Origin: an uncultured Lachnospiraceae bacterium
Lineage (GTDB): Bacteria; Bacillota; Clostridia; Lachnospirales; Lachnospiraceae
Assembly: GCA_947627245.1 (NCBI GenBank)
Contig: CANQVH010000031.1
Span: 1-41,380, forward strand
Length of the DNA: 41,380 nucleotides
Direction of reading: 5' to 3'
Position numbers and translations under genes: made by a program. Positions 1 to 41,380 of the stretch are shown here, piece after piece. Position 1 is the stretch's first letter. Each line of letters begins with the position of its first letter. The notes beneath the pieces are model-generated. The model was not told where the DNA came from and did no database searches. It saw only the letters and a list, made by a program, of their open reading frames with translations.

Positions 1-602
1 TTCTCCATGCAGAGGATCGACGCCGTCATGTCCACCACGCCGAGCTTGCGGTCGATCACCTCCTGAATCGAGATCTCGTCAAACTTCTTCGCCTGCGGAT
101 TGTCCTTCGGATCGCTGTCGTAGACTCCGTCCACCGACTTCGCGAGCAGGATCATCTCCGCCTCGATCTCGATCGCGCGAAGCACCGTGGCCGTATCCGT
201 CGAAAAGTACGGATGTCCCGTGCCGCCTGCCAGAAATACCACTCTGCCCTCCGCGAAATACTCCATCACCTTGTCCTTGGAAAAAAGCTCCGTAAACGCG
301 CCGCACGCGAACGGCGTCATCACGGCCGTGCGGATCCCGGCCGATCGAAAGATCTCCGAAACGTAAATACAGTTCATGACCGTCGCCAGCATGCCGATCT
401 GATCCGCCTTCGTCCGGTCAATGTTCTCGCTGGAACGCCCGCGCCAGAAATTTCCGCCTCCGATCACAACACCGATCTCCATGCCCTGATCCACAAGCGT
501 TTTCACCTGAAGAGCAACCTTCGTGACCGTCGGCTCGTCGAACCCGGTCTTCTTATCTCCCGCGAGCGCTTCTCCGCTCAGCTTCAAAAGTACCCGTTTC
601 AT
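1..602 (-). CDS. pyrH: UMP kinase (uridylate kinase), 3' end cut off by the window
   Basis: Phosphorylates UMP to UDP with ATP in the cytoplasm, a step of pyrimidine nucleotide synthesis. The translation begins MKRVLLKLSGEAL, the N-terminal strand and phosphate-binding loop of bacterial PyrH in the amino acid kinase family. It continues with the GGGNFWRG loop, a TADQIGMLATVMN-like helix (here KADQIGMLATVMN), the FLAGGTGHPYFSTDTAT segment and VDGVYDSDPK. The visible part is about 200 residues and stops just after VVDMTAS; the family is about 235-240 residues, so roughly 35-40 residues are missing to the left. The ATG at 602 follows GAGGAGGAGAAAT, a strong ribosome site. A -10-like TATACT lies at 658-663 with only a poor -35. 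Identification is secure from sequence motifs. Confidence 0.97.
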   Translation of the reverse strand, partial: MKRVLLKLSGEALAGDKKTGFDEPTVTKVALQVKTLVDQGMEIGVVIGGGNFWRGRSSENIDRTKADQIGMLATVMNCIYVSEIFRSAGIRTAVMTPFACGAFTELFSKDKVMEYFAEGRVVFLAGGTGHPYFSTDTATVLRAIEIEAEMILLAKSVDGVYDSDPKDNPQAKKFDEISIQEVIDRKLGVVDMTASILCME

Positions 603-696
603 ATTTCTCCTCCTCGACCGCGCCGTCTCGTCGCTGCGCGGCGCTTTGCCTATGCACAGTATATCAAAATCTCTTTGCGAAATCTACTATAATTTG

Positions 697-3426
697 CTAC
701 GCCGTTTTCATTTTTTGTTTCTTCTTCAGATAAAACTGCGACAGCCTTTTGACCCCGCTGCTCAGATAGCGGAACGTCGGCTCCGTGATGATCGCGAAGA
801 TCACCAGAAGCATCACGCACTTTTTGGAGATGGAAGTGATCGCAAAGATACCGCTGACAAAGATCATGCAGTAAAGCAGTCCCGCCACCATGCCAAACCA
901 CAAAAACCAGTGGTACTTCGTCATCGGGGAAGCGATCTGGTACAGGATCATCAGGCCCACGATCGCAAGCAGGATCGTGGACGACGTCGACACGTCGTTT
1001 GCGTCCACCCCGAACTCCATGCAGAACAGGTACAAGCCGCTGACTACAATAAAGTCGGTCAGCCCGCCCGGAAGCGCCTTGAACAGCACGTTGCTCAGGA
1101 AATGTCCTTTGATGCGGTCCGTATTCTGCTCCAGCGACATCACAAACGCCGGTATGCCGATCGTGAACATGCTAATCAGCGAGATTTGCGACGGCTCCAG
1201 CGGATAATTCACCATCAGGACGATGGAGAGGATCGACAGGAACAGCGAGAAAATATTCTTCACGAGGAACAGGCTCGCCGTACGCTCGATGTTGTTCACG
1301 ACACGTCTTCCCTCCGCCACCACCGCCGGCATTCTGGAGAAATCGGATTCCAGAAGCACGAGCTGCGCCACCTGAGCCGCCGCGTCGCTGCCGGAAGCCA
1401 TCGCTATGCTGCAGTCCGCATCCTTGAGCGCAAGCACATCGTTGACGCCGTCGCCGGTCATTGCCACCGTATGTCCCGCCGCCTTCAGCGCGCTGACAAG
1501 ACAGCGCTTCTGGTCTGGCGTCACGCGCCCGAACACCGCGTATTTGTCCGCCGCCTCGGTAAGCTCCTCGTCCGTGAGCGACGAAGTGTCCACATAGGCC
1601 TCCGCGCCGCGGATCCCGGCCTCCTTCGCCACCTCGGAAACGGTCACCGGATTGTCCCCGGAGATGACCTTGATCTGTACACCCTGCTCCGCGAAGTACG
1701 TGAACGTCTCCTTCGCCTTCTCCCTCACCGGGTTCGCGAGCAGCACCATGCCCATCGGCTCAACGCGCTCGCTCAGCGCCTGTCCGTCCAGCGTTCCGGA
1801 ATATTTCGCGAACACGACCGTGCGGAATCCCTGCCGGCTCCAACATTCGATCTGGGACGCATACTCCTCGTACTGTTCCCTCAGAACGGTCTCCGGCGCG
1901 CCGAGCACGTAGCTTGCGTCCTCGAAAACCGCGCCGCTGTATTTCGTCACCGAAGAGAAGGAGAAAACCTTCTCCGGACGCTTCCCACTGCGCTTGCGGA
2001 AGAAGTCCTTGATCGCCTTCATCGTGATATTGTCCGCCGCCATCGCCGCGGCGAAATCTCCGAGCGCGAGCTCGAACTCCGCCGACTCCTCTGCCGAGAA
2101 CGCCGGAAGCTCCGGCTGCGGCTGTTCACCCTGCAGCGACCCTGTCATCTGCTGCTCCGGCTGAGTCTGCACCTGTTCCTTGCCTGCTGCTATCCCTGAT
2201 ATTACCTCTCCCGCGCCGTCCTCACCGGTATTGCTCGCCGCCTCTGCGTTGTCCGGTGATATGACACCGTCCGGTCTTCCCGTCTCCATTTGCAGGCCGG
2301 CCCGCAGCGGAAGCGCCTTCTTGACCGTCATCGTGTTGTCCGTGATCGTCCCGGTCTTGTCGACGCAGAGCACATCCACACGCGCCAGCGTCTCGATGCA
2401 CTTCATGTTATGCACAAGCACCTTCTGCATGGCAAGACGCATCACGCTCACCGCCAGCGCCACGCTCGCGAGCAGGTACAGTCCCTCCGGGATCATGCCG
2501 AGGATCGCGGCAACCGTCGCCGTCACGCTCTCGCGGATCGAAGTTTTGTTGATAAAATGCTGCTGGCTGAACAAAATGACCGCGATCGGTATGATCAGAA
2601 CGCCGATAATCTTCACCAAGCGGTCCAGAGAACGTATCATCTCCGAGACCTCCTCGTCGTTCATTTCCTTCGCCTTCAGCGTAAGCTGCGATACATAGGA
2701 ATCCTCGCCGACTCGCTCTACCCTGCCGTAGCACTGCCCGGACACGATGAAGCTGCCCGAGAGCAGCGTATCCCCCTGCTTCTTGGAGATCGCGTCCGCC
2801 TCGCCCGTGATCAGAGATTCATTCACCAGAACCTCTCCTTCTTCCACGATCGCGTCCGCCGGGATCTGATTCCCCGCACCAAAGACGACGATGTCATCCA
2901 GCACAAGCTCCTCCGCAGGCACCTGCCGCTCCGCGCCGTCCCGCACCACCGTATTCTTCGGCGCGTTCAAGATGCGGAGATTGTCCAGCACCTTCTTGGA
3001 GCGCAACTCTTGGATGATACCGATCAGCGTGTTCCCGATGATGACCGGCAAAAACGTCAGGTCCCGGAACGAGCCCACCAAAATCAGCATCACCGCTATG
3101 ATAAAAAAGATCAGGTTAAAATAGGTAAAGATATTGCTGCAGATGATCTCTCTCTTAGATTTGGACGGAGCCTCGATTGCATGGTTCACCGCGCCCTGCG
3201 CGATGCGCTCCTGTACCTGCGCATCCGTCAGTCCCGTCGTCACCTCCGGCGTATGGCGCGTGATCGGCGGAACGATCCTCTCCGGAAGCTGAAACTCCTC
3301 CGAGATCACCTTCGTCCGAAGCAGCTTCTGCCGGAGCGATTTAATGTTGCGCCACAGATCCTTTCCCTGCTTCTCATTCGGTTTGATTAACTCATAATTT
3401 TCTTCGTTCAATTCTTCTTTTTCCAC
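697..3426 (-). CDS. P-type cation-transporting ATPase (HAD-IC family, Exp7/Ca2+-ATPase-like)
   Basis: Membrane ion pump of 909 residues with GTG start at 3426, preceded by AGAGGA. Seen: a cytoplasmic N-terminus of about 95 residues, first membrane pair near 98-135, actuator loop TGEA (208-211), PEGL in the ion-binding helix M4 (313-316), the phosphorylated Asp356 in DKTGTIT, SGDNPVT (589-595), the hinge TGDGVND (657-663) and several C-terminal helices. PEGL and the lack of a metal-binding CPC motif or N-terminal heavy-metal domains argue for a type II-like pump of alkali or alkaline-earth cations rather than a copper or zinc exporter; the ion cannot be read from sequence. Odd: a Gln/Glu/Gly/Ala-rich insert of about 70 residues (about 375-445) between the phosphorylation site and the nucleotide domain, and LGAPE where most relatives have a KGA-type motif. 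It stands alone, with its own promoter candidate. Confidence 0.9.
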   Translation of the reverse strand: MEKEELNEENYELIKPNEKQGKDLWRNIKSLRQKLLRTKVISEEFQLPERIVPPITRHTPEVTTGLTDAQVQERIAQGAVNHAIEAPSKSKREIICSNIFTYFNLIFFIIAVMLILVGSFRDLTFLPVIIGNTLIGIIQELRSKKVLDNLRILNAPKNTVVRDGAERQVPAEELVLDDIVVFGAGNQIPADAIVEEGEVLVNESLITGEADAISKKQGDTLLSGSFIVSGQCYGRVERVGEDSYVSQLTLKAKEMNDEEVSEMIRSLDRLVKIIGVLIIPIAVILFSQQHFINKTSIRESVTATVAAILGMIPEGLYLLASVALAVSVMRLAMQKVLVHNMKCIETLARVDVLCVDKTGTITDNTMTVKKALPLRAGLQMETGRPDGVISPDNAEAASNTGEDGAGEVISGIAAGKEQVQTQPEQQMTGSLQGEQPQPELPAFSAEESAEFELALGDFAAAMAADNITMKAIKDFFRKRSGKRPEKVFSFSSVTKYSGAVFEDASYVLGAPETVLREQYEEYASQIECWSRQGFRTVVFAKYSGTLDGQALSERVEPMGMVLLANPVREKAKETFTYFAEQGVQIKVISGDNPVTVSEVAKEAGIRGAEAYVDTSSLTDEELTEAADKYAVFGRVTPDQKRCLVSALKAAGHTVAMTGDGVNDVLALKDADCSIAMASGSDAAAQVAQLVLLESDFSRMPAVVAEGRRVVNNIERTASLFLVKNIFSLFLSILSIVLMVNYPLEPSQISLISMFTIGIPAFVMSLEQNTDRIKGHFLSNVLFKALPGGLTDFIVVSGLYLFCMEFGVDANDVSTSSTILLAIVGLMILYQIASPMTKYHWFLWFGMVAGLLYCMIFVSGIFAITSISKKCVMLLVIFAIITEPTFRYLSSGVKRLSQFYLKKKQKMKTA

Positions 3427-3512
3427 GTTTGAGTCCTCTTCCTTTACGGGATATCGTCCTGCGCAGCCCCGCCCTCCCTAATATTTCGGCGCGGCCGCAG
3501 GCTTCCGCGATA

Positions 3513-3541
3513 ATCTTACCATACTTCACCGCATTTTTTAA
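3513..3541 (-). promoter_or_regulatory. sigma-A promoter candidate for the P-type ATPase gene
   Basis: On the minus strand TTAAAA (3536-3541), a 17-nt spacer and TAAGAT (3513-3518), with TGG just upstream giving an extended -10. It points at the ATPase gene and leaves a leader of about 80 nt. The -35 is weak (4 of 6). Confidence 0.5.
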
Positions 3542-3581
3542 CCCCGCAAATTCTGAAATTTTGGTAAATATTTTGAATTTC

Positions 3582-3610
3582 TTGTAACCTGCGGCAAATT
3601 CTGATATACT
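3582..3610 (+). promoter_or_regulatory. sigma-A promoter for the leader and the CapK-like gene
   Basis: TTGTAA (3582-3587), 17-nt spacer, TATACT (3605-3610) on the plus strand. The start of transcription would be near 3617, so the mRNA would carry about 440 untranslated nucleotides before the gene at 4059. It diverges from the ATPase promoter. An 11-nt direct repeat, GCAAATTCTGA, lies at about 3546-3556 and 3593-3603, the second copy inside the spacer. Confidence 0.6.
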
Positions 3611-3616
3611 CGTGTA

Positions 3617-4058
3617 TAGCTCAATACGATATACGGACGCCCGACAGGAATTGTCGATGCCAATGCAAACGCGCTTCCGCTCGGATCGGTCACGCAGCGG
3701 TGCTAAGCTCATGCTTTGCATTCGCTAAGTACCGGCGGACCTCTACGGTTTGCCTTGGCATCGCAATTCCCTGTTCGGGCTGTGTAGTCTGCGAACGAAA
3801 CAGCCGCAAAAGAGTCGGATGTTGCCTGTCCGCAAGCAAACGATAGGCAGTTCGACGCAGATTCGTGAGCATAGCGACAACTGTCGGAGCATGTTTGAGC
3901 GCAGCGAGTTTGCGGAGACAGTTGTCAATAAGCGGCGCCCTAAAGGACTAGCTTCGCGTCGGAGCCGAATCAAGGAGAACAACTTGTTTGCGGTGGGCAG
4001 GCACATCGGCTCTTGCGGCGTCCGGTTGTTCACTAAACATGAATAGGAGACATCCGCG
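3617..4058 (+). other. Long structured leader or non-coding RNA element, function unknown
   Basis: No convincing gene lies here: short open frames exist on both strands but lack good ribosome sites and family resemblance. Inverted repeats are dense. (1) 3639-3670 pairs with 3748-3780, about 30 base pairs with one mismatch and three single-base bulges, enclosing a 77-nt region. (2) 3823-3830 pairs with 3842-3849 (8 bp including one G-U). (3) 3876-3885 pairs with 3917-3926, a perfect 10 bp (GACAACTGTC/GACAGTTGTC). (4) 3962-3968 with 4006-4012 and 3977-3983 with 4025-4031, two perfect 7-bp helices in crossing order, a possible pseudoknot just before the ribosome site AGGAGA. I do not recognise it as a named riboswitch. 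It could be a cis-regulatory leader, an independent structured RNA or a remnant of a repetitive element. Confidence 0.5.
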
Positions 4059-5369
4059 ATGGGATTTCAGATACAAAAAAAACTGTTCAACGTATTCACC
4101 TTTGCCTATCTTCTGCGGCTGGATCGGAAGCTCACGGGCGATCCGGCGAAGATCAGGGCGCGCCAAAACCGCAACGTGCATAAGCTCATGAAGTGCGCGT
4201 ATGAGATTCCTTTCTATCGGAAGCGTTTTGACGAGAACCGCCTGACGCCGGACGATTTTCACTGCGCGGAGGATCTCGCTAAGTTCCCCCTGCTCACCAA
4301 GGACGAGCTGCGCGGCTGGATGAAGGAGCTCTACGACACGCATCCGGAGTCCCGCGACAGTTGGGATTGCACAAGCACAAGCGGATCGACCGGCGTGCCG
4401 CTCCGCCTCTATCAGTCGCAGCGCGAGCATGCCTACACGAACGCAAACTGGATCCGTGTCCTGATGTCGTTCGGCTACAATCCGTTCTTCGGCAAAATGA
4501 TTACGTTCGAATCGAGCTATCGGACCGAAAAGAAAGCGCAGGACTCTTTTCTGCAAAAGTTCGGCATCCTGCGCCGCCGCAAGCTCTCCGAGAAGCGCTG
4601 CGAGACGGACGAGGGCATGCGTGAGGTGATCGCCGAGCTCAACGAATACGCGCCGGATCTGATCTGCCTGCGCAAGAACTGTATCGTACGCATTGCACTT
4701 TTTGCGCAGCAGCACGGACTTACGATCCGTCATCCGAAATGGTACATCCCGGTCAGCGAGATGGTTGACGAGATCACGGTCAATACGCTTGAGCGGACGT
4801 TCGGCCCGAATCTGGTCGACGCCTACGGCAGCGACGAGACCGGGAGCTGCATTATCAAGCATCCGGGCAAGGATTACTTTGTCATCTGCAACGACACGCA
4901 TGTCGCCAATATTTATGATAAGGCCAACCGCCTTGCAGACAACGGGCGGATCATCCTGACGCCATTGTTCAAGACGGAATTTCCGCTTATCAACTACGAC
5001 ATCGGCGATGAAGCTTCCTCCTATATGAAGGACGGCGTGCGCTATATCACAAAGATTCACGGGCGGATGAACGATCTGGTAAAGCACGAAGATGGCCGCG
5101 AGACCTCCGTCCTCGAGCTGCGCAAGATTCCGAACGGGATCACCGGAGTCGCCCAGTTCCGCTATGTGCAGGAATCCTATCATGACCTGCGCGTCGAGCT
5201 CGTGCGCGACCCGGAAGACGACGCATATACGCAGAAGGAGATCTCCGCCTATTTCCGCGAACGACTGACGCAGCTCTACGGCGACGAATTCCGCATCCGA
5301 ATCGAATGGCTTGACGTCATCCCGCCGGATCCGAACGGGAAGCTGCGCTGCTTCGTGCGGGCGTTCTAA
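4059..5369 (+). CDS. PaaK/CapK-like adenylate-forming enzyme (phenylacetate-CoA ligase family)
   Basis: A 436-residue member of the ANL-type adenylating enzymes, of the subgroup found in capsule and other surface polysaccharide clusters (CapK-like) and related to phenylacetate-CoA ligase. Seen: the ATP-binding loop TSTSGSTGVPL near residues 103-113, YGSDETGS (adenine-binding region) near 264-271, and YDIGDE near 305-310, where the Asp would contact ribose. The C-terminal part has ITKIHGRMND and ends PDPNGKLRCF, typical of the small lid domain. Such enzymes activate a carboxylic acid as an acyl-AMP; the substrate here is unknown. ATG at 4059 follows AGGAGACATCCGCG. The next gene, a flippase, starts 12 nt after the stop, so the two probably form an operon behind the long structured leader. 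Confidence 0.85.
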   Translation: MGFQIQKKLFNVFTFAYLLRLDRKLTGDPAKIRARQNRNVHKLMKCAYEIPFYRKRFDENRLTPDDFHCAEDLAKFPLLTKDELRGWMKELYDTHPESRDSWDCTSTSGSTGVPLRLYQSQREHAYTNANWIRVLMSFGYNPFFGKMITFESSYRTEKKAQDSFLQKFGILRRRKLSEKRCETDEGMREVIAELNEYAPDLICLRKNCIVRIALFAQQHGLTIRHPKWYIPVSEMVDEITVNTLERTFGPNLVDAYGSDETGSCIIKHPGKDYFVICNDTHVANIYDKANRLADNGRIILTPLFKTEFPLINYDIGDEASSYMKDGVRYITKIHGRMNDLVKHEDGRETSVLELRKIPNGITGVAQFRYVQESYHDLRVELVRDPEDDAYTQKEISAYFRERLTQLYGDEFRIRIEWLDVIPPDPNGKLRCFVRAF

Positions 5370-5381
5370 AGGAGATGCGAT

Positions 5382-6842
5382 ATGTCCGACCAGTCGAAGA
5401 AATCCTTGAATAAGACTGCTCTTACCGCCGGGATCTTCTATGTCGTGGCGCAGCTTTTTGTGCGCGGAATCACGTTTCTGATGACTCCGGTCTACACCAG
5501 ACTGCTCTCCAAGCCGCAGTACAACCAAGTCAAGGTCTTCGAATCGTGGCTCCTGATCCTGATGCCGGTCTTCTCTCTGTGCCTGTGGCGCAGCGTCGAG
5601 CGCGCAAAGTACGACGTGAAGGAGCGCTTCAACGAATACGTTTCCAGCGTGCACACCCTGTCTTATCTCTCGATCAGCGTATTTTTCGGACTGTTTCTGC
5701 TCTTCAAGGATCCGATCCAGAATCTCTGTCTGGCGACGAATTTCGTCCTGACCGATTTCATGCTGTACATCATGTTTCTGTATCTGTACGCGCACACGAG
5801 CATTTTTTATTTTCAGAGACGTGAAAAACAGATGATGCGCTACAAGGCGAGCACCATATTCACGGCGGCCACCGTCGTCCCCGCGACGCTTTTGTCCGTC
5901 CTTCTGATCTGGCTCGGCAAAAAAAACGGCCACGAGGACGCTCTCGTGGCGCTGCGCATCGGCGGCTATTATATCCCGATGATCCTCGGCGGTTTCTTTG
6001 TCGCCGCGCTTATGATCGCGCAGGGAAAAAAGATCATCGATCTCGGCTACTGGCGCTACGCGCTGAAGTTCAGTCTGCCGCTAATCCCGGAGGTGCTGTC
6101 CATCCAGATCATGAATCAGGCGGACCGTCTCATGGTTACCTCAATCACCGGCGAGATCTGCGGCGCCATCTTCTCACTCGCGACGACCGTCTCTTACATC
6201 ATCTGGATCCTCGAGGACGCGGTCTGGAACGCTTGGCTCCCGTGGATGTATGAAAAGATCTCGCGCAGGGAAGGAAAAGAGATCGAGCACTATTGGAAAA
6301 TCCTCATGCACATTTTCGGCGTCATCTCATGGCTGCTCGTGCTCTTCGCCCCGGAAATCATCCTGATTCTCGGAGGCAAAAGCTACCGCGAAGCGGTCTA
6401 CCTGATCGCGCCGATGGTGACCGGCACGCTGTTCCGCTTCTACAGCTACAGCTACACCGCGATCCAGAACTATCATAAGAAGACCGGCTTCGTCGCCGCG
6501 TCGACCGTGTCCGTCATGTTCCTGAACGTGGTGCTGAACTATGTCTTTATCCTTCTGTTCGGGTACCGCGCGGCCGCCTATACGACTGCGTTCAGCTATC
6601 TCGTGCTCATGTGCATGCAGGCATACATGGAAAAACGCCTGACCGGCGAACAACTGATCCCGCTGCCCCGGACGGCGTTTATCTCCTGCGCATATTTTGT
6701 TCTCTGTGTCGCGACGATGCTTCTCTTCGACGCTCCGTCGCTTATCCGTTATGCTCTCTTCGTCTGCCTGCTGCCGCTTGGCGCGCGCTTCGCTCTGCCG
6801 AACCTGAAATCGATCCTGCAGATCATTCGGCGAAATCGTTAA
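5382..6842 (+). CDS. Wzx-like oligosaccharide flippase (MOP superfamily)
   Basis: Integral membrane protein of 486 residues with about 12-14 hydrophobic helices spread along its whole length, in the polysaccharide transporter branch of the MOP/MATE superfamily. The N-terminus has LFVRGITFLMTPVYTRLLSK, a usual beginning for this family (first helix followed by the P-YTR-L motif). Family members move lipid-linked oligosaccharides from the inner to the outer face of the membrane. The start at 5382 follows AAAGGAGATGCGAT. It lies directly behind the CapK-like ligase and converges on the ATP-grasp gene, leaving only 3 nt between the two stop codons. The carried substrate is unknown; a polysaccharide or modified lipid precursor is inferred. 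Confidence 0.88.
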   Translation: MSDQSKKSLNKTALTAGIFYVVAQLFVRGITFLMTPVYTRLLSKPQYNQVKVFESWLLILMPVFSLCLWRSVERAKYDVKERFNEYVSSVHTLSYLSISVFFGLFLLFKDPIQNLCLATNFVLTDFMLYIMFLYLYAHTSIFYFQRREKQMMRYKASTIFTAATVVPATLLSVLLIWLGKKNGHEDALVALRIGGYYIPMILGGFFVAALMIAQGKKIIDLGYWRYALKFSLPLIPEVLSIQIMNQADRLMVTSITGEICGAIFSLATTVSYIIWILEDAVWNAWLPWMYEKISRREGKEIEHYWKILMHIFGVISWLLVLFAPEIILILGGKSYREAVYLIAPMVTGTLFRFYSYSYTAIQNYHKKTGFVAASTVSVMFLNVVLNYVFILLFGYRAAAYTTAFSYLVLMCMQAYMEKRLTGEQLIPLPRTAFISCAYFVLCVATMLLFDAPSLIRYALFVCLLPLGARFALPNLKSILQIIRRNR

Positions 6843-6845
6843 ACT

Positions 6846-8021
6846 TTACTCCACCGTGATCCGTATCTTCGAAAGCGCCTCGTCCAGCTTCTTCACCGCC
6901 GCGTCCAGCGTCTCGCCCTTCGCGATCACATGTCCGATGCGGTGCGGCCCCACGCGGAATTTCTTCACCTCGTCCCCGACGCCGTAGTCAAAGTGAATCT
7001 CGTAGATATCCTCGTCCGGCTCATTCCTGTTCTCGATTGAGGTGATCCTGCCGTCCCTGTCGCTGCGAAGCAGCATGCTCGCATTCGCCACCGCGCGCTC
7101 CTGCGGAAACTCCACGTCCTCGCCGAGCGCGGCCTGAATCAGCTTCTCGTAATAATCGAATCCGTAATAAATGGAGACCAGCTCCGCGAGGCACGTCGCC
7201 CCGGATCTTCCTCCGAGCTCCAGCACATAGGTTTTCCCATCCTTCAGGATAAAGTCCGCGTTGATCGCGCAGTTGTCGAGTCCCATCGCCTCGATCGCCT
7301 TCGTAAGCTGCGCCTTCGTGTCCTCGACGATCTCCGGCGCGAGCGCATACGGCGCGAAATGTCCGACCGGCACGCCCGTGTCTCCCTGAAACACATAATC
7401 GCCGTGCGGCAAAATGAACTTCACCTCTCCGCGGTACACGAACGCCTGCGCGCCGAACTCCTCTCCCTCGATAAACTCTTCCACGATAAAGAAATCCGTG
7501 CGCGTGTTTGCCTTCACCAGCGCGCGCGCCGGCTCGAACTCCTCCCGGGAATTCACGCGGATGATGCCCCGGCTCCCGGACGTATCGACCGCTTTAAAGA
7601 TCAGCGGAAAATTCAGTCCCTCGGTCTTCTCGTAAATATCGTCCTCGAATGAGACCTCGCGGAACCGCGCGGTGCGCACCCCGTACTCCTCATATTTCTT
7701 TTTCATCAGGATCTTGTTGGAGGCGATCTTCGCCGCCTCAAAGCTCAGCCCGGTAAGCCCAAGCTCATCGCAGACCTTGCCGATCGTAATCACGGCGACA
7801 TCCGTCCCCGCCGTGACGATACCGTCAATCTTCTCCCGCTTCGCCACCTCCAGAATCCGCTCGTAGTCCACCGTGTTCTCATAGCAGCACTGGTCGGCCA
7901 CCGCAAAGCCCGGATAATTTCCCGGAATGCTGACCGCGATCGTGTAGATCCCCATCTTCTTCGCTTTCTCGATCAACGGCACCTGATAGATCCCGGCGCC
8001 CATAATCATCAGTTTCTTCAT
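6846..8021 (-). CDS. ATP-grasp ligase (carboxylate-amine/thiol ligase type)
   Basis: Soluble 391-residue protein. The N-terminal pre-ATP-grasp fold begins MKKLMIMGAGIYQVPLIEKA, as in PurK/CarB-like enzymes, and is followed by IDGIVTAGTDVAV. The ATP-grasp core has SNKILMKKKYEEYGV, PLIFKAVDTSGSRGI (the Lys and glycine-rich loop), FIVEEFIEGEEFG (adenine-binding hinge) and the metal ligands in INADFILKDGKTYVLELGGRSG. These enzymes join a carboxylate, through an acyl phosphate, to an amine or other nucleophile; the substrate cannot be read here. Its ATG overlaps the stop of the preceding glycosyltransferase (ATGA), with AAAGGAGAAAGC as ribosome site, so it is translationally coupled to that gene. 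It may decorate a glycan precursor with an amino acid or similar group (inference only). Confidence 0.85.
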   Translation of the reverse strand: MKKLMIMGAGIYQVPLIEKAKKMGIYTIAVSIPGNYPGFAVADQCCYENTVDYERILEVAKREKIDGIVTAGTDVAVITIGKVCDELGLTGLSFEAAKIASNKILMKKKYEEYGVRTARFREVSFEDDIYEKTEGLNFPLIFKAVDTSGSRGIIRVNSREEFEPARALVKANTRTDFFIVEEFIEGEEFGAQAFVYRGEVKFILPHGDYVFQGDTGVPVGHFAPYALAPEIVEDTKAQLTKAIEAMGLDNCAINADFILKDGKTYVLELGGRSGATCLAELVSIYYGFDYYEKLIQAALGEDVEFPQERAVANASMLLRSDRDGRITSIENRNEPDEDIYEIHFDYGVGDEVKKFRVGPHRIGHVIAKGETLDAAVKKLDEALSKIRITVE

Positions 8022-9058
8022 GCTTTCTCCTTTCGCGCATCGCCCTCGGACTGCGCCGTTTCCTCAGAAGTTCCGTGCTCGTGCACACCGCGGATCACAA
8101 ACTGCGGGTTCCGGCTCATTCCTTGGAAGATCCTTCCCACGTACTCGCCCACCATTCCCATGAACAGCAGGTTGATGCCGGAGAAGAAACAGATCGCGGC
8201 CATCATCGACGGCCAGCCTATGTAAGTATACGGACGCACGATTTTCAGGATCACGACTCCGACCGCGCCCAGAATACCGAGTATAGAGAAGACAAAGCCG
8301 GTGTAGATCGCCATCTGCAACGGCACGATCGAAAATCCGATGATGTTCGACCAGAGCTGTACCAGCTTTTTGAATGTATAGTTCGAGGTGCCGACCTCCC
8401 GCTCGAAATGCTTGATCGGCACGGAGCTGATATTGCGCGTCGTCCGCAAAAACAGTCCCTGAATGTGGGTGTACGCGCTCTTGTACTGCACCGCGTAGTC
8501 TCGGACAAAGCGCCGGATGATCCAAAAGCTTGACGTGCGGAGATCCTTCGGCTTCTTCAGGAAAATGCGGAGCGTCATGTAGTTGACATAACTCCCGAAA
8601 TTCCGGAATTTGCTGTGCTTTTTCTCCGGATAATACCCGTACACGATGTCGTAGCCCTTTTCAAATTCCGCAAGCAGATACGGCAACTGCGAGGGATGCG
8701 TCTGCATATCGTCATCCATCGCGATGAACGCGTCGCCGTCCGCGTGGTTCAGACCGGCGAGCACGGCATTGTGCTGCCCGGCGTTCCGCGCAAGCTCCAC
8801 CGCCTTCACGCAGGGATAGTCCCGCACAAGGGAAAGTAACGCAGCCATCGTCTCTCCGCCATCCGGAGAACAATCGTCCACCAGAACAAATTCATAATCC
8901 TTTTTATTTAATTTTTCCATCTCCTGCATCGTCAGCTCCACCACCTTGCGGATCGTGGCGGAGGAACGATAGCACGGTATCACGATTGAATATTTCAAGA
9001 TTCTTCTCCCGCAGATTTTCTTCTGTTTTTCCTTCTGATGATCCATGTCACCAGACAT
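8018..9058 (-). CDS. CsbB-like family 2 glycosyltransferase (polyprenyl-phosphate sugar synthase)
   Basis: 346 residues. A GT2 catalytic domain opens with YSIVIPCYRS and carries DDCSPDGG (61-68) and the DDDMQTHP metal/nucleotide-sugar motif (115-122). Two membrane helices follow at about 249-272 and 282-304. This is the layout of DPM1/CsbB/GtrB proteins, which move a sugar from a nucleotide carrier to undecaprenyl phosphate on the cytoplasmic side. The gene upstream is a YfhO-family protein, the known partner of CsbB in Bacillus and Listeria. The reading frame starts 64 nt inside that gene. Neither ATG (9058 or 9046) has a strong ribosome site, so translation may be coupled. The sugar is unknown. 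Confidence 0.88.
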   Translation of the reverse strand: MSGDMDHQKEKQKKICGRRILKYSIVIPCYRSSATIRKVVELTMQEMEKLNKKDYEFVLVDDCSPDGGETMAALLSLVRDYPCVKAVELARNAGQHNAVLAGLNHADGDAFIAMDDDMQTHPSQLPYLLAEFEKGYDIVYGYYPEKKHSKFRNFGSYVNYMTLRIFLKKPKDLRTSSFWIIRRFVRDYAVQYKSAYTHIQGLFLRTTRNISSVPIKHFEREVGTSNYTFKKLVQLWSNIIGFSIVPLQMAIYTGFVFSILGILGAVGVVILKIVRPYTYIGWPSMMAAICFFSGINLLFMGMVGEYVGRIFQGMSRNPQFVIRGVHEHGTSEETAQSEGDARKEKA

Positions 9059-12000
9059 AATATAATAAATAATACACCCGCGCAGGGCATGATGACAAGC
9101 GCATATTTTACGCCCGGGATCGCGAACGTCAATTCGATCGTGTGCGTCCCCGCCTCGAGCGGCAGCGCCATATACGCGTAATTCGCCCGCACCGGCTCGG
9201 TCGGCTTCCCGTCCACCAGCGCGGTCCAGCCCTTCTGGTACGGGATGCTAAGCACCAGAATCTTATCCTCATCAAGAGCGATCTCGCCGCTGACCCTGTT
9301 CGTGTCAAGCGCGACCTGCTCAAGCGCATCCGCCGAGAGCTCCTGCGTGTATTCCTCCATGTTTTCCATAGATTGACAATAAATGGCAAGCTCCCCGAAT
9401 CGAAGCGTGTTCGTGCCCTGCAACTCAAGCATGCAGGAGGTGATCGCCTCCTCATGATAGCCGAGGTTGATGATGTAATCGTTCTGGTCGGTCTTGTAGC
9501 GGCCTTCGTCCGCCCGGAACGTATAGCTTGCAACGTCGCCGTTCACGGTCGCATAGAGATTCGCCGCCCCCTCCGGATCGTCCGTCTCCAGATGCACATC
9601 CCGAAGCACCAGATACGTCTCCGCGTTCGGCATTCCTTCAAAGCCAAGCTTGATACGGTGCCTTCTCCCCGCTTTGTCCGGGACAAGCGCGTTCTCCTCC
9701 ATATGGAGATACTTCTCCTTCTTCACGCTGGGCGTCTGGCGCTCGCCGGTGATCTGAAGCTCTGCATCGCCGGAGGATCCCGTGCCGTCAAGCATCACCT
9801 TCTGCAGAAGGATCTCCTGTCGTTCCTCCGCGGGATACTGCTCCAGCTCCTCCTCGGAGATCGTCTCCGTGTACGTGTATCCGAGCGGAAGCGCGTATTC
9901 GTTCTCACAGACGACGGTCTCCTTTCCGTCTACCTCCGTCCTCAGCACCTCTTCGCTGCCGCAGGGGAACGGACGGGGCTCGTCGGCAAACTCCGCATAA
10001 TACTTTACGGCGGCAGGCGCATGCAGCATCGCCCGGTTGCCGAATCCGCGGAACTGTACGGACGTATAGCTCGAACAGCCCATTTTTTTCATGTATTCTA
10101 CTTCGTTTCCGTTCAGGACGCTGGTTACCGTCGTGATCGGGTAAAAATCGAGCAACAAAGAAGCCGAGCTGGACAGATAATTCAGCTTCGGAGATGTCAC
10201 GCGGTAAAAGCTGTCGTCTTCGATCTCCGAGACCGCGGCGAGCGGCGTACCCGTGATCTCGCCCCGCGTCTCATCCCGATCCATATATCTGCTGACCTCC
10301 TGCCCGAGCATAAATTCCGTGAAACCCTGACTGAAAAGCATGCCGAACGTGAGCACAAGCATGAGCCCCTGCTTCATGCCCGGACTGATCCTCGGGTATT
10401 TTTCCTGACAGAAAACGAGCACCGCAAACGTGAGCGCAAGCTCGACAAAAGCGACCTTCGCAAACGGCGTGGCGCCGGTGATCTTCGCGTCCCCGACCAA
10501 GGCAAGGAATCCGTACAGCGCCACCGCTCCCGCGCAAATCCACAGGCTGCGCTTTTTCATCCGAAGCATATCCGGCAAACTGTCCGCGACAATGAACGCC
10601 ACCAAAAGCGATATGATATAACACCAGCGGTTTATGACCGAGCTGAAGCCGCTGAACACAAAGGCCACCAGCGGAAGCGCCATAAACACCACCGCGATCG
10701 CAAACAGGATCTTCTGCTCCTTTTTCTCCTTCTGCGTGTACAGGAACACGACCGCAAGCAGGGCGAGCGGCAGATAGCCCAGCCTCAGCGAATACCCGAG
10801 CGAGCTGAACGTCATGATAAAATTGAGGAAGCAGCCGACGAGCCACTGCCCGGAATAGAAAAACAGCGACGGCGTGCTGATCACGGCCGACTCACCGCGC
10901 GTCGAGCCGATGTAGGAGCCGAACGTCGTCACCAGAACGATGCAGGACATCGCCACTCCCAGCAGATACGAACCGCTGATCGTCAGCCCCTTTGCAAGAA
11001 AATTGCGGAACGTCCTGCGCTCTTTCTCCTGTTGGCAGAAAAACCGCACGAGAAAATAAACGCCCAAGGCGATCGTATTCATATAGAGGAAATAATAGTT
11101 GCTGAACAGCGAGACCGCGGTCAGAATCGTACACAGGTACCAGCGTTTGCCGCGCAGGATCTCCTCGATCGCGATCACCATCAGCGGCAGCGTGATCATC
11201 GGTATCATGAACATCGTGTGCTTCGCCCCTCCGTACAGCGCGAAGCCGCAGAAGATGTAGATCACGCTCCCCATGAACGCGGGGAAATAACTCTTTTTGA
11301 AATAGAAAAAGAGGACAGACGACGCGATCCCCGCCAGATAAAAGCGGAGCACCGTCACCAGATTGTAGGCAAACTCCATGTGCGCCTCGTCAAAAAGGGC
11401 GTGCAGGAAATAGAGCGGTTCAAAGGTATAGATGATCTCGGAACCCATTCCGTTCCGGAAGTCGTACATCGGAAGCGTAAAATTGCCATGAATCAGATTT
11501 GAGAACAAGTCCCGCATATATTCGCTGAAATAGACTGCCCGCGGGAAGTACTGAGTCACGCCGTCGCCCACCCACACAAAAGACTTGCCGAGCAGCAAAA
11601 ACGCGGAGAACACGATCGCCATCATCGGCAGGAACGCAAGCGTATATAAGAGGAAATATGTCGCCGTCTTGTGTTTGCGCGCCTCAAACCAGACCATGCC
11701 TCTCTCGCACACGCACCCGGTCAGTATCGTGAGCAAAACGACGAGATAGACCGCGAACGGGATTGCGGCGCAGGCCGCGAACAGCAGCTTGCCTCCCGCG
11801 CTGCCGAGCAGCTTCATCTCCCGCGCTGCCGCGACGGCGAAAACCAGCGCCGAAGAGACAAGGATCACAGGCTCCATGCTTATCCAGACAAAGCTCGCGG
11901 CCCGAACGCGCGGCGTGAGCTCCGACAGACCCTCCGCCGCGAGATAGAGCAGGTAGACCGGAAGGAAGGAAAGAACCACAACTCCCAGCGCCTTCATCGG

Positions 12001-12714
12001 CGAACGGCAGATCAGCAAAGCGGCCGCGCTGCACAGGGCTGTCACAGCGAGATAATTCCAACGAAATCCCGGGCGATGCTCCGCGAACCACATCCCCAGC
12101 AGGAAAAACGCAAAATACGGCACGATCGGCACGGCAGCCTGCCCGTCCGCGCCCAGAAAAGACGCGAGCAGCGGATAAGTCTCCCCGCGCACACGCAGCA
12201 GGGAACAGAGCAGACACAGCACACCCGCCACGAGGCAGGCGGTCTTCTGCCGCTCCATGGCGCGGCAAAAGCGCTCCGGCAGAGCGCCCGCCGCCAAAAG
12301 AACAAGCGCCAGCGAAAAGAACACCGCGGACGTGGACGGAATTCGATAGACCGTCAGCGCCGAGGTGATACTGTAGCCCCCGGAAAATCCGTTCTCCAGA
12401 AATCCCTGCGCCATCGCAAAGAGCAGGTAATACAGGCAGAACTTCGCGGCGTCTTTAAGCGCCGTCCGGCCTGCCTCCTTTATCCCCTCCTGCCACGCGT
12501 CCGCCAGAAAGCGATATCCGCAGCAGAAGAAAAAGCCCGGCACGAATATAAGCGAAAGGAGCTCGCCGATCCTTTGTATCGAATCGCTCCCACCCTCTTT
12601 GCCTGCCGCTATCTGCACGACCACAAACAGGAAGAAAACGCCGAACAAAAGGAAGTTCATTTCCCGGTCGCATCGATTCTGCCGCACTGTCGTCATTTTC
12701 TTCGCCATAGTCAT
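8995..12714 (-). CDS. YfhO-family membrane glycosyltransferase with an acyltransferase-3-like N-terminal half
   Basis: 1239 residues, longer than the usual YfhO of about 850-900. From about residue 360 onward it matches the YfhO plan: a first helix, an outside loop with GDGVTQYFPRAVYFSEYMRD, many helices, then a large extracytoplasmic C-terminal region with PYQKGWTALVDGKPT and a last helix with basic tail. The first 350 residues add about ten helices and resemble acyltransferase-3 proteins (SLIFVPGFFFCCGYRF, VPYFAFFLLGMWF), but the His expected in the first helix is missing. In Bacillus and Listeria YfhO transfers a sugar from undecaprenyl phosphate, made by CsbB, onto lipoteichoic acid. ATG at 12714 follows AGAGGAGAACCG. 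It lies 39 nt after mgtE and overlaps the GT2 gene by 64 nt. Confidence 0.85.
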   Translation of the reverse strand: MTMAKKMTTVRQNRCDREMNFLLFGVFFLFVVVQIAAGKEGGSDSIQRIGELLSLIFVPGFFFCCGYRFLADAWQEGIKEAGRTALKDAAKFCLYYLLFAMAQGFLENGFSGGYSITSALTVYRIPSTSAVFFSLALVLLAAGALPERFCRAMERQKTACLVAGVLCLLCSLLRVRGETYPLLASFLGADGQAAVPIVPYFAFFLLGMWFAEHRPGFRWNYLAVTALCSAAALLICRSPMKALGVVVLSFLPVYLLYLAAEGLSELTPRVRAASFVWISMEPVILVSSALVFAVAAAREMKLLGSAGGKLLFAACAAIPFAVYLVVLLTILTGCVCERGMVWFEARKHKTATYFLLYTLAFLPMMAIVFSAFLLLGKSFVWVGDGVTQYFPRAVYFSEYMRDLFSNLIHGNFTLPMYDFRNGMGSEIIYTFEPLYFLHALFDEAHMEFAYNLVTVLRFYLAGIASSVLFFYFKKSYFPAFMGSVIYIFCGFALYGGAKHTMFMIPMITLPLMVIAIEEILRGKRWYLCTILTAVSLFSNYYFLYMNTIALGVYFLVRFFCQQEKERRTFRNFLAKGLTISGSYLLGVAMSCIVLVTTFGSYIGSTRGESAVISTPSLFFYSGQWLVGCFLNFIMTFSSLGYSLRLGYLPLALLAVVFLYTQKEKKEQKILFAIAVVFMALPLVAFVFSGFSSVINRWCYIISLLVAFIVADSLPDMLRMKKRSLWICAGAVALYGFLALVGDAKITGATPFAKVAFVELALTFAVLVFCQEKYPRISPGMKQGLMLVLTFGMLFSQGFTEFMLGQEVSRYMDRDETRGEITGTPLAAVSEIEDDSFYRVTSPKLNYLSSSASLLLDFYPITTVTSVLNGNEVEYMKKMGCSSYTSVQFRGFGNRAMLHAPAAVKYYAEFADEPRPFPCGSEEVLRTEVDGKETVVCENEYALPLGYTYTETISEEELEQYPAEERQEILLQKVMLDGTGSSGDAELQITGERQTPSVKKEKYLHMEENALVPDKAGRRHRIKLGFEGMPNAETYLVLRDVHLETDDPEGAANLYATVNGDVASYTFRADEGRYKTDQNDYIINLGYHEEAITSCMLELQGTNTLRFGELAIYCQSMENMEEYTQELSADALEQVALDTNRVSGEIALDEDKILVLSIPYQKGWTALVDGKPTEPVRANYAYMALPLEAGTHTIELTFAIPGVKYALVIMPCAGVLFIILCLVTWIIRRKNRRKSAGEES

Positions 12715-12753
12715 CGGTTCTCCTCTGTCATAATAAAGCCCGCGCTTTTCTCG

Positions 12754-14100
12754 CTATATTCCAAGCAGCCGCGTCGCGATCTGGAAATAGATCACCAGCG
12801 AGATCGCGTCCACGATCGTCGTGATGAACGGACTCGCCATGACCGCCGGGTCGAAGCCCGCCTGCTTTGCAAGCATCGGCAGGAGGCAGCCCACCATCTT
12901 CGCGACGATCACCGTCACGACCATCGTAAGGCAGACGACAAGCGCCACCTGCATCCCGACATGATCCAGCCAGAGCAACTTGCCGAAATTCACCACGGCC
13001 AATGTGGCACCGCAGAGCACCGCCACGCGGATCTCCTTCCAGATAATCTTCAAAGTGTCCCGGAACTCGATCTCGCCGAGCGAAATGCTTCGGATGATCG
13101 TGACGGACGCCTGTCCTCCGGCATTTCCGCCGGTATCCATAAACATCGGTATATACATCGTGAGCACGGCATAGCGCGCAAGCGCGTTCTGATAACCCTG
13201 AATGATCTTCCCGGTGAACGTCGCCGAGATCATCAGGAACAAAAGCCACGGAATGCGCTTCCGGAACGTCTCGGTCACGGAGGTCTTCATATACGACTTG
13301 TCGGTCGGCGTGATAGCCGCCATCTTCTCGATATCCTCCGTCGCCTCCTGCTCGATGATATCCATGACGTCGTCGACCGTGATGATGCCGACAAGACGGT
13401 TCTCGCTGTCCACGACCGGCATCGCGTCGAAGTCGTACTTCTGGAACTGACGGGCCACTTCCTCTTGGTCCATCATCGTGTTGATCGTGATGACGTTCTC
13501 CTCCATCAGATCGCCGATCTTCTCCTCCGGCTGGCTCAGCAACAGCATACGCAGCGAGATCGTGCCCCGGATCTTGCGATTCTGATTGATCACGTAGCAC
13601 GTATTAATCGTCTCTTTGTCGATCCCGGTCCGGCGGATCCGCTCGATCGCCTGCCCGACCGTGTATTCTTCCTTCAGGTCGACGTACTCAACCGTCATCA
13701 CGCTTCCGGCGGAATCCTCCGGATACTGAAGCAGATGATTGATATCCCGTCTCGTCTCCGGCGTCGTCTGCGCGAGCAGCCGTTTGACGACGCCCGCCGG
13801 CATCTCTTCCATCAGGTCGGAAGCGTCGTCGGCATACAGATTGTCGATGATGTTCGCGGCCTCCCTCTCCGTCAGCGACGTGATGATCTTGCGCTCCACC
13901 TCGATCGGCAGATGAGAAAACACGTCCGCCGCGATCGCCTTAGGCAGAATGCGGAACACCTTCAACTGGTCGTTCTCGGAGCCCTCAAGCCCCTCAAGCA
14001 TGTCTGCGATATCCGCCTCATTCATGTCCATGACCTCGCTGCGGATCTTCGCATACTGCTTATGCTCGATACATTCCTTTAATGTCTCTAAATCCAGCAT
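12754..14100 (-). CDS. mgtE: Magnesium transporter MgtE
   Basis: Mg2+ channel/transporter of the inner membrane, 448 residues, the family's usual length. Seen in order: the N domain of helical repeats (about 1-130), two CBS domains (about 135-255, with FDAMPVVDSENRLVGIITVDDVMD), a connecting helix and five membrane helices. The selectivity-region signature PMFMDTGGNAGGQ sits near residue 315. In the family the cytosolic N and CBS domains bind Mg2+ and close the pore. ATG at 14100 has a strong ribosome site (AAGGAGGTATGTC). A short upstream ORF overlaps the first 41 nt in another frame. Downstream the YfhO-like gene starts after 39 nt with no terminator, so mgtE and the glycosyltransferase genes probably share a transcript, an unexpected pairing. 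Confidence 0.96.
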   Translation of the reverse strand: MLDLETLKECIEHKQYAKIRSEVMDMNEADIADMLEGLEGSENDQLKVFRILPKAIAADVFSHLPIEVERKIITSLTEREAANIIDNLYADDASDLMEEMPAGVVKRLLAQTTPETRRDINHLLQYPEDSAGSVMTVEYVDLKEEYTVGQAIERIRRTGIDKETINTCYVINQNRKIRGTISLRMLLLSQPEEKIGDLMEENVITINTMMDQEEVARQFQKYDFDAMPVVDSENRLVGIITVDDVMDIIEQEATEDIEKMAAITPTDKSYMKTSVTETFRKRIPWLLFLMISATFTGKIIQGYQNALARYAVLTMYIPMFMDTGGNAGGQASVTIIRSISLGEIEFRDTLKIIWKEIRVAVLCGATLAVVNFGKLLWLDHVGMQVALVVCLTMVVTVIVAKMVGCLLPMLAKQAGFDPAVMASPFITTIVDAISLVIYFQIATRLLGI

Positions 14101-14179
14101 GACATACCTCCTTGTGTGCAGTTTTTATGAGGGGATCAGGCCCTGATGCGTCCGCTGTGTTCGTCGTACTTCGCGTCAT
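14060..14179 (-). CDS. Putative 39-residue mgtE leader peptide
   Basis: A short ORF starts at an ATG (14179) preceded by AAAGGTGGTGG with 5 nt between, and ends with TAA at 14060, overlapping the mgtE start by 41 nt in another frame. The peptide contains ASGPDPLIK at residues 11-19. Proline-acidic runs of this kind destabilise translating ribosomes at low Mg2+ in the enterobacterial leader MgtL (EPDPTP). The start codon lies in the left arm of a perfect 10-bp inverted repeat whose right arm ends 6 nt before the mgtE ribosome site. The ribosome site, position and motif support translation; the function is inferred. It could also be a chance ORF in a structured leader. Confidence 0.45.
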   Translation of the reverse strand: MTRSTTNTADASGPDPLIKTAHKEVCHAGFRDIKGMYRA

Positions 14180-14185
14180 AAAAAC
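14121..14185 (-). promoter_or_regulatory. Inverted-repeat leader structure before mgtE
   Basis: GTTTTTATGA (14176-14185 on the minus strand) and TCATAAAAAC (14121-14130) are perfect complements. They enclose 45 nt that contain the near-palindrome ATCAGGGCCTGAT (14135-14147). Folding would bury the AUG of the short ORF and bring its region next to the AAGGAGG of mgtE. It does not look like the M-box riboswitch known for Firmicute mgtE genes. Confidence 0.55.
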
Positions 14186-14231
14186 CACCACCTTTCGTAT
14201 GTCATGAAAAATCGTCAGAAACCCTTATGAC

Positions 14232-14276
14232 AAAAAAGAGCTGCGCAAAACCGGGTATCCGGCCCTGCAACAGCCC
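14232..14276 (-). terminator. Intrinsic terminator (or attenuator) between the small membrane gene and mgtE
   Basis: On the minus strand: GGGCUG, a two-base bulge, GCAGGGCCGG, loop AUAC, CCGGUUUUGC, G, CAGCUC, then six U. This is about 16 base pairs (some G-U) followed by a U tract. It is 26 nt after the stop of the 83-residue gene. As I see no good promoter between it and mgtE, it could also be an attenuator that decides read-through into mgtE. Confidence 0.75.
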
Positions 14277-14302
14277 TGATCGACAAAATGATCGTCCCGG
14301 AA

Positions 14303-14554
14303 CTACTCAAGATCCAGCGTATCCATAAAATCATCGATCGCCGTAGTATCAACCGTATAGGTCGGCTTCTCGGCCGGCGTCGTGTCCGCCGGATTCAGGG
14401 TATTGTATATGGAAAATCCTACCCATGCCACCATGACAAGCGCTACCAGCGACATGCCTGCTTTCATAGCCATCCATTCTCTTTTTTGCTTTTTGATGAT
14501 CTGCGCGCGATTGCGCTTCTCTTCCTTATATCGGTCAACCTTAGCCTGACTCAT
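14303..14554 (-). CDS. Small single-pass membrane protein, unknown function
   Basis: 83 residues. A very basic N-terminus (VDRYKEEKRNRAQIIKKQ, about 6-23) is followed by one hydrophobic helix at about 33-50 (MSLVALVMVAWVGFSIY) and a short acidic C-terminus. The positive-inside rule puts the N-terminus in the cytoplasm and the tail outside. Proteins of this type (charged N-terminus, one helix ending WVGFSIY) are common in Lachnospiraceae genomes, from memory, without an assigned role. ATG at 14554 follows AGAAGGAGAGATACGC. A promoter candidate stands at 14644-14671 and a strong terminator follows, so it may be a single-gene unit. Confidence 0.75.
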   Translation of the reverse strand: MSQAKVDRYKEEKRNRAQIIKKQKREWMAMKAGMSLVALVMVAWVGFSIYNTLNPADTTPAEKPTYTVDTTAIDDFMDTLDLE

Positions 14555-14643
14555 GCGTATCTCTCCTTCTACTGTATCATGATCCGCAGCCTTCCGCCGC
14601 TCTCGCGCCGCGCAGGAATACCCCGCGGAATCCCATTAAGAAC

Positions 14644-14671
14644 AGTATACACGATTTTGAAAGAAATTCAA
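14644..14671 (-). promoter_or_regulatory. sigma-A promoter candidate for the small membrane protein
   Basis: Minus strand TTGAAT (14666-14671), 16-nt spacer, TATACT (14644-14649). Transcription would start near 14637, about 80 nt before the ATG at 14554. It begins 9 nt after the stop of the degV gene. Confidence 0.6.
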
Positions 14672-14679
14672 GTCCTATC

Positions 14680-15519
14680 TTATATCACCACGATGATTCC
14701 GCCGTCGCTCGCATACAGGGTAGAGATCCCTCCCGTATCGAGCAGGATCACATCCTTCACACGGATCCGCTCCATGATCGCGTCGCGCACCATCTCGCCG
14801 CGCTCCGGATTGTTGCAGTGCGTGAGCGCCAGCACCTTCTTCTCCGGATCCTCGACGCGCTCCACGATATAATCCACCATCTTCATGAGCGCCTTGTTGA
14901 TCCCGCGCGCCTGATCGAGCTGCACGATCGAGCCCTCCGGCGTCGAACCCATGACCGGCTTGATCTTCAGCGCGCTGGCGAGAAACGCCTTGACGTTGCT
15001 CAGCCGCCCGTTCTTGCGCAGAGCGTCCAGACTCTCCAACACGAAATAGGTATTCTGCCCGTCGATGTAGGACTCTACCGCCTCCACCAAGGCGTCGAAC
15101 TCCATCCCGGCCTCCTCGCACTCCTGTATCTTCCGCGTGATCAGCGTCTCGCCGATCGACGCCGAGCGGGAGTTGAACACGTGGATCTGCATCTGCGGCC
15201 GCTCCTCGAGCACAAGGCTCTTCGCGAGCAACGCGCTGTTGTACGAGCCGCTGAGCTCCGCCGAGAGCGTCACCGCATAGGCGCGCTTTTCGGCCTTCTC
15301 ATATGCGTTTTTATAATATTCCGGAGTCGGGCAGGCCGACTTCGGACAGTTCGGGCTGGCCGCCACCTTCTTCAGAAAATCCTGCTGGTCGAACGTATCA
15401 TCATCCACAAACGAATACTGATCGACCTGCATCGTCAGGGGCGCAGGGATGATCCGCTCGTCCCGCCTCATCTCCTCCGTGCGCTCGCCGCAACTGTCCA
15501 TCACGATTACATATTCCAT
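14680..15519 (-). CDS. DegV family fatty-acid-binding protein
   Basis: About 280 residues. DegV/FakB proteins bind a fatty acid and, in characterised cases, present it to the kinase FakA; whether this one does so is not shown by sequence. Seen: an N-terminal strand YVIVMDSCGE, the SACPTPEYY segment in place of the common TS-P motif, the LSAELSGSYNSA motif that forms the fatty-acid/phosphate site, and RLSNVKAFLASALKIKPVM. The C-terminal part is a variant ending DTGGISTLYASDGGIIVVI rather than the usual GTHxGPG. I chose the ATG at 15519 because AGGAGGTTGTTT precedes it; an in-frame start 27 nt upstream has no such site. No FakA-like gene is in the window. Confidence 0.85.
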   Translation of the reverse strand: MEYVIVMDSCGERTEEMRRDERIIPAPLTMQVDQYSFVDDDTFDQQDFLKKVAASPNCPKSACPTPEYYKNAYEKAEKRAYAVTLSAELSGSYNSALLAKSLVLEERPQMQIHVFNSRSASIGETLITRKIQECEEAGMEFDALVEAVESYIDGQNTYFVLESLDALRKNGRLSNVKAFLASALKIKPVMGSTPEGSIVQLDQARGINKALMKMVDYIVERVEDPEKKVLALTHCNNPERGEMVRDAIMERIRVKDVILLDTGGISTLYASDGGIIVVI

Positions 15520-15583
15520 AAACAACCTCCTGCCTCCGTCAGTCATCCCGGATAGCCATTGTTCTTTGTTTTGAAAAACATTT

Positions 15584-15606
15584 TATGTAGTTTCGATTAC
15601 TACATA
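15584..15606. promoter_or_regulatory. Perfect inverted repeat, possible operator between degV and the DUF5721-like gene
   Basis: TATGTAGT (15584-15591), 7 nt, ACTACATA (15599-15606). It lies in the divergent region, just downstream of a minus-strand TATACT (15619-15624) that could serve degV, a position suited to a repressor. No regulator gene is adjacent. It could instead be a small RNA hairpin. Confidence 0.4.
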
Positions 15607-15675
15607 TATCCTAACACAAGTATACTCGATTGAAAAGCAAAAAATCCGTTTTTCATCACTTTTTTTCTAAAAGGA

Positions 15676-15705
15676 TTGCCACATCTCACGGTTTTCCTGT
15701 ATACT
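15676..15705 (+). promoter_or_regulatory. sigma-A promoter for the DUF5721-like gene
   Basis: TTGCCA (15676-15681), 18-nt spacer, TATACT (15700-15705). It lies inside the longest reading frame of the gene that follows, which shows that translation must start later, at the TTG at 15739. Confidence 0.65.
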
Positions 15706-15738
15706 GGACTGAGAAAACACACCGGGGAGGTCGCCGCT

Positions 15739-16245
15739 TTGCGTTCCTATCAGATTCAGGATATCAAAGGCTTCATGAAAAAGCTGCTCATCGAGGAGAC
15801 GTTCGACACGTTTCTGCTCTCGGAGGCGTCGATCACCACCTTCGCCGCCTTCCACATCGACGGAACCTTTCACCCAGAATATTTAAGCGGCGCCGAGGCG
15901 GAAGCGCTGACGGCCGAGCAATCCGGCTTTGCGCTCTGGCGGCGCGTCCGCCCCTTCTTCTTCGATCTCACGAAGGGAAAAAATACCCCGCTCCAATTCC
16001 GCATCGTCTTCCGGCTGGCCGCGCACAACGTCGAACGACTCATTGCGCAGTCCGGCGTCGCCTTTCGCCCGGAGGATGTAGACGGTCTGTTCCTGAACAT
16101 CCGCTTCGACGGGACGGAGCTCACCTGCGTCAGCGGCGCCTCGCTTCGCATCTTCTCGCTCGATAAATCGCTGGAGCACGCATGGGACGAGATGCTGGAG
16201 CGGTTCTTCCGCCGGGAAGAGATTGCGCAGATCAGTGATTGTTAG
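15739..16245 (+). CDS. DUF5721-like conserved protein, unknown function
   Basis: 168 residues, soluble, with no signal peptide or membrane helix. It begins RSYQIQDIKGFMKKLLIEET, followed by FDTFLLSEASITTFAAFHIDG, which I recall from a conserved Lachnospiraceae family (DUF5721) of unknown function; the family label is from memory and unchecked. I chose the TTG at 15739 because GGGGAGGT stands 7 nt upstream and because the longer frame would overlap the promoter at 15676-15705. The stop TAG (16243-16245) lies inside the left arm of the CIRCE operator of htpG. It diverges from degV across a short region with an inverted repeat. Nothing in the sequence points to an enzymatic role. Confidence 0.75.
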   Translation: MRSYQIQDIKGFMKKLLIEETFDTFLLSEASITTFAAFHIDGTFHPEYLSGAEAEALTAEQSGFALWRRVRPFFFDLTKGKNTPLQFRIVFRLAAHNVERLIAQSGVAFRPEDVDGLFLNIRFDGTELTCVSGASLRIFSLDKSLEHAWDEMLERFFRREEIAQISDC

Positions 16246-16268
16246 CACTCGACGAAAACGAGTGCTAA
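16242..16268 (+). promoter_or_regulatory. Perfect CIRCE operator (HrcA binding site)
   Basis: TTAGCACTC, 9 nt, GAGTGCTAA: both arms match the CIRCE consensus exactly. HrcA binds this site and represses class I heat-shock genes, usually groESL and dnaK operons. Here it stands 7 nt upstream of the -35 of htpG. Its left arm overlaps the stop codon of the preceding gene. Confidence 0.97.
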
Positions 16269-16275
16269 TTTTTTC

Positions 16276-16304
16276 TTGACATTTCCTTTTCACGGTATTA
16301 AGAT
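16276..16304 (+). promoter_or_regulatory. sigma-A promoter of htpG
   Basis: TTGACA (16276-16281, perfect), 17-nt spacer, TAAGAT (16299-16304). It is directly downstream of CIRCE, so HrcA bound there would block RNA polymerase. Confidence 0.8.
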
Positions 16305-16339
16305 ATGGTACAGAAAAATAATAAAGGAGATGTTGCTGC

Positions 16340-18529
16340 ATGAGCAAACGTACAGGAAGTCTTTCGATCAACAGTGAAAATATTTTTCCCATCATAAAGA
16401 AATGGCTGTATTCCGACCATGACATCTTTGTCCGCGAGATGGTCTCGAACGGCTGTGACGCGATCTCGAAGCTCTCAAAGCTCGAGATGATGGGCGAGTA
16501 CTCCTACCCGGACGACTACAAAAAACGCATTGAGGTCGTCGTCAATCCGGAGGAGAAGACGCTGAAGTTCATCGACACCGGCCTCGGCATGACCGCCGAC
16601 GAGGTGGAGGAATACATTACGCAGATCGCCTTTTCGGGCGCGACCGATTTCCTTGAAAAATACAAGGACAAGACAACGGACGATGAGATTATCGGGCACT
16701 TCGGCCTCGGCTTCTACTCCGCGTTCATGGTAGCCGACGAGGTACACATCGACACGCTCTCCTACAAGGAAGGCGCGGCGCCGGTGCATTGGGAGTGCGA
16801 CGGCGGCACGGACTACACGATCGAGGAAGGCAGCCGTGACAAGGTCGGCACCGAGATTACCCTCTTCCTCGGCGAAGACAGCGTCGAGTTCGCGAACGAG
16901 TACCGCATGCGCGAGATTCTGGAGAAGTACTGCTCCTTCATGCCGGTCGAGATCTTTCTCTCCAAGGCGAACGCCGAGCAGCAGTATGAGACGATCGACG
17001 AGGATGAGCTGCGCGAGGACGACGTCGTAGTAGAGCGCATCCACGAGGACGCGAAGACCGAGGAAAAAGAAAATGAGAACGGCGAGAAGGAAGTCATCGA
17101 GGTCTCTCCGGCCCGCGACCGCGTGAAGATCAACAAGCGTCCGGTCTCCATCAGCGACACGCATCCGCTCTGGGCGAAGCATCCGAACGAGTGCACGGAC
17201 GAGGAATACCGGGAATTCTACCGCAAGGTATTTCTGGATTACAAGGAGCCGCTGTTCTGGATCCATCTGAACATGGACTATCCGTTCAACCTGAAGGGCA
17301 TCCTCTACTTCCCGAAGATCAATACCGAGTATGATTCCATCGAGGGCAAGATCAAGCTCTACAACAATCAGGTCTTCATCGCGGACAACATCAAGGAAGT
17401 GATCCCGGAGTTCCTGATGCTCTTAAAGGGCGTCATCGACTGTCCGGACCTGCCGCTGAACGTCTCCCGTTCCGCGCTGCAGAATGACGGCTTCGTGAAG
17501 AAGATCTCGGACTACATCACGAAGAAGGTCGCGGACAAACTCTCCGGCATGTGCAAGACCGACCGTGAGAATTATGAGAAATACTGGGATGATATCAGCC
17601 CGTTCATCAAATACGGCTGCATCAAGGACAGCAAGTTCGGCGAGAAGATCATGGACTATGTCCTCTACAAGAATCTCGACGGCAAATACCTGACGCTGAA
17701 GGATCTTCTGGAGGCCCAGAAGAAGGACGCAGAAGGCGAAGGCTCCGAGGCTACGGCCGAGGAAACAAAGGCTGAAAATACCGAGAGCGCGGCCGAGGAA
17801 GCGAAGGCCGAAAATGCCGAAAGCGCGGCCGAAGAAGCGAAGGCTGACAGCGACGCAGACGCGCAGGATTCCGATGCTTCCGCAGACAGCGATGCAAACG
17901 CTTCCGACGATGAGGATGCCGAGAAAGAAAAGACGACGATCTATTACGTGACCGATGAAGTACAGCAGAGCCAGTATATCAATATGTTCCGCGAGGCCGG
18001 GCTCGACGCAGTGATCCTGCGCCACAACATCGACACCGCATTCATCTCCCATATGGAACAGCTCAACGAGGAGATCAAGTTCCAGCGCATCGACGCGGAC
18101 GTCACCGAATCCGTCAAGGACGCCGACGACGCCGAGGTGCCGCAGGAGACGGCCGACGCGCTGACCGAGACCTTCCGCAAGGCGCTCGGCAAGGAAAAGC
18201 TCACCGTCAAGGTTGAAAAGCTCAAGAATGCGAATGTTTCCTCGATGATCACTCTCTCCGAGGAGAGCCGCCGGATGCAGGAAATGATGAAGATGTACAA
18301 TATGTACGGCATGGATCCGTCCATGTTCGGCGGAGACGAGACGCTGATCCTCAATGCGAACAACAAGCTCGTTCAGTTTGTCGCAGAGCACAAGGATTCC
18401 GACAAGGTTCCGATGATCTGTGAACAGCTCTACGATCTCGCTATGATCTCGCACAAGCCGCTCGCGCCGGAGGACATGACGAAATTCATCTCCCGCAGCA
18501 ATGAAATCTTGATGATGTTTGCGGAATAA
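16340..18529 (+). CDS. htpG: Hsp90-family chaperone HtpG with an acidic repeat insertion
   Basis: ATP-driven cytoplasmic chaperone dimer. 729 residues against about 620-640 usual. The N-terminal GHKL ATPase has VREMVSNGCDAISK (Glu and Asn of the ATP site), DTGLGMTADE, IGHFGLGFYSAFMVAD and GTEITLF. A charged linker lies at about 222-262, then the middle domain (LFWIHLNMDYPFNLKGILYFP, LPLNVSRSALQ) and the dimerisation domain up to the end. The extra length is mostly a 68-residue insert at about 463-530, rich in Ala, Glu, Asp and Ser, in the loop before the IYYVTDE strand of the middle domain. It includes a 12-residue unit (AEEAKAENAESA) present twice and a third time in part. The start follows AAAGGAGATGTTGCTGC. 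HrcA control through CIRCE is likely. Confidence 0.97.
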   Translation: MSKRTGSLSINSENIFPIIKKWLYSDHDIFVREMVSNGCDAISKLSKLEMMGEYSYPDDYKKRIEVVVNPEEKTLKFIDTGLGMTADEVEEYITQIAFSGATDFLEKYKDKTTDDEIIGHFGLGFYSAFMVADEVHIDTLSYKEGAAPVHWECDGGTDYTIEEGSRDKVGTEITLFLGEDSVEFANEYRMREILEKYCSFMPVEIFLSKANAEQQYETIDEDELREDDVVVERIHEDAKTEEKENENGEKEVIEVSPARDRVKINKRPVSISDTHPLWAKHPNECTDEEYREFYRKVFLDYKEPLFWIHLNMDYPFNLKGILYFPKINTEYDSIEGKIKLYNNQVFIADNIKEVIPEFLMLLKGVIDCPDLPLNVSRSALQNDGFVKKISDYITKKVADKLSGMCKTDRENYEKYWDDISPFIKYGCIKDSKFGEKIMDYVLYKNLDGKYLTLKDLLEAQKKDAEGEGSEATAEETKAENTESAAEEAKAENAESAAEEAKADSDADAQDSDASADSDANASDDEDAEKEKTTIYYVTDEVQQSQYINMFREAGLDAVILRHNIDTAFISHMEQLNEEIKFQRIDADVTESVKDADDAEVPQETADALTETFRKALGKEKLTVKVEKLKNANVSSMITLSEESRRMQEMMKMYNMYGMDPSMFGGDETLILNANNKLVQFVAEHKDSDKVPMICEQLYDLAMISHKPLAPEDMTKFISRSNEILMMFAE
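17756..17851 (+). repeat. 36-bp tandem repeat inside htpG
   Basis: Units start at 17756, 17792 and 17828; the third is partial. Each full unit encodes AEE(T/A)KAEN(T/A)ESA. The copies differ at several bases, so this is not a fresh slippage product. Being a multiple of three, changes in copy number would keep the frame. Confidence 0.85.
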
Positions 18530-18574
18530 ACCCATAAAGAGGGAAATAACGGCACAAACGCGCGCGCTTAACAC

Positions 18575-18602
18575 TTGACTTTACCTCTTATTATTATATA
18601 AT
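18575..18602 (+). promoter_or_regulatory. sigma-A promoter for the SGNH hydrolase operon
   Basis: TTGACT (18575-18580), 16-nt spacer, TATAAT (18597-18602, perfect), within an AT-rich stretch between htpG and the next gene. Transcription would start near 18609, about 60 nt before the ATG. I see no terminator for htpG in this gap. Confidence 0.75.
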
Positions 18603-18668
18603 ATTATATTACGCAGAGTTTTTTGCATAGAATGAACCGAATCGGATATACAGGAGATAATACAAGTC

Positions 18669-19745
18669 ATGAAACCACAAAAGCGCAGACGCAAAAGAAG
18701 ACAAGACAGGCTCGTCCTGAACCTCTTAATCCTAGTGACGGTGGTGCTCGTCGTTTTTGAGGGGAAGCTGGTCTACACCATGTTCACCCACCAATCCTCT
18801 CTCAGTGAAGCGAACGCTCCGAGCGCCGCGGGAACGGCCGTCTCGTCGAGCGGTTCTCTCTCCGAGTCAGAGACCGAGCGGACGCAGGAAGAAGACCTGC
18901 TGCCGATTGGCTCCGATACTTATTTCGGAGAGACCACCCTTGCCGGACTTCCCGGAAGGTTTACGACAGCGTCCGCTCCCGCGAAGGAAGACGACAAGCT
19001 TCCTACCGTGTCGGATCCGGACAGTCCCGCGATTGTGCCGAAGTCCGATGACAGCGTCGACGATTCTTATTTCTCGGATGCCGTGTTTATCGGCGACTCG
19101 CGTATGGAGGGCTTCCGCAACGCCTCCGGCATCACGCAGGGAAAATTCTTTACCAGCGTAGGAATGTCCCTTTCCTCGATGCGGAGCGATCCGGTTATCT
19201 CCACGCCGGAGGGAAATATCACCGTGGCTGCGGCCCTGTCCGGCGGAGTTTACAATAAGATCTACATTATGCTCGGGACCAACGATCTCGGCGAATACAA
19301 CTGGGATTCCTTCCGGGACGGTTTTATCGCTACCATGGAGCGTTTTCAGGAGATTCAGCCGGACGCGATCATCTATGTGTGCAGCGTAATCTACGTGGAC
19401 GAGTCCAAAGCGGCCTCGACCCAGTATGTCAACAACGCCAACGTAGACAAGATCAATTCCATCCTGCTGGATATCTGCGCGGAGAAGGATTACCACTATC
19501 TTGACCTGAACGAATTTCTGTCAAACGGCTACGGATCGCTCATCGACGGCGCATCCAGCGACGGCGTCCATCTGTATCCGGAGTATTGCCAGCAGATGCT
19601 CGACTATCTGAAGAGCCATTACATAGCGGTCGAGTCCTCATCCGACGAGGGCGAGTCCGAGGGCATCACCGGCGCAGAGACGGAGACTGAAGCGGCGACC
19701 GAGGCGGACGCAGACAAGTCTGATTCCGCAAAGGAAGACGCATAA
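18669..19745 (+). CDS. Membrane-anchored SGNH/GDSL hydrolase
   Basis: 358 residues. A strongly basic N-terminus (KPQKRRRKRRQDR) and one helix at about 16-36 anchor the protein with its catalytic part outside. A Ser/Thr/Glu-rich linker of about 95 residues follows, then an SGNH domain: block I FIGDSRMEGF (nucleophile Ser), the later GTNDLG block (Asn) and DGVHLYPEYC (Asp/His pair). The C-terminus is an acidic tail of about 40 residues. Such enzymes are esterases or acetyl hydrolases/transferases; extracytoplasmic members often act on cell-wall or exopolysaccharide acetyl groups, but no MBOAT partner is nearby. The ribosome site AGGAGA is about 11 nt from the ATG. It is followed after 37 nt by a lipoprotein gene, likely its operon partner. 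Confidence 0.85.
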   Translation: MKPQKRRRKRRQDRLVLNLLILVTVVLVVFEGKLVYTMFTHQSSLSEANAPSAAGTAVSSSGSLSESETERTQEEDLLPIGSDTYFGETTLAGLPGRFTTASAPAKEDDKLPTVSDPDSPAIVPKSDDSVDDSYFSDAVFIGDSRMEGFRNASGITQGKFFTSVGMSLSSMRSDPVISTPEGNITVAAALSGGVYNKIYIMLGTNDLGEYNWDSFRDGFIATMERFQEIQPDAIIYVCSVIYVDESKAASTQYVNNANVDKINSILLDICAEKDYHYLDLNEFLSNGYGSLIDGASSDGVHLYPEYCQQMLDYLKSHYIAVESSSDEGESEGITGAETETEAATEADADKSDSAKEDA

Positions 19746-19782
19746 ATACAAACATACCGAATCAGAGGAGAGTCGAAACATC

Positions 19783-20250
19783 ATGAAAAAGCTGACACTG
19801 CTCTTCTGTCTGGCGGCTGTGGCACTCGGAACGACCGCCTGCGGAAGCACAAAAGAAAAGGAAATATCCGTAGACGTACCAAAGCTCGCGGAGGAGCTTT
19901 TGACGACAGTCACCTCCGACCAGCTTTCCGAGACAGCCGTTGATATGCTGCCGTCGATCTATTTCTACGAGCCGGACGACGTCGCATCCGCCGCCGCTTA
20001 TGCAAGCTCCGGCGCAACTGCCTGCGAGGTTGCCGTGATCCAGTCCAAGGACGCCAAGAACACGGAAGAAATCGAAAAGCTGCTGCAGACGAGAGTAGAC
20101 AATCAGTCAGCGCTCTACGCTTCCTACAACGAGGCGGAAGTCACCCGGCTGGACGACGCCGTCATCGAAAGCGCCGGAGCCTACACCGTGCTGTGCGTGT
20201 GCGACGACACGGACAAAGCCAAAGAGATCCTTGAAGGATACGGATTCTAA
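19783..20250 (+). CDS. DUF4358-like lipoprotein
   Basis: 155 residues. The N-terminus MKKLTLLFCLAAVALGTTAC is a lipoprotein signal with the modified Cys at 20 (box TTAC, slightly weak). The rest is a soluble domain with LAEELLTTVTSDQLSE, IYFYEPDDVASAAAYASSGATACEVAVI and a C-terminal GAYTVLCVCDDTDKAKEIL, which I recall as DUF4358, a family frequent in Clostridia; the label is unchecked. In other genomes the family is often near envelope acetylation genes; here it follows an SGNH hydrolase, which fits. ATG preceded by AGAGGAGAGTCGAAACATC. The stop is only 9 nt from the stop of the convergent subtilisin gene. Confidence 0.8.
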   Translation: MKKLTLLFCLAAVALGTTACGSTKEKEISVDVPKLAEELLTTVTSDQLSETAVDMLPSIYFYEPDDVASAAAYASSGATACEVAVIQSKDAKNTEEIEKLLQTRVDNQSALYASYNEAEVTRLDDAVIESAGAYTVLCVCDDTDKAKEILEGYGF

Positions 20251-20259
20251 GCAACCATT

Positions 20260-21156
20260 CTAAATCAGGAGCAGCCGTCTCAGATCCGGCATTCCCCAGC
20301 CCTGCCGGTTTTTCGGAAGTCCGAGATTGACGGCCGATTCCCTGAGCCGCATTTTCACCTGAAGATTTGTCAGATAGGGCTCCCGTTCCAACAAAAGCGC
20401 GATACAGCCGCTCACCGCCGGAGCCGCCATGGACGTTCCGCTCTTTCGCGCGTAATATTGGCCTCTTTGCCAGAGCGGGGAGCACGATACGATATTGGTT
20501 CCCGGCACTACAATTTCCGGCTTGCAGATACACTCGCTCGTCGGCCCGCATCCGGAATAATTCGCGTTCACATTCGTCTGCCTGCGCCGGAACTGCGTCG
20601 AAGAGCCCACCGTAATCACCTTTCTGCTGTTGCCGGGAGCCGTGATGCTCATCGGCGCCGGTCCCATATTCCCGGCCGCCGTCACGACGACAAGTCCGCA
20701 ATCCCAAGCCTGTTCCACACGCTCTACCAGCATTCTGGCGCCCTCGTCATCCTCTCCCTTGGTCGTCCCCGCCGAAATATTCATGACACGGATGTGAAAG
20801 CGGTCTCTGTTCGCGATCACCCAGTCGATTCCCCGGAAAATATCAAGCAGGCTGCCCTGTCCCTTGCCGTCCAACACCTTGACGTGAAGCAGGTTGCACC
20901 CCGGCGCGATCCCGCAGTATCTGCCGTTCGAGCTTTCTCCGTCCCCACCCACGATCCCGGTCACATGGCTGCCGTGAGAAGCGTCGTCATAGCATTCCTT
21001 TCTTCCATTTATCATATCCACAAATCCTACGATCCGGTCCGCGTAGTCCGGATGCCTGCAGACACCGGAATCCAGCACCGCAACCGTAATTCCCCGCCCC
21101 GTGATTCCTGCCCTGTGGATCTCGTCCGCATGAAGCTGCGCTCTGACATGATCCAT
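20260..21156 (-). CDS. Subtilisin-like serine protease (S8), cytoplasmic type
   Basis: 298 residues, complete S8 domain. Catalytic triad: Asp29 in AVLDSGV, His61 in HGSHVTG, Ser242 in GTSMAAP; the oxyanion Asn163 is in AAGN. There is no signal peptide and only about 20 residues precede the core, in contrast to secreted subtilisins that carry a prepro region. This resembles intracellular serine proteases and AprX of Bacillus, so action in the cytoplasm is inferred. Several Cys residues in the core (for example CGPTSECIC) are unusual for a secreted subtilisin and fit an intracellular life. ATG at 21156 follows GGGAGGGAAGTATT. It lies 105 nt after the Nudix gene on the same strand and may share its transcript. 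Confidence 0.92.
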   Translation of the reverse strand: MDHVRAQLHADEIHRAGITGRGITVAVLDSGVCRHPDYADRIVGFVDMINGRKECYDDASHGSHVTGIVGGDGESSNGRYCGIAPGCNLLHVKVLDGKGQGSLLDIFRGIDWVIANRDRFHIRVMNISAGTTKGEDDEGARMLVERVEQAWDCGLVVVTAAGNMGPAPMSITAPGNSRKVITVGSSTQFRRRQTNVNANYSGCGPTSECICKPEIVVPGTNIVSCSPLWQRGQYYARKSGTSMAAPAVSGCIALLLEREPYLTNLQVKMRLRESAVNLGLPKNRQGWGMPDLRRLLLI

Positions 21157-21261
21157 AATACTTCCCTCCCGGTATCAGGATATGCAAAGGGAAGCGTATG
21201 GTTCCTGCGCGGAAGATTTCCGGGCTTTTTTGGCCGAGCGGATTTTGCCATCGGGAATTTA

Positions 21262-21960
21262 TCAGTTTTTCTCTTCCCGGCGCGCCAGCAGCCACGCGGC
21301 GATATGAACCGCCTGCGGGAACTCGCCGCTTACGATCATCTCCTCGATCTCCTGCGCCGTGTGCTTTTGCACATTCAGAAATTCCGTCTCATCAAGGGAC
21401 TGCTCCGCCACCCTGCGGCAGTTTCGCGCCACAAAAAGATAGGCGTAATCGTCGGCTATCGTCGCGTGGGACGGCACCGCAAGCAGGTAACTCCACTCGT
21501 CGGACTCATAGCCGGTCTCCTCCCGCAGCTCGCGCTTCGCCGCCACAAGAGCATTTTTCGCAAAGCCGCCGTCACCGCCGTACTCCCTGCCGTCCTTTCG
21601 CTCGATCCCTCCCGCCGGGAATTCCGTCGTCACCTCCCGGATTCCCTGCCGGAACTGACGAACGCACAGATAATTTTCTTCCGTGTCGGAAGCCACAATC
21701 ACAACGTAATCCTTGCGGCTGTACGTATAATACGGCTCAAACACACTTCCGTCCGGCAGGCGATACGCTGACCGCCGAAAGTCGATCCATTCATCCTGTA
21801 TAATGTGCTCCGTACTGACCTCCTCCCATGCGAGAGGATCCCGGCTCTCCGTATTTTTTGCACTTTTCGAATTTCCTGTGCTTTCTGTTCCTCCTATGTT
21901 CTCTGCATTCTGTCTCCCCGTGAGTCCGGTTCTGTTCTTCTCATCTGCACACTTTTTCAT
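21262..21960 (-). CDS. Nudix hydrolase, ADP-ribose pyrophosphatase-like
   Basis: 232 residues. The core begins near residue 44 with DPLAWEEVSTEHI, then YRLPDGSVFEPYYTY, FRQGIREVTTEFPAGGIE and the Nudix helix REL-EETGYE (AAKRELREETGY). This resembles ADP-ribose/NDP-sugar pyrophosphatases, which split X-linked nucleoside diphosphates using Mg2+. Two oddities. The first about 43 residues are a low-complexity, Thr/Ser/Asn/Lys-rich extension. And between PAGG and REL there is an insert (RKDGREYGGDGGF) that moves the early Glu of the G-x5-E part of the box. The ATG at 21960 follows GGAGGAGCGAGAGAAG; a promoter candidate lies at 22068-22097. Substrate uncertain. Confidence 0.85.
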   Translation of the reverse strand: MKKCADEKNRTGLTGRQNAENIGGTESTGNSKSAKNTESRDPLAWEEVSTEHIIQDEWIDFRRSAYRLPDGSVFEPYYTYSRKDYVVIVASDTEENYLCVRQFRQGIREVTTEFPAGGIERKDGREYGGDGGFAKNALVAAKRELREETGYESDEWSYLLAVPSHATIADDYAYLFVARNCRRVAEQSLDETEFLNVQKHTAQEIEEMIVSGEFPQAVHIAAWLLARREEKN

Positions 21961-22067
21961 CTTCTCTCGCTCCTCCGCCAGTCTTGCGCCATTGCGCCGT
22001 ATTTACTTTTGAAACCATGCGAATCGAAAAACGCTTTCATTCTGCACAGCTCCCCATATTTACGGAC

Positions 22068-22097
22068 ATTTTACCACGCAGACTATTATTTAGACAA
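22068..22097 (-). promoter_or_regulatory. sigma-A promoter candidate for the Nudix/subtilisin genes
   Basis: Minus strand TTGTCT (22092-22097), 18-nt spacer, TAAAAT (22068-22073). It starts 7 nt past the stop of the ABC ATPase gene, leaving a leader of about 100 nt before the Nudix ATG. Confidence 0.5.
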
Positions 22098-22103
22098 GAG
22101 ATT

Positions 22104-22772
22104 TCAGCTTTGCAGAAGACGTCCGTCTCTGATATGCACCGTGCGCATGGCCCTTTCGGCGAGCGCAGAATCATGGGTGATCATGATAACCGTGATCCCA
22201 TAGTCGCGGTTCAGCATGTCGAGCAGTTGCATGACATTCTCCCCGGACTGCTGATCCAGATTGCCGGTCGGCTCGTCGCACAGCAAAAGCTCGGGCCGAT
22301 TGATCAGCGCCCTTGCGATCGCAACTCTCTGCTGCTGTCCGCCGGAAAGCTGCGCGGGCAGATGATCGAGCCGGTCAGACAGCCCCAGTATCCCGACGAT
22401 CTCCGCCAGCCGTCCCTCGTCCGGTTTCTCCCGCGCGATATCCTTCGGCAGCAGAATATTCTCCCGGACACTCAGCTCCGCGACCAGATTGTAGGACTGA
22501 AAAACAAAACCGATCGTCTTCAGACGGAACAGAGAAAGCGCTGCGTCGTCCATATCGAAAAGATTTTTCCCGTCGTAGAGTACCTTCCCCTCCGTGGGAT
22601 CGTCCAGACCGCCGAGCAGGTTCAGAAGCGTCGATTTGCCGCTCCCGGAAGCTCCCATCACGGCAAGGAATTCTCCCTTTTCCACCGACAGATTCACATG
22701 ATCCAGAGCGGTGACCTCCGCCTCGCCTTTCCCGTATTTTTTTGTCAGATTCTCCGTAACCAAAAATGTCAT
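22104..22772 (-). CDS. ABC transporter ATP-binding protein (MacB/LolD type)
   Basis: 222 residues from the chosen start. Seen: Walker A GASGSGKST, Q-loop FVFQSYNLVAELSV, signature LSGGQQQRVAIARAL, Walker B LLLCDEPTGNLD and the H-loop MITHDSAL. The FQSYNL and SGGQQQRVAIARAL segments are typical of the ATPase partners of FtsX-type permeases, which act as mechanotransmission devices on lipids, peptides or envelope proteins rather than classic importers. I chose the ATG at 22772 because AAAGGA lies 8 nt upstream; a frame 33 nt longer has no such support and would overlap the end of the permease gene. It follows the permease after 33 nt. Confidence 0.93.
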   Translation of the reverse strand: MTFLVTENLTKKYGKGEAEVTALDHVNLSVEKGEFLAVMGASGSGKSTLLNLLGGLDDPTEGKVLYDGKNLFDMDDAALSLFRLKTIGFVFQSYNLVAELSVRENILLPKDIAREKPDEGRLAEIVGILGLSDRLDHLPAQLSGGQQQRVAIARALINRPELLLCDEPTGNLDQQSGENVMQLLDMLNRDYGITVIMITHDSALAERAMRTVHIRDGRLLQS

Positions 22773-22805
22773 ATTCGTGTTCCTTTCAAATCTCCCCATC
22801 GGCAT

Positions 22806-25800
22806 TCAGAAGTCGTCCCTCCGCATCCCGTCCACGATGCTCATGTTCCGCATCTTTCGCAGCGGGACAAGCCCGGCCGCAATGTTGATCGCGACAAGGC
22901 AGACAAAGGCGACGGCAATGATGATCGCGATCGGCTGTTTCCACAGCTCGATATAAAACGGAAAGCGAAGCTGCCAGCATTCCGCCACCCAGCGCCCGGT
23001 CGCTTCTTCGTAGAGGTACTGGTTGTGTACCTGCTCCTGCCCGAACGCATACCAATTCGCGTAGCGCCTCACACCTTCAAAGATCGCGAGCGGAATCGTC
23101 GACGTCAGCGCGGCCAGAAGCGGCCAGCGGAACATTCCCCGGATATACGAGGCGGTCAGGCGTTTCCGGCTCATGCCGACCGCGCGCAGGATCTGGAGAT
23201 TGTGCAGATTGCGGTTGACGGCAAACTGATAGGAATTCGCCATGCCGAAGCAGCCGACAAGCAGCACCAGCACGATCATCGACGCGAAGACGATCAGGTT
23301 TGACAGATCCTTCCTCTGTATCCTGCGCCGTATATCGCTGCGTGAGACACTTTCCACGTCGCCGCTCTTTCCGATGATCGTATACCAAAGCGCCTCAAAG
23401 CGTTCCAGATCGGCGTCCTTTTTCAACTTCACCCGTACGTCCGTATAACAGCAGTCCGGCAGACCCCATGCCTCCGCCGCGCCCATGCCGCACAGGAGAT
23501 TGTACCCGGGCGAGACAAACGGCCCGGTTCCATTCTTATGGACGAAGCTCTCCGCGTACAGAAGCTCCTGCAGCTTCGGGTCGTCTATAGAAAGGATGGC
23601 GCAGATCTCCGTCTCAAATTCCACCTTTTTCCAGAAGGTATATCCGCCTATGTGCGTCTGCGTTCCGTCCGAGTAGTCAAAGTAAAAGGTCGGCTCGTAT
23701 CCGCTCGGCACCTCGTTGTTCGAAAAATCAAAGGCTTCCACGTATGGATCGGAGATCACGGAATCCGTCAGCGGCAGCCGGTCTCCGACCTCGTAGGGAT
23801 TCTCCATCTGCGCGTCCGGATATTCCACAATCACCGCCTTTGAGCCGTCCGCAAGGCCCGCCTCATCCAGCTCGCCGGATACGACATAGGGGGCAAGGAG
23901 CGCAAGCATCTCGTCGTCCGCCGCCACGCAGGGCAGTTGGTACAGAAGGTCGTCCTCGTCATAGCCCTGCGCCGCCCGGTCCTTTTCGTGCAGCTCGCCT
24001 AGATAATCCTCCGTCGGGATCAGATTCTGCGTAATCAAAAGATCGCCCAGCGCATCCCTCAGCTTCTGCGGAATCGTCTTATCCTGATAGAAAAGCTTCA
24101 CGCCGGGCATCTGCATCACGCCGCTTGCCGAGGAGACGTCCGGGCTTGATCGCAGGGCATCCATATTCTCCTGCGAAATCCCCTCGCCGTGACGGTTGAA
24201 GCAGACATTCCCGCACATCGCTTCGTACAGATCCTTTGTGGCGGTATAGTCTGCGTCCGCGCCGCCCGCCTCCTCAAGCTGTTCGAGCGCGCGGCTGTTG
24301 TCGCTGTCCGACTTCGCGAGCATGAACGCCGCGCCAAACACAAAGGTCCAGCCGGTCAGCACGATCAGGAACACGACGCCCCGGTCGCGGTTCAGATTCC
24401 GCCCGGTGACCTTCTGCGCGATTCCTGCGCTGCGCGCATGCCTTCTGTTCTCATATCGCGTTTTGCACTCATCCTGTTCTCTGCGTCCGCCTCTCTTTTT
24501 ACGCTCGCTCTGTTTTTCTTTGCATTGTACCCTGTTTCTGCGCAGGCCTCCATCCTGACGCCTTCGAATCTTCTCCGTCTTCTCCGGGAAAAGCATCTCA
24601 TTGGGCGACAGGCGAAGCGCACGCACAGCGGGAAGCGCCGCGGCGAGCGCCGAGAAACACAGTCCCAACACCCAAGGATACAGATACGGATTCAGGCTCA
24701 TCGCCCGCGCGACCACATGCGCACCAAACGCGCTGTAGATCCGCGCGCTGCCGAACGTATTCATCAACTGCAGATAAGCGGTGTAGACCAGAAGGCCGGA
24801 CGCGTAGCCGGCCGCCACACCGAGCACGGCAAAGGAAAGCGCCTCGCGAAGCAGAATTCCCCGCACACACCTTTTGGACATTCCCATGCTCCGGAACAGA
24901 CCGAACTGCCGCTGCCGGTCAAGCATCGCGCCGGACATCACCCCGTACACGGACACGAAGGAGACCACCAGAACGACCGCCAGAAAGATCGGGATGAGCG
25001 TCGAGGAATAGAAATCCCGATAGCCGAGACTCACATGAGAGTTCAGATCCTCCTCGGAGCTGCCGTTCGTCTGCCAGAACCAGCTCACCAGATTGCCGAG
25101 CATGGGAAGGTTGTCTCCCGCGCAGGCCTCGATATCCAGTTCCTCCTCCAGCTTCTGCGCGACCTCTATGGGCTTCAGAGACGGATCACATTTCAAAAGC
25201 GCAGTCACAGCGGTCTGCGCCGGAAGATCCTCCGGGGAGACAAACAGCTCCGGAAAATCGATGTCGTCCGTGTTATATTTTGTCCCTACAAGGTTTACTT
25301 CCATGGAGCGGAACGGCTTCTCATACCAATTGCTCCTCGTGTTGTCCAGAATTCCGCTGATCGTGAACTCCCTCGTCCCGACGACATTGCCCTCCGGATC
25401 TGTAAGCTCCAACTCAAGCTTCGTCCCCACCACCGGGGCGACGCCTATGGAAGTAAAGGAACTGCGGTAACCGCAGACCTCCCCGGCGCCTCGCGGATAT
25501 CTGCCGCCCGGCTCCGGCTCAAAATAGAAAATCTCCTCTCCGCGCGCGCTGTCAAACGCGCCGAAGCGGATGCTCTCGCTGTATTCCGTCTTCGCGAAGC
25601 CTCCGCTGTAGAGAAGCTCGCACTCCGCAATTTCAGGGCGCTCGGACAGAGCCCTCAGATCGTCCTCCTCCGCCAGCGGAATAAAAATGTCGTAATTACC
25701 CACGCCGCGCAGGACGCTCTCTACCTGCTCCTGACTTGCCGAGCGCGCGAGAAGCATCCCGACCGTCATCGCCATCGTGCTGACAATGATCGCGCCGAGC

Positions 25801-25853
25801 AGCGCCGCCGCGCGGCCCTTATGATGTTTCCAGTATTTTACCGACAGGTTCAT
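22806..25853 (-). CDS. FtsX-family ABC transporter permease
   Basis: 1015 residues. The first helix is at about 14-36 (AAALLGAIIVSTMAMTVGML), followed by a large extracytoplasmic domain and a first FtsX core of three helices (about 285-415) with RQFGLFRSMGMSKRCVRGILLREALSF. A basic, Arg/Lys-rich segment of about 65 residues (about 421-488) leads into a second unit: a helix (VVFLIVLTGWTFVFGAAFML), a second extracytoplasmic domain, then three helices with NLQILRAVGMSRKRLTASYI. The RxxGM-kR element occurs in both cores and is where the ATPase docks. The cargo is unknown; in Clostridia such pairs often deal with antimicrobial peptides next to a two-component system, but none is seen here. ATG preceded by GGAGGACGCGAAG. 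Confidence 0.9.
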   Translation of the reverse strand: MNLSVKYWKHHKGRAAALLGAIIVSTMAMTVGMLLARSASQEQVESVLRGVGNYDIFIPLAEEDDLRALSERPEIAECELLYSGGFAKTEYSESIRFGAFDSARGEEIFYFEPEPGGRYPRGAGEVCGYRSSFTSIGVAPVVGTKLELELTDPEGNVVGTREFTISGILDNTRSNWYEKPFRSMEVNLVGTKYNTDDIDFPELFVSPEDLPAQTAVTALLKCDPSLKPIEVAQKLEEELDIEACAGDNLPMLGNLVSWFWQTNGSSEEDLNSHVSLGYRDFYSSTLIPIFLAVVLVVSFVSVYGVMSGAMLDRQRQFGLFRSMGMSKRCVRGILLREALSFAVLGVAAGYASGLLVYTAYLQLMNTFGSARIYSAFGAHVVARAMSLNPYLYPWVLGLCFSALAAALPAVRALRLSPNEMLFPEKTEKIRRRQDGGLRRNRVQCKEKQSERKKRGGRREQDECKTRYENRRHARSAGIAQKVTGRNLNRDRGVVFLIVLTGWTFVFGAAFMLAKSDSDNSRALEQLEEAGGADADYTATKDLYEAMCGNVCFNRHGEGISQENMDALRSSPDVSSASGVMQMPGVKLFYQDKTIPQKLRDALGDLLITQNLIPTEDYLGELHEKDRAAQGYDEDDLLYQLPCVAADDEMLALLAPYVVSGELDEAGLADGSKAVIVEYPDAQMENPYEVGDRLPLTDSVISDPYVEAFDFSNNEVPSGYEPTFYFDYSDGTQTHIGGYTFWKKVEFETEICAILSIDDPKLQELLYAESFVHKNGTGPFVSPGYNLLCGMGAAEAWGLPDCCYTDVRVKLKKDADLERFEALWYTIIGKSGDVESVSRSDIRRRIQRKDLSNLIVFASMIVLVLLVGCFGMANSYQFAVNRNLHNLQILRAVGMSRKRLTASYIRGMFRWPLLAALTSTIPLAIFEGVRRYANWYAFGQEQVHNQYLYEEATGRWVAECWQLRFPFYIELWKQPIAIIIAVAFVCLVAINIAAGLVPLRKMRNMSIVDGMRRDDF

Positions 25854-26010
25854 CTTCGCGTCCTCCCGAAGCCGAGGCAGCCGTATATCCCCGAAAGCTC
25901 AATGCTTCTGCATGCCTCATTGCTTTCCTGAGTATAGCATCCATATCTTTGAAGAAGTTTACGACACCCTTAAAAATTTCTTACGATTACAAAATGAATC
26001 CTGTCCTCCG

Positions 26011-27084
26011 TCACCTGCGAACCGCCCGAACCAATCCCCGAAGGACCGCCCAGAACTGCCGTCTTCTCTTCTTTTCCATTCTGCGGAATCGCCCGACCAT
26101 GGCGCGCGCGGCGGCAAAAGGCCGCTGAAACAGTTCATATACGTTCCTCGCCTTCGTCGAGCATACAAGCTCATACAGCGTATCGACAAACAGCGCGACC
26201 TGCCCCGAAGAGAGCGAACGGATCCACGCGCCAAGATTTTTGCTCCGCCTGCTGCTCTTCTTTCGGAGCCGTCTTTTGTAGCAAAACCGCGGGCCGCGGA
26301 TCTTCCACTGCATCAGATCGTGCTGGGCAAAGCCTCCCTTATACCCTGCCACCACGCGGTAATCCCGATAGCTGGAAAACATCATGCCGATCATGGACTG
26401 CTCCGGCACGATTTTGCAATACCGATCCCGGATCCGCAGGAATCCGGGCGTCTCATAGAAATGTCGCCACAATCCGGGACCGTCGAAGCTGTAGACGCGG
26501 CGGATCCGCTCCTGCACCGATGCCGGGACAAACGACGCGGCATAGACCGCCAGATTGCCGCCCTTGGAATGACCGCCGAGCACCAGACGCCCGCTCGTAT
26601 AGCGCGCGACGCCCTTCACATAATCCAGCGCCCGCTTCTGCGACGGAACCAGACGCAGAAAGCTCATGTTGAAGTCTTCCTTCCAGCCCACCAAGCGCTC
26701 GTCCGTTCCCCGAAACGCCACGAACACGCTGCCTTTTCCCAGAAAGAATGTAATTGCCGCGAACTGCGCCTCCCGCTCCTCGTCAATCCACTCGACAAAG
26801 TAATTGACCCGAATCCGTCCGTAGCGCCGGCTTTTGGAGATCAGTTCGAAGGCCTCCCGATACGACGCGCCGTAAACCGGATCGGAAAACATGTGCTCCC
26901 AACCCGGCTTTTTCCTGATATCCTCCCAGCTCATCGGCGCGCCGCGGTTGAAGCCCGGCACGATGCCGTCAAACTTCATATAGACGAGCAGGGCAAGCGT
27001 CAGCGCGTCCACCTCGGAAAACGGCATCTCGCGAAAGCTGCGATCCCCGAACTCCCGGAGGTATTTCATCAGATTATTTTTCAA
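26011..27084 (-). CDS. Mbeg1-like (DUF2974) alpha/beta hydrolase
   Basis: About 357 residues from a TTG start. Class 3 lipase-like core: VFVAFRGTD (oxyanion side), nucleophile elbow GGHSKGGNLA (Ser173), Asp201 in SFDGPG and His255 in FAQHDLMQW form a complete triad. The N-terminus KNNLMKYLREFGDRSF followed by PFSEVDALTLALLVYMKF fits the family. A basic C-terminal third (RRLRKKSSRRSKN and RRMEKKRRRQ) is striking. I prefer TTG at 27084 because TGGAGGGA is 7 nt upstream and it matches the family N-terminus; a GTG at 27150 gives 22 more residues but has no ribosome site. Substrate unknown, probably a lipid ester. It follows the type III R-M genes on the same strand but need not share their function. 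Confidence 0.85.
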   Translation of the reverse strand: MKNNLMKYLREFGDRSFREMPFSEVDALTLALLVYMKFDGIVPGFNRGAPMSWEDIRKKPGWEHMFSDPVYGASYREAFELISKSRRYGRIRVNYFVEWIDEEREAQFAAITFFLGKGSVFVAFRGTDERLVGWKEDFNMSFLRLVPSQKRALDYVKGVARYTSGRLVLGGHSKGGNLAVYAASFVPASVQERIRRVYSFDGPGLWRHFYETPGFLRIRDRYCKIVPEQSMIGMMFSSYRDYRVVAGYKGGFAQHDLMQWKIRGPRFCYKRRLRKKSSRRSKNLGAWIRSLSSGQVALFVDTLYELVCSTKARNVYELFQRPFAAARAMVGRFRRMEKKRRRQFWAVLRGLVRAVRR

Positions 27085-27160
27085 GCAGGATCCCTCCATA
27101 AAAATGTTTTCCATCCCATGCAACAGGCTCTGATCTTGCTCCGACAGCACCTTGTCTTAA

Positions 27161-30058
27161 TCATAAAGTTCCCATCACGTTCAGCAGGCTCTGATAGCTG
27201 TCCACGTCGTGATATTTCACCCTGCCGGTGGACATTTCATTGAACAGCTTCTTCGCGCAGGAAATCTTTGCCTGTTCGATGGGGCGCAGATTCAGATTTT
27301 CCATTGTGCCCTTCGTTTCCGCGACAAAGAAGATATGCTTTACCGTCCCCTCATAGAAAGCGATCGCCCAGTCGGGGGAATAATTTCCCACCGGCGTAGG
27401 GATCCGGAAGGTCCTTGGCAGCTTCGCATAGACGCAGACTTCTTCCGCAGCGTCCAATTCCTCCGCAAAAGCCCTCTCTACGCTCTTATCGGCGGAACCG
27501 TCGGTGAACACATAATCCTGAATGGCTTTCTTGGCGAGAAAAGCCTTTTCAAAGCTCTGCGCATTCTGCGCGGCGGTAAAGATCGAGCTGTCGTATTCCC
27601 CCTCGATTTGATGATAGGAAATATGGTCGACGATCAGCGTCGCCTTCTGCTCCCGAATCAGCCTCACCACTTTGGAAATAAATTCCTCCGGATTATACCG
27701 GAACATTGACTGCTTCGCAGGGCTTAGTCCTTTCAGTATACGCGCTGCGGTCTTCCGCGTGAGAACCGTTCCTTCGGCTACTTTCCCGACAAGATCATAA
27801 GAGACCTGACTTGTCCCCGCGTGCTTTAAGGTCCGCGTCCTTGTTTTCTCACCGCCGAAGGACGCTCCTTGGTCCACTTCATACTTGTTCATTTTCGCTT
27901 TCTGCCTGCCGACCGTGGCGGTGTACTGAAGCTCCGAAACGAACAACTTGTCATTGATATGGCCGATCGCTTTTCTTATCAGTTCCTCGCTGTCAAACTG
28001 CACCGTATAGGCGTATTTGTGATTGATTTCTTTCCAGAGAGCCTGAAATTCCTTCTTCGCAAAATTTTCATTCAACGGATTGTCCCTGATCTTTGCTTCA
28101 CGGCCATCCCGGAACATCCCCGCAAGAACGCTGTCGTCATGGCTGGTCTCAACAGTCGGCCGGTCGTACAATACCGTCTTGATGTCTCTCTGCAAATCGG
28201 AAACGAACGTCTTGTAGCTCTCGCTGGCGATGACCGTCAGCATATTGACGTCATGAACCATCTCGCCGCAGGCCGCCGCATCCATTCTATTGCCGGCTTG
28301 GTTTACGCACAGCCGCAGCCCGCGCCCGACCTCCTGCCGCTTGGCCGTGTTGCTGTCGGAATGCTTCAGGGTGCAGATCTGAAACACGTTGGGGTTGTCC
28401 CAGCCCTCACGCAGCGCCGAATGGGAAAAAATGAACCGCGTGGGTTCCTCAAAGGACAAGAGGCGCTCCTTGTTTTTCAGTATCAGGTCATAAGCGGAAA
28501 TGTCGTCCGAGAACTCACTTCCGCGCTTGAGCCGGCTGTCAATGCTTCTGCCGGTCTTTTTGTCGATGCTGAAATATCCCTTATGCACGGCGGAAACATC
28601 ACTGCAGACAGAGCGCAGGTATCTCTGGTACGGGGTATCAAGCGATGTGACGTATTCGTTCAGGACATTACTATATTCCTGCTCAAACATCTGCCCGTAT
28701 TCTCCAAGCGTTTCATTCCCGTCCGCATCGTACTGACGGTATTTTGCGACCTCATCAATAAAAAACAGCGAGAGGTTCTTTATCCCCATGTTGAAGAGCT
28801 TTTCCTCTTTTTCAAAATGAGAAACGATCGTCTCCCTGATCTGGATACGGCGCATGTCCTTCTCCGAAACATCGCCGACCACTTCCCCGGCACTGATAAT
28901 CTCGCCGTTTGTAAAAGTGACCGTCCCGCGCAGCGGATCGATCTCCGATACCATGAAACCCTTATACTGCTCCATCTGCCGCGAGATCTTGTAAAGATCG
29001 TCTCCGACGCCCAGAATACGCGTTTCCCGGTTGATCGACTTGTTATATCCGATTTCAAGCTCTATCTTGGCCATAGGCGGCTTTTTGGCGGAAAGGATGA
29101 TCTGCTCCAGATACAGATAACGGTCCGTGCCTCTGAAATTCTTTACCTCAAAGCCCTTGACTTCGATCTTCTTTACCAGCCTCTTGTTAAAGGCGTCAAG
29201 CGCATCCAGCACATAGACCGTGTTGTGCTGCTTGGCGTGAGTCGCGGAATAGTTCAGGCTGAATAGCGGATTGAAGTTTTTCAATGCTTTTTGCGTGACC
29301 GCGCCGCCCATCTTCTGCGGTTCGTCCAGAATGATGATCGGCCTGTTCGCCCTGATCACGTCAATCGGCCGGCGGGAATTGAAATCGTCACGCTTGGAGT
29401 AGATGATGCGGGCTTCCTTGCTCCTTCCGTCCTCTTTTAAGGAAGAGGCAAACGCCTGCGTGTTGATTATCATCACGTTGATCCCGGAGCTTTGGGAAAA
29501 ATTGTCCAGTTGATTGAGATTTCCGCTGTTATAAATGAAAAAGCGGGCTTTTTTCCCGTAATGCTCCATAAAGTGGTCTGCGGTTATCTCAAAAGATTTC
29601 TTTACGCCCTCCCGTATGGCGATCGAGGGAACCACGACGATAAACTTACTCCAGCCGTATTGTTTATTCAGCTCGAACATCGTTTTGATATACACATAAG
29701 TCTTGCCGGTGCCGGTCTCCATCTCGATATCGAGGGAACAGCGCCCTAATTCGCGGTTCAAAGAGACGGACTGCCTGATATTGTTCTCGCTCTGCAGCTT
29801 TTGAATGTTGTACAAAAGCTGTTTGTCGGAAAGCTCCACCGCCGCATTCCTGTATCCTGCATCGCTGAGGGAATCATACAGCTCCACGGCTTCTTCCTGA
29901 TCGGTTGCCAGCTTCATTTGCCGGTAAGCGTCGGCGGAAGCTTCCCCCAGATTCCGAATATAACTTGTATTTTCCCTGTATCCCTGACCGGCGAACACCT
30001 TCACAACAGCGAGGACGGCGTCGGTCTGATACTGCTGTATCTTAAAATTAAACTTCAT
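27161..30058 (-). CDS. res: Type III restriction enzyme, Res subunit
   Basis: 965 residues. ATP-dependent translocase and nuclease of a type III restriction system; it cuts DNA only in complex with Mod when two unmethylated sites face each other. Seen: Q-tip-like FKIQQYQTDAV at the start, Walker A METGTGKT (113-120), Walker B in the variant DEPQ (245-248) typical of this family, motif III NYSATH (about 272-277), and the second helicase lobe with LREGWDNPNVF and RQEVGRGLRLCV (motif VI Arg residues). The C-terminal PD-(D/E)xK nuclease is visible as NYSPDWAIAF followed by FVAETKG. All core motifs are intact. The ATG begins right after the TAA of mod. Codon use is more AT-rich than the flanking genes, as in a horizontally acquired module. 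Confidence 0.95.
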   Translation of the reverse strand: MKFNFKIQQYQTDAVLAVVKVFAGQGYRENTSYIRNLGEASADAYRQMKLATDQEEAVELYDSLSDAGYRNAAVELSDKQLLYNIQKLQSENNIRQSVSLNRELGRCSLDIEMETGTGKTYVYIKTMFELNKQYGWSKFIVVVPSIAIREGVKKSFEITADHFMEHYGKKARFFIYNSGNLNQLDNFSQSSGINVMIINTQAFASSLKEDGRSKEARIIYSKRDDFNSRRPIDVIRANRPIIILDEPQKMGGAVTQKALKNFNPLFSLNYSATHAKQHNTVYVLDALDAFNKRLVKKIEVKGFEVKNFRGTDRYLYLEQIILSAKKPPMAKIELEIGYNKSINRETRILGVGDDLYKISRQMEQYKGFMVSEIDPLRGTVTFTNGEIISAGEVVGDVSEKDMRRIQIRETIVSHFEKEEKLFNMGIKNLSLFFIDEVAKYRQYDADGNETLGEYGQMFEQEYSNVLNEYVTSLDTPYQRYLRSVCSDVSAVHKGYFSIDKKTGRSIDSRLKRGSEFSDDISAYDLILKNKERLLSFEEPTRFIFSHSALREGWDNPNVFQICTLKHSDSNTAKRQEVGRGLRLCVNQAGNRMDAAACGEMVHDVNMLTVIASESYKTFVSDLQRDIKTVLYDRPTVETSHDDSVLAGMFRDGREAKIRDNPLNENFAKKEFQALWKEINHKYAYTVQFDSEELIRKAIGHINDKLFVSELQYTATVGRQKAKMNKYEVDQGASFGGEKTRTRTLKHAGTSQVSYDLVGKVAEGTVLTRKTAARILKGLSPAKQSMFRYNPEEFISKVVRLIREQKATLIVDHISYHQIEGEYDSSIFTAAQNAQSFEKAFLAKKAIQDYVFTDGSADKSVERAFAEELDAAEEVCVYAKLPRTFRIPTPVGNYSPDWAIAFYEGTVKHIFFVAETKGTMENLNLRPIEQAKISCAKKLFNEMSTGRVKYHDVDSYQSLLNVMGTL

Positions 30059-32020
30059 TTACAGCACCTTCCTTACCGTGTCGGGACTGTATGTAACGAA
30101 AATCTGCTCGAAGTTTGCCGCAACACTGTCATTCGCCATCGAACTGTCGCGCATGACGAAATAGCGCGGCTTTTGCTTGGCGATTTCCCGAATCGTCTCC
30201 TCGGTCACGTTGTCGTCAAAGCAAGCGGCGAGAAAACCGTCGGCGACATTAAAAACCTTCTTTCCGGCGATCTCTGTCTCGCCGATTTTGGAAGAAAGCG
30301 GCACACCCAAATCCAGCATAACTTGGAAAAGCAGATCCTCCGAAGACCTGTCCTCTTTGATATTGTCGGCAGCGGTCTCGAACAGCGACGGCTCGAAATC
30401 CGCCGGGTTATAATAAACGTCTTTCATGTTGGATGTATCGCACTTCAGAACTCGGAAGCCCACGTCAAGCTCCCGCGCGGCAAGCGGATTTTCCTCTTTG
30501 ATTTTCTTTCCGGCGCGGCGGATACGCTCCTTGCCGATTTCACAGATGTTCCTGTAACCTGCCTTATAAGCCCCGCTGTTTTCGCCGCAGGGCTCCGGGA
30601 ACTGCGCCATAATAAATTTGCGGCGTCCGCCGTCCTCGGCGTTGAGCTGCATGACCGCATGGGCAGTGGTCGCGGAGCCGGAGAAGAAGTCCATTACCGT
30701 CATTTCCTTATCATTTACAGAATTGAGGATCAGCTCCAGCAGGGCGACTGATTTTGGATAGTCAAAATATTTTTTGTTGTCAAACAGCTTCTGCACTTCC
30801 CTGTCGCCGTTGGAAATATTCGTGATGATATCTTTCAGCAATGTCGTGTGAAAATCCCTTATTCTCGTATAGATCTCATACCCTCCTGCCGAATTGGGCA
30901 GTACAATCAGATCATAGCTTTCCTTTGCGATCTTTTGCCGCGACCATCTCCATGCATGATACTGATGCACTCCGTCGCCGTTTTTGTGAGGCGGCAGTTC
31001 CACAAACCCGTCCTTCTTTTCGCCGATTTCCCCGGTGATGATTTCTTCCGTTGCCGGATTATAAAATATACTGAAGACCAAATTCGGACGCGTCTCTTCG
31101 TTGAATCTGCGATTGTGGTTATACAGAGTATCTCCCACGGCAAATTCGCCTCTCTCGTCGACCCTTATGTCCTTGTTGAAGCCCTTGTACGCATCCGGCA
31201 TATGAGCTCTTGCAAACGAAATGTCAACCGTCAGGCTGTTCGTCTGAAACGCGTTCTTGGCATATACAAGTATGCTTTCCCATGTCTTGGCCGCGCCAAA
31301 TTCTGCGATCTGCCTGCCGGTAATGTTGGAAACCCAAGCAAATTGATTCAGGTAATTTTTTCTGCCGAATACTTCATCGCAGACCTTTTTCAGATTCGCC
31401 GCTTCATTGTCGTCAATGCTTATAAAGATAACCCCGTCGTCGCTGAGCAAATCCTTCGCCAGCCGCAGCCTCGGGTAGATCATGTTGAGCCAGTCGGTGT
31501 GAAAACGGCCGTTGCTGTCGAGATTTCTTACAAGGCGGTTGCCCTCGTCGTCAAACTGTCCGCTGCCCGGAAGGTACTCGCCTGCGCTCTGTACAAAATC
31601 ATCCTCATAGACAAAATCATTGCCCGTATTATACGGCGGGTCGATGTATATCATCTTGATTTTGCCGAGATAAGTCTCCCGCAGAAGCTTCAGCGCTTCA
31701 AGATTGTCGCCTTCAATATAAAGATTTTCGGTGTTGTCAAAATCAACGCTCTCCTCGCGGCAGGGACGGAGCGTTTTGTTGATAGGCGCATTTGCCAGCA
31801 GGACCGATTTTTTCTTGTCCGGCCAAGTAAACTGATAGCGTTCTTCATATCCGTCGACTACCTTGCAGGAAATCTCCTGCATCAGCACGTCTTTGTCGAT
31901 CGCGCGGACGACCTCACCGTTTTCGTCAATCGTTTCGGTAACGGCGTTGGGAAACGCCTCCGCCAGCTTCCTGAAATTTTCATCTGCCCTGTTCGCAGTC
32001 TGCATTGCAAGCCTGTCCAT
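30059..32020 (-). CDS. mod: Type III DNA methyltransferase, Mod subunit (N6-adenine)
   Basis: 653 residues from the chosen start. Methylates adenine in an asymmetric site and supplies sequence recognition to Res. Seen: catalytic motif DPPYNTG (127-133) before the AdoMet motif FFSGSATTAHAV (about 445-456), the order of beta-class methylases. The stretch between them, about 240-420, is the target recognition domain and cannot be read for specificity. N-terminus MDRLAMQTANRADENFRKLAEAFPNAVTE is typical of Mod proteins. I chose the ATG at 32020 because GTGGAGGT is 7 nt upstream; a longer frame (ATG 32071) has no ribosome site. A promoter lies at 32098-32126 with an inverted repeat at the transcription start. 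I saw no simple-sequence tract that would allow phase variation. Confidence 0.95.
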   Translation of the reverse strand: MDRLAMQTANRADENFRKLAEAFPNAVTETIDENGEVVRAIDKDVLMQEISCKVVDGYEERYQFTWPDKKKSVLLANAPINKTLRPCREESVDFDNTENLYIEGDNLEALKLLRETYLGKIKMIYIDPPYNTGNDFVYEDDFVQSAGEYLPGSGQFDDEGNRLVRNLDSNGRFHTDWLNMIYPRLRLAKDLLSDDGVIFISIDDNEAANLKKVCDEVFGRKNYLNQFAWVSNITGRQIAEFGAAKTWESILVYAKNAFQTNSLTVDISFARAHMPDAYKGFNKDIRVDERGEFAVGDTLYNHNRRFNEETRPNLVFSIFYNPATEEIITGEIGEKKDGFVELPPHKNGDGVHQYHAWRWSRQKIAKESYDLIVLPNSAGGYEIYTRIRDFHTTLLKDIITNISNGDREVQKLFDNKKYFDYPKSVALLELILNSVNDKEMTVMDFFSGSATTAHAVMQLNAEDGGRRKFIMAQFPEPCGENSGAYKAGYRNICEIGKERIRRAGKKIKEENPLAARELDVGFRVLKCDTSNMKDVYYNPADFEPSLFETAADNIKEDRSSEDLLFQVMLDLGVPLSSKIGETEIAGKKVFNVADGFLAACFDDNVTEETIREIAKQKPRYFVMRDSSMANDSVAANFEQIFVTYSPDTVRKVL

Positions 32021-32071
32021 TTCGGTAACCTCCACAGCGATTTGCTGTCTCTTCCCTATCGTCATTTTCAT

Positions 32072-32091
32072 ATGTATAAGTGGACATACAT
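32072..32091. promoter_or_regulatory. Inverted repeat at the mod transcription start, possible operator
   Basis: ATGTAT (32072-32077), 8 nt, ATACAT (32086-32091), placed a few bases past the -10 of the mod promoter where a repressor would block initiation. Short arms mean it could be chance. No separate controller protein gene is present in the module. Confidence 0.3.
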
Positions 32092-32097
32092 GTTATT

Positions 32098-32126
32098 ATT
32101 ATACACGTTCAAAAATAGGGGAGCAA
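32098..32126 (-). promoter_or_regulatory. sigma-A promoter of the type III R-M genes
   Basis: Minus strand TTGCTC (32121-32126), 17-nt spacer, TATAAT (32098-32103, perfect). The transcript would start near 32091 and carry mod and res, with about 70 nt of leader to the ATG at 32020. Confidence 0.7.
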
Positions 32127-32170
32127 TACGGAAATTGGGAGAAAGTGCACTTAATTCAACACTTTTTGCG

Positions 32171-32198
32171 AAAAAAAGGCGCGACACCCGGCCGCGCC
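32171..32198 (-). terminator. Intrinsic terminator after gltBD
   Basis: Minus strand GGCGCG, 9-nt loop, CGCGCC, then seven T (32171-32177). It lies about 65 nt past the gltD stop and separates gltBD from the R-M module on the same strand. Confidence 0.85.
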
Positions 32199-32261
32199 CA
32201 AAGGAATTTTCATCCGTCTTTTTATTCTGTTTCTCTCTCCGGAAACCGCATAAAACATCGC

Positions 32262-33746
32262 TTACAGGTTCGTGTACCCCATCAGGTAGCGATCGACTTC
32301 CTTCGCCGCTTCTCTGCCCTCGCGGATCGCCCAGACGACGAGCGACTGGCCGCGGTGCATGTCGCCGGCGGTGAAGACCTTCGGCACGCTGGTCGCGTAC
32401 TCGTCCGGCTTCGTCGCCACGTTCGTGCGCGGATTCAAGTCCACCTTGAACGCGTCGGTTACGTACTTCTGCGAGCCGAGGAAGCCCGCCGCGATCAGCA
32501 CAAGGTCGGCCTTGACCGTCCACTCGCTGCCTTCTACCGGCACCATCATCATGCGCCCGGTCTTCTCGTCCTTCTTGCTCTCGAGCTTCACGAGGACGGC
32601 CTTCGTCACCTCACCCTTCTTGTTCGCGATAAATTCCTTGACCGTCGTCGTGTAGATACGCGGATCCGAGCCGTAGAGCGCGATCGCCTCCTGATGGCCG
32701 TAATCGGTCTTGAGCACACGCGGCCACTGCGGCCACGGATTGTTCTCGGCGCGCTCCACCGGCGGCTGGGGCATCATCTCCAGCATCGTCACGGACGCCG
32801 CCCCGAGACGGATCGACGTGCCGCAGCAGTCGTTTCCGGTGTCGCCGCCGCCGATGATGATGACATGTTTGTCTTTCGCGGAGATGAACTTCTTGTCCTT
32901 GAAATCCGAATCCAGCAGACTCTTCGTCGTCGCCTTCAGGAAATCCACCGCGAAATAGATTCCCTTGGAGTCGCGGCCCGGCACCTGAATGTCACGCGGA
33001 TTTGAAGCGCCGCAACAGAGTACGACCGCATCATAATTCTTCATCAGCTCGTCGGCGCTCACGTTCTCGCCGATGTTCGCGTTTGTGACGAACTCGATGC
33101 CTTCTTCCTCCATCAGCGCGATTCGGCGGTCGATCACCGATTTCTCGATCTTCATGTTCGGGATGCCGTAGCGCAGCAGCCCGCCGACGCGGTCATTCCT
33201 CTCATAGACCGTCACCTTATGCCCCCGCTTGTTGAGCTGCAGCGCCGTCGCCAGTCCGGACGGACCGCTGCCGACGACCGCCACCTTCTTGCCCGTACGC
33301 ACCTGCGGCGGGCAAGGCTTCACCAACCCGGTCGCGAACGCGTTCTCGATAATCGCGCGCTCATTCTCCTTCGTCGCCACGGGCTCGCCATTTAAGTTGC
33401 AGGTACAGGCCGCCTCGCAAAGCGCCGGGCAGACGCGCGAGGTAAACTCCGGGAAGCAATGCGTCTTCGTCAGACGCTTGTACGCTTCCTCCCAGTTGCC
33501 GAGATAGACCAGATCGTTGCTCTCCGGCACGAGATTGTTCAACGGACAGCCCGAAGCCATCCCTGCGATCATCATGCCCGCCTGACAGAACGGCACGCCG
33601 CACGCCATGCATCTTGCGCCCTGCAGACGCTGCTTCTCCAAAGAAAGCGGAATATGGAATTCATTGAAGTTTTTGATTCGTTCCAGCGGTGCGATCTCTT
33701 GGCTATTCTCACGCTCATAATCCAAAAATCCTGTCGGTTTTCCCAT
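32262..33746 (-). CDS. gltD: Glutamate synthase small subunit
   Basis: 494 residues. NADPH-dependent subunit that passes electrons through FAD and iron-sulfur clusters to GltB for making glutamate from glutamine and 2-oxoglutarate. Seen: the N-terminal cluster-binding Cys groups (CMACGVPFC, then GCPLNN, and CPALCEAACTC), the FAD Rossmann motif GSGPSGL near 160, GGLLRYGIP, the NADPH motif GGGDTGNDC near 300 and the C-terminal FTAGDMHRGQSLVVWAIREG. The length matches the family. Start ATG 33746 follows GGAGGTGTGAAGA, 12 nt after the gltB stop, so both genes are one operon. A clear intrinsic terminator follows at 32171-32198. The function is secure. Confidence 0.97.
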   Translation of the reverse strand: MGKPTGFLDYERENSQEIAPLERIKNFNEFHIPLSLEKQRLQGARCMACGVPFCQAGMMIAGMASGCPLNNLVPESNDLVYLGNWEEAYKRLTKTHCFPEFTSRVCPALCEAACTCNLNGEPVATKENERAIIENAFATGLVKPCPPQVRTGKKVAVVGSGPSGLATALQLNKRGHKVTVYERNDRVGGLLRYGIPNMKIEKSVIDRRIALMEEEGIEFVTNANIGENVSADELMKNYDAVVLCCGASNPRDIQVPGRDSKGIYFAVDFLKATTKSLLDSDFKDKKFISAKDKHVIIIGGGDTGNDCCGTSIRLGAASVTMLEMMPQPPVERAENNPWPQWPRVLKTDYGHQEAIALYGSDPRIYTTTVKEFIANKKGEVTKAVLVKLESKKDEKTGRMMMVPVEGSEWTVKADLVLIAAGFLGSQKYVTDAFKVDLNPRTNVATKPDEYATSVPKVFTAGDMHRGQSLVVWAIREGREAAKEVDRYLMGYTNL

Positions 33747-33758
33747 TCTTCACACCTC

Positions 33759-36700
33759 CTACTCGTCTTGGCCGGCCGCGATCGCATAGAACGCTTCGAT
33801 CTGCGCCTGCTCGCTGCTCAGGCCCTTCTCTTCCATCTGGACGATCGCCATCTGCATCTGCTTGTACTCGTGCGGGATGATCTTCTTGAACTTCGGAAGA
33901 TACGTCCCGAAATCATCAAGCACCTTCTTGCCCTTCTCGGAATTCGTATATTTCACATGCTCGTTGATGATATCCTTCAGCTCCAACACATCGTACTTCG
34001 AAGTGATCTTCTCAATCGAGACCATGTTCTTGTTGACCTTCGTGTACAGGTCGTTGTCCTCGTCCAGCACGTAGGCGATGCCGCCGCTCATGCCGGCCGC
34101 GAAGTTCTTGCCGACCTTGCCGAGCACGACCGCGCAGCCGCCGGTCATGTACTCGCACCCGTGATCGCCGACACCCTCAACGACCGTGACCGCGCCGGAA
34201 TTACGCACGCAGAAGCGCTCGCCGGCCACGCCATTGATAAACGCTTTGCCGCTCGTCGCGCCGTACAGAGCGACGTTTCCGATAATAATATTCTCATCGT
34301 GCGCGAACTTTACGCCCTGCGGCGGATAGACGATCAGCTTGCCGCCGGAAAGTCCCTTGCCGAAATAGTCATTGCTGTCGCCGACCAGCTCAAGCGTCAG
34401 TCCTCTCGGAATAAACGCGCCGAAGCTCTGACCGCCCGCGCCGTGGCACTTCACCGTGTAGGTATCGTCCTCGAGACCCTCCGGATATTTCCGTGTGATC
34501 TCCGAGCCGAAAATCGTGCCGAAGGTACGGTCTACGTTGGAGACGTCCACCTCCACGCTGCGCTTCTGTCCGCTCTCGAGCGCGCTGCCGAGCTTCGCGA
34601 GCAGCACCTTCATGTCCTTCGTCTTTTCCAGACCGAAATCGAACTCCTGCGCCTTGTCAAACGTCACCTTCGCCTTCGGATCCAGATACGGATTGTCGAG
34701 GATATTGCTCAGATCGATCAGAGCGCCCTTCGGATTCTCGCAGTTTTCCTTCTTCTTCAGCAGGTCGCTGCGCCCGACCATCTCATCGAGCGTGCGGAAA
34801 CCGAGCTTCGCCATATATTCACGCAGATCCTGCGCGATAAATCTCATAAAGTTCACGACATACTCCGGCTTGCCGCGGAAACGCTTGCGCAGCTCCGGAT
34901 TCTGCGTCGCCACGCCCACCGGGCAGGTGTCGAGGTTGCAGACACGCATCATCACGCAGCCCATCGTCACCAGCGGGCCGGTCGCGAAGCCGAATTCCTC
35001 CGCGCCCAGAAGCGCCGCGATCGCCACGTCGCGCCCGCTCATCAGCTTACCGTCCGTCTCGATGCGCACCTTGTTGCGCAGACCGTTCATGATCAATGTC
35101 TGGTGTGTCTCGGCAAGACCCAACTCCCACGGAAGTCCCGCATGGTGGATCGAGCTTCTCGGCGCGGCGCCCGTGCCTCCGTCGTAACCGGAGATCAGGA
35201 TCACCTGCGCGCCCGCCTTCGCCACGCCCGCGGCGACCGTGCCGACGCCCGCCTCGGAGACCAGCTTCACCGAAATGTCCGCCTCGCGGTTCGCATTTTT
35301 CAGATCATAGATCAACTGCGCCAGATCCTCGATCGAGTAAATGTCGTGATGCGGCGGCGGGGAGATCAGGCTCACGCCCGGCGTTGAATGCCTTGTCTTC
35401 GCAATCCACGGATAAACCTTCTTGCCCGGAAGGTGTCCACCCTCGCCCGGCTTCGCGCCCTGCGCCATCTTGATCTGGATCTCCTTCGCGCTCACGAGAT
35501 AGCGGGAAGTCACGCCGAAACGTCCCGAGGCCACCTGCTTGATCGCGGAGCAGCGGTTCTTGCCGTCCGGCCCGATCACCAGACGCTCCAAACTCTCGCC
35601 GCCCTCACCGGTGTTCGACTTGCCGTGCAGCATATTCATCGCGATTGCCAGCGTCTCGTGCGCCTCCTGCGAAATCGAGCCGTAGGACATGGCGCCGGTC
35701 TTGAAGCGCTTCACGATCTCATCCACGCTTTCCACCTCTTCGATCGGAACGCCCTTCTCCGGAAATCTGAAATCCATCGTGCTGCGGATATAGCCGGATT
35801 CTTCTTTGTTGACAAGCTCCGTGAACTCCTTGAACATCTGATAATTGCCGGTCCGCGTCGACTCCTGAAGCAGATGGATCGTCAGCGGATTGTATCGGTG
35901 ATGCTCTCCGGCGCTCCTCGACTTGTGCCAGCCCTGACTGTCGAGCGTCAGATCCTCGCGCAGCCCAAGCGGGTCGAACGCTTTCGTATGCCGCTCGTCC
36001 ACGTCGCGCTCGATATCCTCCATCGTGATGCCTCCGACGCGGCTCACGGTATTGGTAAAGTACTTCTCGATCACATCCGCGCTGATGCCGATCGCCTCAA
36101 AGATCTGCGAACCCTGATAGGACTGGATCGTGGAGATTCCCATCTTGGATGCGATCTTGACGATGCCGTTTATGATCGCCTGATTGTAATCGTCGACGGC
36201 CGCGTAGTAATCCTTCTCCAGCATACCGGTGTCGATGAGCTGATGGATCGTATCAAGCGCCAGATACGGATTGATCGCGCTCGCGCCATAGCCCAAAAGC
36301 GTCGCGAAATGATGCACCTCTCTGGGTTCGCCGGTCTCGAGGATCAGAGCCAGCGACGTGCGGCGCTTCGTCTTAACCAGATACTGGTTGACCGCCGAAA
36401 TCGCCAGCAGAGACGGGATCGGCACGCGGAATTCGTCGATGCCTTTGTCACTGAGGACAAGGATGTTCGCTCCGTCGCGGAACGCCCGGTCCACCTCGAG
36501 GAAGAGATGATCCATCGCCTTCTCAAGTCCCGTATTCTTATAGAACGTGATCGGGATCTCGGCGACCTTGAAGCCCGGCACCTTCATATTTTTGATCTTC
36601 AGCATGTCGGTGTTCGTCAGGATCGGGTTCTCGATCTTGAGCACCTGACAATTTTCCGGCTGCTCTTGGAGCAGATTGCCCTCCATGCCGACATACATGG

Positions 36701-38324
36701 TCTTCGACGTTACGACCTTCTCACGGATCGCGTCGATCGGCGGGTTCGTGACCTGCGCGAACAGTTGCTTGAAATAGTTGAACAGCGGCTGATGCCTGCC
36801 GGAAAGCACGGCCAGCGGCGTATCGATGCCCATCGCGCTGATGCCCTCTCCGCCGTTCGCCGCCATCGTCAGGATTGACGTGCGGTAGTCCTCATAGCTG
36901 TAACCAAACGCTTTCATCAGGCGCATCCGCATCTCGTCGGAATAAGTCTCGACGCGCTTGTTCGGAATTTTGATGTCCTTCAGCTTCACCAGATACTGAT
37001 CCAGCCACTCGCCATACGGCTGACGGGAAGCATACTGCGTCTTCAGCTCCTCGTCGTCGATCACTCTGCCCTGCACCGTGTCGACCAACAGCATCTTGCC
37101 CGGATGCAGACGCTCCTTGAGCACGATCTTCGCCGGATCGATATCAAGCACACCGACCTCGGACGAGAGGATCACATAGCCGTCGCTCGTCACATAATAA
37201 CGGGACGGACGCAGACCGTTGCGGTCGAGCACCGCGCCCATGATATCTCCGTCCGAGAACAAAATCGACGCCGGGCCGTCCCACGGCTCCATCATCGTCG
37301 CGTAATACTGATAAAAGTCTTTCTTCTTCTGGGACATCACGCTGTTGTTTGCCCACGGCTCCGGAATCATGATCATGACCGCGAGCGGCAGATCCATGCC
37401 GTTCATCGTCAGGAATTCCAGCGTGTTGTCGAGCATCGCCGAATCGGAACCCTTCGCGTTGATCACCGGGAGCACCTTGTGCATGTCGTTCTCCATATAT
37501 TCGGAGGACATCGTCTCCTCGCGCGCCAGCATCTTGTCGGCGTTGCCGCGGATCGTATTGATCTCGCCGTTATGTACGATAAAGCGGTACGGATGCGCCC
37601 GCTCCCAGCTCGGGTTCGTGTTCGTGCTGAATCTGGAATGTACGATTGCGATCGCCGACTCATAATCCGGACTCTGCAGATCCGTAAAGAACGTGCGCAA
37701 CTGTCCTACCAGAAACATGCCCTTGTAGATGATCGTGCGGCTCGAGAACGACACCACATACGTCGTATCGTTCGACTGCTCAAACGTCCTGCGGACCACA
37801 TACAGCCTGCGGTCAAACGCAAGTCCTTTCTCTACATCCTTCGGGCGCTCTACAAACGCCTGCTCGATACAGGGCATCTTCTCGAGCGCCTTATGTCCGA
37901 GCACCTTCGGAACGGTCGGCACCTGCCTCCATCCCAAGAACTTCAGCCCTTCCTTCATCACGATGCTCTCAAACATCTTCTTGGCCTGATTTCTCTTGAG
38001 CACATCCTGCGGGAAAAAGAACATGCCGACTCCGTAATCCCGCTCTTCACCCAAAAAAATACCAAGGTCCAAACAGGCTTTGCGGAAGAATTTATGCGAG
38101 ATCTGCATCATGATCCCTACTCCGTCTCCTGTCTTTCCCTCGGCGTCTTTGCCAGCTCTGTGTTCTAAGTTTTCTACAATACTGAGTGCGTTCTCTACTG
38201 TCTGGTGAGTCTTGATCCCCTTGATATTGACGACCGCGCCGATGCCGCAGTTGTCATGTTCAAACTCGGGCCGGTACAATCCCGGACTCACGCAGGCAGG
38301 ACCGGAATTCCTTCTCGCATCCAT
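33759..38324 (-). CDS. gltB: Glutamate synthase large subunit
   Basis: 1521 residues from the chosen start, the normal length. Domains in order: class II glutaminase (with DNCGIGAV; Cys22 is the catalytic nucleophile, so a short propeptide is probably removed), central domain, FMN-binding synthase domain (GAMSYGSISQEAHETLA, KPGEGGHLPGKKV, SGYDGGTGAAPRSS) with the 3Fe-4S ligands C-x5-C-x4-C in CVMMRVCNLDTCPVG, and the C-terminal GXGXG domain (GAGGQSFGAFIPRG). Ammonia from glutamine travels inside to 2-oxoglutarate. ATG at 38324 follows AGGAGGAGTCAGG; a frame 48 nt longer has no ribosome site. Promoter at 38364-38392. Nitrogen-status control is known for this operon in Firmicutes, but I see no defined operator. 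Confidence 0.97.
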   Translation of the reverse strand: MDARRNSGPACVSPGLYRPEFEHDNCGIGAVVNIKGIKTHQTVENALSIVENLEHRAGKDAEGKTGDGVGIMMQISHKFFRKACLDLGIFLGEERDYGVGMFFFPQDVLKRNQAKKMFESIVMKEGLKFLGWRQVPTVPKVLGHKALEKMPCIEQAFVERPKDVEKGLAFDRRLYVVRRTFEQSNDTTYVVSFSSRTIIYKGMFLVGQLRTFFTDLQSPDYESAIAIVHSRFSTNTNPSWERAHPYRFIVHNGEINTIRGNADKMLAREETMSSEYMENDMHKVLPVINAKGSDSAMLDNTLEFLTMNGMDLPLAVMIMIPEPWANNSVMSQKKKDFYQYYATMMEPWDGPASILFSDGDIMGAVLDRNGLRPSRYYVTSDGYVILSSEVGVLDIDPAKIVLKERLHPGKMLLVDTVQGRVIDDEELKTQYASRQPYGEWLDQYLVKLKDIKIPNKRVETYSDEMRMRLMKAFGYSYEDYRTSILTMAANGGEGISAMGIDTPLAVLSGRHQPLFNYFKQLFAQVTNPPIDAIREKVVTSKTMYVGMEGNLLQEQPENCQVLKIENPILTNTDMLKIKNMKVPGFKVAEIPITFYKNTGLEKAMDHLFLEVDRAFRDGANILVLSDKGIDEFRVPIPSLLAISAVNQYLVKTKRRTSLALILETGEPREVHHFATLLGYGASAINPYLALDTIHQLIDTGMLEKDYYAAVDDYNQAIINGIVKIASKMGISTIQSYQGSQIFEAIGISADVIEKYFTNTVSRVGGITMEDIERDVDERHTKAFDPLGLREDLTLDSQGWHKSRSAGEHHRYNPLTIHLLQESTRTGNYQMFKEFTELVNKEESGYIRSTMDFRFPEKGVPIEEVESVDEIVKRFKTGAMSYGSISQEAHETLAIAMNMLHGKSNTGEGGESLERLVIGPDGKNRCSAIKQVASGRFGVTSRYLVSAKEIQIKMAQGAKPGEGGHLPGKKVYPWIAKTRHSTPGVSLISPPPHHDIYSIEDLAQLIYDLKNANREADISVKLVSEAGVGTVAAGVAKAGAQVILISGYDGGTGAAPRSSIHHAGLPWELGLAETHQTLIMNGLRNKVRIETDGKLMSGRDVAIAALLGAEEFGFATGPLVTMGCVMMRVCNLDTCPVGVATQNPELRKRFRGKPEYVVNFMRFIAQDLREYMAKLGFRTLDEMVGRSDLLKKKENCENPKGALIDLSNILDNPYLDPKAKVTFDKAQEFDFGLEKTKDMKVLLAKLGSALESGQKRSVEVDVSNVDRTFGTIFGSEITRKYPEGLEDDTYTVKCHGAGGQSFGAFIPRGLTLELVGDSNDYFGKGLSGGKLIVYPPQGVKFAHDENIIIGNVALYGATSGKAFINGVAGERFCVRNSGAVTVVEGVGDHGCEYMTGGCAVVLGKVGKNFAAGMSGGIAYVLDEDNDLYTKVNKNMVSIEKITSKYDVLELKDIINEHVKYTNSEKGKKVLDDFGTYLPKFKKIIPHEYKQMQMAIVQMEEKGLSSEQAQIEAFYAIAAGQDE

Positions 38325-38363
38325 CCTGACTCCTCCTGTCACACTGTATTTTAAGTTAGGGAT

Positions 38364-38392
38364 ACTATACACCCATTTCCCGGATCTGTAAA
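38364..38392 (-). promoter_or_regulatory. sigma-A promoter of gltBD
   Basis: Minus strand TTTACA (38387-38392), 17-nt spacer, TATAGT (38364-38369). The leader would be only about 35 nt, too short for a T-box or large riboswitch. The 38393-38521 stretch upstream is AT-rich with no gene. Confidence 0.7.
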
Positions 38393-38521
38393 TAAAAACT
38401 TTTCCTTTAATTATCTGATAATTTGAATATTTAAATTTTGTTTCTATATTTTCTATTTAATTCTTCGTATTATCGTTCTTCTTTTCGGCTTTGGAAACAA
38501 TTTCCTTCCTGCTTTTCTTGC

Positions 38522-39223
38522 TCAATGCAGCAAAATCTGCAAAAAAATTGCCGTCAGATTGCTTCCCATATGAAATAGTACAGGGAAAATCAACAATTTT
38601 CCCCTCTCATATATCAGCGCAAGCACGATCGCAAGCGGAAATGCAAAGATCATCTGAATCGAATTTCCATGATACACGGCAAACAGAAGCGCCGACAAAA
38701 AAACTGCCGCCCACAAAGGAAACATCTGCCGCATCCTCCGATACGTCAGTCCGCGGAAGATCAGCTCCTCTGCGATCGGCGCCACAATCCCGAGCCCTAT
38801 CACCTGCACGATCAGATTCGCCGCAAACAGTTGCTCCTGCGTCTGATTGGAAAAATGCGCCTGAATCCGCGCCAGATACAAGACACCGCTCCAGATGACG
38901 TTGAGGACGCCCCCTGCGGCAAAACAGCATACGCCAAACATGATCTGACGTTTTCTCCGCTCCGTCCGAGATGCGGGAGCTTCCGTCTGACAATCCCCTG
39001 CCTGCGGCCTCTCTGACGCCTCGGACGGCGCCGTTTGCCGCATATCCTTCCTGTACATCCGCGCTGCGAACGGGATCACAAGCAGATTTCCGATCAGAAC
39101 CGCAAATGCGGCGTCGGTCTCGATGCCGTATTGATTCCTGCATACGCCGAACAGAAAGGCCACCGCCAACGCGATGGCCTGATGCAATAAGATCGGTGTC
39201 AATAAAGAAAGTGTTTTTCGCAT
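38522..39223 (-). CDS. CPBP family intramembrane glutamic endopeptidase
   Basis: 233 residues, about six to seven membrane helices. Catalytic motifs of the ABI/CAAX (CPBP) family: EELIFRG with paired Glu at about 153-154, a His in VYHGNS and a His near the end in LFHMGSN. In bacteria these membrane proteases are linked to prenyl-protein-like processing or bacteriocin immunity, but most have no known substrate. A hydrophilic loop of about 35 residues (about 62-96) lies between the second and third helix. ATG 39223 shares one base with the preceding stop (TAATG) and has AAAGGA upstream, so it is coupled to the anchored protein gene before it. No clear terminator follows. Confidence 0.9.
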   Translation of the reverse strand: MRKTLSLLTPILLHQAIALAVAFLFGVCRNQYGIETDAAFAVLIGNLLVIPFAARMYRKDMRQTAPSEASERPQAGDCQTEAPASRTERRKRQIMFGVCCFAAGGVLNVIWSGVLYLARIQAHFSNQTQEQLFAANLIVQVIGLGIVAPIAEELIFRGLTYRRMRQMFPLWAAVFLSALLFAVYHGNSIQMIFAFPLAIVLALIYERGKLLIFPVLFHMGSNLTAIFLQILLH

Positions 39224-40398
39224 TACTCGTTTCCTTTAATCACCGGAATATCCGCCGAGTCAATCCCCCACGCGCCCTGACGGTATGCCAGAACAAACGT
39301 CGCCGTGTTGTCGCCGGAATTCTGTTTGCGTTCCGTCTGCCGCTCTTCGGTTTCCTCCTGCGTCTCTTCCTGCTCTTCTTCCGCTTCCTCTGCCTCCTGT
39401 GGCTCTTCCGCCGCGGTGGTGACGTCCTCGCTCACCAGATAATGATACCCGAGCGTCAACTGCACCGTGATTGCCCCGTCCTCGCCTTCCGTGTAGACAG
39501 GCGCGCCGTAGGTCGTCACAAATTTTGAAACTGCAGCGCTCTGGAAGGTATGATCCTCCTTGTGGAACTCGCTTCCCTGCTCTTTTACAAACTGCTCCGC
39601 CTGTTCCTTACAGCCCGCAAGCAGATCGATGCCCTCCGCCTTCTCCTTGACCGCAGCCGCGTAAAGCTGCTTGAGCGCGGAGATTCCAAGCTCCATGCAC
39701 TCGCTCTGCGCAGATCTCTTCAGAGACATCTGCGCGCTGTAATCCTGATTTCCCGCGTTCGTATCCAGCGTCGTATTCACCGACTCAAGCGCCGGGTGAC
39801 GGATGACGAGATTCTTCTTGCCCGGAAGCAGGCTCGGAATCCGGTAGCAGTCGAGCGAATACGGAACATTGTCGCGCGCGATCCACGCGGCATCCGCCGG
39901 CTGTCCGTCCAGATACACCTGTGAACCCGTCGGAACCGTAAGCTCGAGATTCTTTACCATACAATGGTCGGAGAGAATCTTCCACTGGTCGAACACGCCG
40001 AACGCGGCCTTCGCCTGCTTCTTTGCCGTAAACTCCTCCGTAAGCTGTACCTTGTCCTCCGCATCCTTGAACTCCACATGGAAGTCCACGTACTCGCTGC
40101 CGTCATTATCCACGCGCTTCTCCATCTCGTCGAACGTATACGCTGCGTTGAGGCTGTACTGCTTGCCCGCCAATGCTTCCTCATACTCCGCCTCATTCAT
40201 CGGCGACTCCTCAGACTGATCCAGAAGCTCATACGCCTTCTCGCCATTGTTCTCGATCAGCAACTGCAAATACTGATCCATGATATAATTCGGATTGCTG
40301 CGCTGGTACGTCCTCCATCCGATTGCTCCTCCGGCCGCCAAGGCAACGATCAGGAGCAGCAGTAACAATTTTAACAGAATTCTGGAAAATGCTTTCAT
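39223..40398 (-). CDS. Membrane-anchored extracytoplasmic protein, TcaA-like layout
   Basis: 391 residues. One N-terminal helix at about 7-28 (LLKLLLLLLIVALAAGGAIG), then an outside region. The first part (NPNYIMDQYLQLLIENNGEKAYELL) looks like an NTF2-like domain. Next, LTVPTGSQVYLDGQPADAA followed by IPSLLPGKKNLVIRHP resembles the PEGA-like second domain of TcaA-type proteins. The tail contains a Glu/Gln-rich run (about 335-370) and ends in FVLAYRQGAWGIDSADI, again NTF2-like. The assignment is from general layout, so moderate. It follows the YARHG gene by 14 nt (AAAGGAGGGGTAGGAC ribosome site) and overlaps the CPBP protease gene. A role in sensing or maintaining the cell envelope is inferred from architecture. 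Confidence 0.7.
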   Translation of the reverse strand: MKAFSRILLKLLLLLLIVALAAGGAIGWRTYQRSNPNYIMDQYLQLLIENNGEKAYELLDQSEESPMNEAEYEEALAGKQYSLNAAYTFDEMEKRVDNDGSEYVDFHVEFKDAEDKVQLTEEFTAKKQAKAAFGVFDQWKILSDHCMVKNLELTVPTGSQVYLDGQPADAAWIARDNVPYSLDCYRIPSLLPGKKNLVIRHPALESVNTTLDTNAGNQDYSAQMSLKRSAQSECMELGISALKQLYAAAVKEKAEGIDLLAGCKEQAEQFVKEQGSEFHKEDHTFQSAAVSKFVTTYGAPVYTEGEDGAITVQLTLGYHYLVSEDVTTAAEEPQEAEEAEEEQEETQEETEERQTERKQNSGDNTATFVLAYRQGAWGIDSADIPVIKGNE

Positions 40399-40412
40399 GT
40401 CCTACCCCTCCT

Positions 40413-41324
40413 TTAATATCCGCCCAAAGCGGCTTCATAATTCATGATGACATTCAGGTTTGCTTCCTCATAGTCATTCAGGTAAGAAAACATGTTCGCA
40501 TCAAATTCTTCCGGAGAGTAGGTCGGAACATACCACGACTTCTGGCTAAAATAATCGGCCAGATCTTGGGATGAAAAGATACGCCCGTGCAGGGCAAAAA
40601 TCTCGTTGCGGATCAGTCTGAGCTGTCCGAGGTCGTAATTGTAAAGCTCTTCCTCTCCGATATAACGACTGCTGATCCCTTCAATGATCACGTCGGACGG
40701 AGTCGATGCCGAGCCGTCTCCGGTGACGATCACATTATCGTAGGAATAGTCGCCGTTCCCCGGATCCTGAATCTCGATCGACGAGTCATACGAACCGTCC
40801 CCGTAGCTTCCGTCCGAAGAGCCGTCGCCGTAATAACCGCTGCCGTCGTCATAGTAGCCGCTGTCGGAAGAACCGTCGTCATAATAACCGCCGTCAGAGG
40901 AAGATCCGCCGTCGGAGGAACCATCGTCATAATATCCTTCGTCCCCGTACGAATCCTGTCCGGACGCCTCATCCGCGCCGTCGCTCTCTTGGCCTTCTGC
41001 GGATTCCTCCGTCTCGCTTTCCTTTTCGGATTCCGTCTGCTTCTGCTGCGGCGCTTCGGACTCCACGCCCTTGATCACGTTTCCCGATGCGGTCACTGTG
41101 AACGGATCCGTCTCGAAGGTACGGCTGTCGCTTTCCTCCGGGGCTAATGTCTCCACCGTATCCGTCTCCGGCGTCAAAGTCTCCGTCTCCTCTTCATGCA
41201 TCAGCATCGAAGCAAGATCCTTCGTCATGACAGCGTCCGCGGTAAAATAGGACGCGCCTGCCGCCAGCAGACAGCCGACAATAAAACCGCTGTTTCGCCT
41301 AAATACATTTTTCTTCTTATTCAT
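40413..41324 (-). CDS. Membrane-anchored YARHG-domain protein with a Gly/Ser/Asp/Tyr repeat linker
   Basis: 303 residues. One N-terminal helix at about 12-30 with basic cytoplasmic end, an acidic Thr/Glu/Ser-rich stretch (about 38-115), a low-complexity linker of Gly, Ser, Asp and Tyr (about 120-190, units such as YYDDGSSD), then a C-terminal YARHG domain (about 218-300) with LRLIRNEIFALHGRIF and WYVPTYSPEEFD. YARHG domains are extracellular and found next to peptidase or envelope proteins; their ligand is unknown. It heads a three-gene operon with the TcaA-like protein and the CPBP protease. ATG 41324 follows AAGGGGTGAGTATAAATA. The ribosome site sits in a small hairpin (CCCC-GTGAA-GGGG). 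Confidence 0.85.
   Translation of the reverse strand: MNKKKNVFRRNSGFIVGCLLAAGASYFTADAVMTKDLASMLMHEEETETLTPETDTVETLAPEESDSRTFETDPFTVTASGNVIKGVESEAPQQKQTESEKESETEESAEGQESDGADEASGQDSYGDEGYYDDGSSDGGSSSDGGYYDDGSSDSGYYDDGSGYYGDGSSDGSYGDGSYDSSIEIQDPGNGDYSYDNVIVTGDGSASTPSDVIIEGISSRYIGEEELYNYDLGQLRLIRNEIFALHGRIFSSQDLADYFSQKSWYVPTYSPEEFDANMFSYLNDYEEANLNVIMNYEAALGGY
40780..40950 (-). repeat. Low-complexity coding repeat in the YARHG gene
   Basis: Imperfect in-frame repeats encoding YYDDGSSD-, SSDGG- and YGDGS-like units. Copies differ in synonymous bases. It forms the flexible linker between the membrane helix and the YARHG domain and is a likely place for length variation between strains. Confidence 0.75.
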
Positions 41325-41350
41325 TATTTATACTCACCCCTTCACGGGGC

Positions 41351-41379
41351 ATCATATCACAACTGTCGAAAAATGTCTA
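41351..41379 (-). promoter_or_regulatory. sigma-A promoter of the YARHG operon
   Basis: Minus strand TAGACA (41374-41379), 17-nt spacer, TATGAT (41351-41356), giving a leader of about 20 nt. Five of six bases match in each box. Confidence 0.7.
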
Positions 41380-41380
41380 T

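Follow-up and report, generated by a model that had tools for sequence, protein, structure and literature searches.

A conserved leader peptide and two nested stems at the start of mgtE in Lachnospiraceae: a candidate translation attenuator

Introduction

The M-box (ykoK, RF00380) is a known Mg2+-sensing RNA of Firmicute Mg2+ transporter genes. In erm/cat-type attenuators, which antibiotics set off, the behaviour of the ribosome on a leader opens a stem that hides the next start. For MgtL (E. coli, Salmonella), the part of the published account used here states that ribosome drop-off at EPDP in low Mg2+ turns mgtA on (PMC11282234). The cited section of a Salmonella study describes mgtQ as a translation-aborting ORF before mgtB, where the ORF and stems set access to the mgtB ribosome site (PMC8092293). 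In the excerpt of PMC12810186 considered here, the B. subtilis ykoK M-box is named and an M. tuberculosis Mbox riboswitch is said to control the uORF rv1805A. The mgtE motif SRC-65-1, in the cited part of its description, is limited to Thioalkalivibrio and reported as a riboswitch candidate (PMC11109978).

We analysed a 41,380-nucleotide stretch of DNA from an uncultured Lachnospiraceae bacterium (contig CANQVH010000031.1; here called the window), in which a short leader ORF with two stems lies at the start of mgtE. By kinship the window lies in a Lachnospiraceae genome; in our named collection (the best 80 of 234 relatives) the closest MgtE proteins, at 95% identity, are those of uncultured Lachnospiraceae 'Lapin' isolates. 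Unlike in the erm/cat attenuators, the leader start itself sits in a stem, and unlike the genes under M-box control, neither the window nor 47 genomes of the same genus gave a match to RF00380 (strict filters).

With MgtL the element shares a short ORF with acidic and Pro residues before the gene of a Mg2+ importer; it differs in phylum, transporter and peptide, with mgtE here and mgtA there. EPDP stands at residues 2–5 of MgtL (Pro 3–5; K-12 record), whereas the first core Pro of the leaders described here stands at residues 10–20 (median 14, 81 leaders), and MgtL works through Rho termination, whereas the present element, by its anatomy, would act on translation start. A resemblance of D-x-P-L-P-R in loci L075, L123 and L136 to the DPTPLPR of MgtL was seen by eye only. 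Identity with MgtL was rejected, since the acid-Pro position and the downstream gene differ. Translation-level control by a short ORF and stems is shared with mgtQ, which the cited part of its description sets apart by 8 codons, Asp2 and Glu5, two alternative stems and a place within an operon. SRC-65-1 likewise has a stem with the ribosome site and start codon region of mgtE at its foot and is set apart by its description, the cited part of which mentions no upstream ORF (PMC11109978). The M. tuberculosis Mbox/rv1805A system, in the excerpt referred to above, is alike in its Mg2+-linked RNA control of a small upstream ORF and unlike in its M-box, which was not found here.

Results

Two nested stems enclose the leader and mgtE starts

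A first-pass annotation of the window had placed a 39-codon ORF with its own ribosome site over the mgtE start, Gly-Pro-Asp-Pro at residues 13–16 of its peptide, and the leader start within a perfect 10-bp repeat. All of these are present, with the ORF at 14179–14060 on the minus strand:

12754..14100, minus strand: mgtE, 448 aa, with MgtE_N, CBS and MgtE domains; the presumed regulated gene
14060..14179, minus strand: leader ORF, ATG at 14179 and stop at 14060; 39 codons plus stop
14185..14195, minus strand: leader ribosome site, AAAGGTGGTGG, 5 nt 5' of the leader ATG
14132..14152, minus strand: peptide-core codons D10-A11-S12-G13-P14-D15-P16, the window's version of a D-x-P core
14176..14185, minus strand: stem P2, 5' arm, GTTTTTATGA, containing the leader ATG
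14121..14130, minus strand: stem P2, 3' arm, TCATAAAAAC, beginning right behind the core codons
14197..14206, minus strand: stem P1, 5' arm, CATGACATAC, just upstream of the leader ribosome site
14098..14107, minus strand: stem P1, 3' arm, GTATGTCATG, containing the mgtE start codon
14107..14113, minus strand: mgtE ribosome site, AAGGAGG, between P2 and P1

The leader peptide of the window is MTRSTTNTADASGPDPLIKTAHKEVCHAGFRDIKGMYRA (39 aa; the ORF listing starts it at an upstream GTG instead, which gives 43 aa), and the leader overlaps the first 41 nt of mgtE, whose ATG is at 14100. P2 is the perfect 10-bp inverted repeat (14121–14130 / 14176–14185), and its 3' arm ends 7 nt before the mgtE AAGGAGG. 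P1, overlooked in the first-pass annotation, is a second perfect 10-bp pair (14098–14107 / 14197–14206) that closes over the mgtE start. Together they are predicted to form one long hairpin with the mgtE start in the outer stem P1, the leader start and part of the leader ribosome site in the inner stem P2, and both ribosome sites (AAAGGTGGTGG and AAGGAGG) between the stems. The 223-nt region 14080–14302 folds at −79.2 kcal/mol (z −4.2), and none of 200 shuffles was as low. Because the fold is unusual and the frame, the stems and the peptide core are kept in relatives, we regard the leader and stems as more than chance.

The only MgtE-family match in the window's genome is mgtE itself. Upstream of it lies an 83-aa ORF (14303–14554, minus strand) that matches no Pfam family and, judged by eye, probably has a single membrane segment. 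This ORF is followed by a terminator-like hairpin with a T run (14269–14244, minus strand); sequence resembling this hairpin was seen by eye in relatives L003 and L026. Downstream, the gene for a 1239-aa YfhO-family membrane protein (8995–12714, minus strand) starts 39 nt after mgtE and is possibly co-transcribed with it.

The leader is kept at most mgtE loci of the genus and many beyond it

Loci were fetched by MgtE protein similarity and a leader was then sought upstream of mgtE; these searches demanded a G-rich ribosome site, to which the genus search added most of the 5' arm. An MgtE-like match was found in 44 of 47 genus genomes. Of the 24 genus loci with at least 67% MgtE identity and the mgtE start on the contig (window counted), 22 have a leader, the two without it being L024 and L025, and the distant genus MgtE loci L028–L031 (<30% identity) gave no match to the leader model. 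In the named collection, 76 loci from the best 80 of 234 relatives were assessable: 56 carry the leader and 20 are leaderless. Seventeen of the 56 (L040–L056) are genus loci again, leaving 39 of 59 outside the genus (from the same best 80 of 234), mostly in Lachnospiraceae. Among the genomes with a leader are Parablautia, Eisenbergiella porci, E. tayi, Lacrimispora saccharolytica An861, Candidatus Choladousia, Candidatus Colinaster and numerous genomes from rumen and gut, all but a few of them titled Lachnospiraceae.

Loci with the mgtE start off the contig (L023, L027, L094, L118) or with only 29 or 182 nt upstream (L103, L112) were left out, and L111, a false ORF match, was counted as leaderless. 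Leaders called distinct are distinct in sequence and not independent, many being close kin. The G-rich ribosome site 5' of the leader start recurs in our alignments A1 and A2 (GGCAGGTGG in L064), which is not independent evidence because the search for leaders relied in part on a site of this kind. Since the sequences further upstream differ between loci, the leader appears to move together with mgtE. At L140, the gene upstream of the leader-mgtE pair (from ~794) resembles the YigZ/IMPACT family by eye.

At the leaderless loci, the covariance model R1 (P2 plus loop) found no leader further upstream, a weak negative because R1 also missed 4 of 15 known leaders (L066, L076, L083, L117). Some leaderless mgtE genes closely follow another ORF.

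The peptide is constrained up to an Asp-Pro core

Peptides were counted over 81 distinct leaders, 65 from MgtE-fetched or pattern-found loci and 16 from model searches. Asp or Glu followed within four residues by Pro occurs in 80 of the 81, against a mean of 37.5 in shuffled peptides (maximum 48, 200 rounds); the rule is loose, as nearly half of the shuffled peptides pass it and so do two unrelated model matches. In 78 leaders the core continues with a second Pro two residues on, or with Arg or Lys within four. Its forms include DVPGPDP, DVPGPWP, DVPLPSSGS, DVPGRSC, DVPVPGRS, DIPPHERS, DNPLPRSRS, DPAPGRS, DSVPRST and DDLHPRS. The peptide encoded by the loop is short, rich in Ser and Thr and mostly basic, with Asp-Pro at its core; the net charge before the core has a median of +2, with 16 of 80 leaders at zero or below.

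GPDP, singled out in the first-pass annotation, was rejected as the functional motif: it occurs in 11 of 22 genus leaders and in none of 59 elsewhere, so it is one lineage's form of the wider D-x-P core; the constant feature is the acidic residue with Pro within four. The ORF, its frame and the repeat are kept in relatives with third-position changes. P-D/E-P is found in 13 of the 81. PxP occurs in 22/22 genus leaders and 30/59 elsewhere, whereas Pro followed by an Arg-Ser-like sequence occurs in 0/22 and 40/59.

Such a composition could belong to a charged-tRNA attenuator, in which the ribosome, slowed at Pro (or Arg) codons, would report on amino acids or EF-P and not on Mg2+; reporting of this kind is stated for MgtP of Salmonella in the cited part of PMC8092293. 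Pro is present in 80 of 81 leaders, PxP in 52, and Pro followed by Arg within four residues in 46. Adjacent Pro pairs, however, occur in only 6 of 81, some cores hold a single Pro (e.g. DVPGRSC), and the gene encodes a Mg2+ channel and not an amino-acid function, which makes this explanation distinctly unlikely.

Constraint on the amino acids was measured against column shuffles of the alignment, which preserve relatedness and composition. In a 6-codon core test of 63 of the 65 leaders (L064 and L110, without a core by its rule, were dropped), the in-frame mean BLOSUM score was 2.42 versus 0.29 in shuffles (0/500 reach it); for a block of the 22 genus leaders it was 3.68 versus 1.63 (0/500). 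In the genus leaders the later two Pro codons are invariant at the first two bases and variable at the third. The codon right after them encodes ten different residues and always ends in C, with which the CATAAAA arm of P2 begins. By these comparisons, selection acts on the amino acids of the ORF as far as the core, with RNA constraint beyond it. Judged from the codon-phase constraint, the leader, a short ORF ahead of a Mg2+ transporter gene, is apparently translated.

Amino-acid selection on the N-terminal half would also be expected if the leader were a working small protein, for example one that binds MgtE. The half after the core, in contrast, differs widely between lineages and shares its sequence with the P2 arm and the mgtE ribosome site, and in L037 an extra base after Pro-Leu-Pro shifts the frame and places the still intact P2 arm in another one. 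A working protein is therefore very improbable. Since 49 of 57 leaders hold the P2 arm in one same reading frame, the frame past the core may be under some constraint too, while the RNA there is clearly constrained. Fixed spacing offers no evidence for a pause site, because the distances from ATG to Pro and from Pro to the P2 arm vary alike (sd 4.0 and 4.7 nt, 55 leaders).

Both stems are under selection for pairing

P2 was assessed by counting pairs in A2, 37 diverse leaders chosen by hand from the 65 distinct ones; A1 was not used for P2 conservation because six of its loci came from a pattern that required the P2 arms. In A2, 95.7% of P2 cells are paired (88.7% in shuffles), 27 cells are changed on both sides (5.9 in shuffles) and the covariation score is 0.322 (0.192 in shuffles), each value lying above all 500 shuffles; A2 leans towards P2, because its rows were cut by the best predicted P2 stem and it holds six pattern-found loci (L034–L039). 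Less extreme were the number of pairs with a double change (5 versus 2.7, reached by 17 of 500 shuffles) and the number of pair types (14 versus 12.4, reached by 66 of 500). Sliding the partner of P2 lowered pairing to 44–67%. The arm pairs differ in sequence, as in GTGGTTTTTATG/CATAAAAATCAC (L035), GATCAATATG/CATATTGATC (L061), GTGATTAATATG/CATATTAATCAC (L095) and GTGGTTTTAAATG/CATTTAAAATCAC (L064). Swapping P2 arms between loci put 14 of 51 native pairs in the best 10%, a test that is weak for P2 because most of its arms are alike, which is why pair counting was used instead.

For P1 the swap test covered 51 of the 65 leaders (50 in the test of folding states described below), those with other spacing being left out. 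Native arms paired at −13.7 kcal/mol versus −8.7 for swapped ones, and 38 of 51 loci lay in the best 10%; control windows 30, 60 and 90 nt upstream gave 10, 8 and 5 of 51. Examples are CATGACATAC/GTATGTCATG (window), CATAGCAAA/TTTGCTATG (L010) and CATAGTTAA/TTAACTATG (L014). On this comparative evidence both stems are under selection for pairing, and the conserved stem P1 hides the downstream (mgtE) start, as the stem of a translation attenuator does.

Covariation of both stems is also what would be seen in an RNA-only switch, in which Mg2+ (or temperature) melts or stabilises P1 and P2 directly and the ORF is incidental. Locus L110 (about 2800–2877) fits such a switch in that P2 is kept there with different bases over an ORF without the acid-Pro core; it represents either decay or an RNA-only version. 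An incidental ORF, however, agrees poorly with the codon-phase constraint and with an acid-Pro core in 80 of 81 leaders, and, in contrast to an aptamer, the variation outside the stems and ribosome sites falls at third codon positions. Promoter-like sites, moreover, are often close to the leader (below). We consider an RNA-only switch unlikely.

The element is nearly specific to mgtE

A strict pattern search of 397 family genomes, which was not tied to MgtE, gave 8 matches, all 8 before mgtE. R1, likewise run without reference to MgtE, matched in at least 12 of 200 family genomes (11 of the 12 before mgtE) and in at least 15 of 295 genomes of the order (12 of the 15), the window being in both sets; these are lower bounds because the filters were strict and 15–23 candidates were scored per genome. 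The matches without mgtE were L130 (both sets), L139 and L144, the last two being the only R1 matches outside the family. As elements before other genes they were rejected by eye as false positives: L130 lacks Pro, the L139 match opens an ORF of more than 100 codons, and L139 and L144 pass only the loose acid-Pro rule. Within the genomes searched, the element thus occurs almost only before mgtE.

Over the 81 loci, sigma-70-like sites end 20–55 nt before the leader ATG in 26 and 56–90 nt before it in 24, and the next three 35-nt bins upstream hold 10, 4 and 1 (raw counts). A promoter-like site lies 20–75 nt before the leader ATG at 42 of 81 loci; in these, about half of the copies, the element would account for nearly the whole 5' UTR. 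Near the leader of the window, no promoter-like site was found.

Among 25 leader-bearing genomes, one has an M-box, on another contig. The Rfam scan of the window returned nothing at the gathering score and only chance-like matches below it, and the M-box or another Rfam family was set aside as the identity of the element. Upstream of leaderless mgtE genes, scanned at the gathering score in 19 of the 20 leaderless loci and L112 (L111 excluded), no Rfam family was found; the sole match in that scan was a lysine riboswitch after mgtE in L116.

Natural variants

In L017 (the same locus as L051) an insert of ~200 nt with inverted-repeat ends, flanked by copies of TAGCCATT (both by eye; about 2770–2960 in L051), cuts the leader off from mgtE. 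It has 12 further partial matches in its genome, 13 full or partial in all, and is therefore probably a small mobile element. L017 keeps the leader core and P2, the latter now with two G-U pairs.

In the non-overlapping versions L066, L077, L092 and L115, another hairpin is predicted before mgtE. A sub-group (L066, L076, L083, L106, L115, L117) has (D)SVPRST-type leaders that stop before mgtE, and the four of these that were folded (L066, L106, L115, L117) have a second hairpin before the mgtE ribosome site. At L068 a terminator-like hairpin with a T run was seen by eye between the leader stop and mgtE, from which some lineages may use the leader for transcription attenuation.

A proposed mechanism

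We propose that the element is a cis-acting leader-peptide translation attenuator of mgtE, probably responding to low Mg2+ by way of ribosomes that pause or drop off at the D-P core; we put the probability of this reading at roughly 0.6. The anatomy is well supported; the signal, the direction and the last step of the mechanism are inferred, and MgtL and mgtQ supply the logic. We take mgtE to be on at low Mg2+ because MgtE is an importer.

At low Mg2+, ribosomes would pause or drop off at the Asp-Pro core. Positioned there, a ribosome would cover the 3' arm of P2, so that the leader ribosome site would stay open and loading would go on, and repeated loading at the leader would keep the adjoining 5' arm of P1 busy and allow mgtE to be translated. 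With ample Mg2+, ribosomes would run through the core and, in most copies, past the mgtE start to a stop inside mgtE; after such smooth passage P2 and P1 would refold and mgtE expression would be low.

When a ribosome on the core was simulated by masking, the leader start became free in the fold calculations in 42 of 50 loci (median unpaired 0.14 to 0.42). The same mask frees the mgtE start in only 5 of 50 loci, and in 12 of 50 if the leader start carries a second ribosome, so the last step would rely on steric blocking outside the fold calculation. It is because the core mask alone seldom frees the mgtE start that we propose a paused ribosome holding P2 open together with repeated loading.

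Of 65 distinct leaders, 53 end beyond the mgtE start, as they would under translational coupling alone, with leader translation opening P1 for the mgtE start and no sensing by the peptide. On that explanation, however, it is hard to place a core that is conserved while the later part differs, a stop that may fall anywhere from +16 to +131 nt, and the existence of non-overlapping versions; we judge coupling alone to be quite improbable. In the other 12 of 65 leaders the stop precedes the called mgtE start, so running over that start is not universal, although in L062, non-overlapping by call, the mgtE start is probably miscalled. For the attenuator that we favour, the output step may vary by lineage.

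Discussion

The first-pass annotation had also suggested that ribosome behaviour on the leader could control mgtE, and the conserved anatomy, found without an M-box, fits that suggestion. In its working the element appears to resemble the Mg2+ leader peptides and translation attenuators, yet it is neither an MgtL nor an M-box. Among the matches listed by a literature search that lay mostly outside subscription papers and preprints, none described a leader peptide before a Firmicute mgtE.

More tentatively, the element may be a nascent-peptide Mg2+ sensor that arose independently of the enterobacterial MgtL, in another phylum and on another transporter family, and that stands in for the M-box in many Lachnospiraceae. 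We regard this as possible, at somewhat under even odds. The peptide would then have converged on an acidic residue with prolines spaced behind it and in many cases an arginine (D-N-P-L-P-R in L123 and L136, D-P-T-P-L-P-R in MgtL), at which the ribosome would hesitate or split when Mg2+ is short, and the two-stem RNA controlling both starts would be the readout.

The element is a testable system, with a short natural sequence, a defined peptide core and two stems with natural compensatory changes, and loci in which the core is missing, an insertion separates the leader from mgtE or the frame changes behind the core offer ready-made natural test cases. Ribosome-based Mg2+-sensing leader peptides have been described for enterobacterial transporters; the element suggests that the same principle is at work in a major gut Firmicute family, on MgtE, and in a genus whose genomes gave no match to the usual M-box. 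As the leader start and the mgtE start can each be locked in a stem, ribosomes reading the leader probably decide how much MgtE channel is made in many gut Lachnospiraceae.
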